The translations under genes and the position numbers were made by a program. From Archangium sp. (lineage in GTDB: Bacteria; Myxococcota; Myxococcia; Myxococcales; Myxococcaceae): a DNA stretch of 64,000 nt. How positions within the stretch are numbered: the first letter of the stretch is position 1; each line of letters begins with the position of its first letter. The notes below the pieces were generated by a model, which ran no database searches, was not told the origin of the DNA, and was given only the letters and a program-made list of their open reading frames with translations. The stretch is taken from assembly GCA_030695565.1 (NCBI GenBank), contig JAUYRZ010000038.1, positions 1-64,000 on the forward strand, in the 5' to 3' direction. Positions 1 to 64,000 of this stretch are shown piece by piece.

Positions 1-2
1 CC

Positions 3-53
3 CGGCCGGAGCTCACCGTTCCTTTGGTCATGGTGATCGCGATCTTCGTCTAG
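3..53 (+). CDS. Possible 3' end of a gene entering from the left edge
   Basis: Frame 3 is open from the window edge to a TAG at 51-53. The last 16 codons read as a hydrophobic tail (RPELTVPLVMVIAIFV), as at the end of a membrane protein. It would converge with the minus-strand gene ending at 50 and share 4 bases with it. An equally short minus-strand start (ATG at 31-29, MTKGTVSSGR) competes. Too little is visible to name it. Confidence 0.25.
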   Translation, partial: RPELTVPLVMVIAIFV

Positions 54-1264
54 GCAGGCTTCACCTGCACCGGCTCGGATACGGGCTGGTAACCGGCGGC
101 CGTCGCTCGCAGCTGGTACTCGCCCACGCCGAGCGGACCGAAGATGACCAGCTCGCCGGTCTGCGCCTTCCGGGTGGTGACCCGCTCGTGCCCGCGCGTG
201 AGCAGCTCGAGGGTGGGCGCGACGACCGGCTGCTCGGAGTCATCCAGCACGGTGGCGGCGATCGTTCCTCCGCGCTCGAGCGACAGGGTGACCTGGGTCA
301 GCGCGTTGGTGAGCGCGACCCGGCGAGGCACGGTGGAGAGCTCGCCCGCGACGGCGGAGATCATCACCTCGTCGGGGTACAGCTCGTCGATGCCCCGGAA
401 GCCCGCCTTGACTTCGAGCTGTCGGGTGAGGTGATCACCCTGAAGCGAGAGCATCGCGTCGATGGGTTTGCCGTTCGCCAACACGCGCACTTCGAGGCGG
501 CGCGGCGAAGCCAGCGTGAGCACCACGGGATCGGGCCCTGCTTCGGCTTCGTCTTCCAGCGCGGGGAGCAGGCCCGGTGATGTTCCGCTGACCGCGAAAG
601 GCCCTTCTCCCAGGCCCTCGAGCGTGAAGGTCCCTTCTGCGTCGGTGGTGGTCTCGACGACGCGCGCGAGCCTTCGCGAAGTGACCCGCACGGTACCGGC
701 GACGGGTTGGCCTGCTTCTCCACGCAGCCGGCCGCGCAGCGATCGCGGGAGCGGCAGGAAGAGTTCGACCGGATCGCCGGGAGCAGCGCGTTCCTTCACG
801 CCATCGCCGAAGCCGCCCGCCCTGCCCCACACGGTGAAGCTGGTACCCGCGAGCTGCTCGAAGCGGAACTTGCCCTCGGCGTCACTGCGCGTGGTGAGCG
901 CGGGTGAGAGTTCTCCGCGGCGGGTCTCCAGCAATGAAGCCACCGAACGCGCGGTCTCGTGAGCGTGACAAGAGAGCAGCCACTCTGAACACACGCCGCA
1001 GCGCAACGCGGTGAGGCTGGGCTGCGAAGACGCGGCGAGGAACACCTCGGCATCGGCGATGGGCTTGCCGCCCGGCTCCTTCACCACGCCGGTGAGCGTG
1101 AGGCCCTGCTGGTTGCCCGTCGCGCGCACCTCGACCGACTGGAACTGAGGCGGCGGCTCGGCCGAAGGCTCGACCACCGGATCGAACGTCTGCGGCCAGA
1201 GAACGAAGGCCGCCACGAAGAAGGTGACGAGCCCCCCCAGGATGAAGAACCACCAGCGGCGCAT
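50..1264 (-). CDS. Membrane-anchored carboxypeptidase-regulatory-like domain protein
   Basis: 404 residues. An N-terminal membrane anchor or uncleaved signal lies at about residues 4-24 (WWFFILGGLVTFFVAAFVLW), so the rest should be periplasmic. Several beta-sandwich repeats of the CarboxypepD_reg type follow. Each has the pattern G-V-V-x(n)-G-x-P-x-A-x-A-x-V followed by T-x-A-x-G-x-F. They start near residues 54, 175 and 330; the last ends with the typical G-Y-x-P. A short Cys-containing insert (C88, C91, C98) interrupts the first repeat. Proteins of this type are usually structural or adhesive surface proteins in myxobacteria. No catalytic motif is seen. The gene stands alone, with a 176-base gap to the ferredoxin gene upstream. 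Confidence 0.7.
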   Translation of the reverse strand: MRRWWFFILGGLVTFFVAAFVLWPQTFDPVVEPSAEPPPQFQSVEVRATGNQQGLTLTGVVKEPGGKPIADAEVFLAASSQPSLTALRCGVCSEWLLSCHAHETARSVASLLETRRGELSPALTTRSDAEGKFRFEQLAGTSFTVWGRAGGFGDGVKERAAPGDPVELFLPLPRSLRGRLRGEAGQPVAGTVRVTSRRLARVVETTTDAEGTFTLEGLGEGPFAVSGTSPGLLPALEDEAEAGPDPVVLTLASPRRLEVRVLANGKPIDAMLSLQGDHLTRQLEVKAGFRGIDELYPDEVMISAVAGELSTVPRRVALTNALTQVTLSLERGGTIAATVLDDSEQPVVAPTLELLTRGHERVTTRKAQTGELVIFGPLGVGEYQLRATAAGYQPVSEPVQVKPA

Positions 1265-1321
1265 GGGCGTGAACAGGCTAACCGGACGGACACGCGAACG
1301 CTGCCCCCTGTTCCCTCTGGT

Positions 1322-1345
1322 CTCCCTCTCCCTTCGGGTCAGGGC
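1322..1345. repeat. Copy of the intergenic CCCTCTCCC...GGG repeat
   Basis: CTCCCTCTCCCTTCGGGTCAG and the following bases form a decayed copy of the GC-rich inverted repeat also found at 16069, 20875, 50971, 54381 and 55694. It lies in the gap at 1265-1440, where nothing else is recognisable. Confidence 0.5.
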
Positions 1346-1440
1346 CGAGCCGACTCAGCGCATCATCGAGGGAGGCCCCCACGGGCAAATCGCACGGCGA
1401 CCGGAACGAGTTCGACCGCATCAAGGTCAGGTCGACACCG

Positions 1441-1662
1441 CTACGCTTTCTTGATGGTCAGCGCCCCTGAAGGACACTCGGCCACCTGCGCCACGATCTG
1501 CGCAGTGGTCGCCTTCGACACGTCGATCCACGGCTTCAGCTTCGGGTTGAAGACCGCCTTCAATCCCGCGACACAGATGCCCGAGTGCATGCACTTCGAG
1601 GCCTGCCAGATCACCGTCACTTCGCCGTTGCTGTACTCGCGCTGCTCGTCGTCAGTGCTCAT
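1441..1662 (-). CDS. YjdI-like (Fer4_19) 4Fe-4S mono-cluster protein
   Basis: 73 residues, a usual length for divergent single-cluster ferredoxins of the YjdI/Fer4_19 family. It has the early Cys pair C24 and C30 (SKCMHSGICVAGL) and the late CPSGAL motif near residue 63. Members probably bind one iron-sulfur cluster and act in electron transfer or as small add-ons to CDGSH-type proteins; the exact partner is unknown. The ATG overlaps the TGA of the FadL-like gene upstream (ATGA at 1662), so the two are translationally coupled. That is an odd pairing of an outer membrane porin with a cytoplasmic ferredoxin. Confidence 0.8.
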   Translation of the reverse strand: MSTDDEQREYSNGEVTVIWQASKCMHSGICVAGLKAVFNPKLKPWIDVSKATTAQIVAQVAECPSGALTIKKA

Positions 1663-2975
1663 CAGAAGTCGTACCGAATGGCGGCGGTCACGCCGTACAC
1701 GTTGGCCGCGTACGAATACGAAGGCTGGCTGTCGACGGCTTCCTTCTTCGCTTCGCGCGGCAGGATGAACTGAGCCTGAGCCGCGAGATCGATCTGCACC
1801 GGGTGCGCGAAGATCTCCAACGGGTCGGCGAAGTTGAAGCCGATGCCGCCGGTGATCCCCAGGGCCGTGTTGTCCATCAGGTTGGTGCCCTGGGTGTCTT
1901 GCTTCGGCACCGGCGTCGGCCGCAAGAACGCCCCGAGGCGCGCCGCGAAACGTTCGGTGAGCCGGTATTCAGCCCCCGCACGAACGCCCAGCGTGTCGGT
2001 GAAGCCAGGCCGCTGCCGCGCCGAGGTCACGTCGAGGGCAGACCCGAGCCCCAGCGCATCGAGCGTGGGCCCCGACAGGTCGATGGTGATGCCGACATAG
2101 GGAGAAGGCGCCGAAGACCAGTTCTGCCACTCGCCATCGAGCGTGAACGTCAGGTTCTCGGTCGCATCGAAGGCGGCGCCGAAGTTGAGCGTGTGCGGCG
2201 TGTAGTGCGCCACGCCGTTGACCGTGAACGCGAGCGTCGCGATGCCCTCGAGGTCGACCTTCGCGGGGATGACGTAGATGAGCTTCATCTCCCACTTGAA
2301 GGTGACGCCCAGGCGCAGCCGCTTGAGCGGCGTGACCGCGATGGAGAACACCGGCGCCACGCGCGTGCCGAGGTACGCGTTGATGTCGCCCCCGTTGACC
2401 TGCCGGCTGAAGAGATCGACCGAGACGTTCGCCCCGCTGCCGATGAGATCGGCCAGCGCTTGAATACCGAGGCCGATCTTGAACCAGTCGACGATCTTGA
2501 TGCCGGCGCCCAGGTGGAGAATCAGGCGCTCGGGGTTCGCGTGGTACCTGTACCAATACGGCGACTGCGCAGAAGGCGCGTTGACCCGCAGCAGCACGGC
2601 GGTGGGCAGGTACACGCCCAGGCCCAACGCGAGGTGGTTCTTCACCTTGCCGCCGAGTGGGAACAGCAGGCCCACCGAGGTGCCCACTGAATCGGGCGCG
2701 GTCGCGTTGCTCAGGTCGAGGGGCTTGGCGAGGTCCTTCGACTGCACGTCGGCGACCATCTTGTAGAACTGGAAGTTGAAGCCGAAGTTGACGTCCTTCC
2801 GCTCGACCAGCAGCGCCGGGTTGTAGAAGACGGCGGTGTAGTCGCTCGCCTCCGCCGTCATCGCCCCGCCCATCGCGGTGGCGCGCGGCCCGTAGCCGTA
2901 GGTGTTGAAGACGTCGGCCCGAGCCAGGAGCGGAGTGAGAGCCAACAGCACGACGAAGCGTGACAGCTGCGACAT
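1662..2975 (-). CDS. FadL/OmpP1/TodX family outer membrane transporter
   Basis: 437 residues, typical for the family. A signal peptide (residues 1-20, ending LLARA) is followed at once by the family's N-terminal hatch signature: G-Y-G-P-R-A-T-A-M-G-G-A and then a YNPA motif near residue 52. The rest shows alternating beta-strand patterns and ends in aromatic F (AAIRYDF), as outer membrane barrels do. FadL-type channels let hydrophobic compounds such as long-chain fatty acids cross the outer membrane. It lies 18 bases after the PP2C gene and overlaps the next gene by 4 bases, so it is probably the penultimate gene of the yacG-to-ferredoxin run. Confidence 0.85.
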   Translation of the reverse strand: MSQLSRFVVLLALTPLLARADVFNTYGYGPRATAMGGAMTAEASDYTAVFYNPALLVERKDVNFGFNFQFYKMVADVQSKDLAKPLDLSNATAPDSVGTSVGLLFPLGGKVKNHLALGLGVYLPTAVLLRVNAPSAQSPYWYRYHANPERLILHLGAGIKIVDWFKIGLGIQALADLIGSGANVSVDLFSRQVNGGDINAYLGTRVAPVFSIAVTPLKRLRLGVTFKWEMKLIYVIPAKVDLEGIATLAFTVNGVAHYTPHTLNFGAAFDATENLTFTLDGEWQNWSSAPSPYVGITIDLSGPTLDALGLGSALDVTSARQRPGFTDTLGVRAGAEYRLTERFAARLGAFLRPTPVPKQDTQGTNLMDNTALGITGGIGFNFADPLEIFAHPVQIDLAAQAQFILPREAKKEAVDSQPSYSYAANVYGVTAAIRYDF

Positions 2976-2993
2976 CTCACTCCCCTTACTGAA

Positions 2994-4265
2994 TCAGTCT
3001 TCTGCGAAGGGCTGAATGGCCTGAGCGGCAGCCAGCTCCTGCCGCGCCTCGGAGAGCTCCGAGTTCGTCTCACGGAGCCGGTCAGAGAGCACCTGCACGA
3101 AGCTCCACAAGAGCTTCACCGCGAGGATCGACTCTCGTTTCATCAGCCCCATCAGATCGCCGCGGCCGATGACCATCGTGCGGGTGGGCTCGATGGCCCG
3201 AACGGTCGCCGAACGAGGCGCGTTGTCGATGAGGCCCATCTCTCCGAAGTGACCACCGGCACGAAGCTCGGCGATCTCCACGCCGTTCTTCTCGACCGAA
3301 ACGCGGCCGCGAATCACGACGAACAGCTCTTCACCCGGCTGGCCTTCGGTGACGATCTCCCGGCCCGCGGGGAACGTGCGCGTGCTGGCCGTGGAGAGCA
3401 CCGCCGTCTGCTCTTTGTAGGTGAGGTGCCGGAAGAGCGGGATCTTCTTGAGCGCCTCCATCCGGCTCTGCGCTTCGGCGACTTCTTCGGTGGCCGTCGC
3501 CGGGTCGCCTGAACAGCCGACCACCACGGTGGTGATGTTGTCTTTGCCGCCGCGCTCGTTGGCGAGGGCGACGAACCGCTCGGGCAGCTCGGCCAACGGC
3601 GCCGAAGCCACCACCGAGGCGACCTCGTCGTCGTTCAGGTAGCCGTGCAGACCGTCGGAGCAGAGCACGAAGATGTCGCCGGGCACCGCGTCGACGATCA
3701 GCGTGTCGACCTGCACCGATTCCTGAATGCCGACCGCGCGGGTGATCACGTTGCGGTACTGGCTGGTGGCGGCCTGTTCTTTGGTGATCGTGCCGGCCTT
3801 CAACTGCGCCGAGATCAACGTGTGATCTTCCGTCAGGCGGTGACACTGGCCGTTGCGCACCAGGTACACCCGGCTGTCGCCCACGTGCCCGATGACGCCC
3901 TTGGTGCCGCCGATCGCCATGCACACGAACGTGGTGCCCATGCCGCGCTTGGAGGCGTCGGTGGTGGCGGTCTTGTAGATGTCTGCGCAGGCACGCTGAA
4001 CGGCGACTTCCACGAGGCTCGCGGCTGCGGCGCGGTTGGCCTGGCTCGCGTCTTTCGCGAGGTCCTTCAGGATGCTGCGATTGGTGATCAGGTGCTGCTT
4101 GACGACCTCGACCGCGCGCGCGCTCGCGACTTCACCAGCGGCGTGGCCACCCATGCCGTCGGCGACGATGTAGAGCCCCAAACCGGGGTCGACCAACATC
4201 GCGTCTTCGTTGTGCTGGCGTTTGCGGCCAACGTCCGTCTTGCCGTGCGCTTCGGTGGTCAGCAC
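2994..4265 (-). CDS. PP2C-type Ser/Thr phosphatase fused to a cyclic nucleotide-binding domain
   Basis: 423 residues from a GTG at 4265, chosen because GAGGGA sits 6 bases upstream; an in-frame ATG at 4322 would add 19 non-conserved residues. Residues about 5-240 are a PP2C (PPM) domain with the metal-binding motifs RKRQHNED, VADGMGGH, GDSRVYL, LCSDGLHGYL and DNITTVVV. Residues about 265-385 are a cNMP-binding (Crp-like) domain with GEELFVVIRGRVSV and FGEMGLIDNAPRSATV, and a helical tail follows. This suggests a phosphatase gated by a cyclic nucleotide or another ligand; that is inference. The FHA gene lies directly upstream, which fits phospho-Thr signalling. Confidence 0.88.
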   Translation of the reverse strand: MLTTEAHGKTDVGRKRQHNEDAMLVDPGLGLYIVADGMGGHAAGEVASARAVEVVKQHLITNRSILKDLAKDASQANRAAAASLVEVAVQRACADIYKTATTDASKRGMGTTFVCMAIGGTKGVIGHVGDSRVYLVRNGQCHRLTEDHTLISAQLKAGTITKEQAATSQYRNVITRAVGIQESVQVDTLIVDAVPGDIFVLCSDGLHGYLNDDEVASVVASAPLAELPERFVALANERGGKDNITTVVVGCSGDPATATEEVAEAQSRMEALKKIPLFRHLTYKEQTAVLSTASTRTFPAGREIVTEGQPGEELFVVIRGRVSVEKNGVEIAELRAGGHFGEMGLIDNAPRSATVRAIEPTRTMVIGRGDLMGLMKRESILAVKLLWSFVQVLSDRLRETNSELSEARQELAAAQAIQPFAED

Positions 4266-4343
4266 CAGGATTCCCTCAAGAAAGAGGCGTGTCACCTTAG
4301 GTAACACGTCTCTGACGCTCAAGGTGAATCACAACTTCGAGGA

Positions 4344-4859
4344 TCACTCGGTCGCGCGCCGCTGGAGCATCTCGAGGAACCCTTGCGCCGTGTAATAGGT
4401 GAGCTGAAGCGCCCCGATGCGCAGCACCAGCCCATTGGTCAGCACCGAAGGAGCCTTGGCCACGATCTTCCGCCCGCCCACGGTCGAGCCGTTGCGTGAC
4501 CCCGCGTCGACGAGCACCCAGGTCGCGTTCTCCTGCTCGATCCACGCGTGGAAGCGGGACACCGAGGTGTCGTCGAGCACGATGTCGTTGTTCGCGGTGC
4601 GGCCGATGGTGATGCGGCGCTGAAAGGCGTTGTCCTTGGTCTTCTCGATCACCACCGCCATCGGGTCGCCGCCGCCGATCGAGGGGAGCGACAGGCCCGA
4701 CTGCGTACGCAGCTGGTAGTCGTCGTTTTCGTCGTCTTCGTCGATGGTGTCTTCGGTCGGCGGCTCGTAGACGAGCACGGGCCGACCCGCGAGGCGCGTG
4801 CGCACCTTGCCGGGATCATCGGTGAAGCGGTTGAACCAGAGCAGCAACGTCTCGACCAT
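4344..4859 (-). CDS. FHA domain protein
   Basis: 171 residues. The N-terminal 65 residues include an acidic stretch (TIDEDDENDDY) and are otherwise unassigned. Residues about 67-155 form a forkhead-associated domain with the phosphothreonine-binding landmarks GR (86-87), S-R-F-H (101-104) and N-G-S-T (123-126). FHA domains bind pThr peptides. With a PP2C phosphatase 21 bases downstream, it probably reads the phosphorylation state of a kinase substrate in the same circuit. No kinase lies in this operon. Confidence 0.88.
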   Translation of the reverse strand: MVETLLLWFNRFTDDPGKVRTRLAGRPVLVYEPPTEDTIDEDDENDDYQLRTQSGLSLPSIGGGDPMAVVIEKTKDNAFQRRITIGRTANNDIVLDDTSVSRFHAWIEQENATWVLVDAGSRNGSTVGGRKIVAKAPSVLTNGLVLRIGALQLTYYTAQGFLEMLQRRATE

Positions 4860-4889
4860 CGAGGGTCAGATTGTGCGGGTGAACTCGGG

Positions 4890-5633
4890 TCAGACGCCAG
4901 TGTCTTGTTGCTCCAGTGCTTCCTGGCAGGCCCTGACCAGCGCCGGGCGCACGTCTTCGACGAAGGACATCTGGGTGACGGCCTGCAAATAGAACGGGGC
5001 CTGCCGGGAGAAGTAGACGGCCCGGGCCAGATCGTCGAGCACCGCGCCGGTGAAGCCGAGCAGGGAGCTGGCCCTGGCGCGGATGAAATACAGAGAGGCC
5101 TGATCCCCAAAACGGCGGATCGCCTGGTTGATGCGCCGTTTGGCCCCGAAGGTCATCAGCTCGAGGTTGAGCGGGGTCACGTCGTACTCCAGCGCCAACC
5201 ACTCCCTCAGGTAGGCCTCGGCGGCGGTGTTGGCGGGCCCCGCCTCGAGCTCTTCCAGCACTCGGCGCGGTTCTTCGCGCACCCGGGACAGCAGCCCCAG
5301 CCACCGGGCTTCCCCGCCGCTGAAAGAGGCCTCTTGAAACGCCTCCAACTGGATCGGGGTGCCTCGCACGATGCCTTCGAGCAGCTCGACTTCCCGGGTG
5401 AGGGCTCGCGCGAGCACCTGGGGCGCAGGCCCACCTTCGATGGCCCTGGGGAGCGCCCGTTTCACCGGTTCAGCGGCCGGCAGCACGCCTTGAAACAACG
5501 CGCTCCAGTCGAGCCAACGCAGGGTCGGGTAGCCGTGCGCCAACTTGCGGCGGCGCGAGATGGCCACGCGATGAACGGTGACCACGCCGGCAGCGTAGGC
5601 AACCGCCACTCCGCCGGTCAGATACAAACTCAT
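4890..5633 (-). CDS. Membrane-anchored TPR-like protein, function unknown
   Basis: 247 residues. One N-terminal membrane segment (about residues 4-24) is followed by basic residues, so the body is likely cytoplasmic. The remainder is almost all alpha-helical with small/aromatic patterning suggestive of tetratricopeptide-like repeats (for example SLYFIRARASSLLGFTGAVLDDL). I do not recognise a named family. The ATG overlaps the yacG stop (ATGA at 5630-5633) and the FHA gene follows after 30 bases. It may be a scaffold for the FHA/PP2C signalling genes; that is inference from position only. Confidence 0.65.
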   Translation of the reverse strand: MSLYLTGGVAVAYAAGVVTVHRVAISRRRKLAHGYPTLRWLDWSALFQGVLPAAEPVKRALPRAIEGGPAPQVLARALTREVELLEGIVRGTPIQLEAFQEASFSGGEARWLGLLSRVREEPRRVLEELEAGPANTAAEAYLREWLALEYDVTPLNLELMTFGAKRRINQAIRRFGDQASLYFIRARASSLLGFTGAVLDDLARAVYFSRQAPFYLQAVTQMSFVEDVRPALVRACQEALEQQDTGV

Positions 5634-5833
5634 GCGTCGGTCGGCGGCACTTCGGGCGGCGTGTTTCCATCTTCGTCTTCGTCAGGGGCGCTGGCGATGC
5701 GGTATTCGCCCCCCAGCCAGCGGCCGAGATCGATCGCCTTGCAGCGGCCGGAGCAGAACGGGAAACACGGGTTCTCTGCCCGGGGCAGGACCGCGCGCTT
5801 GCAGGAGGGGCATTCCGGAGCCTTCGGATTCAT
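5630..5833 (-). CDS. yacG: DNA gyrase inhibitor YacG-like zinc protein
   Basis: 67 residues from the ATG at 5833. Four Cys ligands (C8, C11, C27, C31) are in the YacG arrangement CPxC-x15-C-S-x-R-C, followed by the conserved D-L-G-x-W-L-x-x-x-Y-x-I. YacG binds GyrB and inhibits gyrase in E. coli; the acidic C-terminal tail (DEDEDGN) is also typical. The start is only 16 bases from the divergent ATG at 5850, so the promoter must lie inside the neighbouring gene. An in-frame ATG at 5851 would even overlap it. Confidence 0.85.
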   Translation of the reverse strand: MNPKAPECPSCKRAVLPRAENPCFPFCSGRCKAIDLGRWLGGEYRIASAPDEDEDGNTPPEVPPTDA

Positions 5834-5849
5834 CGCAAGAACTCGTAGC

Positions 5850-7160
5850 ATGCCCGCCGTGCGCCGCGCCCTGCCCTTGCTCTTGATCCTGCTCGCCTGC
5901 CGCGGGTCCAACACGCGCAGGGTCGATGAGCCGCCTCCTCCGCCGCCGCCGACCTGCGGCGATGGGATCATTCAGGAAGGCGAAGACTGCGACGCCTCAG
6001 AAGCGGGTACGGCCACCTGCCAGTCACTGGGTTTCGACACCGGAAGGCTCGTCTGCGGCACCACCTGCCGCTACGACACCACCCTGTGCGTGAAGCGCTG
6101 TGGCAACGGCGTGCTCGAGCTGGGCGAGGCCTGTGACGGCGCGCTCGGCCTGATGGCGTGTACCACCTGGGGTTTCAATGCCTGCACCGACACCTGCACG
6201 GTCGATACGCGGCGTTGCGTGGTGCAGCCTTTCGAGGCGGGCCCGGAGATGGACATCTCCAAGGGCGGGCCGGCGGTGTTGGGCGATCTGGCGCCGAAGG
6301 GCCCCGGCGATCTGGTGATGGCCGTGCCCGCCTTCTCGCGCGTGGAGATCGTCCCGTGGAGCATGACGCAGGGCTTCGAGGCGGTCTCCAGCCGCAAACT
6401 CTCCTTCCAGCGATCTCCCGTGCGCGCGGAGCTGATCGACGCGAACGGCGACGGAAACACCGATGTCGCGGCCATCAACCAGGACGGCACCTTCGACCTG
6501 CTCGTCTCCGGGGGCGCCACCTACTCGCTGGAGACCCTCGGTGCGGGCTGCCCCGGGGCGACGTTTCTTCCCAGCAACGGCACGGCGCGCGGCCACATCG
6601 TGGCAGTCGGGTGTGGTGGGTACGCGGTGGTGAGCTCGATGGGTGCGGCGACCACCGCCACGCCGGCGGCTTCGGCGGTGACCAGCGGGCCGTTCGGGGT
6701 GATCTGGGCCGACCCCACGCCCGCAGTGCACCTGGGGGACGGTGGCGTGAGCACCCTGCCCTCCGCCGTGACCCAGCTTGGCAGCGCGGATCTCGACGGC
6801 GACGGCGACGAAGATCTGGTGGCCGTCACCAGCGCAGGCATCGAGCTGTTCGAGAACAGCGGCGTGGGCTTCGCGGCGCGCGCCACCTTCACGGCCACGG
6901 CCCCCGGTGAGCTCAGGGCACTCGACCTGGATCAAGACGGCAGGGTCGATCTCTTCTGGTCCACCGGCGACGAGCTGGTGGTGCGCCGGAACCGTTCAGG
7001 CTGGGTCTTCACGGAGTTCCGGGTGCCCGCCGGCATGGGGACCCGCAAGTCGACTTCCATTGGCGACGCTGATGGAGACCAGGACCTCGACTTCGCCGTG
7101 ACCGTCTCCACCGGAGCGGACAGCACGAAGACTCGTCTCTTCCTCAACCGCATCCGTTGA
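5850..7160 (+). CDS. FG-GAP/VCBS-repeat lipoprotein with Cys-rich N-terminus
   Basis: 436 residues from ATG 5850, chosen because it opens a clean lipoprotein signal (MPAVRRALPLLLILLAC, lipid Cys 17). A Pro-rich spacer (PPPPPPP) leads into two copies of the myxobacterial Cys-rich motif C-G-[DN]-G-x(5)-G-E-x-C-D (near residues 43 and 88). The C-terminal two thirds carries FG-GAP/VCBS-type Ca-binding repeats: DANGDGNTDVA, DLDGDGDEDLV, DLDQDGRVDLF and DADGDQDLDFA. This is probably a surface lipoprotein with a beta-propeller-like body; the ligand is unknown. The tRNA-Thr gene follows 37 bases after the stop. Confidence 0.8.
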   Translation: MPAVRRALPLLLILLACRGSNTRRVDEPPPPPPPTCGDGIIQEGEDCDASEAGTATCQSLGFDTGRLVCGTTCRYDTTLCVKRCGNGVLELGEACDGALGLMACTTWGFNACTDTCTVDTRRCVVQPFEAGPEMDISKGGPAVLGDLAPKGPGDLVMAVPAFSRVEIVPWSMTQGFEAVSSRKLSFQRSPVRAELIDANGDGNTDVAAINQDGTFDLLVSGGATYSLETLGAGCPGATFLPSNGTARGHIVAVGCGGYAVVSSMGAATTATPAASAVTSGPFGVIWADPTPAVHLGDGGVSTLPSAVTQLGSADLDGDGDEDLVAVTSAGIELFENSGVGFAARATFTATAPGELRALDLDQDGRVDLFWSTGDELVVRRNRSGWVFTEFRVPAGMGTRKSTSIGDADGDQDLDFAVTVSTGADSTKTRLFLNRIR

Positions 7161-7197
7161 CGCGGTGTGTGGTTGTTGGTACTTGCGGCGCGGTTTC

Positions 7198-7270
<73 letters not shown>

Positions 7271-7284
7271 CAAGGTGAAAATCA

Positions 7285-7316
7285 GGCCTCGGATCTTCGC
7301 GGATCCGAGGCCTTTT
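7285..7316 (+). terminator. Rho-independent terminator after tRNA-Thr
   Basis: GGCCTCGGATC (7285-7295) pairs perfectly with GATCCGAGGCC (7302-7312) across a TTCGCG loop, and TTTT follows. An 11-bp GC-rich stem starting 15 bases after the tRNA is a textbook terminator. Confidence 0.92.
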
Positions 7317-7400
7317 CATTTCCAGCCCGCTCGACCGCTCCCGCCATCCTACCCACCAGAAACACTGAGGAATGTGACGCGCCGCGCCGCGCCTTTTTGC

Positions 7401-7428
7401 TTGGCCGAAAAGGTTCGCTGCGTATGGT
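7401..7428 (+). promoter_or_regulatory. Candidate sigma70-type promoter for glutamate dehydrogenase
   Basis: TTGGCC (7401-7406) and TATGGT (7423-7428) are spaced by 16 bases and lie about 50 bases upstream of the start at 7481, beyond the tRNA terminator. The -35 box is weak, so this is tentative. Confidence 0.3.
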
Positions 7429-7480
7429 GCGCCGGCTTCTTCACGACGCTGTCGTCGCGAAGTCACTCAAGAGGAATTCA

Positions 7481-9034
7481 ATGTCTGAAGAGACTTTCAT
7501 GAGGGCGCCGGCCACCGAAAAGCCGCGCAAGACCGTCTACACCGAGGCGATGGAGATCTTCGATCGCGCCGCAGACGCGATGAACCTCGACAGCCGCGTG
7601 AGGCTCGAACTCGAAGAGCCCGACTACGAACACATCTTTCACGTCACCACCAAGCTGAAGGACCGCCTGGTGCCCGTCTCGGCCGACGAAGCGAAGACCT
7701 TCACCGACCTGAGCGTCACCAAGGTGCGCGACGGTCACGGCCTCGAGCGTCTCTTCGACGGCAAGATCATCTTGAATGGCAAGGCGCTGCTCGGCTCTGA
7801 CGTGCACATCAAGGGCGGCCACCTGCGCCTCGAAGACGGGCAGGTCTACAAGCTCGTTCCGGGCGACACCAGGCGCTTCAAGGCGTACCGCGTGCAGCAC
7901 AACCAGGCGCGTGGGCCCTACAAGGGCGGCATTCGGTACCACCGTGACGTGTCGCTCGACTTGTTCAAGGCGCTCGCGGCCGAGATGACCTGGAAGACGG
8001 CCATCGCCGACGTGCCCTTCGGCGGCGGCAAGGGCGGCATCCAGCTCGATCCGCGCCAGTACGGCAAGGAAGAGCTCCAGACCATCTCGCTGCGCTTCAT
8101 GTACAAGTTGAAGCAGCTGGTCGGCCCGAACATCGACATCCCGGCGCCTGACGTCGGTACGAACTCCGAGATCATGGCGCTCTTCCTGCGCCAGTTCTCC
8201 GACGGCGAGCGCGAGCGGCACAACCAGCGCGGCGTGATCACCGGCAAAGACGTGCGCATCGGCGGCTCCGAAGGCCGCACCAAGGCCACCGGCCAGGGCG
8301 TCGCGTACACCATCGAAGATTACTTCGCCGAGAAGAACGAGACGCTCAAGGGCAAGACCTTCATCGTGCAGGGCTTCGGCAACGTGGGCAGCTGGGGCTC
8401 GCTGATTCTCCAGAACATGGGCGCCAGGCTCGTCGCGGTGAACGACGCCGACGGCACCATCATGAACATGAACGGCATCGATGCCGGCGAGCTCATGAAG
8501 TACACCAACGAGAACCCCAAGAACCTCAAGCGCTCGGTGCTCGGGTTCCCCGGGGCGCAGGTCATCTCGAAGGCCGACTTCTGGGAAGTGCCGGCCGACA
8601 TCGCGCTGCCTGCCGCGCTGGGTGGTGAGATCACCGCCGAGATCGCCGAGAAGATGAAGGTCAAGCTCATCGCCGAAGGCGCCAACGGCCCCACGACGCC
8701 CGACGCCGATCGCGTGCTCGAGCGCCGGAAGATCGACATCATCCCGGACATCATCTGCAACGCCGGCGGTGTGACGGTCTCGTATTACGAGTGGATCCAG
8801 AACAAGCGCATGGAGACGTGGACGGAGAAAGACGTCGACGCCAAGCTCGAGTTCGCGCTCAAGAAGAACTACCGCATCATCCGTGACATCGCGCGCAACA
8901 CCCCGCGGCGCACGGACATGCACGACAGCCGCAACTACACCATCGGCAAGGTCGTCGACACGCGCTGCGCGGCGATGATCCTGGCGCTCAAGCGCATCGA
9001 GGCGCACTACATGCTGGAAGGTTTCTCGCAGTAA
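7481..9034 (+). CDS. Glutamate (Glu/Leu/Phe/Val) dehydrogenase with N-terminal insert
   Basis: 517 residues from ATG 7481, which has AAGAGGA 6 bases upstream; the frame is open 28 codons further without conservation. It carries the family hallmarks: QHNQARGPYKGGIRYH (substrate Lys at 148), TWKTAIADVPFGGGKGGI, PAPDVGTNSEIM and the Rossmann motif GFGNVGSWG. It interconverts glutamate and 2-oxoglutarate, linking nitrogen assimilation to the TCA cycle. Usual hexameric enzymes are about 410-450 residues. Here residues about 75-130 (with LFDGKIILNGKALLGSDVHI) look like an extra block before the first conserved motif. Cofactor preference cannot be read with confidence. Confidence 0.9.
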   Translation: MSEETFMRAPATEKPRKTVYTEAMEIFDRAADAMNLDSRVRLELEEPDYEHIFHVTTKLKDRLVPVSADEAKTFTDLSVTKVRDGHGLERLFDGKIILNGKALLGSDVHIKGGHLRLEDGQVYKLVPGDTRRFKAYRVQHNQARGPYKGGIRYHRDVSLDLFKALAAEMTWKTAIADVPFGGGKGGIQLDPRQYGKEELQTISLRFMYKLKQLVGPNIDIPAPDVGTNSEIMALFLRQFSDGERERHNQRGVITGKDVRIGGSEGRTKATGQGVAYTIEDYFAEKNETLKGKTFIVQGFGNVGSWGSLILQNMGARLVAVNDADGTIMNMNGIDAGELMKYTNENPKNLKRSVLGFPGAQVISKADFWEVPADIALPAALGGEITAEIAEKMKVKLIAEGANGPTTPDADRVLERRKIDIIPDIICNAGGVTVSYYEWIQNKRMETWTEKDVDAKLEFALKKNYRIIRDIARNTPRRTDMHDSRNYTIGKVVDTRCAAMILALKRIEAHYMLEGFSQ

Positions 9035-9059
9035 TTCGCGAAGCAGCTCACGCCTTCAG

Positions 9060-9092
9060 CGGCCCGTCGACTCGAGTGGAGTCGGCGGGCCG
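9060..9092. terminator. Hairpin terminator between convergent genes, TCGTC type
   Basis: CGGCCCGTCGACTC (9060-9073) pairs with GAGTCGGCGGGCCG (9079-9092) as a 14-bp stem with one T-G wobble and a 5-base loop, followed by TCGTCGTTT. It sits 25 bases after the glutamate dehydrogenase stop and just before the end of the convergent HPF-like gene. Confidence 0.8.
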
Positions 9093-9100
9093 TCGTCGTT

Positions 9101-9436
9101 TCAGCCGTGTTTGTCGGTCGCGCGGCGGTCGTTTGCCTTGTCCAGCGTGCTCTCGACCGAGCGGCGAAGCTTGTCGGCCGCGCCGTCGATCGCCTCGGTC
9201 AGGCTCGAGGCGTGCTGGGTGACGGCGCTGGGCGGCCGCCCTTCGATGCGCGCCTCCATCATGCAGCGCTTGTCGTCGTCGGTCTGCTTGTTGCCGCTCT
9301 CGTCGCCGAGGTGCACCTCGACCCGGCTGATGCGCTCGGCCACGTGGCCCAACGCTCCGTTGACCGCGGTCTCCACTTCTTCCCGCAACTTCGCATCGGC
9401 CCGCACGCGACTGTCGGTGTTGATCTGGATGAGCAT
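9101..9436 (-). CDS. HPF/RaiA-like ribosome-associated protein
   Basis: 111 residues, the length of short hibernation-promoting factors. It follows the beta-alpha pattern of the family: an opening strand (MLIQINTDSRV), a helix with ETAVNGALGHVAERI, a strand RVEVHLGDES, then a long C-terminal helix (LTEAIDGAADKLRRSVES). Family members bind the 30S subunit near the mRNA channel in stationary phase. Identity to classical HPF seems low by eye, and the acidic DESGNKQTDDDKR loop is unusual, so ribosome binding is inferred. It appears monocistronic. Confidence 0.75.
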   Translation of the reverse strand: MLIQINTDSRVRADAKLREEVETAVNGALGHVAERISRVEVHLGDESGNKQTDDDKRCMMEARIEGRPPSAVTQHASSLTEAIDGAADKLRRSVESTLDKANDRRATDKHG

Positions 9437-9571
9437 GACTGTCTTTTAACGGCGACGCCCCGTGTTGACCGGGTTGTTCTTCCCGCTCGTCCCAGCCAGG
9501 GCTGACGATGCCGACCCGGGCCTCAGATCGCCCCAGGCAGCGGCTGGCCTTGGACAGCCCCGCAAGACAAA

Positions 9572-9604
9572 CGGCCCGTCGACTCGAAAGGAGCCGGCGG
9601 ACCG
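9572..9604. terminator. Second, diverged copy of the TCGTC-type hairpin
   Basis: CGGCCCGTCGACTC (9572-9585) faces GAGCCGGCGGACCG (9591-9604) over a GAAAG loop, then TCGTCAGTT. The left arm is identical to the one at 9060; the right arm has two changes. It lies just past the end of the Ala/Pro-rich gene (stop at 9630), so it could terminate that minus-strand transcript. The rest of the gap at 9437-9629 shows nothing. Confidence 0.6.
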
Positions 9605-9629
9605 TCGTCAGTTCAGCGCGTGCTGAAAA

Positions 9630-10418
9630 TTACTTCTTGGGCGCGGGCGCCGGAGCGGGCGCAGGGGCTGCGGGCGCAGGAGCCGGAGCGGCCTTTCCCG
9701 GAGGAGGCGGCGGCGCCCTGGTGCCCGACGGAGCCGGCGCAGGAGCCGCGACCGGAGCCGGAGCCGGAGCCGCGGACGGCGCGCCCACGTCACCCCAACC
9801 CGCTTCGGTCATCGTCTTCGCCTTCCACGCGCCGGCGACCTTCACCAGGGTCATGGCGTTGCGGCCCTTCACCTTGGTCTTGCCCGTGGTCATGTCGAAG
9901 TCGTCGACCACGTTCGCCAGCGAGTCGGACAGCACCGCGATGGTGAGCTTGTGCTTCATGGTCGTGCCGCCCGGCATGTTCTCCCACATGGGCTTCATCA
10001 TCGCGACGTAGGCCTCCTTGCTGGTGGCCTCACCGCTGGGCACGCCCGACAGGTTGTCGGTGAGCATGAAGACGGGGAAATCGGTGCGGGCGATCAGGGC
10101 GTCCCAATCCTTCCTGGCCTCGAGCGCGTCGCCTTCTTTGTACCAGGCCTCGATCTCCTTCTTGGTCTTGGCCTCGTTGGTGGGCTTGCGGGCGCCAGGG
10201 CCCATCTTGCTCATGTCCATCGCGGCAGGCGCGGGTGCGGGCGCAGCAGCGGCGGCCGGTGCAGGAGCGGGAGCGGCGGCCGGAGCCGGCGCGGGTGCAG
10301 CAGCGGGAGCAGGCGCGGGAGCTGCCTTCGGCGCGGGAGCAGAACCCTTGGGCGCCGGGGCCTGCGCGAAGACGGACAACGAGGTGACGACGGCAACGGC
10401 AATGGTGAGACGTTTCAT
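9630..10418 (-). CDS. Secreted NTF2/SnoaL-like domain flanked by Ala-Pro repeats
   Basis: 262 residues from ATG 10418, which opens a signal peptide (MKRLTIAVAVVTSLSVFAQ). The frame runs further upstream without sense. Residues about 20-66 and 205-262 are nearly pure Ala-Pro repeats with Lys. Between them is a compact domain of about 125 residues (EIEAWYKEGDALEARKDWDALI... DFDMTTGKTKVKGRNAMTLVK) with the look of a DUF4440/NTF2-like fold. Such domains bind small ligands or act as isomerase-like enzymes; no active site can be assigned. The Ala-Pro arms suggest rigid linkers in the periplasm or cell envelope. Confidence 0.6.
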   Translation of the reverse strand: MKRLTIAVAVVTSLSVFAQAPAPKGSAPAPKAAPAPAPAAAPAPAPAAAPAPAPAAAAAPAPAPAAMDMSKMGPGARKPTNEAKTKKEIEAWYKEGDALEARKDWDALIARTDFPVFMLTDNLSGVPSGEATSKEAYVAMMKPMWENMPGGTTMKHKLTIAVLSDSLANVVDDFDMTTGKTKVKGRNAMTLVKVAGAWKAKTMTEAGWGDVGAPSAAPAPAPVAAPAPAPSGTRAPPPPPGKAAPAPAPAAPAPAPAPAPKK

Positions 10419-10497
10419 GTTCAGAAACCCCCGAGAGAGTGGAAACAGCAGGGCACCCTTACCCCACCTCTCCGGAGGTCTTCGTCTCAAATTGGCT

Positions 10498-10842
10498 TCA
10501 GTGCAGCACGCGTTCACGATCGACGAGCAGAAGGGGTTGGTCCTCGCGCGTCTCGTAGGCGATGATCCGCAGGCCCGCGCCGCGGGTGCCGGTCGTTTCT
10601 TCCCCGTCGCCGTAATTGAGCGCCACCTGGTACCGCACCTCACACAACGCCGTCATCTCGGTGCCGTCTTCGGAGCTGAAGGTCACCTTGATGCGACCCC
10701 CCAGCGGCAACGAGTCACGGGTTTCTACGAAAAGCCCCTGCGTACTGATGTTTCTGGCGATCCCTCTCGTCATGCCGTCTGCAGTGCTGAGGTAGACGGT
10801 GAAGACTTTGTCGAAACGCAGATTCTGGCGACGTTCACTCAA
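10498..10842 (-). CDS. PilZ domain protein
   Basis: 114 residues from TTG 10842, chosen because AGGAG lies 7 bases upstream. An ATG at 10896 in the same frame would add 18 residues and overlap the divergent promoter region. It has a PilZ domain with the basic motif ERRQNLRF and the second motif N-I-S-T-Q-G-L-F. PilZ domains bind cyclic di-GMP and control motility, polysaccharide or transcription. The first motif reads R-R-x-x-x-R, adequate for binding. It is a single-domain protein with no effector attached. Confidence 0.82.
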   Translation of the reverse strand: MSERRQNLRFDKVFTVYLSTADGMTRGIARNISTQGLFVETRDSLPLGGRIKVTFSSEDGTEMTALCEVRYQVALNYGDGEETTGTRGAGLRIIAYETREDQPLLLVDRERVLH

Positions 10843-10946
10843 TGCGACGCTCCTGTTGGGTGCGGAACTGTCGCGAAGCCTACAGAGTGGGCACATGTGG
10901 GCAAATTAACTACTCAATGCGACATCCGCTTACGCAGAGGAACTCA

Positions 10947-11561
10947 ATGAAATCGATGGCCGTGATGTTGACGCTGGTCCCTTTTGTGGCGTTTGCCGAC
11001 GCTGATCAGCGGTTCGCGAAGTTGCGCGATCAGGCTGAAGCGATGGGCGCGGTGAGCGCGTTCGTCGAGAAGTACGCTGGCGACTGCGCCTCGAAGATGC
11101 TCGGCGGCGGCGAGTGCGAGAAGAACGCAGAGATCTTCCGGCAGGGGGCGACGGGCAAGAAGTACTACATGATCATCACCGAGGAGACCTCGGGGGTGCT
11201 GCAGATGGGCGAGGTGAAGGTGCGCGACGGAAACTTCGTGCTCAACCTGGTGCCCTTCTTCGCGGCGTCGGGTTCGGCGATCACCCACGGCGCGCCGACC
11301 AAGACCGATGAAGGCGGCAACCCGGTGATGCCCTTCATCCGCATCGAGAGCCAGATGCCCGAGGGGTGGAACCCCGCGATGATGGCGCGGCAGGTCTCTT
11401 CGCAGGCGCTGCGGCTGCAGATCGTGTTCACCCCTCAAGGCGTGTGGACGCTCCCCAAGAAGGGCGGCGGCACCATGAAGGGCGTGAAGGCGCGCTTCGA
11501 TGCGGTGCTGGTGACCGTGGGCCGCAGTGGTGATCAGGTCGGGCTGTGGCTGGCCAAGTGA
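10947..11561 (+). CDS. Secreted protein of unknown function
   Basis: 204 residues from ATG 10947, with AGAGGAA upstream. A signal peptide (MKSMAVMLTLVPFVAFA) ends near residue 17. The mature part has two Cys near residues 52 and 61 (DCASKMLGGGEC) that could form a disulfide, and mixed beta strands after residue 70. I do not recognise a family. The stop overlaps the following DUF1801 gene, so the two are probably co-transcribed. Confidence 0.6.
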   Translation: MKSMAVMLTLVPFVAFADADQRFAKLRDQAEAMGAVSAFVEKYAGDCASKMLGGGECEKNAEIFRQGATGKKYYMIITEETSGVLQMGEVKVRDGNFVLNLVPFFAASGSAITHGAPTKTDEGGNPVMPFIRIESQMPEGWNPAMMARQVSSQALRLQIVFTPQGVWTLPKKGGGTMKGVKARFDAVLVTVGRSGDQVGLWLAK

Positions 11562-11932
11562 AGGGCGAGGTCTCGAAGGTCATCGATCAGCACATCGCCG
11601 AGCTGGGTGGCTGGCGCGGCGAGCTGCTCGCGCACATGCGGGCGCTCATCCTCGCGGCCGATCCGAAGATGATCGAGGAGTGGAAGTGGGGCATTCCCGT
11701 GTGGTCGCACGATGGGATCGTCTGCACCGGCGAGTCGTACAAGAAGGCGGTGAAGCTCACCTTCGCCAAGGGCGCGCACGTGGAAGATCCGTCAGGGCTC
11801 TTTAATTCGAGTCTGGAGGGCAAGATGCGCCGGGCGATCGATCTGCCCGAGGGCTCGAAGATCAACGCGGCGGCTTTCAAGAAGCTGGTGAAGGCCGCGG
11901 TCGCGTTGAATCAGTCCACGAAGAAGAAATAG
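11546..11932 (+). CDS. DUF1801 family protein (YdhG-like)
   Basis: 128 residues from GTG 11546; GTG 11558, which overlaps the upstream TGA, is an equally good start. It shows the DUF1801 pattern: helical LLAHMRALILAADPKMIEEWKWGIPVW, then strands with CTGESYKKAVKLTFAKGA, and a C-terminal helix with a Lys-rich tail (STKKK). Members are small, often stress-associated proteins with a YjbR/frataxin-like fold. Their biochemical role is not established. Confidence 0.8.
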   Translation: MAGQVKGEVSKVIDQHIAELGGWRGELLAHMRALILAADPKMIEEWKWGIPVWSHDGIVCTGESYKKAVKLTFAKGAHVEDPSGLFNSSLEGKMRRAIDLPEGSKINAAAFKKLVKAAVALNQSTKKK

Positions 11933-11941
11933 GATCTCAGT

Positions 11942-13324
11942 TCAGGTTCGGGGCCGCACAGCCAGATACCGCAGCGACTGGCCACGCCGGATCTTCAGCA
12001 GCACCGCCTCGTTGGGCTCGGTCTCTGCGAACGCGGCGTCGAAGTCTTTCAAGTTCCCCACGGCCTCGCGGTTGACCTCGACGATCACATCACCGGTGGC
12101 CAGCCCTGCCATCTCTGACGGCCCGCCCGGTACGATCGCTTCGATGCGCAGCCCGGGCTCCATGCCCAGCGAGGCGGCCGCGTTCGGGTCGAGCGGCTTG
12201 AGGGCGATGCCCAAGGCGTCGATGCGGCCCCCCGAGTTCATGGTCTTGAGCGCCTCCACCGAGGGCCGCTGCGCGAGCGTGGCAGTGAACTCGAAAGCCC
12301 TCCCACCGCGGGTGATCTCCACCTTCACCGGAGTGCCCGGCTGCAGCAGGGCCACCCGCCGGAGGATCTGCTGATAGCGCTGCACGGGTTTGCCACCGAT
12401 GCGCACCACACGATCGCCCGGCTTGAGGCCGGCCTTCTCCGCGGGGCTGTTGGCGAACACGTCGACCACCACCGGAGCGCGCGCCGCGCCCTCACCCACT
12501 TCTTGAACGTTGAGGCCCAGCCAGCCGCGTTCGGGCCGCCCGTTGTCGAGCAGGTTGGGCAGCAGGTCTTTGACGAAGTTGATCGGCACCGCGTAGCCGA
12601 TGCCGAAACCGCGGCTGTCGATGGCCGTGGTCACGCCCACCACGTCGCCCTGCATGTCGAACAACGGCCCTCCGGAGTTCCCCGGATTGATGAGCGCGTT
12701 GGTCTGGATGAAGTCGTCGAACACGCCCACGCCGATCACCCGCTCGCGCGCGCTGATGAGGCCGTGCGTGACGGACATGTCGAGCCCGAAAGGATTGCCG
12801 ATGGCCACCACCCAGTCGCCGATCTCGAGCTGATCGGAGTCGCCCAGGTTGACGGTGGGGAGCTCCTTCGCGTCGGGCAGCCGGAGCAACGCGAGATCGG
12901 TCGCGGGATCACGCCCCACCACCACCGCCTCGAACTCACGGCCATCGGCCAGGCGCACCTGAATGCGCTGCGCGCGCTCGACCACGTGGTTGTTGGTGAC
13001 CACCAGCCCATCGGGGTTGATCACGAAGCCCGAGCCCAACGAACGTTTGGTGTCTTCGTTGCGGGTGGCGATGTTCACCACGCCGGGCCGCACCGCCTTC
13101 ACCAGGGGCGCCAGCGACGTGGGCGGTACGAAGCCCGGCAGCTGCGGCGCGGTGGGGGCACGTTCCCGCCACAGCTGGCCCGCGGGGCCGACCGAAGCCG
13201 GGGGCACCGTCTTGAGCGAGCCCCTCTGGGTGGAGACCTTGTTGTGCACCCACTCCTCGACGGTCTGCGCCGAGGCAGGGAGGGCGACCAGCACCGCGAG
13301 CAGGATCAGGCGCACGGCGGGCAT
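11942..13324 (-). CDS. DegP/HtrA-type periplasmic serine protease
   Basis: 460 residues with a signal peptide (cleavage after ALPASAQ). The trypsin-like domain has the catalytic triad H113 (NNHVVERA), D143 (ATDLALL) and S217 (NPGNSGGPL). Two PDZ domains follow at about residues 265-355 and 370-455, with GWLGL and PAEKAGLKPGDRV. It degrades or refolds misfolded envelope proteins. It lies 13 bases after grpE, so two protein-quality genes are adjacent; no heat-shock promoter is evident in the short gap. Confidence 0.93.
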   Translation of the reverse strand: MPAVRLILLAVLVALPASAQTVEEWVHNKVSTQRGSLKTVPPASVGPAGQLWRERAPTAPQLPGFVPPTSLAPLVKAVRPGVVNIATRNEDTKRSLGSGFVINPDGLVVTNNHVVERAQRIQVRLADGREFEAVVVGRDPATDLALLRLPDAKELPTVNLGDSDQLEIGDWVVAIGNPFGLDMSVTHGLISARERVIGVGVFDDFIQTNALINPGNSGGPLFDMQGDVVGVTTAIDSRGFGIGYAVPINFVKDLLPNLLDNGRPERGWLGLNVQEVGEGAARAPVVVDVFANSPAEKAGLKPGDRVVRIGGKPVQRYQQILRRVALLQPGTPVKVEITRGGRAFEFTATLAQRPSVEALKTMNSGGRIDALGIALKPLDPNAAASLGMEPGLRIEAIVPGGPSEMAGLATGDVIVEVNREAVGNLKDFDAAFAETEPNEAVLLKIRRGQSLRYLAVRPRT

Positions 13325-13337
13325 CGTAGCCGCAGGC

Positions 13338-13877
13338 TCAGGCAGAGGCGGCCTTCACGTACTTGGCGACCTTCACCACACCCGGTCGAATGACGCGGCC
13401 ATTGAGCTGGTAGGCGGCCTTGAGCACCAACACGACCTTGTTGTCGTCGTCGGGGTTCGGGGTGATCTCCATGTCGGTCGCTTCGGCGAGGTTGGGATCG
13501 TACTGGCGCCCCGAGAGCTCGACGCGCTCGATGCCCAGGCCCTCGGCCTGCTTCAGAATGCTCTCCCGGATCAGCTTGACCCCGCGCGCCAGCGGAGAGT
13601 CATCCGCCGACTGCAGCGACAGATCGAGCTGATCGATCACCTCGAGCAAGGTGACGGCGATCTTGCCCTTCTCCACGTCGACCATGCGCTCGCGTTCACG
13701 GGTCAGGCGCTCCTTGAACTCGGCCCGATCGCGTTCACCGGCCTGCACGGCGTGGGCGAGCTCGTTGACGCGCTTCCGGGCGGCCTCCAGCTGCTGAGTC
13801 AACTGCTGCACTTGGGGATCGAGGGGCGGCTGCTGATCGGCGGGTTCGACGTCGGGGGCGGTTTCCGGCTGGTTCAT
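13338..13877 (-). CDS. grpE: GrpE nucleotide exchange factor
   Basis: 179 residues. A coiled-coil N-terminus (QQLTQQLEAARKRVNELAHA) leads into the family core with RERERMVDVEKGKIAVTLLEVIDQLDLSL. The beta-domain at the C-terminus contains GRVIRPGVVKVAKYV, the GrpE end signature. GrpE drives ADP release from DnaK. No dnaK or dnaJ gene lies beside it here; folC is upstream, 33 bases away. Confidence 0.9.
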   Translation of the reverse strand: MNQPETAPDVEPADQQPPLDPQVQQLTQQLEAARKRVNELAHAVQAGERDRAEFKERLTRERERMVDVEKGKIAVTLLEVIDQLDLSLQSADDSPLARGVKLIRESILKQAEGLGIERVELSGRQYDPNLAEATDMEITPNPDDDNKVVLVLKAAYQLNGRVIRPGVVKVAKYVKAASA

Positions 13878-13910
13878 GGCGCGCCCAAAGTAACCGGGGG
13901 CACCCTGCTG

Positions 13911-15164
13911 TCAACGGGGCAGACCGAGGAGGACACGACGTAAGTGCCCGACGAGCAACAGAGATCCCGCAACCACGACCAACCCGTCTTGCGGGGCAGC
14001 GGCGCGCGCGGCGTGCAACGCCGCTTCTGCATCGGGGTACGACGCCACCCGGGGGTTCAACGCCTTCGCCAGCGCTTCGTAGGTCTGCGGAGCCTTCGAG
14101 CGGGGGCTGGGCACCGGGGTCAGGTACAGCGCGTCGACCCGGGGAAAGAGCGCCCGCATCATCGGCTCGAAGTCTTTGTCCGCGAAGACGCCGAAGACGA
14201 GGTGCACGGGGCGACCGGCGTAGTCGCTGACCAACGCCCGGAGCAGGGCCTGGGCACCCGCCGGGTTGTGGGCGCCATCGAGCACCACCAGCGGCGCCCC
14301 GGGGAACTCTTCCAGCCGGCCCGGCCAACGCACCGCGCTCACGCCCGCGCGCAGCTCGCGGGGGCTCAAGGGGAACGTGGTGAGCGCCTCGAGGCATGCA
14401 AGCGCCACCGCGAGGTTCTGCAGCTGATGCGGGCCCTTGAGCGGGAGCACGAACTCGGTCTCTTCGGTGGTCTTCGAGGAGAACATCACCTTGCCGCCGA
14501 CGCACTGCTTCACCTCGAAGTCGCGCCCTTCCAGCACCAGCCGCTCGCCCGCCGCGTGCTCCAGCACGGCCAGCGCTTCGGGGTGTTGCCGGCTGGAGAT
14601 CAGCGGCACCTGCGGCTTCCCGATGCCCGCCTTTTCTGAGGCGATCGCGGTGAGCGTGTGGCCGAGGTACTCCTGGTGATCGAAGTCGATGGGCGTGATG
14701 CAGGTCACCGCCGGCACGCACGCGGTGGTGGCGTCGAGGCGCCCGCCCAGGCCGGTCTCCAACACCGCGATCTCCACCTTCTCCTGCGCGAAGTGCCAGA
14801 AGGCCACCACGGTGCCGAACTCGAAGTAGGTCAGATCGTGCTGCGCACCGAGCACCTCGACCACCTCGGCGATGCGGCGGCCGAAGGTCTCGTCGTCGAT
14901 CTCCACCCCGTCGATCTGAATGCGCTCGTTGGGGCGAATCAGGTGCGGCGAGGTGTAGAGGCCCGTGTGGTACCGCGTGCCCAGGCACGACGCAGCGATG
15001 GCGCAGGTCGAGCCCTTGCCGTTGGTGCCCGCCACGTGGAGCGCGGGGAACCGCTGCTCCGGATTGCCGAGGCGATCGAGCGCGAGCCGCACCCGATCGA
15101 GCCCCATCTTGATGTTCGACGGCGAGAGGCCCGCGAAGTGGGCGAGCCCTTGCGCGGGCGTCAC
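13911..15164 (-). CDS. folC: Folylpolyglutamate/dihydrofolate synthase
   Basis: 417 residues from GTG 15164, which overlaps the accD stop (GTGA). It is a Mur-ligase-like enzyme with the ATP loop VAGTNGKGSTCAIAA near residue 45, the SPHLIRPNERIQIDG motif, and the C-terminal domain with VLDGAHNPAGAQALLRAL. It adds glutamate to folates and probably makes dihydrofolate from dihydropteroate. accD-folC adjacency is common in bacteria and supports the call. Confidence 0.93.
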   Translation of the reverse strand: MTPAQGLAHFAGLSPSNIKMGLDRVRLALDRLGNPEQRFPALHVAGTNGKGSTCAIAASCLGTRYHTGLYTSPHLIRPNERIQIDGVEIDDETFGRRIAEVVEVLGAQHDLTYFEFGTVVAFWHFAQEKVEIAVLETGLGGRLDATTACVPAVTCITPIDFDHQEYLGHTLTAIASEKAGIGKPQVPLISSRQHPEALAVLEHAAGERLVLEGRDFEVKQCVGGKVMFSSKTTEETEFVLPLKGPHQLQNLAVALACLEALTTFPLSPRELRAGVSAVRWPGRLEEFPGAPLVVLDGAHNPAGAQALLRALVSDYAGRPVHLVFGVFADKDFEPMMRALFPRVDALYLTPVPSPRSKAPQTYEALAKALNPRVASYPDAEAALHAARAAAPQDGLVVVAGSLLLVGHLRRVLLGLPR

Positions 15165-16024
15165 GACGCGAGCAGCCCCAACATCTGAATGAGCTTGCCG
15201 CGCATGTCTTTGCGCTGAACGATCGCGTCGAGCATGCCGTGCTCGAGCAGGAACTCGCTGCGCTGGAACCCTTCGGGCAGCTTCTGGCGAATGGTCTGCT
15301 CGATCACGCGGGCGCCTGCGAAGCCGATGAGGGCGCGGGGCTCGGCGATGATGACGTCACCCAGGAACGAGAACGAAGCGGCCACGCCACCGGTGGTGGG
15401 GTGCAGCAGCACCGAGATGTACGGCTGGCGGATCTCGCGGAAGGCGTTGAGCGCCGCGCAGGTCTTCGCCATCTGCATCAGGGAGAGAATGCCTTCCTGC
15501 ATGCGCGCGCCGCCTGAAGCGGAGAACACGATCGCGGGGCACTTGAGCTCGATCGCACGCTCGAAGACGCGGGTGACCTTCTCACCCACCACGCTGCCCA
15601 TCGAGCCGCCCATGTAGTCGAAGTTGAAGCAGCCCAGGCTGACGCGGCGGCCGTCGAAGGTGCCCACGCCGGCGATGAACGCGTCCTTCTCGCCCAGCGC
15701 CTTCATGGTCGACTTGATCCGGTCCTTGTATTTCTTGGAGTCGGAGAACTGCAGCGGGTCCATCGACTCGAGGTCGGCGTCGAACTCCTCGAACGAATCG
15801 GGATCGCAGAGGCTGTTGATGCGCACGCGGGCGGGCAGCGCCATGTGGTGGCCGCAGCTGGGGCACACGTTGAGCGCCTTGGTGAGCTCTTCGGCGAGCA
15901 TGATGTCGCCGCACTCGTCGCACTTCTCCCAGATGCCCTCCATGCGGGAGGAGTTCGCCGAAGCTTCAGCGGGACCGGGGGCGGCGATCTTCGGCTTCTT
16001 CTGGAACCAAGCCTGACCTGACAT
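15161..16024 (-). CDS. accD: Acetyl-CoA carboxylase carboxyltransferase subunit beta
   Basis: 287 residues from ATG 16024; the open frame continues upstream through the intergenic repeat, which is not coding. A C4 zinc ribbon (WEKCDECGDIML ... CPSCGHHM) sits near residues 30-55. It is followed by the carboxyltransferase core with VGEKVTRVFERAIELKCPAI and FSASGGARMQEGILSLMQM. With AccA it transfers carboxyl from biotin to acetyl-CoA for fatty acid synthesis. accA is not in the window. Confidence 0.93.
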   Translation of the reverse strand: MSGQAWFQKKPKIAAPGPAEASANSSRMEGIWEKCDECGDIMLAEELTKALNVCPSCGHHMALPARVRINSLCDPDSFEEFDADLESMDPLQFSDSKKYKDRIKSTMKALGEKDAFIAGVGTFDGRRVSLGCFNFDYMGGSMGSVVGEKVTRVFERAIELKCPAIVFSASGGARMQEGILSLMQMAKTCAALNAFREIRQPYISVLLHPTTGGVAASFSFLGDVIIAEPRALIGFAGARVIEQTIRQKLPEGFQRSEFLLEHGMLDAIVQRKDMRGKLIQMLGLLAS

Positions 16025-16068
16025 GCCGTTGGCTCTACCGGCTCGACCGGCACACCTCAACACGAATC

Positions 16069-16090
16069 CCCTCTCCCTTTTGGGAGAGGG
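16069..16090. repeat. Perfect copy of the CCCTCTCCC palindromic repeat
   Basis: CCCTCTCCC (16069-16077), TTTT loop, GGGAGAGGG (16082-16090), followed by TTCAGGGTGAGGGCGG. The tail of the repeat supplies the stop codon and last residues of the gene ending at 16092. It lies between that gene and accD in one minus-strand run. Confidence 0.75.
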
Positions 16091-16091
16091 T

Positions 16092-16637
16092 TCAGGGTGA
16101 GGGCGGTGGGTCATCCTCCACGACCCAGTCGTTCTCGGCGAGCTCGAACTCGAAGCGGACCTCGCGCTGAGCGCTCTCGACGGTCACATGTCGTTTCTCG
16201 GCGATGACCTGGTCGGACTGGTCGAGGTAGAGCAACCGGAACGCGCCTGATCCGTCGGGCTGGATCTCGACCGAAGTAAAGACAGCCCCGGGGTTCGCGG
16301 CCGGTCGGCGGGACGTGACGCGGGTGATCCGCGCCTTCAAAGGCGGCGGCCTGGTGTTCGACACGTAAAACGCCAGCGCCTCGCGCAGCAGCCCCTGAAG
16401 ATCCGCGCCATCCTTGCGAAAGGCCGCGTCCTTCGGGAGCCGGCCGCCCGAGACGAGCACCGTGTAGACGAGCCCGTTCTCCCGCACCCCATCGACTTTC
16501 AACAACGCGACCGCACCATCGCGCCCGATCGCATCGAAGGCGGCGAGCAACCGCACCGCGTTCCCCCACACCGCCAGCTCACCCTCGACATCGATCCCCA
16601 GCCGCGAGACCTGCGCGAGCAACTCGAGGTCGCTCAT
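16092..16637 (-). CDS. Conserved-looking protein of unknown function
   Basis: 181 residues from ATG 16637, which overlaps the stop of the aminopeptidase gene (ATGA). It is an alpha/beta protein without signal peptide or membrane segment. The N-terminal third is helical (LLAQVSRLGIDVEGELAVWG); the C-terminal part is beta-rich and acidic, ending DDPPPSP. Those last residues are encoded by the tail of the intergenic repeat, so the original C-terminus may have been replaced. No family is recognised. Confidence 0.55.
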   Translation of the reverse strand: MSDLELLAQVSRLGIDVEGELAVWGNAVRLLAAFDAIGRDGAVALLKVDGVRENGLVYTVLVSGGRLPKDAAFRKDGADLQGLLREALAFYVSNTRPPPLKARITRVTSRRPAANPGAVFTSVEIQPDGSGAFRLLYLDQSDQVIAEKRHVTVESAQREVRFEFELAENDWVVEDDPPPSP

Positions 16638-18031
16638 GCGCTGCCGGCGATGGACTCGATCTCCGCGACCGACTTCGGGATCGACTGGGTGAGCACCTCG
16701 ACACCCGTGACCGTGCACACCACGTCGTCTTCGATGCGAATGCCGCCGAAACCCCGGCCCTGATTCATCGCGAGGAACTTCTCGGCGGCGTCCCACTTCA
16801 CCTGGGTCTTGAAGCGTTCCCGCAGCTCCGGGTTGTGGATGATCGCCGGCACGAAATAGAGCCCGGGCTCGATGGTGAAGGTCATGCCCGCTTCGAGATC
16901 CATGTCCATGCGCAGGTACTGGGTGCCGAACTGCGCGCTGCGCGTGCGGCCGCCCGGGTAGTGAATGCGATCGCCGAACGCCTCGAGGTCGTGCACGTCG
17001 AGGCCGATCTGATGACCCAGTCCGTGAGGAAAGAAGATCGCGTGCGCACCCGACTCGACCAGCCCGTCGGGGTTGCCGACGAGCAGACCCATGCGCACGA
17101 GCCCTTCTGCGAGCACGCGTGACGCACGCAGGTGGAGATCGCGATACCGCACGCCCGGCTTCACCGCAGAGATCGCGTCGAGCTCACTGTGCAGCACCAG
17201 CTCGTACACCTCGCGGCCTTCGGGCGTGAACGCACCACCGACGGGCCAATCGCGCGTGACGTCGTTGCAGTACCCGGTGTCGACGCTCTCGGCGCCGGCA
17301 TCGAGCAGCACGATGTCGCCCTTCTGCAGGGTGTTCCGATACTCGTTGTTGTGCAGCACCTCTCCGCGCACGGAGAGAATGGTGTTGTACGCGGCGGTGC
17401 ACCCAAAGCGCCCGAACGCGCCGTCGATCTGCCCCTTGAGAAACTGCTCAGGTACGCCCGGCTTCGAGTGCTGCATCGCCAGCAGGTGCGCCTCGCGGGT
17501 GATGGGCACCAGCCGTCGCATCTCCTGCAGCTCGTCGGCGTCTTTGTGCAGGCGCAGCTTCGCGATGAGCTCCAGCAGGGCCCCCTGCCCCACCTTCTTC
17601 GGATCATCGAAGTCGAGCTCTTCACCCGTGATGGAGCGCGCCCGCAGCGTCGCTTTCGGATCAGCCACGGCGATCGATCGCACCTGCCGGCCGCGCGCGA
17701 GCTCGATGATCGTCTTCTCCAGGTTCTCCACCGGCAGCACCGCGTCAACACCCTGGCGGGCCTTCACGCCATCGAACGCCTCGAGCGCGCCATGCCACAA
17801 CGCATCGGCCGCTGTGCGCTCGGCGAGGAACAGGGTCACCCTGCCGTCGGCCGGATCGAAGAAGGCCGCGCTGCCCGCCTCAGGCCGCTGGAAAAAATAG
17901 AGAAAGTTGCCGTCGGCCCGGTAGGGGAAGGCGTTGGCGGGGTAATTCCGCGCGAGCTGGCCACCGGCCATGAGCAGGAGGGGGCTCTCGAGACCGGCCA
18001 CGAGGCGCTTCCGGCGATCGGCGTAGTTCAT
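16634..18031 (-). CDS. Xaa-Pro aminopeptidase (aminopeptidase P type)
   Basis: 465 residues. An aminopeptidase P N-terminal domain (about residues 1-150, with NAFPYRADGNFLYF) precedes a pita-bread M24 catalytic domain. The metal ligands are visible: LLDAGAE and CNDVTRDWPVGG (two Asp), HGLGHQIGLDVHD (His), TIEPGLYF (Glu) and GGIRIEDD (Glu). It removes N-terminal residues preceding proline and is cytoplasmic (no signal peptide). It is the first gene of the run leading to accD and folC. Confidence 0.93.
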   Translation of the reverse strand: MNYADRRKRLVAGLESPLLLMAGGQLARNYPANAFPYRADGNFLYFFQRPEAGSAAFFDPADGRVTLFLAERTAADALWHGALEAFDGVKARQGVDAVLPVENLEKTIIELARGRQVRSIAVADPKATLRARSITGEELDFDDPKKVGQGALLELIAKLRLHKDADELQEMRRLVPITREAHLLAMQHSKPGVPEQFLKGQIDGAFGRFGCTAAYNTILSVRGEVLHNNEYRNTLQKGDIVLLDAGAESVDTGYCNDVTRDWPVGGAFTPEGREVYELVLHSELDAISAVKPGVRYRDLHLRASRVLAEGLVRMGLLVGNPDGLVESGAHAIFFPHGLGHQIGLDVHDLEAFGDRIHYPGGRTRSAQFGTQYLRMDMDLEAGMTFTIEPGLYFVPAIIHNPELRERFKTQVKWDAAEKFLAMNQGRGFGGIRIEDDVVCTVTGVEVLTQSIPKSVAEIESIAGSA

Positions 18032-18079
18032 GACACCGGTCTACCAACGAACGCCAAGTCTTGTACCGTCACAGGCCCT

Positions 18080-18748
18080 GTGAACGCCTCCAAGCGCAGT
18101 CCCCTCTTCTGGATCTTGATCGCGCTGGGTGGAGTCACCGCCCTGTGCTGCATGGGCAGCATGGGCGTGGTGGTGCTCGGCGCCGTGACGGCTGACGACC
18201 TGGCCGCGCCGCCGCCTGCCTCATCGGGCGGTGGTGAGTGGATCCCCTCGTTGGAGATCGCCCGCGGCACCGGCCTGAGCCAACAGCTCGTGGGCGGACG
18301 CTGGCTGTACCAGACGGGCAGTGGCCTCGAGACGGTGGTGGCCCGCTTCACGCAAAGCACGTTGGTGAACGTCAGCAGCACGGGGGAGCTGAACGAGCTG
18401 CGTTTCGAAGACGACGGCACCTACAGCTGGAACTGGGTCAACTCGAGCAACTTTCAGGGCACGCACCGTTCAGCTGCGACCGAACGAGGCAGCTGGGCGC
18501 TCGAGGGCAGCACGCTGACCCTGACGCCCGATTCGCAGAAGGCGCTCTACACGGCGAACACCCAGTCGCAGGAGAAGGAAGACCTCGACCTGACTCCGCG
18601 CAGCTATCAGCTGATCGATCTGACGCTGGAGACCGCGCCGAACACCGGCTCGCCCATGAAGCAGTTCCCCGGCATCGAGTTCACTGGGCCCTGCGCACCC
18701 TGGGATCTGCAGAAGGGCACCCGAAGCCTCGACCTCCAGCGGCTCTGA
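18080..18748 (+). CDS. Membrane-anchored protein of unknown function
   Basis: 222 residues from GTG 18080, 48 bases from the divergent aminopeptidase start. One membrane segment (about residues 9-35, containing the unusual C-C-M-G-S-M-G-V) is followed by a small-residue linker and a beta-rich domain of about 160 residues (GGRWLYQTGSGLETVV, LRFEDDGTYSWNWVNSS, RGSWALEGSTLTLTPD). The strand layout recalls lipocalin-like or DUF-type calycin domains; this is a guess from pattern only. Confidence 0.55.
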   Translation: MNASKRSPLFWILIALGGVTALCCMGSMGVVVLGAVTADDLAAPPPASSGGGEWIPSLEIARGTGLSQQLVGGRWLYQTGSGLETVVARFTQSTLVNVSSTGELNELRFEDDGTYSWNWVNSSNFQGTHRSAATERGSWALEGSTLTLTPDSQKALYTANTQSQEKEDLDLTPRSYQLIDLTLETAPNTGSPMKQFPGIEFTGPCAPWDLQKGTRSLDLQRL

Positions 18749-18769
18749 AACCTGTGGTACGCGCGCAGC

Positions 18770-19750
18770 ATGCAGGCCGCGCTCAGTCTCAACGCAGAAG
18801 GTCCTGAAGGGCTCCGTTTCTCAGAGGTCGCGTCGCCTCTCCCCGGTCCCGACGAGATCAAGGTGCGCGTGCGGGCGACCGCGCTGAATCGGGCTGATCT
18901 GCTCCAGACCATGGGGCTCTATCCGGCGCCGCCCGGTGCACCTGGAGACATTCCGGGCATGGAGTACGCCGGTGAAGTGGCGGCCGTCGGTGCGCGCGTG
19001 CGTCGTTGGAGCGTGGGCGATCGGGTGATGGGCCTGGTGGGTGGTGGCGCGTGGGCGCAAGAGCTGGTCACCCACGAACGTGAAGCGATGGCCATGCCCG
19101 CGGGCATGTCGTTCGCCGACGCGGCTGCCCTCCCCGAGGCCTTCGCCACCGCCTTCGACGCGTTGGTCTTGCAAGGGGCCATGACGGTCAACAGCGAGGT
19201 GCTCATTCATGCCGTTGCCAGTGGCGTGGGCACCGCCGCGCTTCAGTTGTGCCGGCTCTTCGGGGCCCGCGCGATCGGCACCGGCCGCAACGAGAAGAAG
19301 CTGGAGCGCGCCCGGGCCATGGGCCTGACGCGCACCCTCCTGGTGAAGGACGGGGCCTTCTCTGCGCAGGTGAAGCAGCTCACCGCGGGCCGAGGCTGTG
19401 ACATCGCGCTCGATCTCGTGGGTGGTGATTGGTTCGCCGAGACCATCGACGCGATGGCGCCTCAGGGCACCGTGATGCTGGTGGGCCTGGTGGCGGGGCC
19501 GACCGCTGAAGTTCCTTTGCGCAGTGTGCTGGCCAAGCGGCTTCGGGTGCAGGGCACCGCGATGCGGTCTCGTTCGCTGGAAGAGAAGATCGCCGTCGCG
19601 CGCGCGTTCGAGCAGCGGTTGCTGCCTTCGTTCGTGAGCGGCCAGCTCGAGCCGGTCGTCGATGCCGTCTTGCCGATGGCGGAGTTGCAGCCCGCGCTCC
19701 AACGCCTCGCGAGCAATGACACCTTCGGAAAACTCGTTCTCACCTGGTGA
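18770..19750 (+). CDS. NAD(P)H:quinone oxidoreductase, zinc-free MDR family
   Basis: 326 residues with a GroES-like N-terminal domain (RATALNRADLLQTMGLYPAPPG, PGMEYAGEVAAVG) and a Rossmann domain (HAVASGVGTAALQLCRLFGA). It lacks the zinc-binding Cys of alcohol dehydrogenases, which fits QOR/PIG3-type enzymes. It probably reduces quinones or enones with NADPH. It is followed directly by the agmatinase-family gene (GTGA overlap), so the two form one transcript. Confidence 0.85.
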   Translation: MQAALSLNAEGPEGLRFSEVASPLPGPDEIKVRVRATALNRADLLQTMGLYPAPPGAPGDIPGMEYAGEVAAVGARVRRWSVGDRVMGLVGGGAWAQELVTHEREAMAMPAGMSFADAAALPEAFATAFDALVLQGAMTVNSEVLIHAVASGVGTAALQLCRLFGARAIGTGRNEKKLERARAMGLTRTLLVKDGAFSAQVKQLTAGRGCDIALDLVGGDWFAETIDAMAPQGTVMLVGLVAGPTAEVPLRSVLAKRLRVQGTAMRSRSLEEKIAVARAFEQRLLPSFVSGQLEPVVDAVLPMAELQPALQRLASNDTFGKLVLTW

Positions 19751-20787
19751 CTCACATGACCCCGTTCGATCCCAACGCCGCCGCGCAGCCTGACTCTGGT
19801 GTTTTTGGTCTCCCCTTCACGCCCGAGGAGGCGAAGGTGGTGCTGCTGCCCGTGCCCTTCGAGGCCACCACCAGCTACGGCGGTGGCACCGCGGATGGCC
19901 CCGAGCAGATCCTCCAGGCGTCTCGCCAGGTCGACCTGTTCGATCTCGACACCGGCAGGCCGTACGAGGTGGGCATCTCGATGCTCCCCCACCCCGAGAA
20001 CGTGCGCGCGTGGAACGACGAAGCGAAGGCGCTGGCGGCTCCGATCGTGGAGTCAGGTGGTCTCGACGTCGACGAAGCGGCGCTCGCGAAGGTCAACGCG
20101 CTGTCAGAGAAGATGAACGACTGGGTGTACCAGACGGCGAAGAAGTGGATGGCCGAGGGGAAGATCGTCGGCCTGGTGGGTGGCGATCACTCGACGCCGT
20201 TCGGTTGCATCAAGGCGCACGCTGAGAAGTACCCCAACCTGGGCGTGCTCCACCTCGATGCCCACGCGGATCTGCGTGATGCGTACGAAGGGTTCACCTG
20301 GTCGCACGCGTCGATCATGTTCAACGTGATGAAGCACGTGCCCGGCGTGAGGAAGCTGGTGCAGGTGGGCATTCGTGACTTCGGCGAGGCCGAGTACACG
20401 ATGATCCGCGAGTCGGATGGGCGCATTCACACGTTCTTCGATGCGCGGCTGGCCCGGGCGCGGCTCGATGGCATGCCCTGGCGTGAGCAGGTCGACGCGA
20501 TCGTCAACGAGCTGCCGCAGCACGTGTACCTCTCGTGGGACATCGACGGGCTCGAGCCCACCTTGTGCCCCGATACGGGCACGCCGGTACCGGGGGGGCT
20601 GACCTTCGCGCAGGCCGTCGCGTTGCTCGAAGGGGTGGTGCGCGCGGGGAAGAAGATCGTCGGGTTCGATCTGAACGAGGTGTCTGATGGTGGCGGTGGC
20701 AACGAGTGGAACGCCAACGTCGGTTCGCGGCTGCTCTACAAGATGATCGGCTGGACGTTGGTGAGCCAGGGCCTGCTCAAAACCTAG
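19747..20787 (+). CDS. Agmatinase/arginase family ureohydrolase
   Basis: 346 residues from GTG 19747, which overlaps the preceding TGA; ATG 19756 is also possible. The binuclear metal site is intact: GGDHS, LHLDAHADLR, and later SWDIDGLEP. The substrate could be agmatine, arginine or a related guanidino compound. The GTPVPGGLTF segment is typical of the agmatinase/formimidoglutamase side. It has no polyamine neighbours. Confidence 0.85.
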   Translation: MTHMTPFDPNAAAQPDSGVFGLPFTPEEAKVVLLPVPFEATTSYGGGTADGPEQILQASRQVDLFDLDTGRPYEVGISMLPHPENVRAWNDEAKALAAPIVESGGLDVDEAALAKVNALSEKMNDWVYQTAKKWMAEGKIVGLVGGDHSTPFGCIKAHAEKYPNLGVLHLDAHADLRDAYEGFTWSHASIMFNVMKHVPGVRKLVQVGIRDFGEAEYTMIRESDGRIHTFFDARLARARLDGMPWREQVDAIVNELPQHVYLSWDIDGLEPTLCPDTGTPVPGGLTFAQAVALLEGVVRAGKKIVGFDLNEVSDGGGGNEWNANVGSRLLYKMIGWTLVSQGLLKT

Positions 20788-20828
20788 ATCCCCTCATCCC
20801 TTCGGGAGCGGGCGTTGGCCACGAAGAA

Positions 20829-20860
20829 CGGCGGACTCCTTTCGGAATCCGCCGTCGTTC
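20829..20860. terminator. Hairpin terminator between agmatinase and sucD, TCGTT type
   Basis: CGGCGGACTCC (20829-20839) pairs with GGAATCCGCCG (20844-20854) with one C-A mismatch and a TTTC loop, then TCGTTC. It is a shorter relative of the hairpins at 9060 and 9572 and serves a convergent gene pair. Confidence 0.7.
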
Positions 20861-20874
20861 GACCCTCACCCTGA

Positions 20875-20904
20875 CCCTCTCCCGGTTCTCCCGGTGGGAG
20901 AGGG
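20875..20904. repeat. Copy of the CCCTCTCCC palindromic repeat
   Basis: CCCTCTCCC (20875-20883) and GGGAGAGGG (20896-20904) form a perfect 9-bp inverted repeat around 12 bases. A partial copy (CCCCTCATCCCTTCGGGAG) lies at 20790-20808. They flank the hairpin at 20829 on both sides. Confidence 0.7.
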
Positions 20905-20910
20905 AAATCA

Positions 20911-21807
20911 TCAGCTCAGCTTGAGGTTCGCGCGCTTGGCCGCTTCGACCAGCGTGGTGCCCAGCTCAGCCGGTGAGGCGGCCATCACGATGCCCGCCGC
21001 CGTCATCGCCTTGATCTTCTCTTCGGCCGTGCCCTTGCCGCCCGAGATGATCGCGCCGGCGTGACCCATGCGCTTGCCCGGAGGCGCGGAGACACCCGCG
21101 ATGAAGCCCGCCATCGGCTTCTTCATGTGCTCCTTCACCCACGCAGCCGCCTCTTCTTCAGCGCTGCCACCGATCTCGCCGATCATGATCACCGCGTCGG
21201 TCTCGGGGTCGTTGTTGAACAGGTCGAGCACGTCGATGAAGTTCGTGCCGTGCACCGGGTCGCCGCCGATGCCCACGGCCGTCGACTGGCCCAGGCCCAG
21301 GTTGGTGATCTGAAAGACCGCTTCGTAGGTGAGCGTGCCCGACTTGGAGACCACGCCGATGCGGCCGGGGCGGTGAATGTGACCGGGCATGATGCCGATC
21401 TTGCACTTCGCGCCGGGGGTGATCACGCCCGGGCAGTTCGGCCCGATCAGCCGCGTCTTCGAGTTCTGCAGCACGCGCTTGACCTTGATCATGTCGTTCA
21501 CCGGAATGCCTTCGGTGATGGTGATGGCCAGGCGCAGCTCAGCGTCGACGGCCTCGAGGATCGAGTCGGCCGCGAAAGGGGGCGGCACGAAGATGACCGA
21601 GGTGTTGCAGCCCGTCGCCTTCACGGCCTGCTCGACGGTGTCGAAGATCGGGATCTTGCCTTCGAACAGCTGCCCGCCCTTGCCCGGGGTCACGCCAGCG
21701 ACGATCTGCGTGCCGTAGTCCAGGCACTGCTTGGCGTGAAACGAGCCGGCCGAGCCGGTGATGCCCTGCACGACGACTTTGGTGTCTTTGCCAACAAGGA
21801 TGCTCAT
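20911..21807 (-). CDS. sucD: Succinyl-CoA ligase subunit alpha
   Basis: 298 residues, the normal length. It has the CoA-binding Rossmann start ([19 protein letters not shown]), TKGG-like VTPGKGG, the [10 protein letters not shown] motif, and the phospho-His region [18 protein letters not shown]. Together with SucC it makes ATP or GTP from succinyl-CoA in the TCA cycle. It has a purine-rich ribosome site (AAGGAAAGAG) and lies 17 bases after sucC. Confidence 0.95.
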
Positions 21808-21824
21808 GGTGATTTCTCTTTCCT

Positions 21825-22988
21825 TCAGGCCTTGATGGAGGCGACTGCTTTTTCAGCCGCCTGGCGCAGGTTGTCCGCGGGCGTGATGGCGAGACCCGAC
21901 TTCTTGAGGATCTCCTTGCCCAGCTCGACGTTGGTGCCTTCGAGGCGAACGATCAACGGAACGCTCAGCTTCACTTCTTTGGCCGCCGCGACCACGCCCT
22001 CGGCGATGACGTCGCACTTCATGATGCCGCCGAAGATGTTCACCAACACCGCCTTCACTGCGGGGTCGGCGAGGATCAGCTTGAACGCCGCCGTCACCTT
22101 CTCGCGCGAAGCGCCGCCGCCCACGTCGAGGAAGTTCGCCGGCTGACCGCCGACCAGCTTGATGGTGTCCATGGTGGCCATGGCCAGGCCTGCGCCGTTG
22201 ACCATGCAGCCGATGTTTCCTTCGAGCGCGATGTACGCGAGGTCGTGCTCCTTGGCCTGGGCCTCGAGCGGGTCTTCTTCGGCGATGTCGCGCATCTCGA
22301 CGACGGCCTTCTGACGGAAGAGCGCGTTGTCATCGAAGGTCATCTTCGAATCGAGCGCGACGATCTCGCCGTTCTTGAGCTTCACCAGCGGGTTGATCTC
22401 GACCAGCGCCGCGTCGGTCTCCATGTACACCTGGTAGAGCTGGCTGCAGAACTTCACGAACTTGCCGATCTCATCGCCCTTGAGGCCGAGCCCGAAGGCC
22501 ATCTTGCGGCCCTGGTACGGCTGGAAGCCGACCGCCGGGTCGACCGCAGCGCGGAGGATCTTCTCGGGGTCCGTGTGCGCGACTTCTTCGATCTCCACGC
22601 CGCCTTCGGTCGAAGCCATGAAGGTGACGCGCGCGGTGGCGCGGTCGAGCGTGAGGCCGAGGTAGTACTCCTTCTCGATGTCGAGCCCTTCCTCGACGTA
22701 GAGGGTCTTCACTTCCTGGCCGTTGGGGCCCGTCTGCGGGCTCTTGAGCATCATCCCGAGGATCTTCGAGGCGTGCTCTTTCGCTTCCGCGGGCGACTTC
22801 GCGATCTTCACGCCACCGGCCTTGCCGCGACCGCCGGCATGCACCTGGGCCTTGACCACGGTCACCTTCGTGCCGAGCTCGGCGGCGGCCTTCTCGGCCT
22901 CAGCGGGCGTCTTGCAGACGATGCCGCGCGGAACGGGGACTCCGAACTTCTTGAAGATCTGCTTGCCCTGATACTCGTGGATTTTCAT
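21825..22988 (-). CDS. sucC: Succinyl-CoA ligase subunit beta
   Basis: 387 residues from ATG 22988 ([20 protein letters not shown], the universal SucC start); the frame is open further up without homology. It contains an ATP-grasp domain with [16 protein letters not shown] and the C-terminal CoA-ligase domain with [11 protein letters not shown]. It heads the sucCD operon. Its promoter must lie in the 171-base gap at 22989-23159, shared with the divergent lipoprotein gene; I see no clear boxes there. Confidence 0.95.
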
Positions 22989-23159
22989 GAAGGTCGAGAG
23001 CTCCGGTAGGCGGCTGAAACGGCGCGGCCGAAATACCCAGATTGCACCGGGAAGTCTTGAAAGATCTCTGCGCCTGCGCTCGGCCTGGGCCTCCGGTGTC
23101 GGAATTGAGCGCACACCCCGTTGAAATCAGTCGTTCCACCTGCCAAGGCTCTGTTCTCC

Positions 23160-25747
<2,588 letters not shown>

Positions 25748-25748
<1 letters not shown>

Positions 25749-26677
25749 TGCGCACCCTCGCCGCGCTGCTTGTCTTCAGCACCGCGGCGAACGCGCAGCA
25801 GATTTACCGGTGGACCGACAAGAAGGGCGAGGCCCACTACACCGACGACGTCTCGACCGTGCCGAAGGGCGCGAAGCTCGAGACGACTGAAGGTGAAGAG
25901 CTGATGGTGGTGCCTGCGCCTCCGCCATCGCCCACGGTCCCCGCACCGAAAACGATCCCCGTTCCGCGTGCTCCGGCGGCGCGGGCCCCTCAGACGGGCT
26001 CCATCGAGGTGCGGCTCACGAAGATCAACGTCGCGGTGTCCGACGCCGATCGCGCGTACATCGAGGAGTCGTTGCGCACGGCGGCCGCTTCTCCCCGCCT
26101 CGCGAGCTGGGGCGGCTTGCGCGAATCGATCGAAGTGGAGATCGCGCCCGGCGCGCTGATGACGGGGTACTCGGGCTCGGATGCGTTCGGCCAGGCGGTC
26201 GGCACGAACAAGATGCGGTTGCGGGCTCCGAAAGACACCGTCTCGCACGGGTTCGTGCTCGATTACCCCGGCGCGGCGCTGCACGAGCTCGCGCACCTGC
26301 TCGAACATCAGCTGGCGGGAACCAGCCGGCCTCCGTGGTTCGCGGAAGGCTTCGCCTGCGTGGTCGCAGATCAGACCCGGCACGCTTCGATCGATGACAT
26401 CGCCTGGTGGGTGATTCACGAAGGCGGCGAGCGGCCGCTCGAACAGCTCATGTCCGGCAAGTGCCCCATCGGCCTCGCCTACGCGATCGCCAAAGAAGCG
26501 GTGCGCTACCTGGTGGAGCTCGTCGGTGAGGCGGGGCTCAAGCAGATGTTCGAGCTGCGCGCGAAGGGGCAGCCGTTCGACGCGGCGTTCTCCCGGGTCG
26601 CAGGCTTCACCGTGCAGGAGTTCGAGGGGCGGTTCATCAAGTCGCTCCGACCGAACTACTACGACCGCGCGCGGTGA
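25748..26677 (+). CDS. Secreted DUF4124 plus gluzincin-type metallopeptidase-like protein
   Basis: 309 residues from ATG 25748 (TGATG overlap with the lipoprotein gene). A signal peptide ends at about residue 16 (AANA). The DUF4124 segment IYRWTDKKGEAHYTDDVSTVP follows, then a Pro-rich linker. The C-terminal part has the zinc-peptidase motif HELAH near residue 180 and the downstream glutamate in PPWFAEGFA, the layout of the peptidase MA-like gluzincins. It is plausibly an active zinc protease in the envelope. Translational coupling suggests it acts with, or on, the giant lipoprotein; that is inference. Confidence 0.78.
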
Positions 26678-26703
26678 GTTCGCAGTGGAACCCCGACGTC
26701 GCT

Positions 26704-27261
26704 TCAGAGCCCCCAGAGCGTTGAGAGGTCGAGCTCCATCGACTCGAACGGCTCTGCCCGCACCTTCTGATTCTCTTTCGAAGTGTGAAGCAGCCGGTAC
26801 GTCTTGCCATCGAGCCGGAAGACTTCGAGCGTCTTGATCGTGGGGTCGAGCAGCCAGACGTGGGCGACTCCTTGCTCTGCGTAGATCGGGACCTTGTCGG
26901 AGCGGTCGATGACTTCGGTCGATTCTGAAAGCACCTCACACACCCAATCGGGCGCCAGGGTGATGAAGGGCTCGTCGGGAACTCGAGGAAGGCGCGCTCT
27001 TCGCCAGCCGGCGAGATCGGGAACCAGAATTTCTTCGCCCAGATGCAGCTCAGGCTCATCGAGGATCACCCAGCCACCCGGCCCACCTCGGCTCGATCCA
27101 AAGCCGTAGAGTTCGCCTCCGAGGTGCGAAGACGCCAGCGCGTGGCGCAACCGGGGTCGCGGCATCGTGATGAGAGTGCCTCGAATGATCTCTGCAACCA
27201 GCGGTGCCGGCACGGCCAGCAGGTCCTCGTAGGTCGCCTTCTTTCGCGCCGAATCAGCCAT
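26704..27261 (-). CDS. Uma2 family putative nuclease
   Basis: 185 residues with the Uma2/DUF820 layout: a helical start (ATYEDLLAVPAPLVAEIIRGTL), PRPRLRHALASSHLGGELYGF, the core motif ILVPDLAGWRRARLP with its Asp, WVCEVLSESTEVIDRSDKVPIYAEQGVAHVWLLDP (split here by function, not sequence), and a final beta strand. The fold is of the restriction-endonuclease type, and D/E/K-like residues remain. The family is abundant in cyanobacteria and myxobacteria and its role is unknown. A second, broken copy lies at 28119-28681. Confidence 0.85.
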   Translation of the reverse strand: MADSARKKATYEDLLAVPAPLVAEIIRGTLITMPRPRLRHALASSHLGGELYGFGSSRGGPGGWVILDEPELHLGEEILVPDLAGWRRARLPRVPDEPFITLAPDWVCEVLSESTEVIDRSDKVPIYAEQGVAHVWLLDPTIKTLEVFRLDGKTYRLLHTSKENQKVRAEPFESMELDLSTLWGL

Positions 27262-27302
27262 GTGGTCAGCCTAACAATCGCGGAGATTCTCGGGGTTCGC
27301 TG

Positions 27303-27707
27303 CTACTCGCGAAGCCAGTTGACGACGTCGAGCCCCGGCCCCCGGCGAAACTCGCTCACGTTGTCGGTGACCACCGTCAGGTCGAGCGCCCTGGCTTGCG
27401 CAGCGATCAACAGGTCGTTCGGCCCGATGGGCGGTCCCTTCGTCTCGAGCGCGCGCCGCGCACGGGCGTAGGCGAGGTCTGCAGGCGGGGCGAGCGGCAG
27501 GGTCTCGACGGCGGCGAGGATCTCTTCCACACGCCGGGCCAGCTTCGCAGAGCCACTCTTCGCAGCTCCGAAACGAAGCTCACAGGCGACGATGATGCTG
27601 ACTGCGACGCGTGCCTCGCCCACCTCGGCGATTCGCTGGGCGACGACGCCTGCCGGGTTCCGAACCAGGTCAGCCACGACGTTGGTGTCGAGCGAGAAGC
27701 GCTTCAC
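27303..27707 (-). CDS. vapC: VapC-type PIN domain toxin
   Basis: 134 residues from GTG 27707. The PIN acidic residues are all present: D7 (SLDTNVVADL), E43 (ACELRFGA), D98 (GPNDLLIAA) and D115 (VVTDNVSEF). VapC toxins are RNases that cut tRNA or rRNA. The start overlaps the antitoxin stop (GTGA), the usual arrangement with the antitoxin first. Confidence 0.92.
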   Translation of the reverse strand: MKRFSLDTNVVADLVRNPAGVVAQRIAEVGEARVAVSIIVACELRFGAAKSGSAKLARRVEEILAAVETLPLAPPADLAYARARRALETKGPPIGPNDLLIAAQARALDLTVVTDNVSEFRRGPGLDVVNWLRE

Positions 27708-27958
27708 AGTTCGATGTCGTCGTCGCGGCCGATGCCTTCATCGACGTCAGGGAACACATCTTCGATGGGCTTCCATTTCGCCAAGAGCCGCAGCAGCCCG
27801 CGACCAGGCGACACCGGCTCGAGGATCAGGGTGCCCTTCTCGGCGCGGATGAAGACCTCGTCTCCGGGCAGCTCGAACTCTCGCGGAATGCGAACGGCCT
27901 GATTCGCCCCATTCCGAAAGAGGCGGGCTCTGCGCTGGGAACCTGAAGTGGCTGACAT
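27704..27958 (-). CDS. vapB: VapB-type antitoxin with AbrB/SpoVT fold
   Basis: 84 residues. The swapped-hairpin DNA-binding part is clear (ARLFRNGANQAVRIPREFEL, then DEVFIRAEKGTLILEP), followed by an acidic toxin-binding tail (DVDEGIGRDDDIEL). It neutralises the VapC encoded immediately downstream and probably represses the pair. No clear operator repeat was found in the 160-base gap at 27959-28118, which otherwise shows nothing. Confidence 0.9.
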   Translation of the reverse strand: MSATSGSQRRARLFRNGANQAVRIPREFELPGDEVFIRAEKGTLILEPVSPGRGLLRLLAKWKPIEDVFPDVDEGIGRDDDIEL

Positions 27959-28118
27959 AGGCCAAGCATCGGCCTCGACCGGTGGCCCGGCAACTCACCC
28001 GCTTCCGCGCAGCCGCTCCTCGAGTGTCGTGTAGCGCCGCGCGGCATCGGTGGCCTTCACGGCCATCAGACCCGAGCGGGCCGTGCGCAGAGCTGAGCGT
28101 CTCAGATTCTGATTCAAC

Positions 28119-28681
28119 TCACACGGGCAGCCACCAGCGGGCGAGTTCGAGCGTGAGCTCAGGGAAGAGCTCGACGCCGCTGACGATCTGCGCCTCGGAC
28201 CACATTTCAAGAAGAACCCAGCGCTTCGTGTTCAGCGCGAAGGCCTCGAGAATGTGCGCTTGGGGATCGATCACCCAGAGATGAGGAACGCCCTGGCGCG
28301 CAAAGAGCTCGCGTTTCGGCCCGAGGTCCTTGAGCCGCGTCGAGTCGCTCAAGATCTTGCAGACCCAGTCGGGGCGAACCGTCGCCGGGTTCTCGTGCTC
28401 GAAGCCGGCGATCCGCTCCTTGCGCCAGCCCGAGACATCCGGAACGACGAGCTCCGAGGAGGGAAAGCGGGTCTCCACTGCCGGGAGGATGAGCCCGGAG
28501 GGCCGCCTCCACCTCCTCGGCGCATGAGGTGGTTCAGTTCTGCCTGCACGTTCTGGTGGGCGAACGAGGGCCGGCCCCTGACGTACAGCTCGCCCGCGAT
28601 GACCTCATCGGTCATGTTCTCCGGCAGGCGCTCGAGCTCGCCGAGCAGCTCTGCGTTCGATCTGTTCTTCAGCGCCGGCAT
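28119..28681 (-). pseudogene. Frameshifted Uma2 family gene
   Basis: Two overlapping frames together make one Uma2 protein. The N-terminal half runs from ATG 28681 (ELLGELERLPENMTDEVIAG, then RPSFAHQNVQAELNHLMRRG). The C-terminal half is in another frame from about 28500 (VETRFPSSELVVPDVSGWRK, then WVCKILSDST, VPHLWVIDP). The switch falls in a GC-rich GGAGGTGGAGGCGG stretch at about 28505-28525, where a Gly-rich loop is expected. It is either a decayed gene or a sequencing indel. It is paralogous to the intact copy at 26704. Confidence 0.75.
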
Positions 28682-28732
28682 CGATTCGGGGGTAAGAGCA
28701 CTGCCGTCCGTGGCGTGCTGCCCTGGGCGCCC

Positions 28733-29851
28733 TCAAGACGCCAAACAGCAGCTCTTGAACTTCTTGCCGGACCCGCAGGGACAGGGCTCATTCCGGCCAA
28801 CCTTGAGCGAGGCGGCAGTGGCCGCCAGCGGGGGCAACCAGGTCGAGACGGGCTTGAGCTTCAGCGGCAGCGCCCTGCAGCGACGGGCGAGCTCAGACAG
28901 CCCAGCCGAGCTGAGCATCGGAGGGAGCACCTTGATTCGCGCGAAGGCCAGCTGCGGCACCAGCCGATGGGCGAGCTCAGCCATGTCGGTCTGTTTCGGC
29001 GGGCCGAAGTCAGCGCGCATGGCGTCTTTGAGCTGCTCGACGGCCCGCGCAGGTGCATCAGAACGATCGGGGAGGCCGCTCGCCTCGGAGCGCAGTTGCT
29101 CGAATTGCCGCCGCAGCTGTTCCGGGTCTCCGACGTGCCTGAGGAGCGCGAGGCCTCGCTCCGCGGCCAGAACGCCCAGCGACGGCAGCCCCAGACCTGG
29201 CCCCATCAAGGCCAGAGTGTTGAACCCCCAGACATCGGAAGGATGGTGTTGCTGAATCGCAGTGAGCAGTTGCAGACCCTCTTCATGCTGACCCAGCCGC
29301 ACCTGAAGCAACCCGAGTTCGCGTATCGCTGAAGGGACGTTGTCGGGGTGAAGCTGCAGTTCTTCTGCGACGCAGTCGACCTGGAGGGTCAAGCCCAGCG
29401 CCTCGCCTCGTTCAACCAGCCTCCATGCCGCTTCAGCGAGGATATCGGCGTAGTACACAGCGGGGCTTCGATCGGCCGACACGGCGACGAGCCCGTAGGT
29501 GCGGTCGTTGAGCGTGAGGAGCGCGGCGGCGGGGTCGGGCCTCTTGCGATCGTGCTCCAACGCCGAGAGTTCTTGCCGCAGGCCTGCGAGCACGCATGAG
29601 GCCCAGTCACCGCAAGGGGGCTCGTGCCGGAAGAGCAGCTCGGACAGGTGGGGCTCGAGGTCTGTGGCCTCGACGACGCCGCGGGCGAGGTGCACGATCT
29701 CCAAAGCGGACAGGCCCGGTATCAAGGTCGCCAGGTCGACACGCTCAGACGCGACGGCGTTGACTGCGATCTCGAGCACGTCAGGCGTGCAGGCGGCGTT
29801 GGGGTGGACTCGGAGCTTCATTCCCATTGGCTGCTCTTGAAGGTGAGACAC
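28733..29851 (-). CDS. Helical-repeat protein ending in a SEC-C zinc motif
   Basis: 372 residues; the start at 29851 or the Met at 29827 (MGMKLRVHPN) are alternatives. The body is helical with TPR-like patterning (LGLLQVRLGQHEEGLQLL). The last 20 residues carry the SEC-C motif NEPCPCGSGKKFKSCC, which binds zinc and in SecA contacts SecB and the ribosome. SEC-C proteins of this size are common but uncharacterised. It is possibly a chaperone-related or nucleic-acid-associated protein. Confidence 0.75.
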   Translation of the reverse strand: MSHLQEQPMGMKLRVHPNAACTPDVLEIAVNAVASERVDLATLIPGLSALEIVHLARGVVEATDLEPHLSELLFRHEPPCGDWASCVLAGLRQELSALEHDRKRPDPAAALLTLNDRTYGLVAVSADRSPAVYYADILAEAAWRLVERGEALGLTLQVDCVAEELQLHPDNVPSAIRELGLLQVRLGQHEEGLQLLTAIQQHHPSDVWGFNTLALMGPGLGLPSLGVLAAERGLALLRHVGDPEQLRRQFEQLRSEASGLPDRSDAPARAVEQLKDAMRADFGPPKQTDMAELAHRLVPQLAFARIKVLPPMLSSAGLSELARRCRALPLKLKPVSTWLPPLAATAASLKVGRNEPCPCGSGKKFKSCCLAS

Positions 29852-29865
29852 AAGACTGCCGCGAA

Positions 29866-31086
29866 TTACGGCGCCTGCGCGCGGGCCAGTTCGGGGGACT
29901 CTTTGAGGGCGTCAGCAAGCATCGCCTCGATCGGCTCGTCGAACGCGGCAGTGGACACGCCTCGGGCCCACTCGAAGTCGGCTGAACTCGGTTGACTGAC
30001 CTGTCCGCGGCGATTGCGAAGAAAGAACCTGGCGCTCGACTTCAGACCCTTCGGGGTTTCGACGACGTCGACGACGAGCAGGCCAAGCGTCGTCGTGACG
30101 TCGCTCACATCTTGACCGCCAAGACAGTCGGCACCCACGCAAGGCTCGCCTTCGACCGCAGGTCCCCCGCTCTCGAAAGTGAAGCCTCGAGTCGCCAAAG
30201 CGCCGCCGACCGCGTTGAGGAGCGCCGACACCAAAGGGGATCGATACCCGCTGCCACGCAGCACGACCTTGACGTTAGCGTGCCAGCGCAGGCTCGGGAG
30301 CTTCTCCGGCAACCAGCCACGGCTGAGGGCCTGTGAGCGCCAGGCGTCCAGCGCGGAGAGGCGGGCGCAGGGATCCAGCGGTCCGTCCCCCGCCTTCTTC
30401 AGCTGAGCAAGCGCCTCATCGACCATGTGGTCCTGACCGGCTTGATGAAGATGCGCGCGAACGACGTCGCGTGCGCTCCACAGATCGATGCCTCGCGGGT
30501 CGTTGAGCCCGTCACAGACGGCGGCAAGCTGACTCACCGACTTCGTTGCGGGCTCGAAGCTCGTGCCGGCTCGCAACCCCGTGGGGCCCATCACGCCACC
30601 GAGTTGTCTGGCGGACCGGGCGGTGGCCTCTTCGAGGGTTTCGCCATTCTGAGGCGAAAAGGGCAGCGTCGACTGCCAGACACGCACCCCACCCGTTGGC
30701 GTGAACGCCGGGTCGAGCACCCAGGTACCGGGCACTGCGCCCGCCTGGAGTTCCACCGATAGTTCGCCCTCGACGCCGAGGAGTTTGTCGCGGCAGGGCG
30801 CAAAGTTCTCTTCGACGCAAACGTGACGACGTCGAGCTGCACTGTCGGCGACAGCAAGGCTGATCACCTCGAGGTCGGGCTGCTTTCTCAGCGCAAGTAG
30901 CAATTCAGCCTCGAGGCGGGTCTCGAGTTCAGGCGCGAAGGTGCCTTTGGCCACCTTGAGGAGCACGCGGTGCCGTGGCCCGCTCGTCGTCTTCGGCGCG
31001 GCGTCGGCGCACGAAGAAGCGGCGGCGAGAACCACCCAGGGGAGCAGTCGGAGGGTCCGGAGCCCTCGCGCGAGGGCGCCCGTCAC
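29866..31086 (-). CDS. Lipoprotein of unknown function, third gene of an unknown operon
   Basis: 406 residues from GTG 31086, overlapping the TGA of the gene upstream. A lipoprotein signal (LLPWVVLAAASSC) is visible. The N-terminal domain (VLLKVAKGTFAPELETRLEA, then CVEENFAPCRDKLLGVEGEL) resembles the N-terminus of the first protein of this operon: a strand-helix unit and a Cys pair before a beta stretch. A second domain from about residue 240 contains another possible copy (LRWHANVKVVLRGSGYRSPL ... GLLVVDVVETPKGLKSSARF). This suggests periplasmic sensing or assembly domains. No family name can be given. Confidence 0.6.
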   Translation of the reverse strand: MTGALARGLRTLRLLPWVVLAAASSCADAAPKTTSGPRHRVLLKVAKGTFAPELETRLEAELLLALRKQPDLEVISLAVADSAARRRHVCVEENFAPCRDKLLGVEGELSVELQAGAVPGTWVLDPAFTPTGGVRVWQSTLPFSPQNGETLEEATARSARQLGGVMGPTGLRAGTSFEPATKSVSQLAAVCDGLNDPRGIDLWSARDVVRAHLHQAGQDHMVDEALAQLKKAGDGPLDPCARLSALDAWRSQALSRGWLPEKLPSLRWHANVKVVLRGSGYRSPLVSALLNAVGGALATRGFTFESGGPAVEGEPCVGADCLGGQDVSDVTTTLGLLVVDVVETPKGLKSSARFFLRNRRGQVSQPSSADFEWARGVSTAAFDEPIEAMLADALKESPELARAQAP

Positions 31087-33251
31087 GGGCACGTCCAGTC
31101 GCCTGTGGAAAGACTGCTGTTGCCGGTGTTGGCATTGTCGCGCTGGTACTTCGGCCACGGCGCGGTCTCGTCCAGTCCCTTGGAGTCCACCAGAATTGCC
31201 CTGAGCGTTGCGGTCGCACCCGCTCTCGTCGTGACGTAGAGCACTCCCAACGGCTTCGTGCAGTCCTTCGTTCCGCCCGCAGTTCTATACACGTCCAACG
31301 CGGGCTGGGAGACATTGCCTGCGCCGGTGAGAGGGGCAAGCGAGGCCTGCCAAACCTCTGACAGGTCGCTCGTGCGTCGGACCGTCAGGGTTCCGCTCGA
31401 GCCGATGAGGTACGCAAGAGAGCCGGCACCCAGCACGGGCGTGGTCGCTTGCAGATTACCAACGCCGGCAGGGACGGTCGTCGAACCTCCAAACATTCCC
31501 GTGGCGTACGACACCTTCGAGACGTCGCCACCCGAATTGCCGTACAGAAGAAAGCCAGCGCCGACCGCAGGGGGCCCGGCATTCGCGGCCGCTGACTCCG
31601 TGAATACGGTGGTTCCGCTGAACATCCCGCTCGCGTTCGTCGCAAACAGAGCACCGTTGCTCGCCACTCCTCCTCCTCCTCCTCCTGCATATCCCAAGCC
31701 GTCAAGGAACAGGCCGCGAAGCTGAGTTCCCATGGGAAGTGGCGCAGCGACCCCTCGAGCATTCCAACTTGTGCCTGCGAGATCTGCCTTCCACAGCTTG
31801 GTGTCGCCTTCGTACGCAACGAAAGCTTCCGTTGTGCCGCCGCCTGGTGTTCGCACTACCAACGAGGGGCGAAAAGCGGGGTCGTCTACGGTCGCCAAAG
31901 TCAGTCCTTCGCAGTTTCCGGAGACAGGCCCCTGAACGCGACCGTTCCGAACGCCGAGCGGAATCTCGGTTGTTCCGCCGTCGAGCGACGACAGGGCGAG
32001 GTCACCGTTGAATGCCGGTCCTGACGCGGACAAACATTGACTCACACCGACCATTCCTGTGGCGAGACCAATGGGCACCAGTTGGGAAAAACCAACGGCG
32101 AGTTCGGTGCCTACCCAGACCTGGCTGGTCGCCAAAAGCGGCCCAGCCGTAACGGTACCGCCTGTGACGCTCATCCACGCAAGGCCCCCGTCCTGTGTCG
32201 TGGCGATCACGCGCGCCGTGGTCAGGGGCGTCTCCTGTGCACCCCAGACGGCCACGCCCTGATCCGATACCGCAACAGGAAGCAGTGGCGTGGAGTTCGC
32301 GGCGAGTGTCATCTGCCGAGCCCACTTGAAGCGCGTCACAGGAATCCCCGCGTCCAGAGCCGCAGAGATGTTGCCCGCGTTGTCCGCGATGGGGCCCATC
32401 CGTAGCGTCGGTGTGGCGCGCATTCCGGGGATGGGAGCCCCAGAGAGTTCGACCTCAAAGCAACGGCAGTTCCCCGAGCACGCCCCGCTGCAGGCAGTGG
32501 AAGGTGCCACCGTCCCTCCAACCCACGAGGTAGAGAGGTCTGAGGCCTGGGCAACCGCACCTCCGTCAACCGTGACCCGAATGGTCGCCACTTCGTCCTT
32601 CTTCCAGAACCCGGTGAATCCGGGCTCCGCGTCTGCCAGTGCGGCGTGCCGCGGCTCAACAACCACCATTACGTCTGGGGCGACGGTGTCCTTTTGCAAC
32701 GTCAGCGTGGCACCCGGGAGTCCCGGCCCCTGCCATCCCGCGAAGTAACTCCGCATGCCGTCGGTGCCGGTCAACAGCAACTGACCTGAGTAGGTGCCGG
32801 CAGCTCCGACGAAGTCACCCACTGCGCCCGTCACGGGCACGGCCGCAATCGTCACTGCGCCGCCGTCTGCTTTCGTCACCCGCAGGGTGGCCGCCACAGG
32901 CGAGGTCGCAAAGGGGGTCCCCTCCGACGGGGTGACCCAACTGATCTGCAATTCGCTGCTGACGCACCTCCCGCCATCGAGCGTTGGGGCGCACTCTTCA
33001 TAGGGCTGAGGGCAAACGAAACCCACTTCGCAGAATGGCGCCGCACCACCACCTCCGCCGCCTGCCATGGCGCCTCCTCCACCGCCCATCACGCCACCGC
33101 CGCCACCAACGGTGCCGGCATCAGCCCTTGCGCAGAATCGCTCTACGCACACGTTGCCAGAGCCACAGTCAGAGTCCTCGCTGCAGGGCCGAATTCCGAA
33201 GGTGCAGCTCGAAAGTCCAACACACAGCACACCGATCCAAAACGAGCGCAT
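31083..33251 (-). CDS. Large lipoprotein with Gly-rich linker and beta-propeller-like body
   Basis: 722 residues from ATG 33251 (lipoprotein signal MRSFWIGVLCVGLSSC). A short Cys motif (CSEDSDCGSGNVCVERFC), common in myxobacterial surface proteins, is followed by a Gly-rich linker (GGGGGVMGGGGGAMAGGGGG). Ig-like and beta-repeat segments come next, and the C-terminal half has PQQ/propeller-style alternation (YLIGSSGTLTVRRTSDLSEVWQ). The last residues (WPKYQRDNANTGNSSL) match the W-P-x-x-x-x-D-x-x-N-T-G-x-S signature of such outer surface propellers. Ligand unknown. It overlaps both neighbours by 3-4 bases. Confidence 0.68.
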   Translation of the reverse strand: MRSFWIGVLCVGLSSCTFGIRPCSEDSDCGSGNVCVERFCARADAGTVGGGGGVMGGGGGAMAGGGGGGAAPFCEVGFVCPQPYEECAPTLDGGRCVSSELQISWVTPSEGTPFATSPVAATLRVTKADGGAVTIAAVPVTGAVGDFVGAAGTYSGQLLLTGTDGMRSYFAGWQGPGLPGATLTLQKDTVAPDVMVVVEPRHAALADAEPGFTGFWKKDEVATIRVTVDGGAVAQASDLSTSWVGGTVAPSTACSGACSGNCRCFEVELSGAPIPGMRATPTLRMGPIADNAGNISAALDAGIPVTRFKWARQMTLAANSTPLLPVAVSDQGVAVWGAQETPLTTARVIATTQDGGLAWMSVTGGTVTAGPLLATSQVWVGTELAVGFSQLVPIGLATGMVGVSQCLSASGPAFNGDLALSSLDGGTTEIPLGVRNGRVQGPVSGNCEGLTLATVDDPAFRPSLVVRTPGGGTTEAFVAYEGDTKLWKADLAGTSWNARGVAAPLPMGTQLRGLFLDGLGYAGGGGGGVASNGALFATNASGMFSGTTVFTESAAANAGPPAVGAGFLLYGNSGGDVSKVSYATGMFGGSTTVPAGVGNLQATTPVLGAGSLAYLIGSSGTLTVRRTSDLSEVWQASLAPLTGAGNVSQPALDVYRTAGGTKDCTKPLGVLYVTTRAGATATLRAILVDSKGLDETAPWPKYQRDNANTGNSSLSTGDWTCP

Positions 33252-34150
33252 CAGAACGACCCTCCCACCTGAAGAACCCCACCGCCGACGATGGGCATGA
33301 TCGAAACCTGAGCAGGAGCCGGGGCGGCTGTCCCCCAAAGAATCGCGCCCGCGCCAGCCGCCACTGCGCCGACCCCCATTCCGACGAAGCCCACTGTCGA
33401 AAGCGTCTGAGCCGTCGCGGCCTGTCTCGCCATCGCTGGATTCGACGCGATGTCCCCGCTGTGGTCCGCGCCGTAGCCGAGCCCTGCGCCCACCCCAGCG
33501 AGTGCAGCACCGACTACGGCCAAGCCGGCGCCCACGAAGACGAAAGCCTTTCCCGTTGATCTCTGCCCCGCGCCGAGATCCTCAACCACCAAAGGTGGCG
33601 GCGGCGGGGGCTGGATTCGTGAGGGCTCGACCTTTGCTTCAACCGGCTTGACTGGCTCGAGTTCCGCTACCTTCAGGGCCGCGAACAACTGGGTAAGCGC
33701 GACTCGCACGACCTCCAGGAACGAATCCTTCCCCTTCTTGACCTTCACGGTCTGGGTGAAACGAACCGCCCTCCCGTCCTCCCGCACAACCCGTCCTGAT
33801 GCGACCACCGTCTCTTCCAGTGTGAAGTCGACGCTCGCGTAGAGCGCGTAGAGTGAATGGGCGTTCCTCGAGAGCTGCACGAGGCACTCGTCATCGCGCT
33901 CGCAGTCCTGGCGCTTGAGTTCCTTGAGCGCCAGGTCGAACGCGGCGAAGTCCGGCAGCGTGACCCCCGACCTCCGGAGGAGGCGCTTGAAGTCTTGCTG
34001 AATGGCCTCGGCGTCGCCTTTCGTGAAGCCTGACGGCACCCGCTTCACCTCGAGTGGGAAAGGCATCACCACCGGCTGGGGTGCCTGCGCCAACGAGAGC
34101 GAGGACAGACCCAACACCAGGCACCACCAGAACCGCTTCGCAGAGAGCAT
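33251..34150 (-). CDS. Secreted protein with glycine-zipper tail, first gene of the unknown operon
   Basis: 299 residues from ATG 34150, with a signal peptide (WWCLVLGLSSLSLAQA). Residues about 25-150 form an alpha/beta domain with a Cys pair (RQDCERDDECLVQL) before a beta stretch (SLYALYASVDFTLEETV). A Pro-rich hinge (PPPPPPLVVEDLG) leads to two hydrophobic Gly-rich segments (FVFVGAGLAVVGAALAGVGAG and VGMGVGAVAAGAGAILWG) and a short beta end (GGGVLQVGGSF). This build is seen in myxobacterial envelope proteins whose tails insert in a membrane. Function unknown. Confidence 0.6.
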   Translation of the reverse strand: MLSAKRFWWCLVLGLSSLSLAQAPQPVVMPFPLEVKRVPSGFTKGDAEAIQQDFKRLLRRSGVTLPDFAAFDLALKELKRQDCERDDECLVQLSRNAHSLYALYASVDFTLEETVVASGRVVREDGRAVRFTQTVKVKKGKDSFLEVVRVALTQLFAALKVAELEPVKPVEAKVEPSRIQPPPPPPLVVEDLGAGQRSTGKAFVFVGAGLAVVGAALAGVGAGLGYGADHSGDIASNPAMARQAATAQTLSTVGFVGMGVGAVAAGAGAILWGTAAPAPAQVSIMPIVGGGVLQVGGSF

Positions 34151-34199
34151 TGAGCGTCTCTTACCATCGCGGGAAAGAGGTCCAAACACTCGTCTCGAG

Positions 34200-35408
34200 T
34201 CACCGGCTCTCTGCGACAGCGAGCCCTTCCGCCCTCCGCCCGGCGGAGAGAGCGACCCCCACGCTGGCCAACTGCACCACTCCGGCGGCCACGAAGACGA
34301 CCGTGTACGCGGTGCCCCGCTCCACACCCGCCGACAACAGGGCACTCGAGATGCCGCCTGCCAGCGTGGAACCCAGGAACATGCCCAGCGTACCGGCCGC
34401 GTTGAGCACCGCCATCGCCGACGCGCGCGCCGTATCAGGCACGGCCTGCGCCGCGAGCCCCAGGCTCGGCCCGTAGATCGCCGCGGAAGCCAGCCCCGCG
34501 ATCGACAACACCACCACGATCAGCTGCACTGGCACGAACGGGAGCGCCACGTACGAGCCCGCGTAGATCAGCGCCCCGAACGCGATCAACTTCCACCGAT
34601 CGACCCGATCACCCAGCCGGGCCATCGGCCAGGTGCCCAGCGCGAAGATCATCAAGAACGCCGAGAACCACCCGTTGACCGTGGAGTCCGGCACGCCCAG
34701 CACGTGGTGCCCATAGAGCTGCAAGGGCACGATGAAGGCGCCCACCGCGAAACGCTCCAGCGCCACCACGATGGTCGGCCCGCGCAGCAAGGGCGCCTCG
34801 AAGATGAGCGACTTGAAGGTCACCCGAGACTGCTCGGCGTCGGTCGACTTCGGCAGCACCACCAGCGCGATGAGCCCGGTGAGCACGCCGATCACCCCTC
34901 CCACCAGTAAAGGCAAGGTGGGGTTGGTCTTCGCGAGGATCGCGCCCAGCGGAATGCCGATGAGAATCGACAACACCACCGCGCACCCCACCACCCCCAT
35001 CGCGGCCGGCGACTTCGACTGCCGGCGAATGGTGCCCATCAGAATCGAGACCGCCGCGATGTAGACGGCGCCCTGCAGGAAGCGCAGCCCCAGCAGCAGC
35101 CACACCGGGGGCGACAACGTCACCAGCAGCAGCAGCGCGCCATCGAGCGCCGCCGAGACACCCGCCACCAGCCGGCGCCGGCCCATGCGCTCGGCCCTCA
35201 CGGCGAGGAGCGGGCCACCCACCACCGCGCCCAGCAGGTTGACGGCGATGAACGCGTGCATCAACCACTCGGCGCCCGGCCAGCTCGCCGTGACGAAGCT
35301 GCGCACCACGGGAATGACGATGGTGCCCGGCAACATCGCCCCCAGCACGAGCAAAGCCCCCAGCCACAAGCGCATGGTGCTTCGGGCGGGCACGTGGGGG
35401 TTCGACAC
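34200..35408 (-). CDS. MFS transporter
   Basis: 402 residues from GTG 35408; ATG 35375 is an alternative. Twelve hydrophobic segments are visible. The loop after the second contains a degenerate MFS signature (AVRAERMGRRRLV), and a matching loop lies in the second half (MARLGDRVDRWKL). It resembles drug or metabolite efflux permeases of the major facilitator superfamily; the substrate cannot be deduced. It stands between the unknown operon and the divergent sdh genes. Confidence 0.87.
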   Translation of the reverse strand: MSNPHVPARSTMRLWLGALLVLGAMLPGTIVIPVVRSFVTASWPGAEWLMHAFIAVNLLGAVVGGPLLAVRAERMGRRRLVAGVSAALDGALLLLVTLSPPVWLLLGLRFLQGAVYIAAVSILMGTIRRQSKSPAAMGVVGCAVVLSILIGIPLGAILAKTNPTLPLLVGGVIGVLTGLIALVVLPKSTDAEQSRVTFKSLIFEAPLLRGPTIVVALERFAVGAFIVPLQLYGHHVLGVPDSTVNGWFSAFLMIFALGTWPMARLGDRVDRWKLIAFGALIYAGSYVALPFVPVQLIVVVLSIAGLASAAIYGPSLGLAAQAVPDTARASAMAVLNAAGTLGMFLGSTLAGGISSALLSAGVERGTAYTVVFVAAGVVQLASVGVALSAGRRAEGLAVAESR

Positions 35409-35581
35409 GCGTCATTCACTAGCAGAGGGGCCCTGCCCCGCGCGAGCCATCACGTTTGCTACTGCTCGCGCTCACGATTTCGCTTGTCGATTCCGGGAGC
35501 CATGGGCAAACGGCCGCACTGTTCCGCGCAGGCCGCGTTACGAATCCGCGAAGGCGCCCCCACCTCCTGGAAGGAAGAGCG

Positions 35582-36303
35582 ATGGCAGATGCGATGGAGT
35601 TGAAGCGCGACACAGCAGGTGAGTCCCTGCTGGGTTCGCTGACGAGATTTTTCATGAGCGCAGTCGGCTCCAAGGTGGTGATGGCTGCCACCGGGCTGGG
35701 CTTGTTCCTCTTCGTGGTGGGCCACCTGGCGGGCAACCTGCTCGCCTACGTGGGCCGCGACGCGTTCAACGCGTACGCGATCGCGCTCAAGAGCAACGCG
35801 ATCCTGCTGTGGGGCGCGCGTTCGGCGCTGCTCATCGGTTTTCCCCTGCACATCCTCACGGCGATCCGCACGGTGCAGTTGAACCGCGCCGCCCGCCCGG
35901 TGCCCTACGCGTTCGACAACAAGTCGCCTGCGCGCACGGCCGCCAAGACGATGATGCTCAGCGGCCTGGTGGTGATGTTCTACTTCCTCTACCACCTGGC
36001 TCACTTCACCTGGCGCATCACCGGGCCGCAGCCAGTCACCCTGTTGCCCGATGGCAACTTTGACGCCTACTCGATGCTGGTGATGGGCTTTCAGCAGCCG
36101 CTGATCTCGCTGATCTACATCGGCGCGCAGGTGCTGCTGGCCGCGCACCTCTCGCACGGTGTCTACAGCATGTTCCAGCACCTGGGCTTCTGGGGCACGA
36201 AGTGGACGCCCTTCCTCAAGAAAACCGCGCTCGTCGCCGGTTACGGCCTGTGCGCCGCCTTCGCCTCCATTCCGCTCGCAGTCCTGCTGGGGATCATCAA
36301 GCC

Positions 36304-36307
<4 letters not shown>
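35582..36307 (+). CDS. sdhC: Succinate dehydrogenase cytochrome b subunit
   Basis: 241 residues from ATG 35582, with GGAAGAG 2-8 bases upstream. It is a five-helix cytochrome b558 type, as in delta-proteobacteria and Bacteroidetes. Candidate haem His residues lie in [26 protein letters not shown] and [10 protein letters not shown]. It anchors the dehydrogenase and passes electrons to quinone. Its stop overlaps the sdhA start (ATGA). The 173-base upstream gap (35409-35581) presumably holds the promoter, but no convincing boxes are visible. Confidence 0.92.
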
Positions 36308-38204
<1,897 letters not shown>

Positions 38205-38208
<4 letters not shown>

Positions 38209-38963
38209 GCGAGAAATTGATGAAGTTGAAGCTCCACGTCTGGCGCCAGCCCAACAAGGACCAGGCCGGGGCCATGAAGGACTACGCGGTCGAGGGTGTC
38301 TCGGAACACATGTCGTTCCTCGAGATGATGGACACCTTGAACGAGCAGTTGATGAACAAGGGCGAGGAGCCCGTCGCGTTCGATCACGACTGCCGCGAAG
38401 GCATCTGCGGTTCGTGCTCGATGGTGATCAACGGGCTGCCGCACGGCGGGCACAAGGGCGTCACCGTGTGCCAGCTGCACATGCGTCACTTCAAAGATGG
38501 CGACGAGATCTTCATCGAGCCGTGGCGCGCGAAGGCGTTCCCGGTGCTGAAGGATCTGGTGGTCGATCGCGCTGCGTTCGATCGCATCGTCGCTTCGGGC
38601 GGCTACGTCTCGGTGGCCACCGGCGGTGCGCCTGACGCGAACGCGCTGCCCATTCCGAAGAAGGAAGCGGACCTCTCGATGGACGCGGCGGCCTGCATCG
38701 GCTGCGGCGCCTGCGTAGCGGCCTGCAAGAACGCGTCGGCGATGTTGTTCACTGCCGCCAAGGCCTCGCACCTGAACCACCTGCCGCAGGGTCAGCCCGA
38801 GCGGTTCGAGCGGGTGAAGAACATGAGCATGCAGATGGACGCCGAAGGTTTCGGCACGTGCACCAACCTCTCGCAGTGCGAGGCGGTGTGCCCCAAGGAG
38901 ATCAGCGTGCGGGTGATCGCCGAGTTCAACGCCGACCTCATCAAGGCGCAGGTCAAGGGCTGA
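38205..38963 (+). CDS. sdhB: Succinate dehydrogenase iron-sulfur subunit
   Basis: 252 residues from GTG 38205 (GTGA overlap with sdhA); ATG 38220 is an alternative. The [2Fe-2S] ligands are C63, C68, C71 and C89 (CREGICGSC). The [4Fe-4S] and [3Fe-4S] ligands fall in [11 protein letters not shown] (164-174) and in C219-x5-C225-x3-C229-P. It carries electrons from SdhA to SdhC. Confidence 0.95.
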
Positions 38964-38967
38964 GCAG

Positions 38968-39300
38968 GTGACGGACCTGGAGGCGATCGAACATCTCCAG
39001 GAACGCGCCCGAGCCTTTGCGAGGCCGCTGCACATTGCGTCGGGGTTCGCGACGCTCGGCGTGGGCATCGTGGGGGCCGGGGTGATGGTGCTGCTGCAGT
39101 GGGCGGCCGCAGGCGTCGCTGAGATCAAGATCTCGGTGCTCGGCGGCTGCGCGGGCGCCTCGGTCGTGCCCTTCGGCTTCAACCGGTTCATCAAGCTGAT
39201 GCTTCAGCGGCGCCGGACCGAATGGATCAACGAGATGGTGCACGGCGAAGGCGCCTCGCGCGAGGCGCTCGAGGCGTCGTTCTCGTTCGACTCCTGGTAG
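38968..39300 (+). CDS. Small membrane protein of unknown function
   Basis: 110 residues from GTG 38968, 4 bases after sdhB. There is one long or two short hydrophobic segments at about residues 24-65 (GFATLGVGIVGAGVMVLLQW, then VLGGCAGASVVPFGF), a basic stretch (LMLQRRRTEW) and a short acidic tail. Its position suggests it is read with sdhCAB, but nothing links it to the enzyme. The gap at 39301-39403 holds only a weak 7-bp hairpin (39369-39392). Confidence 0.6.
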   Translation: MTDLEAIEHLQERARAFARPLHIASGFATLGVGIVGAGVMVLLQWAAAGVAEIKISVLGGCAGASVVPFGFNRFIKLMLQRRRTEWINEMVHGEGASREALEASFSFDSW

Positions 39301-39403
39301 TGAGGTCGTCAGCCCGCCTCACTCACTGTGCCGCATCGCCCAAACCAACGAGCCGCTCGCCCCGAAGGCCCGGCCCCATGAAGGAGGCCGGGGCGAAACG
39401 CTT

Positions 39404-41248
39404 TCAGCGCTTGCCGACGTCGCCACTCCGGGCCGTGGTGCCGCGATCGTCGATGGCGCCATTGGGGTTCGGCCCATAGAGCGTCGAGCAACGCAGCAAC
39501 GACTCGGAGGTGGCGAAGCCGAAGCAGCCCCCTTCAGCGTGGAAGTAGGCGACGTCGAGTGCAGCCCCCAGCGAGAGGTTCTTCACGTCGCAATCGGTGG
39601 CGAAGCTGGTGCTCATCGTCGCCGGCTGACCTGCTGCGAGCTCCAACTCCATCCAGCTGGCGGTGTTCAGGTACGTGAGCACGTACTGCGCGCCCCGCTT
39701 GTGGAGCGCGTAGTGCTGCACCGAGTCTTCCTGCGATCGCCACTGGAACACACCGAACGAGGTGTCACCCGACGCGAAGTAGAGCTCCCGGTTGAGGGTC
39801 ACCGCACCCGTGGCCGTGTCGATCAGCTGGTAGAGCACGCCGTGCTCGCCGTCGGTGTTGGTGCCCGCGCGGGCGACCAGGGCCTGACCATCGGTCGCCG
39901 AGACGATCACGCTGCTCGCGGTGATGGTGACCACGCCGCCGTCGGTGCCGGTCACGCTGAACTCCTGAGGCTGGCCGGTGGCGGCGAACGGCTGCGGCAG
40001 GGCGAACCGCGCCGAAGGCTGGAAGGTGGTCTCGTCGAGCACCGCGATTTGATCAAGCGGCTCAGGGCTGCCGAACGCGCGGAAGCGCCCACCCGCAGCA
40101 GGGTCGAGCAAGCCGGTGATGCCCGCGCCACCGTCGGCCAGCACCGCGACCCATTCACTCGAATAGAGCGAGAGCAACCGGCCCCGCACCGCGTCACCCA
40201 TCAGGCAGTCGACGTTCTCCCCGGTCAGCAGCGTGCCGCCGTCGAGATCGAGGCCCGCGTACATCAGGCCGTCGTCACCGTTGTAATAGACGCCGCGCGC
40301 CGTCAGCACCGGGCCCGAACGATCATCGCCGACGATGGGCTCGATCTCGATCGCGATGCAGGTGTCGGGGAACACGCCGTGGAAGGCCGTCTGCGGTGAA
40401 CAACCCGTGCCCGAGAAGACAAGCCGCACTTCGACGACGGCCGTGGCGCCCAGGTCGTCGGTGAGGGTCACTGCGATGCCGGCGCCCGCGACGTGCGCGC
40501 CCGGGGTGAGGCGGATTTCGCCGTTGGGGCCCGAGGAGAACACCAGGGTCGAGCCTGAGGCGAGCACCTCGACGCTGGTCTGCGCGACGCGGCCGTCGAG
40601 GTCGACCGAGGTCAACGGCACCACGATGGGGCTCTGCGTGCAATCGGCGATGATCACCGTGGTGCTCGAGGTGACGCGCGGCGCCAGGTTGCAGCTGAGG
40701 AACGACGCGGTCTGCTCGCCGGCCGACAGCGTGCCGTCAGCGTTGGTGTCGGGGCCGTAGCCGATGCGCACGTAGCCGCCCGGGCAGGCCGCGTCAGGCG
40801 CGCCGATGAATGTCTTGCTGAGCAACACCAGGTTGGTGCTGGTCGAGGCGGGCGTGCAGAGGTACTCCGACGAAGTCACCTCGGTGGCCTCGAGGGTGGC
40901 GTTGCCGTTGGTGTCCGCGCCCGTCTCCAGCAGAGAGCCGCCCAGGGTGCAGTTCGCGCCCGCGGGCTCGGCCGTCACCTTGTTCAACGACGTCACGCCG
41001 GTGGCGCCTGGCGCCCCCGCCGTGCCATTGCAGAGGTAGCTGGTGCTGGCCGCTTCGCTCTCGGAGATCACCGCGTCTCCATCGACATCGGTACCGGTGC
41101 GCACGGCCAGACCACCGGTGGCGCAGTGGGGGCCTGCGGGCTCCGTGACCGCCGAGGTGCTCAACGCGGTCGAGCCGCGGCAGCCCAGCGTGACGAGGCA
41201 CAGACCAACGACAGCCGACCAGAGCTTCGGTGTTGCGATTCGATTCAT
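39404..41248 (-). CDS. Lipoprotein with three N-terminal DUF7151-type repeats
   Basis: 614 residues from ATG 41248, which has GAGGA 5 bases upstream; a second ATG at 41254 lacks spacing. The lipoprotein signal ends LCLVTLGC. Three consecutive repeats follow, each of about 40 residues with two Cys and a D-x-[DN]-x-D/N-G core (GTDVDGDAVISESEAASTSY; GADTNGNATLEATEVTSSEY; GPDTNADGTLSAGEQTASF). The Asp-rich loops look like calcium sites. The C-terminal 350 residues are beta-rich with a Cys-bearing segment and are unassigned. It is probably a surface protein. Confidence 0.72.
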   Translation of the reverse strand: MNRIATPKLWSAVVGLCLVTLGCRGSTALSTSAVTEPAGPHCATGGLAVRTGTDVDGDAVISESEAASTSYLCNGTAGAPGATGVTSLNKVTAEPAGANCTLGGSLLETGADTNGNATLEATEVTSSEYLCTPASTSTNLVLLSKTFIGAPDAACPGGYVRIGYGPDTNADGTLSAGEQTASFLSCNLAPRVTSSTTVIIADCTQSPIVVPLTSVDLDGRVAQTSVEVLASGSTLVFSSGPNGEIRLTPGAHVAGAGIAVTLTDDLGATAVVEVRLVFSGTGCSPQTAFHGVFPDTCIAIEIEPIVGDDRSGPVLTARGVYYNGDDGLMYAGLDLDGGTLLTGENVDCLMGDAVRGRLLSLYSSEWVAVLADGGAGITGLLDPAAGGRFRAFGSPEPLDQIAVLDETTFQPSARFALPQPFAATGQPQEFSVTGTDGGVVTITASSVIVSATDGQALVARAGTNTDGEHGVLYQLIDTATGAVTLNRELYFASGDTSFGVFQWRSQEDSVQHYALHKRGAQYVLTYLNTASWMELELAAGQPATMSTSFATDCDVKNLSLGAALDVAYFHAEGGCFGFATSESLLRCSTLYGPNPNGAIDDRGTTARSGDVGKR

Positions 41249-41439
41249 GGACATCCTCAGGTACGGGCGGCGAGCTGAATGCCCGCCCTCCCGGGCCACC
41301 CATTCCCACGAGGCGCGAGCGCATGGCCAGCAGGAACGAGGCATGAGTCAGGGCAACCCCGGCAGTGAGCGCTCCGTGCTTCCCAGCCGGAGTACCCCTG
41401 CGGTAAGGCCGCCCCTCACCCGAACCAAGGATCTCCCCC

Positions 41440-42390
41440 GTGCGCATCATCGTCACCGGCTCGCTCGCTTACGACTACATCATGAACTTCCCGGGCAAGT
41501 TCGCGGACCACATCCTCCCGGACAAGGTGCACATGCTCACGGTGAGCTTCCTCGTCGACTCGATGAAGAAGATGCGCGGCGGCACCGCGGGCAACATCGC
41601 GTACACGCTCTCGATGCTCAACGCGAAGGCGGCGGTCGTCTCGGCGGCAGGCCAGGACTTCGCCGAGTACCGCGACTTCATGACGGGCAAAGGCATCGAC
41701 GTGCGCGGCATCAAGGTGGTGCCCAACGAGTTCACCGCGTCGTGCTTCATCAACACCGATCAGTCGAACAACCAGATCGTCGCGTTCTACCCGGGCGCGG
41801 TGGTGCACGCGCGTGAGGTGACCCTCGCGTCGCTCGGTCTCGAGAAGGGCGACTGGGTGATCATCAGCCCCACCGACCCTGAGTCGATGGCGAAACACAC
41901 CGCCGAGTGCAAGAAGGCCGGCGTCAGCTACATCTTCGATCCGGGCAAGCAGGTGCCCCGCCTCGACAAGGCGCAGATCCTCTCGGGCCTCGACGGCTGC
42001 GCGGCCTTCGTCGGCAACGACTACGAGTTCGGCATGATGGCCAAGTCGACCGGCCTCACCGAGCAGCAGCTCTTCGACATGGCGCCGCTGACCGTGATGA
42101 CCCGCGGCGATCAGGGGTCGCGCTTCATCGTGAAGGGCAAGCCCACCATCGAGATCCCCATCGCAAAGCCGAGCGCGGTGGTCGATCCCACGGGCGCGGG
42201 CGACGCGTACCTGGGCGCGCTGGCCTTCGGTCTGTCGAAGAACCTGTCGTACGAGGTCACCGGCCGCATCGCCGCGCTGGCCGCGACGTACGCGATCGAG
42301 CTCAAGGGGTGCCAGGAGCACTTCTTCTCGGTCGACGACTTCGCCCGCCGCTACCAGGCGACGTTCGGGCAAGCCCTCAACCTCGGCTGA
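41440..42390 (+). CDS. PfkB family carbohydrate/adenosine kinase
   Basis: 316 residues from GTG 41440. It carries the PfkB signatures GGTAGNIAYTLSML near residue 47 and DPTGAGDAYLGALAFG near residue 250 (catalytic Asp in GAGD). The ATP-side motif and the NTDQSNNQIVAFYPGA segment resemble adenosine-kinase-like members. The substrate (adenosine, ribose or another sugar) cannot be settled by eye. The gap at 41249-41439 shows no other feature. Confidence 0.87.
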   Translation: MRIIVTGSLAYDYIMNFPGKFADHILPDKVHMLTVSFLVDSMKKMRGGTAGNIAYTLSMLNAKAAVVSAAGQDFAEYRDFMTGKGIDVRGIKVVPNEFTASCFINTDQSNNQIVAFYPGAVVHAREVTLASLGLEKGDWVIISPTDPESMAKHTAECKKAGVSYIFDPGKQVPRLDKAQILSGLDGCAAFVGNDYEFGMMAKSTGLTEQQLFDMAPLTVMTRGDQGSRFIVKGKPTIEIPIAKPSAVVDPTGAGDAYLGALAFGLSKNLSYEVTGRIAALAATYAIELKGCQEHFFSVDDFARRYQATFGQALNLG

Positions 42391-42404
42391 TCAGTGCCTC
42401 CCGT

Positions 42405-42893
42405 TCAAGGAAACGGGACGCTGAAGCTGAACGAGTCGCGCACGATGACCGGCTCGCTGCTGAGCCCGCGCGGGAAGCGCCAGATGACCATGTACTTGCC
42501 GGGCACCGCGATGCGCTGGCCCTGCACCACGTAGGTAATGATGTTGGTGCCGATCTCCTCGACCTCGAGGCTGCCGTTGTCGAGGGCGATGAAGGTGCGC
42601 ACCGACTCGGTGGTCAGCGACACCTCGACCGCGCCCGCGGTGACCTGCTGAATGAGAAAGTTCACCACCCCGGCGCGGCCCCGAATCGTCGGCGCGCCCG
42701 GCGCCTGGAAGATCACGTTCACGTCGTAGAGGCTCGCGGCGGTGGCGAGGTCTTGATTGGCGATGGCCGCCGAGAAGGTGGCGTTGCGCGCTTCGATCAC
42801 CTGGCGAAGGCGCGCGTTCGCGGGCTCCGAGGCGCTGGAGAAGGTTGAAATGAGGACCACGGCGAGCACGACGAGTCGGTGGGTGAGGGTCAT
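42405..42893 (-). CDS. Secreted NTF2/SnoaL-like (DUF4440) protein
   Basis: 162 residues from ATG 42893 (signal peptide MTLTHRLVVLAVVLISTFSS); the frame is open 20 codons further. The mature domain has the DUF4440 order: helix (RLRQVIEARNATFSAAIANQ), D-V-N-V-I-F-Q-A-P-G, GRAGVVNFLIQQV and strands with YMVIWRFPRG. Such domains often detoxify or isomerise small molecules; the ligand is unknown. It converges with the kinase gene (14-base gap) and diverges from the regulator at 43006. Confidence 0.72.
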   Translation of the reverse strand: MTLTHRLVVLAVVLISTFSSASEPANARLRQVIEARNATFSAAIANQDLATAASLYDVNVIFQAPGAPTIRGRAGVVNFLIQQVTAGAVEVSLTTESVRTFIALDNGSLEVEEIGTNIITYVVQGQRIAVPGKYMVIWRFPRGLSSEPVIVRDSFSFSVPFP

Positions 42894-43005
42894 GGGCCGG
42901 TACGAGACCTTGAAGCCCTGCGCCTCCGCTTCCAGCAACGTGCTCACTCCCATGTGTCAGCTTTGCAGAGGTCTCCGGACTCCCGGGTAGGCTGATGCCT
43001 CACCG

Positions 43006-44277
43006 ATGCGAACCTCCGTGAACTCCGAGGAGTTGCCGCTTCTGCTCCGGCCCGCCCTGCTCGCGGTGGGCAACCGCCTCGCGTACCGGGGCCCGCACTT
43101 CGAGGCGCCGACGCACGCCTCCACGCTCGACGTGGTGCTGGTCGCGCTCGATGGCACCCTCGATATCCAGACGCCTGAGGGCAACCTCGCGGGCGTGCAG
43201 GTGGCATTGGTGCCCAGCGGTGTGCAGCGCCGCTACGTGTTGTGCGCACCTCACGTGGCGGTGTTGTGGGTCGATCGTCGCGACGCCCTGGTGCCGGCGC
43301 TCAAGCTGGAGCAGGCCGATGGCCGTCTTCGGGGTGGAGACGCGCCCTGGCTGCGTGAAGAACTCATGGCGCCCGACGCGCTGCACACCCTGAAGTTCGG
43401 CCTGCGGCCTTCGCTCGATCCGCTGATCGATCAGCTGTTCGCCGCCCTCGATCGAGAAGAGGGCCCCGAGCGCGGCATCGACGAGCTCGCGCGCGAGCTG
43501 GGCGTCTCACAATGGCACCTCATGCGCACGCTGAAGAAGGAGACGGGCAGCACCTTCCGCCAGTACCGGCTGCTGCGCAGGCTGACCAAGGCCATCCTCT
43601 CCTACGCGCGCTGGGGCTCGTGGACTCCCGCCGCGCTGGAGGCCGGCTTCTCGAGCCCGTCCCATTTTTCCGACTCGTTCAGAATGGCCTTCGGGCTCTC
43701 GGCGACGCAACTGCTGCAAGGCCGATCGTTCGGAAGTGAGAACGAGGCGCCCCCGGTGGGCGCCGTCTACAAGGCCGCATCGCTGGTCACCGTCAGGAAC
43801 ATGGTGCGCGCGCGGGGCGCCGAGTTGACCACCCTGCCGCCTGCTGACGCGGCGACCTTTCGCTCGCTGGCCCCGGGCGACTGGGTGCCATACGAGCTGG
43901 CCACGCGCATCTACGACGCGGCTTCGACCGCGCTCTACGACGGCCCGATGCGCGTGGAGTCGCTGGGCCGCGACCTCGCCCGTGATCACCTGCACGGCCG
44001 CTATCGCACCGTCGTCGGGCCGCACTCGCTCGAGGCGCTGGTCGGCGCCACTCCCACGCTCTGGAGGCTCTACAACAGCGTCGGTGCGCTCGAGGTGGCT
44101 CAGCGTGCGCCGCGGCAGCTGCGTTTCACGGTCGTCGATTTCCCGACCTACGGCGAGGTGATGTCGCGATCACTTGCCGGGTATATTGCGGGCTCGGTCG
44201 AGCAAGCGGTGGGAACCCCCGTCACCACCAGCCGTCACGTCGAGGGTGAGCGTCAACACATCGACGCGACGTGGTGA
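43006..44277 (+). CDS. AraC-type regulator with a C-terminal myxobacterial V4R/HNOB-like region
   Basis: 423 residues. A cupin-like N-terminal part (residues about 15-110), then an AraC helix-turn-helix pair at about 150-240 (GIDELARELGVSQWHLMRTL, AGFSSPSHFSDSFRMAFGLS). The C-terminal 180 residues carry a pattern recalling the haem-NO-binding/4-vinyl-reductase group: LWRLYNSVGALEV, VVDFPTYGEV, AGYIAGSVEQAVGTPV, ending DATW. An AraC domain in the middle of the chain is uncommon. It lies 27 bases before the histidine kinase, so it is probably in the same transcript. The C-terminal assignment is tentative. Confidence 0.7.
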   Translation: MRTSVNSEELPLLLRPALLAVGNRLAYRGPHFEAPTHASTLDVVLVALDGTLDIQTPEGNLAGVQVALVPSGVQRRYVLCAPHVAVLWVDRRDALVPALKLEQADGRLRGGDAPWLREELMAPDALHTLKFGLRPSLDPLIDQLFAALDREEGPERGIDELARELGVSQWHLMRTLKKETGSTFRQYRLLRRLTKAILSYARWGSWTPAALEAGFSSPSHFSDSFRMAFGLSATQLLQGRSFGSENEAPPVGAVYKAASLVTVRNMVRARGAELTTLPPADAATFRSLAPGDWVPYELATRIYDAASTALYDGPMRVESLGRDLARDHLHGRYRTVVGPHSLEALVGATPTLWRLYNSVGALEVAQRAPRQLRFTVVDFPTYGEVMSRSLAGYIAGSVEQAVGTPVTTSRHVEGERQHIDATW

Positions 44278-44304
44278 GCCGTCTCTCCTGGAAGGAAGTC
44301 GTCG

Positions 44305-45801
44305 ATGCCGGTCGTACCAACACGAGTTGAAGCACCGGGAGGCGGCTGGGCCGCGGTGGATCGCCTGCTCGGCGACGCCGCCCGGGGGCTCGATCCTCAA
44401 GAGCTCCGCGTCGCCCGGCTGACCGCCGCCTTCTCCATCGCCTTGTCCATGTGGGGGCCGCTCTTCGCGGTCTTCTACGGGTTGATGGGGGCCTTTCGGC
44501 TCTCGCTCTTCGTGGTGCTGGCCGTGGCGGTCGTGGGCACCTCGCTCATCGCCCTGCGCGCAGGAAAGCGGGTGCTCGCGGGGCACCAGCTGCTGCTGGG
44601 TTTGCTGGGCGTGCTGCTGGCCATCGGCGCGTACACCCGAGGGGTCTTCTCACCCACGTTGATGTGGTTGCCGGTGCTCCCGGTCATCGCGTTGCTCTTG
44701 CTGGGGCGCAGAGCGGCGCTCATCTGGGGCGCGGTTCCGATCGCCGCGGTGATCCTCTTCACCGTCGCGGCCTTCATGGGCATCGAAGGCGCCGGCGTCT
44801 TCAGCGGAAAACACCTCATCGCGTACCACGCGGCCTCCCTGCTCTCGACCGTCGTGCTCCAGGCCTCGCTCGCCCTGCTCTTCGAATCAGCCAAGGCGCA
44901 AATGGGCGAAGAGCTCGCTGCGCAGCGCGACCTGGTCACCCGGGCCGAAGAACGTTCGCGCATGAAGAGCGATTTTCTGGCCAGCACCAGCCACGAGCTG
45001 CGCACGCCGCTCAACACCATCATCAACATTCCGCAGGGCCTGCTCGACATCCTGGCGGCGCCACGCGCGGTGCGCTGCGCGGGCTGCAGCGAGCTGTTCG
45101 AGCTGGAAGAAGCGGAGGCCGTTCCCGCGCAGTGCCCCTCGTGTGGCGGTGCGCTCGCGCTGCAGCCCGCCCCCGAGTTGGAGCCCGCGACCACCTCGCG
45201 GCTGCTTCGCTCGGTGGTCACCAGCGGCCAGCACCTGCTCATGGTGGTCAACGACATCCTCGACTACTCGCGCCTCGAGGCCCGCGGGCAGGTGCTCGCG
45301 CGAGAGAGCACGGCGCTGGAGCAAGTTCTTCAACAGCTCGAAGGCGTCATTGCTCCGGTGGCCCAACGCGCTGGCGTGGGCCTTGTGCTTCAGCGAGACG
45401 CCGCGCCGACGACGCAGCTGTCGGTGGATCGGGTCAAGCTCGCCCAGGTACTGATCAACCTGGTGAGCAACGCGATCAAGTTCTCCAACGGCCAGGGCGA
45501 AGTGAGGGTCATCGCCTCGACGTTCGAAGAAGCAGGTCACGGCTGGGTGCAGCTGCTGGTGCGAGATCAGGGCATCGGCATTGCGCCCGAGAACCTGAGC
45601 GTCATCTTCGAGGGCTTCCGTCAGGTCGATCAGGGCCCGAGCCGAAAGTACGGCGGCACGGGCCTGGGCCTGGCGATCTCCAAGCGATTGGTGGAGCTCC
45701 ACGGGGGCCGGTTGAAGGTCGAGAGCGCGCTGGGTCGAGGCAGCACCTTTCGGGTGCAATTGCCCATCACTCAGTCTCATTCACAGCGAGGTACCTCATG
45801 A
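44305..45801 (+). CDS. Membrane sensor histidine kinase with a zinc-ribbon-like insert in HisKA
   Basis: 498 residues. The N-terminus has about six hydrophobic segments (residues 40-195). A HisKA domain follows with the phospho-accepting H230 in STSHELRTPLNT. Between the two HisKA helices lies an extra stretch of about 50 residues with two CxxC pairs (C258/C261, C277/C280: CAGC and CPSC), looking like a zinc ribbon. The second helix and N-box then resume (QHLLMVVNDILDYSRLEA ... LINLVSNAIKFSN, DQGIGIAPENL, KYGGTGLGLAIS). The stop overlaps the response regulator (ATGA). Confidence 0.9.
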   Translation: MPVVPTRVEAPGGGWAAVDRLLGDAARGLDPQELRVARLTAAFSIALSMWGPLFAVFYGLMGAFRLSLFVVLAVAVVGTSLIALRAGKRVLAGHQLLLGLLGVLLAIGAYTRGVFSPTLMWLPVLPVIALLLLGRRAALIWGAVPIAAVILFTVAAFMGIEGAGVFSGKHLIAYHAASLLSTVVLQASLALLFESAKAQMGEELAAQRDLVTRAEERSRMKSDFLASTSHELRTPLNTIINIPQGLLDILAAPRAVRCAGCSELFELEEAEAVPAQCPSCGGALALQPAPELEPATTSRLLRSVVTSGQHLLMVVNDILDYSRLEARGQVLARESTALEQVLQQLEGVIAPVAQRAGVGLVLQRDAAPTTQLSVDRVKLAQVLINLVSNAIKFSNGQGEVRVIASTFEEAGHGWVQLLVRDQGIGIAPENLSVIFEGFRQVDQGPSRKYGGTGLGLAISKRLVELHGGRLKVESALGRGSTFRVQLPITQSHSQRGTS

Positions 45802-46436
45802 AGAAGATCGAACCCGCCACCATCTGGACCTCGCCCGTTCTCTACGTCGAAGACGAGCTCCCCAATTGGGAAGTCGTCGAGCTGCGCCTGGGCAACCGCT
45901 GCACCCTGCAGTGGGCCAAATCTTCCGAAGAAGCGTGCGACCGGGTGAGGAGTCAGAAGGGCGAGTTCCTGGCCATCCTGATGGACATTCAACTCTCTGG
46001 CTCTGCGCTCGACGGTATTCAGCTCACGCGTGCGTTGCGGGGCAAAGAGGCGGTAGACAAGTTGCCAGACTTCGCGCGCGAGCTGCCCAGGGTGACGTGC
46101 CCCATCTTCTTCGTGACTGCCTACGGGAACCTGTACTCGGGGCCTCAGCTGACCGATGCGGGCGCCGACGGGTGGATGCCCAAGCCGGTCGACTTCTTGA
46201 AGCTGGTGACGCTGCTCTCGCGCGCGAACGTCATGCGCACGCTGGAGACCCTGATGTCGCCGGGGCTCGAGCCTTCGCGCCCTCGCCCTGCGATGCGGGG
46301 AGTGGGTCGGGGTGGTCGGGGTGGTCGGGGTGAGGGGCCACCGAGGCGAACAGGTAAACGACGAGTGAGCCCGAGCAACAAGAGCCACGCGAGGAGAAAG
46401 GGCTCGAAGGTTCCGCAGCCGCAGCCAACGCGGTAG
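45798..46436 (+). CDS. Response regulator, receiver-only with basic C-terminal tail
   Basis: 212 residues, ATG at 45798. The receiver domain spans about residues 10-150: acidic pair in LYVEDELPN, phospho-acceptor Asp in LMDIQLSGSALDG, Thr in FFVTAYGN and Lys in WMPKPVD. There is no output domain. The last 55 residues are Arg/Gly-rich and encoded by a tandem repeat antisense to the end of the gene at 46145-47197, so the true end may be earlier. It is partner to the kinase directly upstream. Confidence 0.82.
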   Translation: MKKIEPATIWTSPVLYVEDELPNWEVVELRLGNRCTLQWAKSSEEACDRVRSQKGEFLAILMDIQLSGSALDGIQLTRALRGKEAVDKLPDFARELPRVTCPIFFVTAYGNLYSGPQLTDAGADGWMPKPVDFLKLVTLLSRANVMRTLETLMSPGLEPSRPRPAMRGVGRGGRGGRGEGPPRRTGKRRVSPSNKSHARRKGSKVPQPQPTR

Positions 46437-47197
46437 TTCCCCGGCAGAGCGCCGTCGCTGGGGCCCGCGTCGCTTTGCCCTGCATCGCTTTGCCCTGCAT
46501 CGACGAACCCAGCATCGACGAAACCAGCATCGACGGGCCCGGCATCTGCCTGACCTCCGTCGCCGGTACCGCCGTCTCCGAAACCACCGTCCACCGCAGC
46601 CCCTGCATCCTGCCCCGCGTCCAGGGCTCCCGCGTCGAAGCCACCGTCGAAGCCACCGTCGAGGCCCCCGTCAAGGAGCGAACACCCAGACTCGCAACCG
46701 AAGAAGGCCGAGGCTCCGCAACGTGAAGGTGCGCCGCCATCCGCGCAGAAGCTGCGGCAGTCTCCACCGTTCGACGCCGTGCATCGCAACAGACAGTCAC
46801 TGCGACAGAAAACTTCGCACCGCCCCAGAACGCTGTCGGGGTAACAATCGAGCGTCGAGCCCGAGCCGATCCCCAGGCTGCACTCCCCCGTGCCCGAGCA
46901 GAAGACGGTCGAGTCGACGCCAATTTCTCCGCGGCACCGATCACGGCTCGTACAGGTCAGATCGGTTCTGGCCCCGAGCACCAGGTCGCAGCGGCTGTCA
47001 GACAGACACAGCGCCGTGGCGGCTCCGCCATCTGCCGCGAACAAGCACCTGTCGAAACCCGAGCAACTGAAGGTGCACCCCCCAGGGCAGCTGCAGCCAT
47101 CGACATCACAGACACAGCCTGCGCCCATGCACGTGCCCTGCGCGCTGACCGGGCCTGCGACCGCGAGCACTGCCAGGACGAGAACGAGGCAGCGCAT
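46145..47197 (-). CDS. Cys-rich secreted protein with MYXO-CTERM-like sorting tail
   Basis: 350 residues as an open frame. A signal peptide (LVLVLAVLAVAGPVSAQ) is followed by about 150 residues with some 25 Cys (CMGAGCVCDVDGCSCPGGC, CRGEIGVDSTVFCSGTGEC) and an Asp/Gly-rich repeat (DAGQSDAGQSDAG). The segment VGCGCGTFEPFLLAWLLLLG then RRLPVRL is a MYXO-CTERM-like signal: Cys, hydrophobic helix, Arg cluster. The last 67 residues beyond it lie antisense to the response regulator and are probably an artefact of a lost stop. It sits 3 bases after mlaD and so is likely read with the Mla genes. Confidence 0.68.
   Translation of the reverse strand: MRCLVLVLAVLAVAGPVSAQGTCMGAGCVCDVDGCSCPGGCTFSCSGFDRCLFAADGGAATALCLSDSRCDLVLGARTDLTCTSRDRCRGEIGVDSTVFCSGTGECSLGIGSGSTLDCYPDSVLGRCEVFCRSDCLLRCTASNGGDCRSFCADGGAPSRCGASAFFGCESGCSLLDGGLDGGFDGGFDAGALDAGQDAGAAVDGGFGDGGTGDGGQADAGPVDAGFVDAGFVDAGQSDAGQSDAGPSDGALPGNYRVGCGCGTFEPFLLAWLLLLGLTRRLPVRLGGPSPRPPRPPRPTPRIAGRGREGSSPGDIRVSSVRMTFARESSVTSFKKSTGLGIHPSAPASVS
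46302..46336. repeat. Tandem GGTCGGGGT repeat in overlapping gene ends
   Basis: GGGTCGGGGTGGTCGGGGTG and the following bases contain three head-to-tail copies of GGTCGGGGT, then GAGGGG. It lies where the response regulator and the MYXO-CTERM gene overlap, and it resembles the tail of the intergenic repeat family at 54381. Confidence 0.65.
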
Positions 47198-47200
47198 GGC

Positions 47201-48754
47201 TTACGGCGTCGGGAGCACCGGCAGCAGCGACTTGATGTCGGCGTCGGTGAAGTAGATGCCAGCCCCCACGAAGAAGTCGCGGCCGCTGATGAGACGATTG
47301 GTCAGCGCGTCGCGGTTCTGGGTGTTGAGAATGTCGTCCATACCCGCGTTCACGTAGACGTGTTCGAAGGGCGTGAAGCGCACCGTGGCGCGCAGGCGGG
47401 GAAAACGCAGGGCCTCGATGGAGAAGTTGAACGCGTCGACCTTGAGCACCAGGGCGTCTTCGATCCACCGGGAGTACCAGGGAAACCGGATGGCCAGGTT
47501 CAAGTCGACGCCGATGCCGCCGGTCGACTCGATGATGCCGAAACGCAGCGTGAGGAACGAGTAGCGCTTGGCGAACTGCGCGCTGAACTTGATCGACTCG
47601 GTGGTGACCGTCTGCTTCTGCACCACGGGATCGCCGGCGTTGGGTGGGTTCTGCTGCAGGTAGATCGTCTCGACCTTGCCGCGCGGATCGTCGATGGCTT
47701 CGATGAGGTAGTACTTGTCGGGTTTGGGCACGAGGCGGATCTGAAGGAACGTCTTCGCCGCGCTCTGGGTGATGAAGTAGTCGGCCTTCACGCCCACTTC
47801 GACCTCGAGGCCGGTGAGGCGCCCCGCGAAGTCGGCCACGTCTTCCACCGTATCGGTGAGCTTCTGGCCGAGCCGCTCGTTGCCGACCAGGGCGCCGAGT
47901 GCACCCTTCCCCGCCTTCACGTCGTCGGTGACCTGCTCGATGTTGGTCATCGAACGATCGAGCTTGGCCAGGGTGTTCTTGAGGGTGTCGACGCTCTCAC
48001 CCAGCTGCCCTTCGTTCTCGCCGACCACCTTCTTGATGGACCCGATCACGTCGCGCACGTCTTTGGAGATCACCTCGATGTTGGTGACGATGCGCTCGAT
48101 CGACTCTGATTCTTTACCGGTCAGACGTTTGATGTCGCCCGACACGGCCGACACGTTCGCGAGGATCGCATCGAGCTTGCCGGCGCTGTCGCCGATCATC
48201 TTCTGCATCGCGTCGGTGAGCGCGACCAGGTTCTTCACGATCGCTTCCAGGCTGCCCTGCCCTTGCGCGCCTCCCAGCACGGCCTTGAGTGAGCCGGTGA
48301 CCGCCTGCACGTCGGCGGTGATGGCGCCCAGGGTGCCCATCAGCTGCTCCATACCGGCCGCGTCGAGCACGCGTTTGATCTCGTCGCCGTCTTTGAGGTC
48401 GGGGAAGTTCTCCGTGCCCGGGGTCAGGTCGAGCATGTAGTCGCCCAGCAGCGACTCGGAGCGTTTCGTGAGTGTCGCGTCGGTGCGCACGTGAATGTCA
48501 CGGCGGATGCGCATCGTGGCCTTCGCGCGGATGCCCTCGAGGCGGATGTCGATGATCTCGCCCACGCCGATGCCGGCGATCTGCACCCGGCTGCGCTGGT
48601 TCAAACCCGAGGCATCACGGAAGTAGGCGAAGACGGTGACGCCCTCGTCCTCCTTCATGCCGCCCTTCTTCACGAACGTGAGAAAGATGAAGAGGATCGC
48701 ACCAGCGGCGATCACCAGCAGTCCGACCCGGAATGGCGTCACCAGTTTCTTCAC
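47201..48754 (-). CDS. mlaD: MlaD/MCE-domain lipid transport protein
   Basis: 517 residues. An N-terminal membrane anchor (residues 8-27, FRVGLLVIAAGAILFIFLTF) is followed by one MCE domain (VTVFAYFRDASGLNQRSRV, AGIGVGEIIDIRLE). A long helical/coiled segment follows (about 150-320, with KLDAILANVSAVSGDIKRL), and then a beta-rich end suggestive of an outer membrane barrel (YSFLTLRFGIIESTGGIGVD). Plain MlaD is about 180 residues; this long form resembles needle-like MCE proteins. It binds lipids in the periplasm for the MlaEF ABC transporter encoded upstream. Confidence 0.88.
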   Translation of the reverse strand: MKKLVTPFRVGLLVIAAGAILFIFLTFVKKGGMKEDEGVTVFAYFRDASGLNQRSRVQIAGIGVGEIIDIRLEGIRAKATMRIRRDIHVRTDATLTKRSESLLGDYMLDLTPGTENFPDLKDGDEIKRVLDAAGMEQLMGTLGAITADVQAVTGSLKAVLGGAQGQGSLEAIVKNLVALTDAMQKMIGDSAGKLDAILANVSAVSGDIKRLTGKESESIERIVTNIEVISKDVRDVIGSIKKVVGENEGQLGESVDTLKNTLAKLDRSMTNIEQVTDDVKAGKGALGALVGNERLGQKLTDTVEDVADFAGRLTGLEVEVGVKADYFITQSAAKTFLQIRLVPKPDKYYLIEAIDDPRGKVETIYLQQNPPNAGDPVVQKQTVTTESIKFSAQFAKRYSFLTLRFGIIESTGGIGVDLNLAIRFPWYSRWIEDALVLKVDAFNFSIEALRFPRLRATVRFTPFEHVYVNAGMDDILNTQNRDALTNRLISGRDFFVGAGIYFTDADIKSLLPVLPTP

Positions 48755-48795
48755 GGAAAACTCACTCTACCCGTCAACGCGTACACGGCCACGAC

Positions 48796-49557
48796 TCAGT
48801 TCTTTCCGAACCACGTCTGCAGAAACAGCTTCGCGCCGGGGTGCTGCGTGTGGCGCAAGGTCGAAGGGTGCCCCTGGTCGACGATCTCGCCCTGGTACAG
48901 GAAGGCGATGTTGTCGGCGACCTTGAAGGCCGAGGCGATGTCGTGGCTGATGACCACCGAGGTGACGCCCAGTTGCTTCTTGGCATCGAGGATCATCTCG
49001 TCGACGTAGTCGGTGGTGATGGGGTCGAGGCCGGTGGTGGGCTCGTCGTAGAGCACGATCTTCGGGTCGAGCACGATCGCCCGGGCCAGGCCCACGCGCT
49101 TGCGCATGCCGCCCGACAAGCTCGCCGGAAACTTATCTTCGACGTCTTTCAAACCGACGATGGCCAGCTTGTCGCGCACGATCTCGCGCATCTTCGCCTC
49201 GCCCAACTCCTTGCGGTGTTCGCGCAGCGCGAACGAGACGTTCTCGTAGACCGTCATCGAGTCGAAGAGCGCCGCGGCCTGGAAGACCATGCCGAACTTC
49301 CGGCGGATCTTCTCCAGCTCCTCGGGGCTCATGGGCACGATGTCTTCGCCGTCGATCACCACCCGGCCGCTGTCGGGCTTGAGCAGGCCGATCATGTGCT
49401 TCATCAGCACCGTCTTGCCGCTGCCGGAGCCCCCGAGGATCACCAGCGTGCTGCCCGCCGGAACGCTCAGCGTGATGCCCTTGAGCACGTGGTGCTCACC
49501 GAAGGACTTGTGCAGCTCGACGATCTCGATGATCGGTTTGGTCTTCTCGTCTGACAT
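48796..49557 (-). CDS. mlaF: Mla-type ABC transporter ATP-binding protein
   Basis: 253 residues from ATG 49557 (ATGA overlap with mlaE). The Walker A motif is GGSGSGKT, the signature is SLSGGMRKRVGLARAI, the Walker B motif is KIVLYDEPTTGLDP, and the switch His lies in VVISHD. The FGEHHVLKGITL start is typical of MlaF. It powers phospholipid movement between inner and outer membranes. mlaD follows after a 41-base gap. Confidence 0.93.
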   Translation of the reverse strand: MSDEKTKPIIEIVELHKSFGEHHVLKGITLSVPAGSTLVILGGSGSGKTVLMKHMIGLLKPDSGRVVIDGEDIVPMSPEELEKIRRKFGMVFQAAALFDSMTVYENVSFALREHRKELGEAKMREIVRDKLAIVGLKDVEDKFPASLSGGMRKRVGLARAIVLDPKIVLYDEPTTGLDPITTDYVDEMILDAKKQLGVTSVVISHDIASAFKVADNIAFLYQGEIVDQGHPSTLRHTQHPGAKLFLQTWFGKN

Positions 49558-50387
49558 CAGTGGAGGAGTACGCCGACGAAGTAATCGAGGATGAAGATAC
49601 CGAGCGCCGAGGTGACCATCGCCTCGGTGGTCGCCTGGCCGACGCCCTTGGCGCCGCCGCTCGCGTTGTAGCCCTTGAAGCAGGCGACCAGCATGACGAA
49701 GAGCCCGAACACCGCGCCCTTGATGAGCCCCTCCGAGATGTCTTCGGGGTCGAGCCACTGCTGGGTGCGCGTCACGAAGGTGCCCGCCGAGAGGCCCTTC
49801 ACGGTGACGGCCACGAAGTAGCCGCCGGTGAGCCCGAGCAGGTCGAAGATCAGCACCAGCAACGGCACCATGATGAGGCCGGCCAGCACCCGGGGCACCA
49901 GGAGGTATTGGATCGGGTTGACGGCCATCGTCTCCAGCGCGTCGACCTGTTCGGTGACGCGCATGGTGCCCAGCTCGGTGCACATCGCGCTGCCGGCGCG
50001 CATGGTGACCATCAAGGCCGCGAAGACCGGGGCCAGCTCGCGGGTGATGGTCAACGAGACGGTGGGGCCGACCAGGCTCTCCGCGTTGAAGAGATCGAAC
50101 GCACGCCAGCTCTGGTGGGCGAACACCATGCCCGAGAAGATGCCGGTCAAGGCCACGATGAAGATCGAGCCGACACCCACGAAGTCGAGCTGGGCGAAGA
50201 GGTTCTGCAGCCGGAACGGCGGGCGTACGGACCACTTGATGATCTGAAAGAGGAGCTCAGCGAGGCCGCCGACCTGTTCGATGAAGCGGTAGACGCCAGA
50301 ACCGATGCTCTCCACGGCCGTGTACAGCCAGGACGGCTTCGGGGGTTCTACGGGGCTGCCGGTCTCCGACGACATGAGCGAGGGCAC
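49557..50387 (-). CDS. mlaE: Mla-type ABC transporter permease
   Basis: 276 residues; ATG 50375 (MSSETG) is an alternative start. It shows the MlaE/YrbE features: an amphipathic N-terminal helix (FIEQVGGLAELLFQIIKW), the core motif TREL-A-P-V-F-A-A-L-M-V-T-M-R-A-G-S, the EQVDALETMAVNPIQYL segment, and five or so membrane helices. It leads an mlaE-mlaF-mlaD operon. MlaB and MlaC equivalents are absent from the window. Confidence 0.92.
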   Translation of the reverse strand: MPSLMSSETGSPVEPPKPSWLYTAVESIGSGVYRFIEQVGGLAELLFQIIKWSVRPPFRLQNLFAQLDFVGVGSIFIVALTGIFSGMVFAHQSWRAFDLFNAESLVGPTVSLTITRELAPVFAALMVTMRAGSAMCTELGTMRVTEQVDALETMAVNPIQYLLVPRVLAGLIMVPLLVLIFDLLGLTGGYFVAVTVKGLSAGTFVTRTQQWLDPEDISEGLIKGAVFGLFVMLVACFKGYNASGGAKGVGQATTEAMVTSALGIFILDYFVGVLLH

Positions 50388-50477
50388 TCTACGTGAGTGC
50401 CTCCCCCGAACAAGCAGGGCGGCAAGGCAGGGAAACGCGCTTCACCTCCGCGTGCTTTCTGTTATTCGCCCAGCCGA

Positions 50478-50966
50478 ATGACGATGCCCAATGCGACCCG
50501 GGTCGGTGGTGAGATCGACGCTGCCTGCGGAAAGTGCGAGCTGAACCTCGCGCACACCATCATCGCGATGGTGGGACCCAAGGTGGTGAAGGTGAAGTGC
50601 AACACCTGCGGGGGCGAACACAACTACCGCGGTGTTCAGCCGCTGGTGAAGCTGCAGTCGTTCGCGGCCCCCAAGCGCGCCATCGCGTCGTCGACTTCTT
50701 CGAAGAGCACGGCGGTCAAGCGCACCTCGGCCTCCTCGGCTTCGACGGTGGTGATCAGCTGGGACGAGCAGTTCAAGGGCAAGGATCTGACCAAGGCGAA
50801 GAAGTACTCGCCGCGCGAGACCTTCGTGGTCGACGACGTGGTCGATCACCCGACGTTCGGGCTCGGCCTGGTGCGCGCGGTGCGCGACGGCAAGGTCGAG
50901 GTCGCCTTCAAGCAAGAGGACAAGCTCCTCGTGCACGGCAAGCCGCCGCTGCCCGCCGCCGAGTGA
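50478..50966 (+). CDS. Zinc-ribbon protein with a C-terminal FGxGxV barrel motif
   Basis: 162 residues from ATG 50478; ATG 50484 is equally possible. The first part has a split zinc site, CGKC (near residue 15) and CNTC (near residue 38). The middle is Ser/Ala/Thr-rich and basic. The C-terminal part, VVDHPTFGLGLVRAVRDGKV then EDKLLVHGKP, is a small beta-barrel motif seen alone or with zinc ribbons in myxobacteria and reminiscent of CarD/KOW-type nucleic-acid contacts. Function unknown. It is divergent from mlaE with 90 bases between starts. Confidence 0.65.
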   Translation: MTMPNATRVGGEIDAACGKCELNLAHTIIAMVGPKVVKVKCNTCGGEHNYRGVQPLVKLQSFAAPKRAIASSTSSKSTAVKRTSASSASTVVISWDEQFKGKDLTKAKKYSPRETFVVDDVVDHPTFGLGLVRAVRDGKVEVAFKQEDKLLVHGKPPLPAAE

Positions 50967-50970
50967 AACT

Positions 50971-50998
50971 GTCTCCCTCTCCCTTCGGGGTGAGGGTC
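50971..50998. repeat. Copy of the intergenic CCCTCTCCC repeat
   Basis: GTCTCCCTCTCCCTTCGGGG then TGAGGGTC: left arm CCCTCTCCC with a diverged right arm. It fills almost the whole gap between the convergent gene ends at 50966 and 50997. Confidence 0.6.
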
Positions 50999-51656
50999 AA
51001 ACCTGGCGCAGCGCCGTAATCGCCTTGCCCAAATCCTCCGGCAAAGGCGCTTCCACCACGACACCAAGAGTCTCGATCACCAGCGACGCTGCATGAAGCG
51101 GCGTGCGGTCGAGCCTGAAGTCGCCAAGCGGAAGCGGCTCCTTCCGCCCGTACTGGTGATCGAACAACAACGGATGCCCGCTCGCCTTCAAGTGCACGCG
51201 AATCTGATGCTGCCTGCCGGTGAGCGGTTCACACTCCACCAGGGTCGCGGTCTTGAAGGTCTCGATCGGCTTCACCAGGGTGCGCGAGTCCTTCCCTGCT
51301 TCACCGGGGAACGCGAGGCGCATCTTGCCTTTGCGCCCTTCGATGAGCGGCTGCTGCAGATCGAGCGGCGCTGAGACCACGCCTTCGACCAGCGCGAGGT
51401 ACTTCTTCTTCGCGAGGCCCTGCTCGAAGGCCATCGACGCCGAACGATGTGCGTCTTCATCGGTGGCGAAGAGCACCACCCCCGACGTGTCGCGATCGAT
51501 GCGATGGCAGACCCAGACGCGTTGGCCCAACTGCGCGCTGAGGAGATCTCGAGCGCAGACCTGATCTTCCGGAGTGCGCCCTGGGATCACCAACAACCCG
51601 GGCGGCTTGGCCACCGCGACCAAACCACCCTTCGTGAACAGCACCTCGAGCGTCAC
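50997..51656 (-). CDS. RluA-family pseudouridine synthase
   Basis: 219 residues from GTG 51656, abutting the preceding stop. The catalytic motif HRIDRDTSGVVLFA holds the Asp nucleophile near residue 58. EPLTGRQHQIRVHLKASGHP is the second family motif. No S4 domain is present, so it matches the short RluA/RluC-like class that modifies rRNA or tRNA. Substrate position unknown. Confidence 0.9.
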   Translation of the reverse strand: MTLEVLFTKGGLVAVAKPPGLLVIPGRTPEDQVCARDLLSAQLGQRVWVCHRIDRDTSGVVLFATDEDAHRSASMAFEQGLAKKKYLALVEGVVSAPLDLQQPLIEGRKGKMRLAFPGEAGKDSRTLVKPIETFKTATLVECEPLTGRQHQIRVHLKASGHPLLFDHQYGRKEPLPLGDFRLDRTPLHAASLVIETLGVVVEAPLPEDLGKAITALRQV

Positions 51657-53012
51657 CTACTCGAGCTCGCTCGGCTTCAAGACCGTGACCGGCCCGTACT
51701 GCTCGACCTTGGAGCGCAGCGCCTCGGCGTTGCCCACCAGCACGATGTTCCGCTCGCCGCCGAAGAGGTGTTTGCCGGCCGCTTCGGTCGCCTGCTTCAC
51801 GGTGACTGCCGCGATGCGCTCGCGGTACTCGGAGATCCACTCATCGGTCAGCCCGTAGTGCACCACGTCGGCGATCGCACCGGAGACCGCTTCGTTGGTC
51901 TCCAGCCGCGCGGGATACAGCCCCGAGATGTAGCGCTGCACGGTGGCGAGCTCTTCCTTCTTCGGCCCGCGCTCCTTCATCTTCTTCACCTCGGCCAGCG
52001 ACACGTCGATGAGCTGGTTGATGCTCTCGGTGCGCGTGAAGGACGAGACCGTGAAGGTGCCCGCGACGCTCATCATGTCGAACGAGCTGCCCGCTCCGTA
52101 GGAGAGGCCGCGCTTCACGCGGATCTCGGTGACCAGGCGCGAAGTGAAGCCGCCGCCCAGCACGGTGTTCATGGTGACGAGCGGAAAGTGATCCGGGTGA
52201 CCGCGGCGCACGCCGTGACCACCGATGCGCATCTGCACCTGGGTCTGCTCGGGCTTGTCGACGATCAACACCTCGCCGGGCCGGGCGAGCCCTTCCCACG
52301 AAGGCACGATGGGACCTTCCGTGGGGCCACCCTTCCAGCCCCCCAGGGTGCGCTCGACGGTCTTCATCACCTCGTCGAGATCGAACGCGCCCACGATGTA
52401 CAGGTGCGCGATCGACGGCCCCAGGCGCTCACGGTGGAACTTCTTGAGATCATCGCGAGTCATCGCGGTGATGTCCTTCTTCCCTCCGATGGTCTCGTGC
52501 GCGTACGGGTGGGTGCCCCAGGTCGCGCGAACGAGCGCGCGATCGGCGAGCGAGCCGGGGTCGTCGAGATCGTTGGTCAACCCGGCCAGCGTACGGCGGC
52601 GGGCCAGCTCGAGCTCGTTCTCGGGAAAGTCGGGCTCGAGCAGCACCTTCGCCATGAGCTCGAACATCGGCTCGAAGTGTTTGGAAGGCGTGGAGAGCGA
52701 CATGATCACGTTCTCTTCGTTGGCGAAGCCGCCCACGCTCGCGCCTACGAAGTCGACGGTGTCGCTGATCTGATCGGCCGACATGCCGGCCGCGCCACGG
52801 CGAAACAACCGCGCCGCGAAGTCACCCACGCCGAGGCGATCGAGCGGATCGAACGCGCTGCCCGCGCGCATGACCAACCGCACCGCCACCAGAGGGAGCG
52901 GCCCCCGCGGCACGAGGTGCACGGTCATGCCATTGGGCAGCTTGCGGACCTGGTGATCCGGCAGCTTCAGCGGGCGAAGCTTCGGCACTTCATCGACCTT
53001 CTTCTTCTTCAC
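51657..53012 (-). CDS. M16 family peptidase homologue lacking the zinc motif
   Basis: 451 residues. It has the M16 fold markers (VRLVMRAGSAFDPLDRLGVG ... VDFVGASVGGFANEENVIMS). Where active members have HxxEH it reads G-V-G-D-F-A-A-R-L, so the metal site is missing. The second domain with VLGGGFTSRLVTEIRVKRG is intact. Such chains pair with an active M16 subunit (as in processing peptidases). The start overlaps the active partner's stop (ATGA at 53009-53012). Confidence 0.9.
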   Translation of the reverse strand: MKKKKVDEVPKLRPLKLPDHQVRKLPNGMTVHLVPRGPLPLVAVRLVMRAGSAFDPLDRLGVGDFAARLFRRGAAGMSADQISDTVDFVGASVGGFANEENVIMSLSTPSKHFEPMFELMAKVLLEPDFPENELELARRRTLAGLTNDLDDPGSLADRALVRATWGTHPYAHETIGGKKDITAMTRDDLKKFHRERLGPSIAHLYIVGAFDLDEVMKTVERTLGGWKGGPTEGPIVPSWEGLARPGEVLIVDKPEQTQVQMRIGGHGVRRGHPDHFPLVTMNTVLGGGFTSRLVTEIRVKRGLSYGAGSSFDMMSVAGTFTVSSFTRTESINQLIDVSLAEVKKMKERGPKKEELATVQRYISGLYPARLETNEAVSGAIADVVHYGLTDEWISEYRERIAAVTVKQATEAAGKHLFGGERNIVLVGNAEALRSKVEQYGPVTVLKPSELE

Positions 53013-54325
53013 GAGGCCACCTCGGAGAGGGGCACGAGCGTGACGACTGATCTCCGCTCTGGGGCGAGGTACTTCGCGGCCGCGGCGCGCACCTGCTCGC
53101 CGGTGATGGTCTCGTACTGGATGGGCAACGCGAGGCCATGGCGCCAGTCGCCCAGCATCAGCTCGTAGGTCCCCAGCGCGTGGGCACGGCCGTTGTTGGT
53201 GGCGAGTTCACGGAGCAAATGCGCAGCAAGGTTGTTCTTCGCCTTCTCCAGCTCACGCGGTTCGAGACCGTGCTGCGCCACCTTGGCCAACTCGGCGTAC
53301 AGCGCAGCTTCGGCCTTCTTCGGATCGCCGTCAGGCTTGAGCTCGAGCACGACCGTGAACGAGCCGGGATCGAAGCGCCAGGTCCAGTCGACGGAGACGC
53401 CGACGGCGAGCTCCTGATCGAACACCAGCGAGCGGGTCAGCCGGCTCGATTGACCGACCGAGAGCGCGTACTGCAACACGTCGAGCACCAGGGTGTCGGG
53501 ATCGGTGCCGTTGGGCCCACGCCAGGCGATCATCAGTGAAGGCGCCTGCGCGGGGTGACGCACTTCAGCGCGGCGTTCACCCTTCTGCTCGGGCTCAGCG
53601 TCGTGCACGAGCGGGAGCGCGGGGCCGGGCTTGATGCCCTTGTAGTACTTCTTGATCAGCGCCATCGCCTGCTTGGGGTCGAAGTCGCCCGAGACGTAGA
53701 GCGTGGCGTTGTTGGGCGCGTAGTAGGTGCGGAAGTACTCGAGGCAGTCCTCGCGCTTGATGTTCTCGATGTCCTTCATCCAACCGATGACCGGCCAGCG
53801 GTACGGGTGGGCCTTCCAGATGAGCGACGAGAGCTCTTCGTCCATCAGGCCGCCGATCTCGTTGTCCACGCGAAGGCGGCGCTCTTCCATCACCACCTGC
53901 CGCTCGCTCTCCAGCATCTTCGGGGTGACCTGCAGGGAGCGCATGCGATCGCTCTCGAGATCGATCACCTTCTCGAGCGCCTCCGACATGAAGTCTTCGT
54001 AATAAACGGTGACGTCGTTGCTGGTGTACGCGTTGGAGCTGCCGCCGTTCGACTCGAGCACGCGATCGAACTGGCCCGGGCCGTACTTCTTCGCGCCGTT
54101 GAACATCATGTGCTCGAAGAGGTGGCTGATGCCGGTGATGCCGGGGCGCTCGTTGCGCGCTCCGACCCGGAAGAACGTGTAGTAGCTGCAGGTCGGTACG
54201 GCGTCAGACGGGAGCAGGCGCACCTGCATGCCGTTGGGCAGCGTCGCCTCGATGACGGAATTGGCGATGGCCTTGAGTGCGGGAGGGAGGGTCGGGGTGG
54301 TCTTCTTCGATCGAGTGGTCCGCAT
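53009..54325 (-). CDS. Active-type M16 zinc peptidase
   Basis: 438 residues with the inverted zinc motif HLFEHMMF near residue 66 and the typical continuation GPGQFDRVLESNGGSSNAYT. The third ligand Glu is probably in the RRLRVDNEIGG segment. No signal peptide is seen. Together with the inactive subunit it resembles the two-chain YmxG/PqqL-like proteases. It is the upstream gene of the pair. Confidence 0.92.
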   Translation of the reverse strand: MRTTRSKKTTPTLPPALKAIANSVIEATLPNGMQVRLLPSDAVPTCSYYTFFRVGARNERPGITGISHLFEHMMFNGAKKYGPGQFDRVLESNGGSSNAYTSNDVTVYYEDFMSEALEKVIDLESDRMRSLQVTPKMLESERQVVMEERRLRVDNEIGGLMDEELSSLIWKAHPYRWPVIGWMKDIENIKREDCLEYFRTYYAPNNATLYVSGDFDPKQAMALIKKYYKGIKPGPALPLVHDAEPEQKGERRAEVRHPAQAPSLMIAWRGPNGTDPDTLVLDVLQYALSVGQSSRLTRSLVFDQELAVGVSVDWTWRFDPGSFTVVLELKPDGDPKKAEAALYAELAKVAQHGLEPRELEKAKNNLAAHLLRELATNNGRAHALGTYELMLGDWRHGLALPIQYETITGEQVRAAAAKYLAPERRSVVTLVPLSEVAS

Positions 54326-54380
54326 GAAGTGGGCGGAACGTACTCACGAACCGCCTCCCCCGCCCTGCGAAAGCAAGGGT

Positions 54381-54426
54381 CTCCCTCGCCCTGCGCCAGC
54401 GGGGAGAGGGCCGGGGTGAGGGGCGC
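54381..54426. repeat. Diverged copy of the intergenic repeat
   Basis: CTCCCTCGCCCTGCGCCAGC, then GGGGAGAGGGCCGGGGTGAG and GGGC. The 256-base gap at 54326-54581 holds this element and nothing else that I can recognise. Confidence 0.55.
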
Positions 54427-54581
54427 TTTCCCGGGCAAGCCTGCCAAGCTGCCCGGGGGAGACGGCTCAGGGCGATCGGTCGAGCAGCTGTGCGGTTCGA
54501 GTGAGTTTCGCGAAAGACGACTTCGCTGATTGGCCGTCCGTTCTCCGCGAGGCGGGCGAGTTGAAAATCAACGTGCAGTAG

Positions 54582-55742
54582 TCAGCGCGCAGCGGGAATG
54601 GACGGCAACACTTCAGGCGGACCGGACGGAAGCGGTGCCACGGGCGTCGCCTTGTCGAAGAACATGAGCACCTTCGGCCAGAGTTCGGTCGAGGCGCGCT
54701 CTCCGATGACCATGTCCATGTGGCCGTACTCACCGCGTGAACCGTTGGCGCGGGTCATCAGCAGCCACTCCTTCGGTCCGCCAAGCGCGCGGTAGCCGTC
54801 CTTCACCGCAGGCGCCACGGCGATGCGATCGAGCCGGCCTGCGACCACCAGCACCGGCGTGGTGATCTTCGCCATGTCGGCTCGCAGATCGATCTTCCCG
54901 TCGAACGTTTGGAACTGGCCGGTATCCATCAACGAGATCAGCTGCAGCGCGGTGCCGCCTGAAACCGGCGCGGTGCCGTAGACCATCAGCCTTCGCCAGG
55001 TCTCCGTCTCGGTGCTCTGCGGGTTGTAGAAGAAGCGCTGAAACGGGCCATCTTCCATCGCGCCCTGAAACGGCGATGCGAGCAACGCACCGACGCCGCT
55101 GGGGATCATCGATTCGGGACTGACGAAGACCGGGCCGAGCGTCTTGAGCAAACTCTCCATGCCGGTGCCCCAGTCGAGCCTCGTCGGGCTGCCCATCGTG
55201 GCGGCGGCGTGCACGCCCTGCCCTCCTTGCGAGAGGTACGCGTAGAGCACCATGCCGCCCATCGAGTGGCCGGCGTAGTCGATCGCCGAGGCGCCGCTGG
55301 TTCGCTTCACGTAGTCGATGACTGCCGGCAGATCGTGGCGCCAGTAGTCGTCGAAGAAGATCGGCCCGGGGCGTTTGTGGTCGGCGTCGATGGTGTCACT
55401 CGTTCCCGTGCCGCGGAGCGAGACAGTCCAGGCTTCACGTCCTTGCGAGGCGATCCAGCGGGCCATCGAGTGTTGCTCGTCGAGGTCCATGTTCCGCTCG
55501 TTCGCGGAGATGCCGTGGCAGAGGACCACCGGGAAGCCTTTGGTCTCGCCCACTGCTTTGTAGCGGGTCAGCGAGACTTCCCAGCCGTCGTCGGTTTTGG
55601 CGCGATGGAGCTCGGCTTCTTTCGGAAGCGGGATCGGCCGGAGCGCGGCGCAGCTCGTCATGAGGAGGCAAAGCAGGAAAGCCCTCTCCCCGACCCTCTC
55701 CCCCGCGGGGGAGAGGGAGACAGTTTGATCAGTTCCCCTCAT
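54582..55742 (-). CDS. Alpha/beta hydrolase (lipase-like), intact nucleophile
   Basis: 386 residues from ATG 55742, which overlaps the TGA of the upstream hydrolase. The first 17 or so codons read through the intergenic palindrome (SLSPAGERVGERA), so a later start, for example GTG 55694, is possible. A lipoprotein-like signal follows (AFLLCLLMTSC). The core shows oxyanion-region VVLCHGISANERNMD, nucleophile elbow AGHSMGG (Ser), and a likely acid/His end (GRLDRIAV, GEYGHMDMV). The substrate is unknown, perhaps lipid or ester. Confidence 0.82.
   Translation of the reverse strand: MRGTDQTVSLSPAGERVGERAFLLCLLMTSCAALRPIPLPKEAELHRAKTDDGWEVSLTRYKAVGETKGFPVVLCHGISANERNMDLDEQHSMARWIASQGREAWTVSLRGTGTSDTIDADHKRPGPIFFDDYWRHDLPAVIDYVKRTSGASAIDYAGHSMGGMVLYAYLSQGGQGVHAAATMGSPTRLDWGTGMESLLKTLGPVFVSPESMIPSGVGALLASPFQGAMEDGPFQRFFYNPQSTETETWRRLMVYGTAPVSGGTALQLISLMDTGQFQTFDGKIDLRADMAKITTPVLVVAGRLDRIAVAPAVKDGYRALGGPKEWLLMTRANGSRGEYGHMDMVIGERASTELWPKVLMFFDKATPVAPLPSGPPEVLPSIPAAR
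55694..55717. repeat. Perfect 24-base palindrome of the intergenic repeat family
   Basis: The arms CCCTCTCCCCC and GGGGGAGAGGG meet around a central GC, giving a perfect 24-base palindrome, preceded by GCCCTCTCCCCGA. It lies inside the annotated 5' end of the hydrolase gene, which argues for a start downstream or within it. Confidence 0.75.
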
Positions 55743-56677
55743 GGCGTCGCTGCCAGGAAACGTTCGATCGAGGGGTAGACGAACGCCGGCGCACGCCGCC
55801 CCAGGAGCAGCGATGCATGCGCGAAGTCGTCGCCTTCCACCACGCGGCTGAACATCTGAATCTGCACCTTGCCTTTCGTCATGCCCCGCAGCGGAACGCA
55901 GCTCTCCGACGGAGTGAAGCCGTCCGCGAGGCCCAGGAGCAAGAGGGTGGGTCGATCTGATTCCTTGAGCCGCGAAACCACTGAGGTCCCGTCATCCAGC
56001 GGCAGGTCTCCGGTCTCCATCCACGCCAGCAGTTCACTCGAAACACCCGATGACAGATCCCGCGTCGACCCCGCCAACCCTCGCATCACCGAAGGCTCGA
56101 TCTCCGCCCCCAGCGCGAACAGCTGCTCGAACATGCCGAAGCCCTCTGGCGACGAAGCGAGCGAGGTGAAGCGCCCCCCGGTGCTCAAGAACGCGCGCGC
56201 CAGCTCGGTCGGCTCTTCCTGAACCACCGGAGTGCTCAACGCCACCACTCGTCTTACCTGCAGTTCACGCGTGCTCGCCGCGATGGCCAGCGTGCCCATG
56301 AACCCCTGCGCGACGAGATCGATCGGCCCGGATCGTTCTGCAGCGATGGCCTTCGCGATCGCCGGCAGGTCGAGATGAACGACCGTGCGCAGTGAGTGCC
56401 CCGCATCTGAAGCGCCCTGCCCTCGCAGCTCGGCCACGTAGACGAGCCGCCCTCGCGCCGCCAACCACCGCGCCAGCCCCCCCCCTTTGAAGTCGAACAA
56501 CGGCCGTCCGAAGCCCACGTCAGCCAACAGCAAGACGGGAGGCAATGCGCTCGCACGCCCCAGCGGAAGAAACCGGTGCAGCGCCAACGAAGCGCCGTCT
56601 TCGGTGATCACCTTGCGATGGGAGACCTTCAGCTCTGCCGGCGTCGCGAGCAGGAGCAGCGAGAGCACCAGGCTCAA
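55739..56677 (-). CDS. Alpha/beta hydrolase-fold protein lacking the Ser nucleophile
   Basis: 312 residues from TTG 56677 (TTGA overlap with the response regulator stop); GTG 56668 is an alternative. A signal-like start (SLVLSLLLLATPAEL) is followed by the hydrolase fold: LPPVLLLADVGFGRPLFD and VYVAELRGQGASDA align with the family. At the nucleophile elbow, where the neighbour has GHSMGG, it reads A-Q-G-F-M-G, so the Ser is replaced by Gly. The final His lies in GDDFAHASLLLG. It is probably a non-catalytic paralogue of the downstream enzyme. Confidence 0.78.
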   Translation of the reverse strand: MSLVLSLLLLATPAELKVSHRKVITEDGASLALHRFLPLGRASALPPVLLLADVGFGRPLFDFKGGGLARWLAARGRLVYVAELRGQGASDAGHSLRTVVHLDLPAIAKAIAAERSGPIDLVAQGFMGTLAIAASTRELQVRRVVALSTPVVQEEPTELARAFLSTGGRFTSLASSPEGFGMFEQLFALGAEIEPSVMRGLAGSTRDLSSGVSSELLAWMETGDLPLDDGTSVVSRLKESDRPTLLLLGLADGFTPSESCVPLRGMTKGKVQIQMFSRVVEGDDFAHASLLLGRRAPAFVYPSIERFLAATP

Positions 56678-57336
56678 AGCTCGACGATCCCTGCCTTGAG
56701 CGCCATCACCACCGCGTCGACGTGGGAGTTGACGCCCATCTTCCGGTAGATGTGGCTCAAGTGCGTGCGCACGGTGCGGCGCTCGAGCTCCATCACCCGG
56801 CCCACTTCTGCGTTCGACAACCCCTTCGCGACGAACTTGAGCACGTCGAACTCGAGCGGGCTGAGGCCCCAGGTGTTCTCCGGCTGCGCCTTCTTCGCCT
56901 GCACCGACTGGAAATAGTTCCAGAAGCGCTTGGCGATGATCGCCTCGAGCACCGTGCCGCCGGCCATCACGTCGTGAATGCCCGAACGAATCTTGTCGGG
57001 CCCCACTCGCTTGACCAGATACCCCGAGGCGCCGGCCTGAATCGCCTCGTACACCTTCTGCTCATCGTCGAACGAGGTGAGGATCAGCACCTCCACGCCA
57101 GGCGCCCGCCGCTTGAGCCGCTTGGTGACCTCGATGCCATCGATGCCCGGCAGCTCGAGGTCGAGCAAGACCAGATCAGGGAGCAGCTTCACCATCTGCT
57201 CCACGCCGTCTTCGCCTTCTTGCGAAGTGCCCACCACCTCGAGCTCGGGAAACAGCGCGAGCACCTTGAGCAGGTTCTTGAGCAGCTGCGGCTGATCCTC
57301 GACCACGAAGATGCGCGTCTTCTCGAGCGTGCTCAT
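56674..57336 (-). CDS. NarL/LuxR-type response regulator
   Basis: 220 residues, ATG 57336 overlapping the kinase-like gene stop (ATGA). The receiver domain spans about residues 7-125 with VVEDQP, the phospho-acceptor Asp in LVLLDLELPG, T in LILTSFDD and K in YLVKRVG. The C-terminal LuxR HTH is GLSPLEFDVLKFVAKGLSNA, then EVGRVMELERRTVRTHLSHIYRKMGV. It should bind DNA when phosphorylated. No histidine kinase is adjacent; the neighbour is a Ser/Thr-kinase-like protein instead. Confidence 0.92.
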   Translation of the reverse strand: MSTLEKTRIFVVEDQPQLLKNLLKVLALFPELEVVGTSQEGEDGVEQMVKLLPDLVLLDLELPGIDGIEVTKRLKRRAPGVEVLILTSFDDEQKVYEAIQAGASGYLVKRVGPDKIRSGIHDVMAGGTVLEAIIAKRFWNYFQSVQAKKAQPENTWGLSPLEFDVLKFVAKGLSNAEVGRVMELERRTVRTHLSHIYRKMGVNSHVDAVVMALKAGIVEL

Positions 57337-59291
57337 CGTGAACGGAATACCGGTGTGATTTTCACGAGCTTGCCCGCCTCGATCCGAATGTTCGATACGT
57401 CTTCCTGCTTCGATTTCACGTCGGTCACCTTCAGCTTGTGGGATCCCGCCGCGACAGGAACCTTCGTCGCGTTGACGCAGACCCGCTTGCCATCGATCTC
57501 CACCCGCACCGAGGTCATCGCGCCGATGGTGAGGTAGCCCACCTTGCCTTTGGGCGTCGTGTCGTAACAGTCGGGGCTCGTCTTCACGATCGGCGGGGGC
57601 GCTGGTTTCTCCACCACCGGCGGCGTCACCTTCTTCGGTGTGGGCGTGACGCCCGTCTTCGGATCCGGATCGGGATCGAACGCCTTCTCCGGGTGCAGCT
57701 TGTCGAAGTCGGCGAGCTTGAGCGGCTTGCCCACCGGGGGCAGCGGCTTGTTGTCGGGTGCGACCTCCCGCTCGATGGCGTCGGGCAGGTAGCTCAGCAA
57801 CGCGCCTTTGGGATCGTTCTGCGACTTGAACCACGCGTAGGCCGTGCCGGTGACGGTGCCCATCAACGCGAGCGCGCCGAACAGGCTGAGCACGCGCACG
57901 GTGCGTTGGCCCTTCTGGCGCTGCGCCTCGAGGCCGATGCTGCGATCGACGTGCACCCGCCCGGGAACGGCGAAGGTCATCAGCGTCTTGGCGACCTTCT
58001 CGCGCGGGGCGGGTTTGGGCGCGGGCTTCTCTGCACCGGGGAGCTCGGCGAAGTCTTCCTGCACGCGCACGCGGCCCTTGAGCGGATCGACGACGGGCTG
58101 CTGCGGCGTCGGCCCCGCCTGCCCCGCGGTCACCGCCATCACACCCGGCGGCGCGTCCCACTCGGAGACGGCGCGCTTCGCCACCGCCATCACATCGGGC
58201 TGGGTCTTCACCTCGAGCTCGCGCGAGAGCGGCTGGGGCTCCGCCACCGGGGGCAGCTCACCGGTGAACACCGGCAAACCATCGCTGGTCGGCGTGCGAT
58301 CGTCGACGCGCCCACGCGAGAACGAGGGCCGCTCCTCCACCTCGATGGGGTCGGCTTCGACGCCGCCGATGCCGGCGATGTCGGTCAGATCGAAGGCGCG
58401 TTCGATCGGCACCGGGCCCTCCGCCGACAGCTGCACCTCGTTGGGGAAGAGCTCACCCACGAACTTCTTCAGATCGTCCCGGCCCGGCATGCCGCCGCTG
58501 GCCGAGAGAAATTCACGGATGCCCTCGGCGAACTCCGCGCACGAGCGGTGACGGCGGTTCGGCGCGTTCTCCAGCGCCCGCATGATGATGGGGTCGATGC
58601 GCGAGTGAAGCCGCCGCACCAATCGTGAAGGCGGAGGCAACCGATCGGATCGGGTGCTGACGTTCGCGTTGCCGGTGCTCGCTTCGTGCAGGGTGAGCAG
58701 CTCGTAGGTGATCGCCCCCAGCGCGTAGAGGTCGCCCGCGATGGTGGCCGGATCGCCGCCGCCCTGCTCCGGAGCCCGGTAGCTGTCTCGGCCACGCGCG
58801 CCGAAGCTCTTCTTGAGCACGGGCGCGGCCTGAAGCGCGGTGAGCGCACCGAAGTCGGCGACGCAGACGCTGCCATCGACGCCCAGCAGAATGTTCCCGG
58901 GCGTCAGCGCGCTGTGCACCACGCCCGCTTCGTGGGCGGCACCGACCGCCTCCAGCAACTCGACGGCCAGCGCGAGGGCGACCGCGGGCGGCAACATCAC
59001 CTCGCGGGTGTTGAGCCGCTGCAGCGCGAGACCCAGGGTGTACTTCCCGGTGTCCTGCCGAACGATCGCCAGGTGCCCGTCGATCATCCCCACGTCGAGC
59101 ACGCGGGCCACCCCACCGTGCGTCACCGACTGCAGCTGCCGCGCGATGTCGGCGACCACCTTCGCGTACGCCGCGTCGGAGGTCTTCAAGTGGAACAGCT
59201 TGAGCACCACGGGCTCGTTGGCCTCGACGCGTTCGCCGCGGAACAAGTCCGCCAGCTGGCTCTGCTCGAGTCGCCCGGTCAGCCGATACAC
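57333..59291 (-). CDS. Ser/Thr protein kinase-like protein, probable pseudokinase, with PEGA-like tail
   Basis: 652 residues. Residues 1-270 have a kinase fold: the ATP-site Lys K31 (VVLKLF) and DFG 146-148 (ADFGAL) are present. However the catalytic loop reads HSALTPGN (126-133) instead of HRDxKPxN, so the Asp is lost, and no GxGxxG loop is visible at the N-terminus. A linker of about 190 residues leads to a membrane segment (VLSLFGALALMGTVTGTAYA, about residue 465), then a Pro/Lys-rich stretch and a PEGA-like domain (VRVEIDGKRVCVNATKVPVA). It likely senses envelope or regulatory input without classical catalysis. Confidence 0.85.
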   Translation of the reverse strand: MYRLTGRLEQSQLADLFRGERVEANEPVVLKLFHLKTSDAAYAKVVADIARQLQSVTHGGVARVLDVGMIDGHLAIVRQDTGKYTLGLALQRLNTREVMLPPAVALALAVELLEAVGAAHEAGVVHSALTPGNILLGVDGSVCVADFGALTALQAAPVLKKSFGARGRDSYRAPEQGGGDPATIAGDLYALGAITYELLTLHEASTGNANVSTRSDRLPPPSRLVRRLHSRIDPIIMRALENAPNRRHRSCAEFAEGIREFLSASGGMPGRDDLKKFVGELFPNEVQLSAEGPVPIERAFDLTDIAGIGGVEADPIEVEERPSFSRGRVDDRTPTSDGLPVFTGELPPVAEPQPLSRELEVKTQPDVMAVAKRAVSEWDAPPGVMAVTAGQAGPTPQQPVVDPLKGRVRVQEDFAELPGAEKPAPKPAPREKVAKTLMTFAVPGRVHVDRSIGLEAQRQKGQRTVRVLSLFGALALMGTVTGTAYAWFKSQNDPKGALLSYLPDAIEREVAPDNKPLPPVGKPLKLADFDKLHPEKAFDPDPDPKTGVTPTPKKVTPPVVEKPAPPPIVKTSPDCYDTTPKGKVGYLTIGAMTSVRVEIDGKRVCVNATKVPVAAGSHKLKVTDVKSKQEDVSNIRIEAGKLVKITPVFRSR

Positions 59292-59312
59292 ACCGACGTT
59301 ATAGCTGGCCGG

Positions 59313-62300
59313 TCACTGCACCGTGAGCGTGTAGCTGCTCAAGGTGCCGTAATAGGAATCGGTCGAGACGGAGAAGAGGTACGTGCCCGTGGTCGTGGGC
59401 ACGTAGGGGCTGGCGTAGCCGCCGTAGAGATTGGTCACGTAGCTGCCGTTCGGCCCGGTGACCTGCGCTCTCGTGCCCGAGCTCACCTGCATCTGCACTC
59501 CGACGCCCTGAGTGAGCACCACGCTGAACACATCGGTGTCGCCCACGTAGTCGATCGACCCGGTGCGCGGAGTACCGAGGGTGAACGGCGTGGTTGACGT
59601 GAAGTCGTCGCTGCCCCGGGTGGCGGCCAGGGTGTAGGCGCCGGTGTTGCCGCTCGAGTAGGCGTTGCTGCGCACCGTCACCAGGTACGAGCCTGCACTC
59701 GCTGCGAGGAAGCCGGTCCGTGAGGTGACCGCCGAAGAGGTCGACGCGATGGTGCTGCCCGAAGGCGAGGTGATCGCCATCACGCACGCTGCGCCCGAGG
59801 TCACCACGCAGTCGAGGCCGATGATGTCGCGCCCGCGGTGATGGTGAAAGCGTCGGTGTCGGTGCCCGTCTCGATCACCCCCGCAGTGGCGGCTGCGCCG
59901 AGCGAGAGTGCGGTGGCGTCAGATCTCGCGTCACCGTGATCATCGGTACCGAGGTCCGTCACCATCACCTGGTAGCGGAAGACGTCGGAGCTGTAGCTGG
60001 AGGAGATCTGAAGGTTCACCACGGTGGCGCCTGCAGGCGGCTTGAAGGCGATGCCCGACGACGAGTAGCTGCTGGAGATGGTGGTGCCCGTGGTGGTCTG
60101 CACCGTCACGCTGCACGAGCTGCTGCCCGTGCAGGCCACCAGGTGGTGATGCCCGGCCACCACCGGCACGGAGAAAAAGTCGACATCGCCCTGATACTGC
60201 AGCTCGCCCCCCGTCGATGTGCCCAGGGTGAGGGCCGTCGCGCCCGTGGCGGTGTTGGAGTGATCATCGACGCCGCGGTCGGTGACCGTCAGGGAGTACG
60301 GCGAGTTCGACGAGTAGCTCGAGATCAGCACGAAATAGCTGCCGCTGGTCGTCGCGCGGAACGAGACCACGGCGTTGTAGTTGGAGGAAGCCACCAGGTT
60401 GTTGCTGGAGTCGCGCACCTCCACCCGCGTGTTGCCGGCCGGCGTGAGGGTGGCCGCGTAGATGTTGCCGGCGACCGCGGCGAACGAGAACGCGTCGATG
60501 TCGTTGGCGAAGGCCAGGTTTCCCGTCATCGCCGTGCCCACCGTGATCGGGGTCGCATTGCTGATGGTGCCTCCGTGATCCTCGAGGCCCAGGTCGAGCA
60601 CCGTCAACGAGTAGAGCCCCAGCTGGGTCGAGTAGGAGTAGCCGCTGTTCACCTCGACCACGAAGCGTTGCCCGGTGATCGCCAGGAAGGTGGGCACGGT
60701 GCTGTTGCTGTTGGCGACCACCTGCCCCACCGCGTCTTTCACCGTGACGTTGCAGGTGCCCGAGCTGCGCGCGCAGTTGACCTGGTAGACATGATTGGCG
60801 AGGCCGGTGAAGGCAAACGCGTCGATGTCGGCGGCGTACTGCACGTTGCCGGAGACCGGCGTGCCGGGGGTGAGCGCCGTGGCCCCGATGGAGGTGCCCG
60901 CGTGATCGTCGACGCCCTGATCGGTGACGGTGAGCGTGTAGCCCACCAGATCGGTCGCATAGGAATAGCCGCCCCGCTCGACCTGCACCTTGTAGAGCCC
61001 GGTCGCGGCGATCTGCATTCCTACGGTGCTGTCGCCTTCTGCCATCACCACGCCCTGCGCGTTGATCACCGAGAGGTGGATGACCTGGTTTGCCTGCGTG
61101 CCTGCCGTCGGCGCCGCGGTGACCTGGATGATCCGGCCCACCGCGCCGGTGAACGAGAAGGTGTCGACGTCATCCAGGAGCTCGAGCCGTCCACCCACGG
61201 GCACGCCCGCGGTCAGGGGGGTGGCGTTGTTCAGCGTGTTGCTGTGATCGTCGAGGCCCAGATCTTCGACCGCCACGGAGTACATGGGCAGCGAGCTGGA
61301 GTACCCGTTCTGCAGGCGTACGGCCGCGGGCAGCGCCTGCGTGGCCTGCCAGACGAGGCCGGTGATCGAGTAGCCGTTCGAGGTCAACACCTGGCCACCC
61401 GGCAACACCACGGAGACCACCGGGTTGAAGTTCGTACCCACCCAGCGCGCCCGGTAGATGCGATCAGGCAGCTGGGCCACGCTGAAACAGTCGATGTCTT
61501 GCTGGCGCTCGAAGCGGCCGGGCACCGGCAGGTTGTTCGAGGCGATGGGCGTACCGAAGGCCGCTTCATCGGAGTGATCGTCGACGCCCAGATCGTCGAA
61601 CGACAGGCTGAAGTCACCCTGGCTGCGCGGGTTGCGCGCCCGCGCCGTCACCGTGAGCAGCTCGAGGCCCGGCGTGGTGATGCTGGTGATCTCGCCCGGG
61701 TTGAGCCGGCGCACGCCCCCATCGGGGCGGGCCACCTCGATCTGCAGATCGGCGCCCGCGTCGGCCACCGCGAAACGAATGGCCGTGCTGGAAGGCATCT
61801 CGAGGCGAATCACGTCGAGGTCGCCCGCGTACTGCAGGCTGCCCGCGAAGGGGTTCGCGCCCGGCACCAGCGTGATCGCATCGGCTTCGGTGTTCGCGTA
61901 GTCGTCGACGCCCAGCGTGCGATAGCGCACGAAGTAGCCGCCGGTCTCCGACGCGCGCACACCACGCACGCGCACCATCACGTTCTGGTTCAAGGGCGCC
62001 ACGAAGGTCACCTCGGCCGACGCGCTGCCCCGGTTGTCCGAGGCCAACAGCGTCACGCCCCTCGAGTCGAAGACGTCGATCAACAAGGGCAAGGACGTCG
62101 AGTTGGCCGAGATCGAGAACAGGTGGCCCGGCGTCACGCCGAGCTCGAACCAGTCGTGATCGCCCGCGGGAAAGATCGTTCGCTGCTCCTCCACGTCGAT
62201 GTTCAGGCCCTTGGCGAAGGTCGGGCACTCGTCGGCCTCGGCGGCGTCACCGTCGACGTGTTGCGTGGCGCAGGTCCACACCGGGGAGGCAGAACACCCA

Positions 62301-62725
62301 TCACCTTCGGGCGCGAAGCCGGGATCGCAGCGGCAGCTCGAGACGCCGCCGGAGACTTCGCAGGTGGTGCGATGCGCGTTCTGGCAGGGGTTGGGCAGAC
62401 AGGCGGTGCGCAGCACGCACGAGCCGTTCACTTCCACCCGGGTCGCTGGGCACACGCAGCTCACCTGGCCCGAGTTCACCTGGCACAACGAGTTGGTGAG
62501 GTTGGCGCACGGATTCGAGGCGCACAGATCGGTGGGGGCGATCGCGGTGCAGAGCAAGCCCACGCTCACGGAGCCCTGATTGCACAGACAGGCTGCGGTC
62601 TCTCCCACCACCGCGCAACGGCCCTCACCGCAGCTGACACCCTCGCAGGGGTCAGGCTTCTGCACGGGCTCACAGCCCAGCAACGACAACCCCAACACGA
62701 CCACCACCACCCCTTGTCGAACCAT
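59313..62725 (-). pseudogene. PPC-repeat giant lipoprotein interrupted by a frameshift
   Basis: From ATG 62725 (signal MVRQGVVVVVLGLSLLGC) the frame has three EGF-like Cys segments (CEGVSCGEGRCAVVGETAAC; CASNPCANLTNSLC; CLPNPCQNAHRTTCEVSGG). At least seven tandem pre-peptidase C-terminal-type beta domains follow, each starting near [LV]-G-[LV]-[DE]-D-H and containing D-V/I-D-x-F-S-F. It stops at 59801. The remaining repeats continue in another frame from about 59825 to 59313 (DCVVTSGAACVMAI, then DYVGDTDVFSVVL). One missing G in the run GCGGGCGCGACATC (about 59830) would restore the frame. The intact product would be about 1137 residues. Confidence 0.8.
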
Positions 62726-62770
62726 GGCGCGCAGCGTTCCAGCACCGCGGTCAGCGCGCAATCCCCGAGA

Positions 62771-63043
62771 TCAACGAAGGCGACGAGGCTTCAGCGGCGC
62801 GACCACGTCGAACGAAAAGCCGCAGTACAGACAGGTGCGCTCCCGCTGGCCTTTGGGCACTTCTCCAAAGCAGCTCGGGCACCTCGGCCGTTGGGGTGCT
62901 TTGGGGTCAGGGTCTGGCTTCACGCGGGCCGCCAGCGCGACCTTCTTGAGCTTCTGCTCGAGCCATCGGACCCGGGCCTCCAACTCGGTGACGCGAACCC
63001 TCAGCTCACGCCCCTCGTCGTCGTTGCTGCGACGCGCCGCCAT
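62771..63043 (-). CDS. Coiled-coil plus C-terminal zinc-ribbon protein
   Basis: 90 residues. The N-terminal half is a heptad helix (LRVRVTELEARVRWLEQKLK), then a Pro/Asp hinge and a CxxC-CxxC zinc ribbon (CPSCFGEV ... CLYCGFSFDVV) with a basic end (KPRRLR). It probably binds zinc and perhaps nucleic acid or protein; no specific family is recognised. It is divergent from the 5'-nucleotidase gene, 43 bases away. Confidence 0.65.
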   Translation of the reverse strand: MAARRSNDDEGRELRVRVTELEARVRWLEQKLKKVALAARVKPDPDPKAPQRPRCPSCFGEVPKGQRERTCLYCGFSFDVVAPLKPRRLR

Positions 63044-63086
63044 CGTGGGTAGAAATGTGTCACGCGCAGTCAGCGAAAGGAAAAAC

Positions 63087-64000
63087 TTGGACTCGATTCA
63101 CGGCAGCTTCCGCACCACCTTCGACCGCCAACCCGCCGAAGCCGCCGAGCTGCGCGCGAAGGAACTGCTGAGCGACGAAGAGCTTCAGCGCATCTTGCAG
63201 CAGGGCCCGCGCAACGACACGCCGGTGCCGCGCCAGGTCTTCGTCAACCGCAACCTGCACATGGCCAAGGTCGACCTGATCGGCTTCGACATGGACTACA
63301 CGCTGGCGATCTACCACCTGCGCAGGCTCGAACAGCTCTCGTACGATCTGACCGTCGACCGGCTGATCGCCAACTGCGGCTACCCCGAAGACATCCGCCA
63401 GGTGCCCTACGATCACAGCTTCGTGCTGCGCGGCGTGTTCGTCGACAAGGTGCGCGGCAACCTGCTCAAGATCGATCGGTTCGGGTACGTCGGCCGCGCG
63501 TATCACGGGCGCCGCTTGCTGGCCGACGAAGAGATCCAGCGCCTCTACCGCAACGAACGCATTCGCATGAAGAGCACCGACTACGCGTGGATCGACACGC
63601 TCTTCGCGTTGCCCGAAGCGTGCCTGCTGGCCGGCATCATCGAGCTCTACGAGACCAAACTCGGCAAGCCGCTCGACTACCGCAAGCTGTACGACGACAT
63701 CCGCGAAGCGATCGACACGGTGCACCGCGACAACTCGCTCAAGAAGATCATCCGCGCCGACATCGGCAAGTACATCTTCAAAGACGAAGAACTCGGGCCT
63801 GCGCTCCACAAGCTGCGCTCGGGCGGCAAGAAGCTGTTCGTGCTCACCAACTCGTTGTGGGACTACACCAACGCGGTGATGTCGTACCTGCTCGACGGCG
63901 TGCTCCCCGAGTACCCGAGCTGGAAGAACTACTTCGACTTCATCGTCACCGGTGGCGCGAAGCCCGGCTTCTTCAGCGAGCAGAAGCCGTTCCTCTCCAT
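63087..64000 (+). CDS. HAD-IG family 5'-nucleotidase, 3' end beyond the window
   Basis: It starts at TTG 63087 with AAAGGA 5 bases upstream. At least 304 residues are visible and it runs off the right edge. The HAD motif I is GFDMDYTLAIY (catalytic DxD) near residue 66, and motif II is VLTNSLWDY near residue 253. The layout matches purine 5'-nucleotidases of the HAD-IG group (cytosolic cN-II-like). It dephosphorylates IMP or GMP in characterised relatives; the substrate here is inferred. Confidence 0.87.
   Translation, partial: MDSIHGSFRTTFDRQPAEAAELRAKELLSDEELQRILQQGPRNDTPVPRQVFVNRNLHMAKVDLIGFDMDYTLAIYHLRRLEQLSYDLTVDRLIANCGYPEDIRQVPYDHSFVLRGVFVDKVRGNLLKIDRFGYVGRAYHGRRLLADEEIQRLYRNERIRMKSTDYAWIDTLFALPEACLLAGIIELYETKLGKPLDYRKLYDDIREAIDTVHRDNSLKKIIRADIGKYIFKDEELGPALHKLRSGGKKLFVLTNSLWDYTNAVMSYLLDGVLPEYPSWKNYFDFIVTGGAKPGFFSEQKPFLS

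Follow-up and report, generated by a model that had tools for sequence, protein, structure and literature searches.

A predicted Hanks-type pseudokinase encoded beside a NarL-type response regulator across Myxococcota, joined in some lineages by two alpha/beta hydrolases

Gene content of the locus

The stretch of DNA analysed here (the window; 64,000 nucleotides) carries four consecutive genes, for a kinase-like membrane protein (PK), a response regulator (RR) and two alpha/beta hydrolases (H1 and H2), which are listed in Table 1 together with their neighbours. The four genes and three 4-base overlaps given in a preliminary description of this DNA are all present on the minus strand, the overlaps being ATGA at 57333-57336 (PK/RR), TTGA at 56674-56677 (RR/H1) and ATGA at 55739-55742 (H1/H2). 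In close relatives, short overlaps are kept at most of these junctions. Two loci from the window's genus (L035 and L038) bear insertions of about 460-470 bases between RR and H1, and thus these two genes need not be tightly coupled.

Table 1. Features of the locus, with positions in the window
Feature	Positions	Strand	Description and basis
ZR	62771-63043	minus	90-aa coiled coil and zinc ribbon (CPSC...CLYC); conserved first gene
PK	57333-59291	minus	membrane pseudokinase, 652 aa; Pfam Pkinase 7e-16
PK, kinase-fold domain, residues 1-282	58446-59291	minus	predicted model and Foldseek
PK, degenerate catalytic loop HSALTPGN (for HRDLKPEN), H126-N133	58893-58916	minus	sequence alignment
PK, membrane-spanning helix, residues 454-490	57822-57932	minus	model and hydropathy of orthologs
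PK, PEGA-like beta domain, residues 584-645, predicted periplasmic	57357-57542	minus	model, PEGA match, orthologs
RR	56674-57336	minus	NarL/FixJ-type response regulator, 220 aa; Pfam Response_reg and GerE
H1	55739-56677	minus	alpha/beta hydrolase fold, Ser replaced by Gly125, probably exported
H2	54582-55742	minus	alpha/beta hydrolase, predicted lipoprotein; Pfam Abhydrolase_1
REP-like palindrome	55682-55717		part of the H2 N-terminus, within the first 20 codons
M16a	53009-54325	minus	peptidase M16, HLFEH zinc site; conserved neighbour
M16b	51657-53012	minus	M16-fold partner without HxxEH; conserved neighbour
Pseudouridine synthase, RluA-type	50997-51656	minus	conserved neighbour

The conserved gene order runs from a divergent nucleotidase gene through ZR, PK, RR, H1 and H2 (where these two occur), M16a and M16b to the pseudouridine synthase gene, and the surrounding block (nucleotidase, M16 pair and pseudouridine synthase) is itself syntenic across the family. 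ZR, which was missed in the preliminary description, directly precedes PK in 33 related loci and is also present in the window, where an inserted gene for a PPC-repeat lipoprotein stands between the two. Its four zinc-ribbon Cys residues are nearly invariant, and no Pfam family matched it above the cut-off.

The inserted PPC-repeat gene (59313-62761, minus strand) is split into two frames, with a frameshift near 59800-59860; in genome G004 (L034:4765-8214) it is a single open frame of 1149 codons. The frameshift may be either a real inactivation or a sequencing error. An open reading frame at 63060-63809 was rejected as a gene, being antisense to the plus-strand gene for a HAD-IG 5'-nucleotidase. 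In the region upstream of the gene string, we looked for a conserved site at which a regulator might bind; this gave short conserved blocks in the Myxococcus group and established no dyad. These blocks, CATAACACGC and TGGCACGCT, lie in the divergent promoter region upstream of ZR in the Myxococcus/Corallococcus group (L084, L086, L088 and others), and a promoter or regulator site is a possible identity for them.

PK has lost the catalytic aspartate

In the predicted model of PK, residues 1-282 form a kinase fold and residues 454-490 a helix; the Pro-rich linker between them is disordered (pLDDT below 50, where the model is uninformative), and a beta domain lies at the C-terminus. The best Foldseek match of the kinase domain was 6b2p, a protein kinase of M. 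tuberculosis (4.9e-11). Hydropathy of the helix falls under the threshold in this species and over it in nearly all orthologs, in which the membrane helix is clear and the C-terminus is PEGA-like. PEGA itself (PF08308) was matched in 1 of 10 orthologs (0.0017), and both the motif and the beta model fit this domain.

A kinase-like membrane protein devoid of its catalytic Asp had been proposed before, and the proposal is borne out by the HSALTPGN loop and, even more broadly, by the orthologs: the HRD Asp is present in none of the 39 readable non-redundant PK sequences, with Ala, Gly or Ser in its place in 37 of them. The usual form of the loop is HG(A/G/S). The Lys at +2 is gone as well. As the essential catalytic residue has been lost in common with its orthologs, PK is, judged from its sequence, a true Hanks-type pseudokinase. 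It might nevertheless be supposed that PK is active by an unusual mechanism, such as nucleotidyl transfer of another kind or a non-canonical base, with Ser/Thr of RR as its target. The pseudokinase-like SelO fold performs AMP transfer, and the VAIK-type Lys31, Asn133 and the DFG Asp, all present in the PK of the window, are retained in most of the PK family. We consider such activity very improbable, however, since PK lacks both the HRD Asp and the +2 Lys, the Gly-rich loop does not conform to GxGxxG (its first Gly position is occupied by an invariant Glu9, as aligned by eye) and in most distant families the DFG Asp is missing too.

The PK of locus L045 (genome G006) is highly diverged, with 28% identity, HGRLEPRLV in the loop and the DFG Asp lost; RR is 79% identical there. 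A role in anti-phage defence was considered as well; the PADLOC matches reflect the generic kinase domain only.

H1 has Gly in place of the nucleophile and H2 keeps its triad

In H1, the Ser of the nucleophile elbow is replaced by Gly125 (LVAQGFMG), with Asp252 and His287 kept, and in Pfam it gave a weak match to Hydrolase_4, under the cut-off. In H2, the elbow reads GHSMGG, and the triad S160, D305 and H341 is complete. The earlier picture of two hydrolases, one without its Ser and the other apparently active, thus agrees with the residues found. The same holds for the relatives: Gly occupies the nucleophile position in every sequence scored as H1, with the Asp and His kept wherever readable, and Ser is present in those scored as H2, apart from one aberrant extra sequence (L114), which has Ala. 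Distant H1-like matches in L047-L052 were rejected as H1 orthologs, since they keep the Ser, are closer to H2 and are located elsewhere.

The model of H1 (pLDDT 91) has a lipase-like alpha/beta hydrolase fold, and its best fold matches are lipases and esterases (1k8q, Z 30.2; sequence identity about 15-17%). It thus resembles closely the folds of acid/gastric lipase and monoglyceride lipase, and differs from them in having no Ser. H2 is a predicted lipoprotein by its lipobox Cys, C31, which is invariant in 13 orthologs, and we infer lipase or esterase activity for it from fold and motif. H1 is probably exported, and H2 would be too, judging by eye and by hydropathy.

A quite improbable alternative is that H1 is alive, its Asp-His pair driving a nucleophile-free reaction, with H1 and H2 being two enzymes of one pathway. 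Nucleophile-independent enzymes with the alpha/beta-hydrolase fold do exist, and the invariance of Asp252 and His287 in the face of the Ser-to-Gly change would fit this idea. On the other hand, no residue of the conserved elbow motif takes over from the Ser, and the best fold matches are the lipases and esterases mentioned above, though chemistry is not decided by fold.

With dN/dS of 0.13-0.21 for H1 and 0.18-0.19 for PK, both dead proteins are under purifying selection; by this measure they are not decaying genes, for which such values would look different. The M16 pair echoes the dead/active theme, with HLFEH in M16a and none in M16b, and there are therefore three pseudoenzymes at this locus.

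The REP-like palindrome of H2 is an insertion found in genome G003 (L035) too and absent from G004 (L034). This distribution points to a mobile repeat that has come to serve as coding sequence.

RR keeps its phosphorylation site and has no adjoining histidine kinase

Residues E13, D14, D59 and T87 of RR were found in all 86 readable sequences and K109 in 88 of 88, and RR is thus built to be phosphorylated. The preliminary description had RR standing without a histidine kinase, and indeed no histidine kinase gene lies next to it: the sole HATPase_c match on the contig (45427-45771, plus strand) is about 11 kb away on the opposite strand. It was considered whether RR might be FruA. This is unlikely, since RR keeps the full phosphorylation site and FruA is known for its atypical receiver.

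In the nearest RR paralog of the same genome (on C40), a HisKA_3 histidine kinase fills the slot matching that of PK. Five HisKA_3 kinases are encoded in this genome, four of which adjoin NarL-type regulators. The fifth (C55:4365), a receiver-kinase fusion adjoining a hybrid kinase, is a candidate, and only that, for an unlinked cognate kinase of RR. The pair formed by PK and RR thus resembles NarL/FixJ two-component systems with HisKA_3 in the layout of the regulator, the complete phosphorylation site and the membrane sensor-like protein directly before it; the difference is that the sensor slot is occupied here by a dead Hanks-type kinase.

The PK-RR pair is widespread and the hydrolases are lineage-restricted

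The synteny search proposed in the preliminary description found all four families together in related genomes. PK, RR, H1 and H2 occur jointly in 20 genomes, the window counted and one of them from another family, with PK truncated by a contig end or strongly diverged in a few; chance and assembly error are thereby excluded. An RR profile matched 91 of 96 genomes from the family, as well as much of the phylum, with paralogs among the matches below about 1e-75. Among the 67 distinct RR orthologs having enough upstream sequence, PK lies immediately upstream in 62. The other five have no PK there, so RR can work without it.

Most genomes with PK-RR have no hydrolases. The pair occurs without them in Myxococcus, Corallococcus, Archangium, Hyalangium and deeper families, and at the PK-RR loci of these four genera H1-H2 was not found. 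Two other families of the order carry both hydrolases, as do basal members of the family. In a third other family (L102), a similar hydrolase pair follows RR in the order RR-H1-H2-M16, and PK is not detectable there. The idea that the four genes form one obligate system, with PK regulating an envelope lipase, is not supported as it stands: PK-RR lives without the hydrolases, and at L102 RR, H1, H2 and M16 stand without a detectable PK. Mapped on the RR tree, hydrolase presence requires at least seven changes, at least four of them forced by well-supported branches, with some of the absences being contig ends. It is simpler to assume that the crown group lost the hydrolases, although the RR tree alone is no proof of loss over gain.

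The best explanation, as far as sequences can tell, is that the core of the locus would be an old signalling pair, PK and RR, with the hydrolases as a lineage-restricted addition. Because PK almost always stands directly before the same RR, a dead kinase is suggested to do what a histidine kinase usually does; on the other hand, this adjacency may reflect shared expression only. The main rival takes the latter thought further: the whole block would be a conserved housekeeping neighbourhood, in which the tasks of PK-RR and of the hydrolases are separate and only a transcript is shared. It is in line with the synteny of the block across the family and with the hydrolases coming and going while PK-RR stays undisturbed. 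We think it rather unlikely, as the adjacency of PK and RR outlives the block: at L085, L087 and L090 and in distant families (L096-L101 and L159) the pair is kept without M16, and at some of these loci the nucleotidase is gone too. Close H1 orthologs, moreover, occur only beside RR (23 of 23 among those whose contig permits the test).

A possible mechanism

If PK and RR do form a signalling pair, the PEGA-like periplasmic end of PK could serve as an envelope sensor, and the kinase fold in the cytoplasm could bind either RR or an unlinked histidine kinase that phosphorylates RR, changing the activity of its partner allosterically. The phosphate on RR would come from that unlinked kinase, and ZR might serve as an adaptor. 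H2 would be an esterase or lipase anchored in the outer membrane, and the exported H1 might be its non-catalytic binding or chaperone partner, comparable to the inactive M16b beside the active M16a; RR may control the expression of both. As a whole, the scheme, in which PK senses the envelope and allosterically controls RR or the unlinked kinase of RR, and in which H1 and H2 are exported and act as partners, is one that we hold tentatively, as possible and somewhat short of probable. We are more doubtful about the general statement that across Myxococcota the place of the sensor next to a NarL regulator has been taken, and kept, by a Hanks-type pseudokinase, which controls the regulator without phosphotransfer of its own and, in some lineages, governs a dead/active envelope lipase pair as well.

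To our knowledge, Hanks-type pseudokinases are common in myxobacteria, and few of them have an established role. In M. xanthus, 11 of the 99 Hanks-type Ser/Thr kinases are reported as pseudokinases (PMC6791715). PK shares with the myxobacterial Hanks-type kinases the kinase fold, the Pro-rich linker, the single transmembrane helix and the C-terminal periplasmic domain; it differs from them in that every readable ortholog lacks the catalytic Asp and in being tied to one RR phylum-wide. Dead kinase-like proteins that tune response-regulator signalling have been described, namely a pseudokinase of Caulobacter by which signalling pathways are coupled (PMC5361649) and ChrS, a pseudokinase of Corynebacterium (PMC9491836). 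This is where the likeness lies, and both have histidine-kinase folds, whereas PK is of the Hanks type. A non-catalytic role at the envelope is also attributed to EcpK, a tyrosine pseudokinase of M. xanthus for which a scaffold function has been proposed (PMC12004946); unlike PK, it has a BY-kinase fold, a polysaccharide co-polymerase as its partner and no regulator. Our literature search, covering few subscription papers, turned up no description of a response regulator that has a Hanks-type pseudokinase as its partner.

PK is a Hanks-type pseudokinase tied to one specific transcription factor across the phylum, the genetically tractable M. xanthus included. PK-RR is present there without the hydrolases, which makes this organism suited to a clean study of the pair. 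The Ser-to-Gly H1 beside an active-looking H2 makes a second, separate pair of pseudoenzyme and enzyme, and a strongly conserved one. A Myxococcus-type locus was also found in a record named Comamonas sp. KCTC 72670 (L148; BNCN01000013), which is probably mislabelled.
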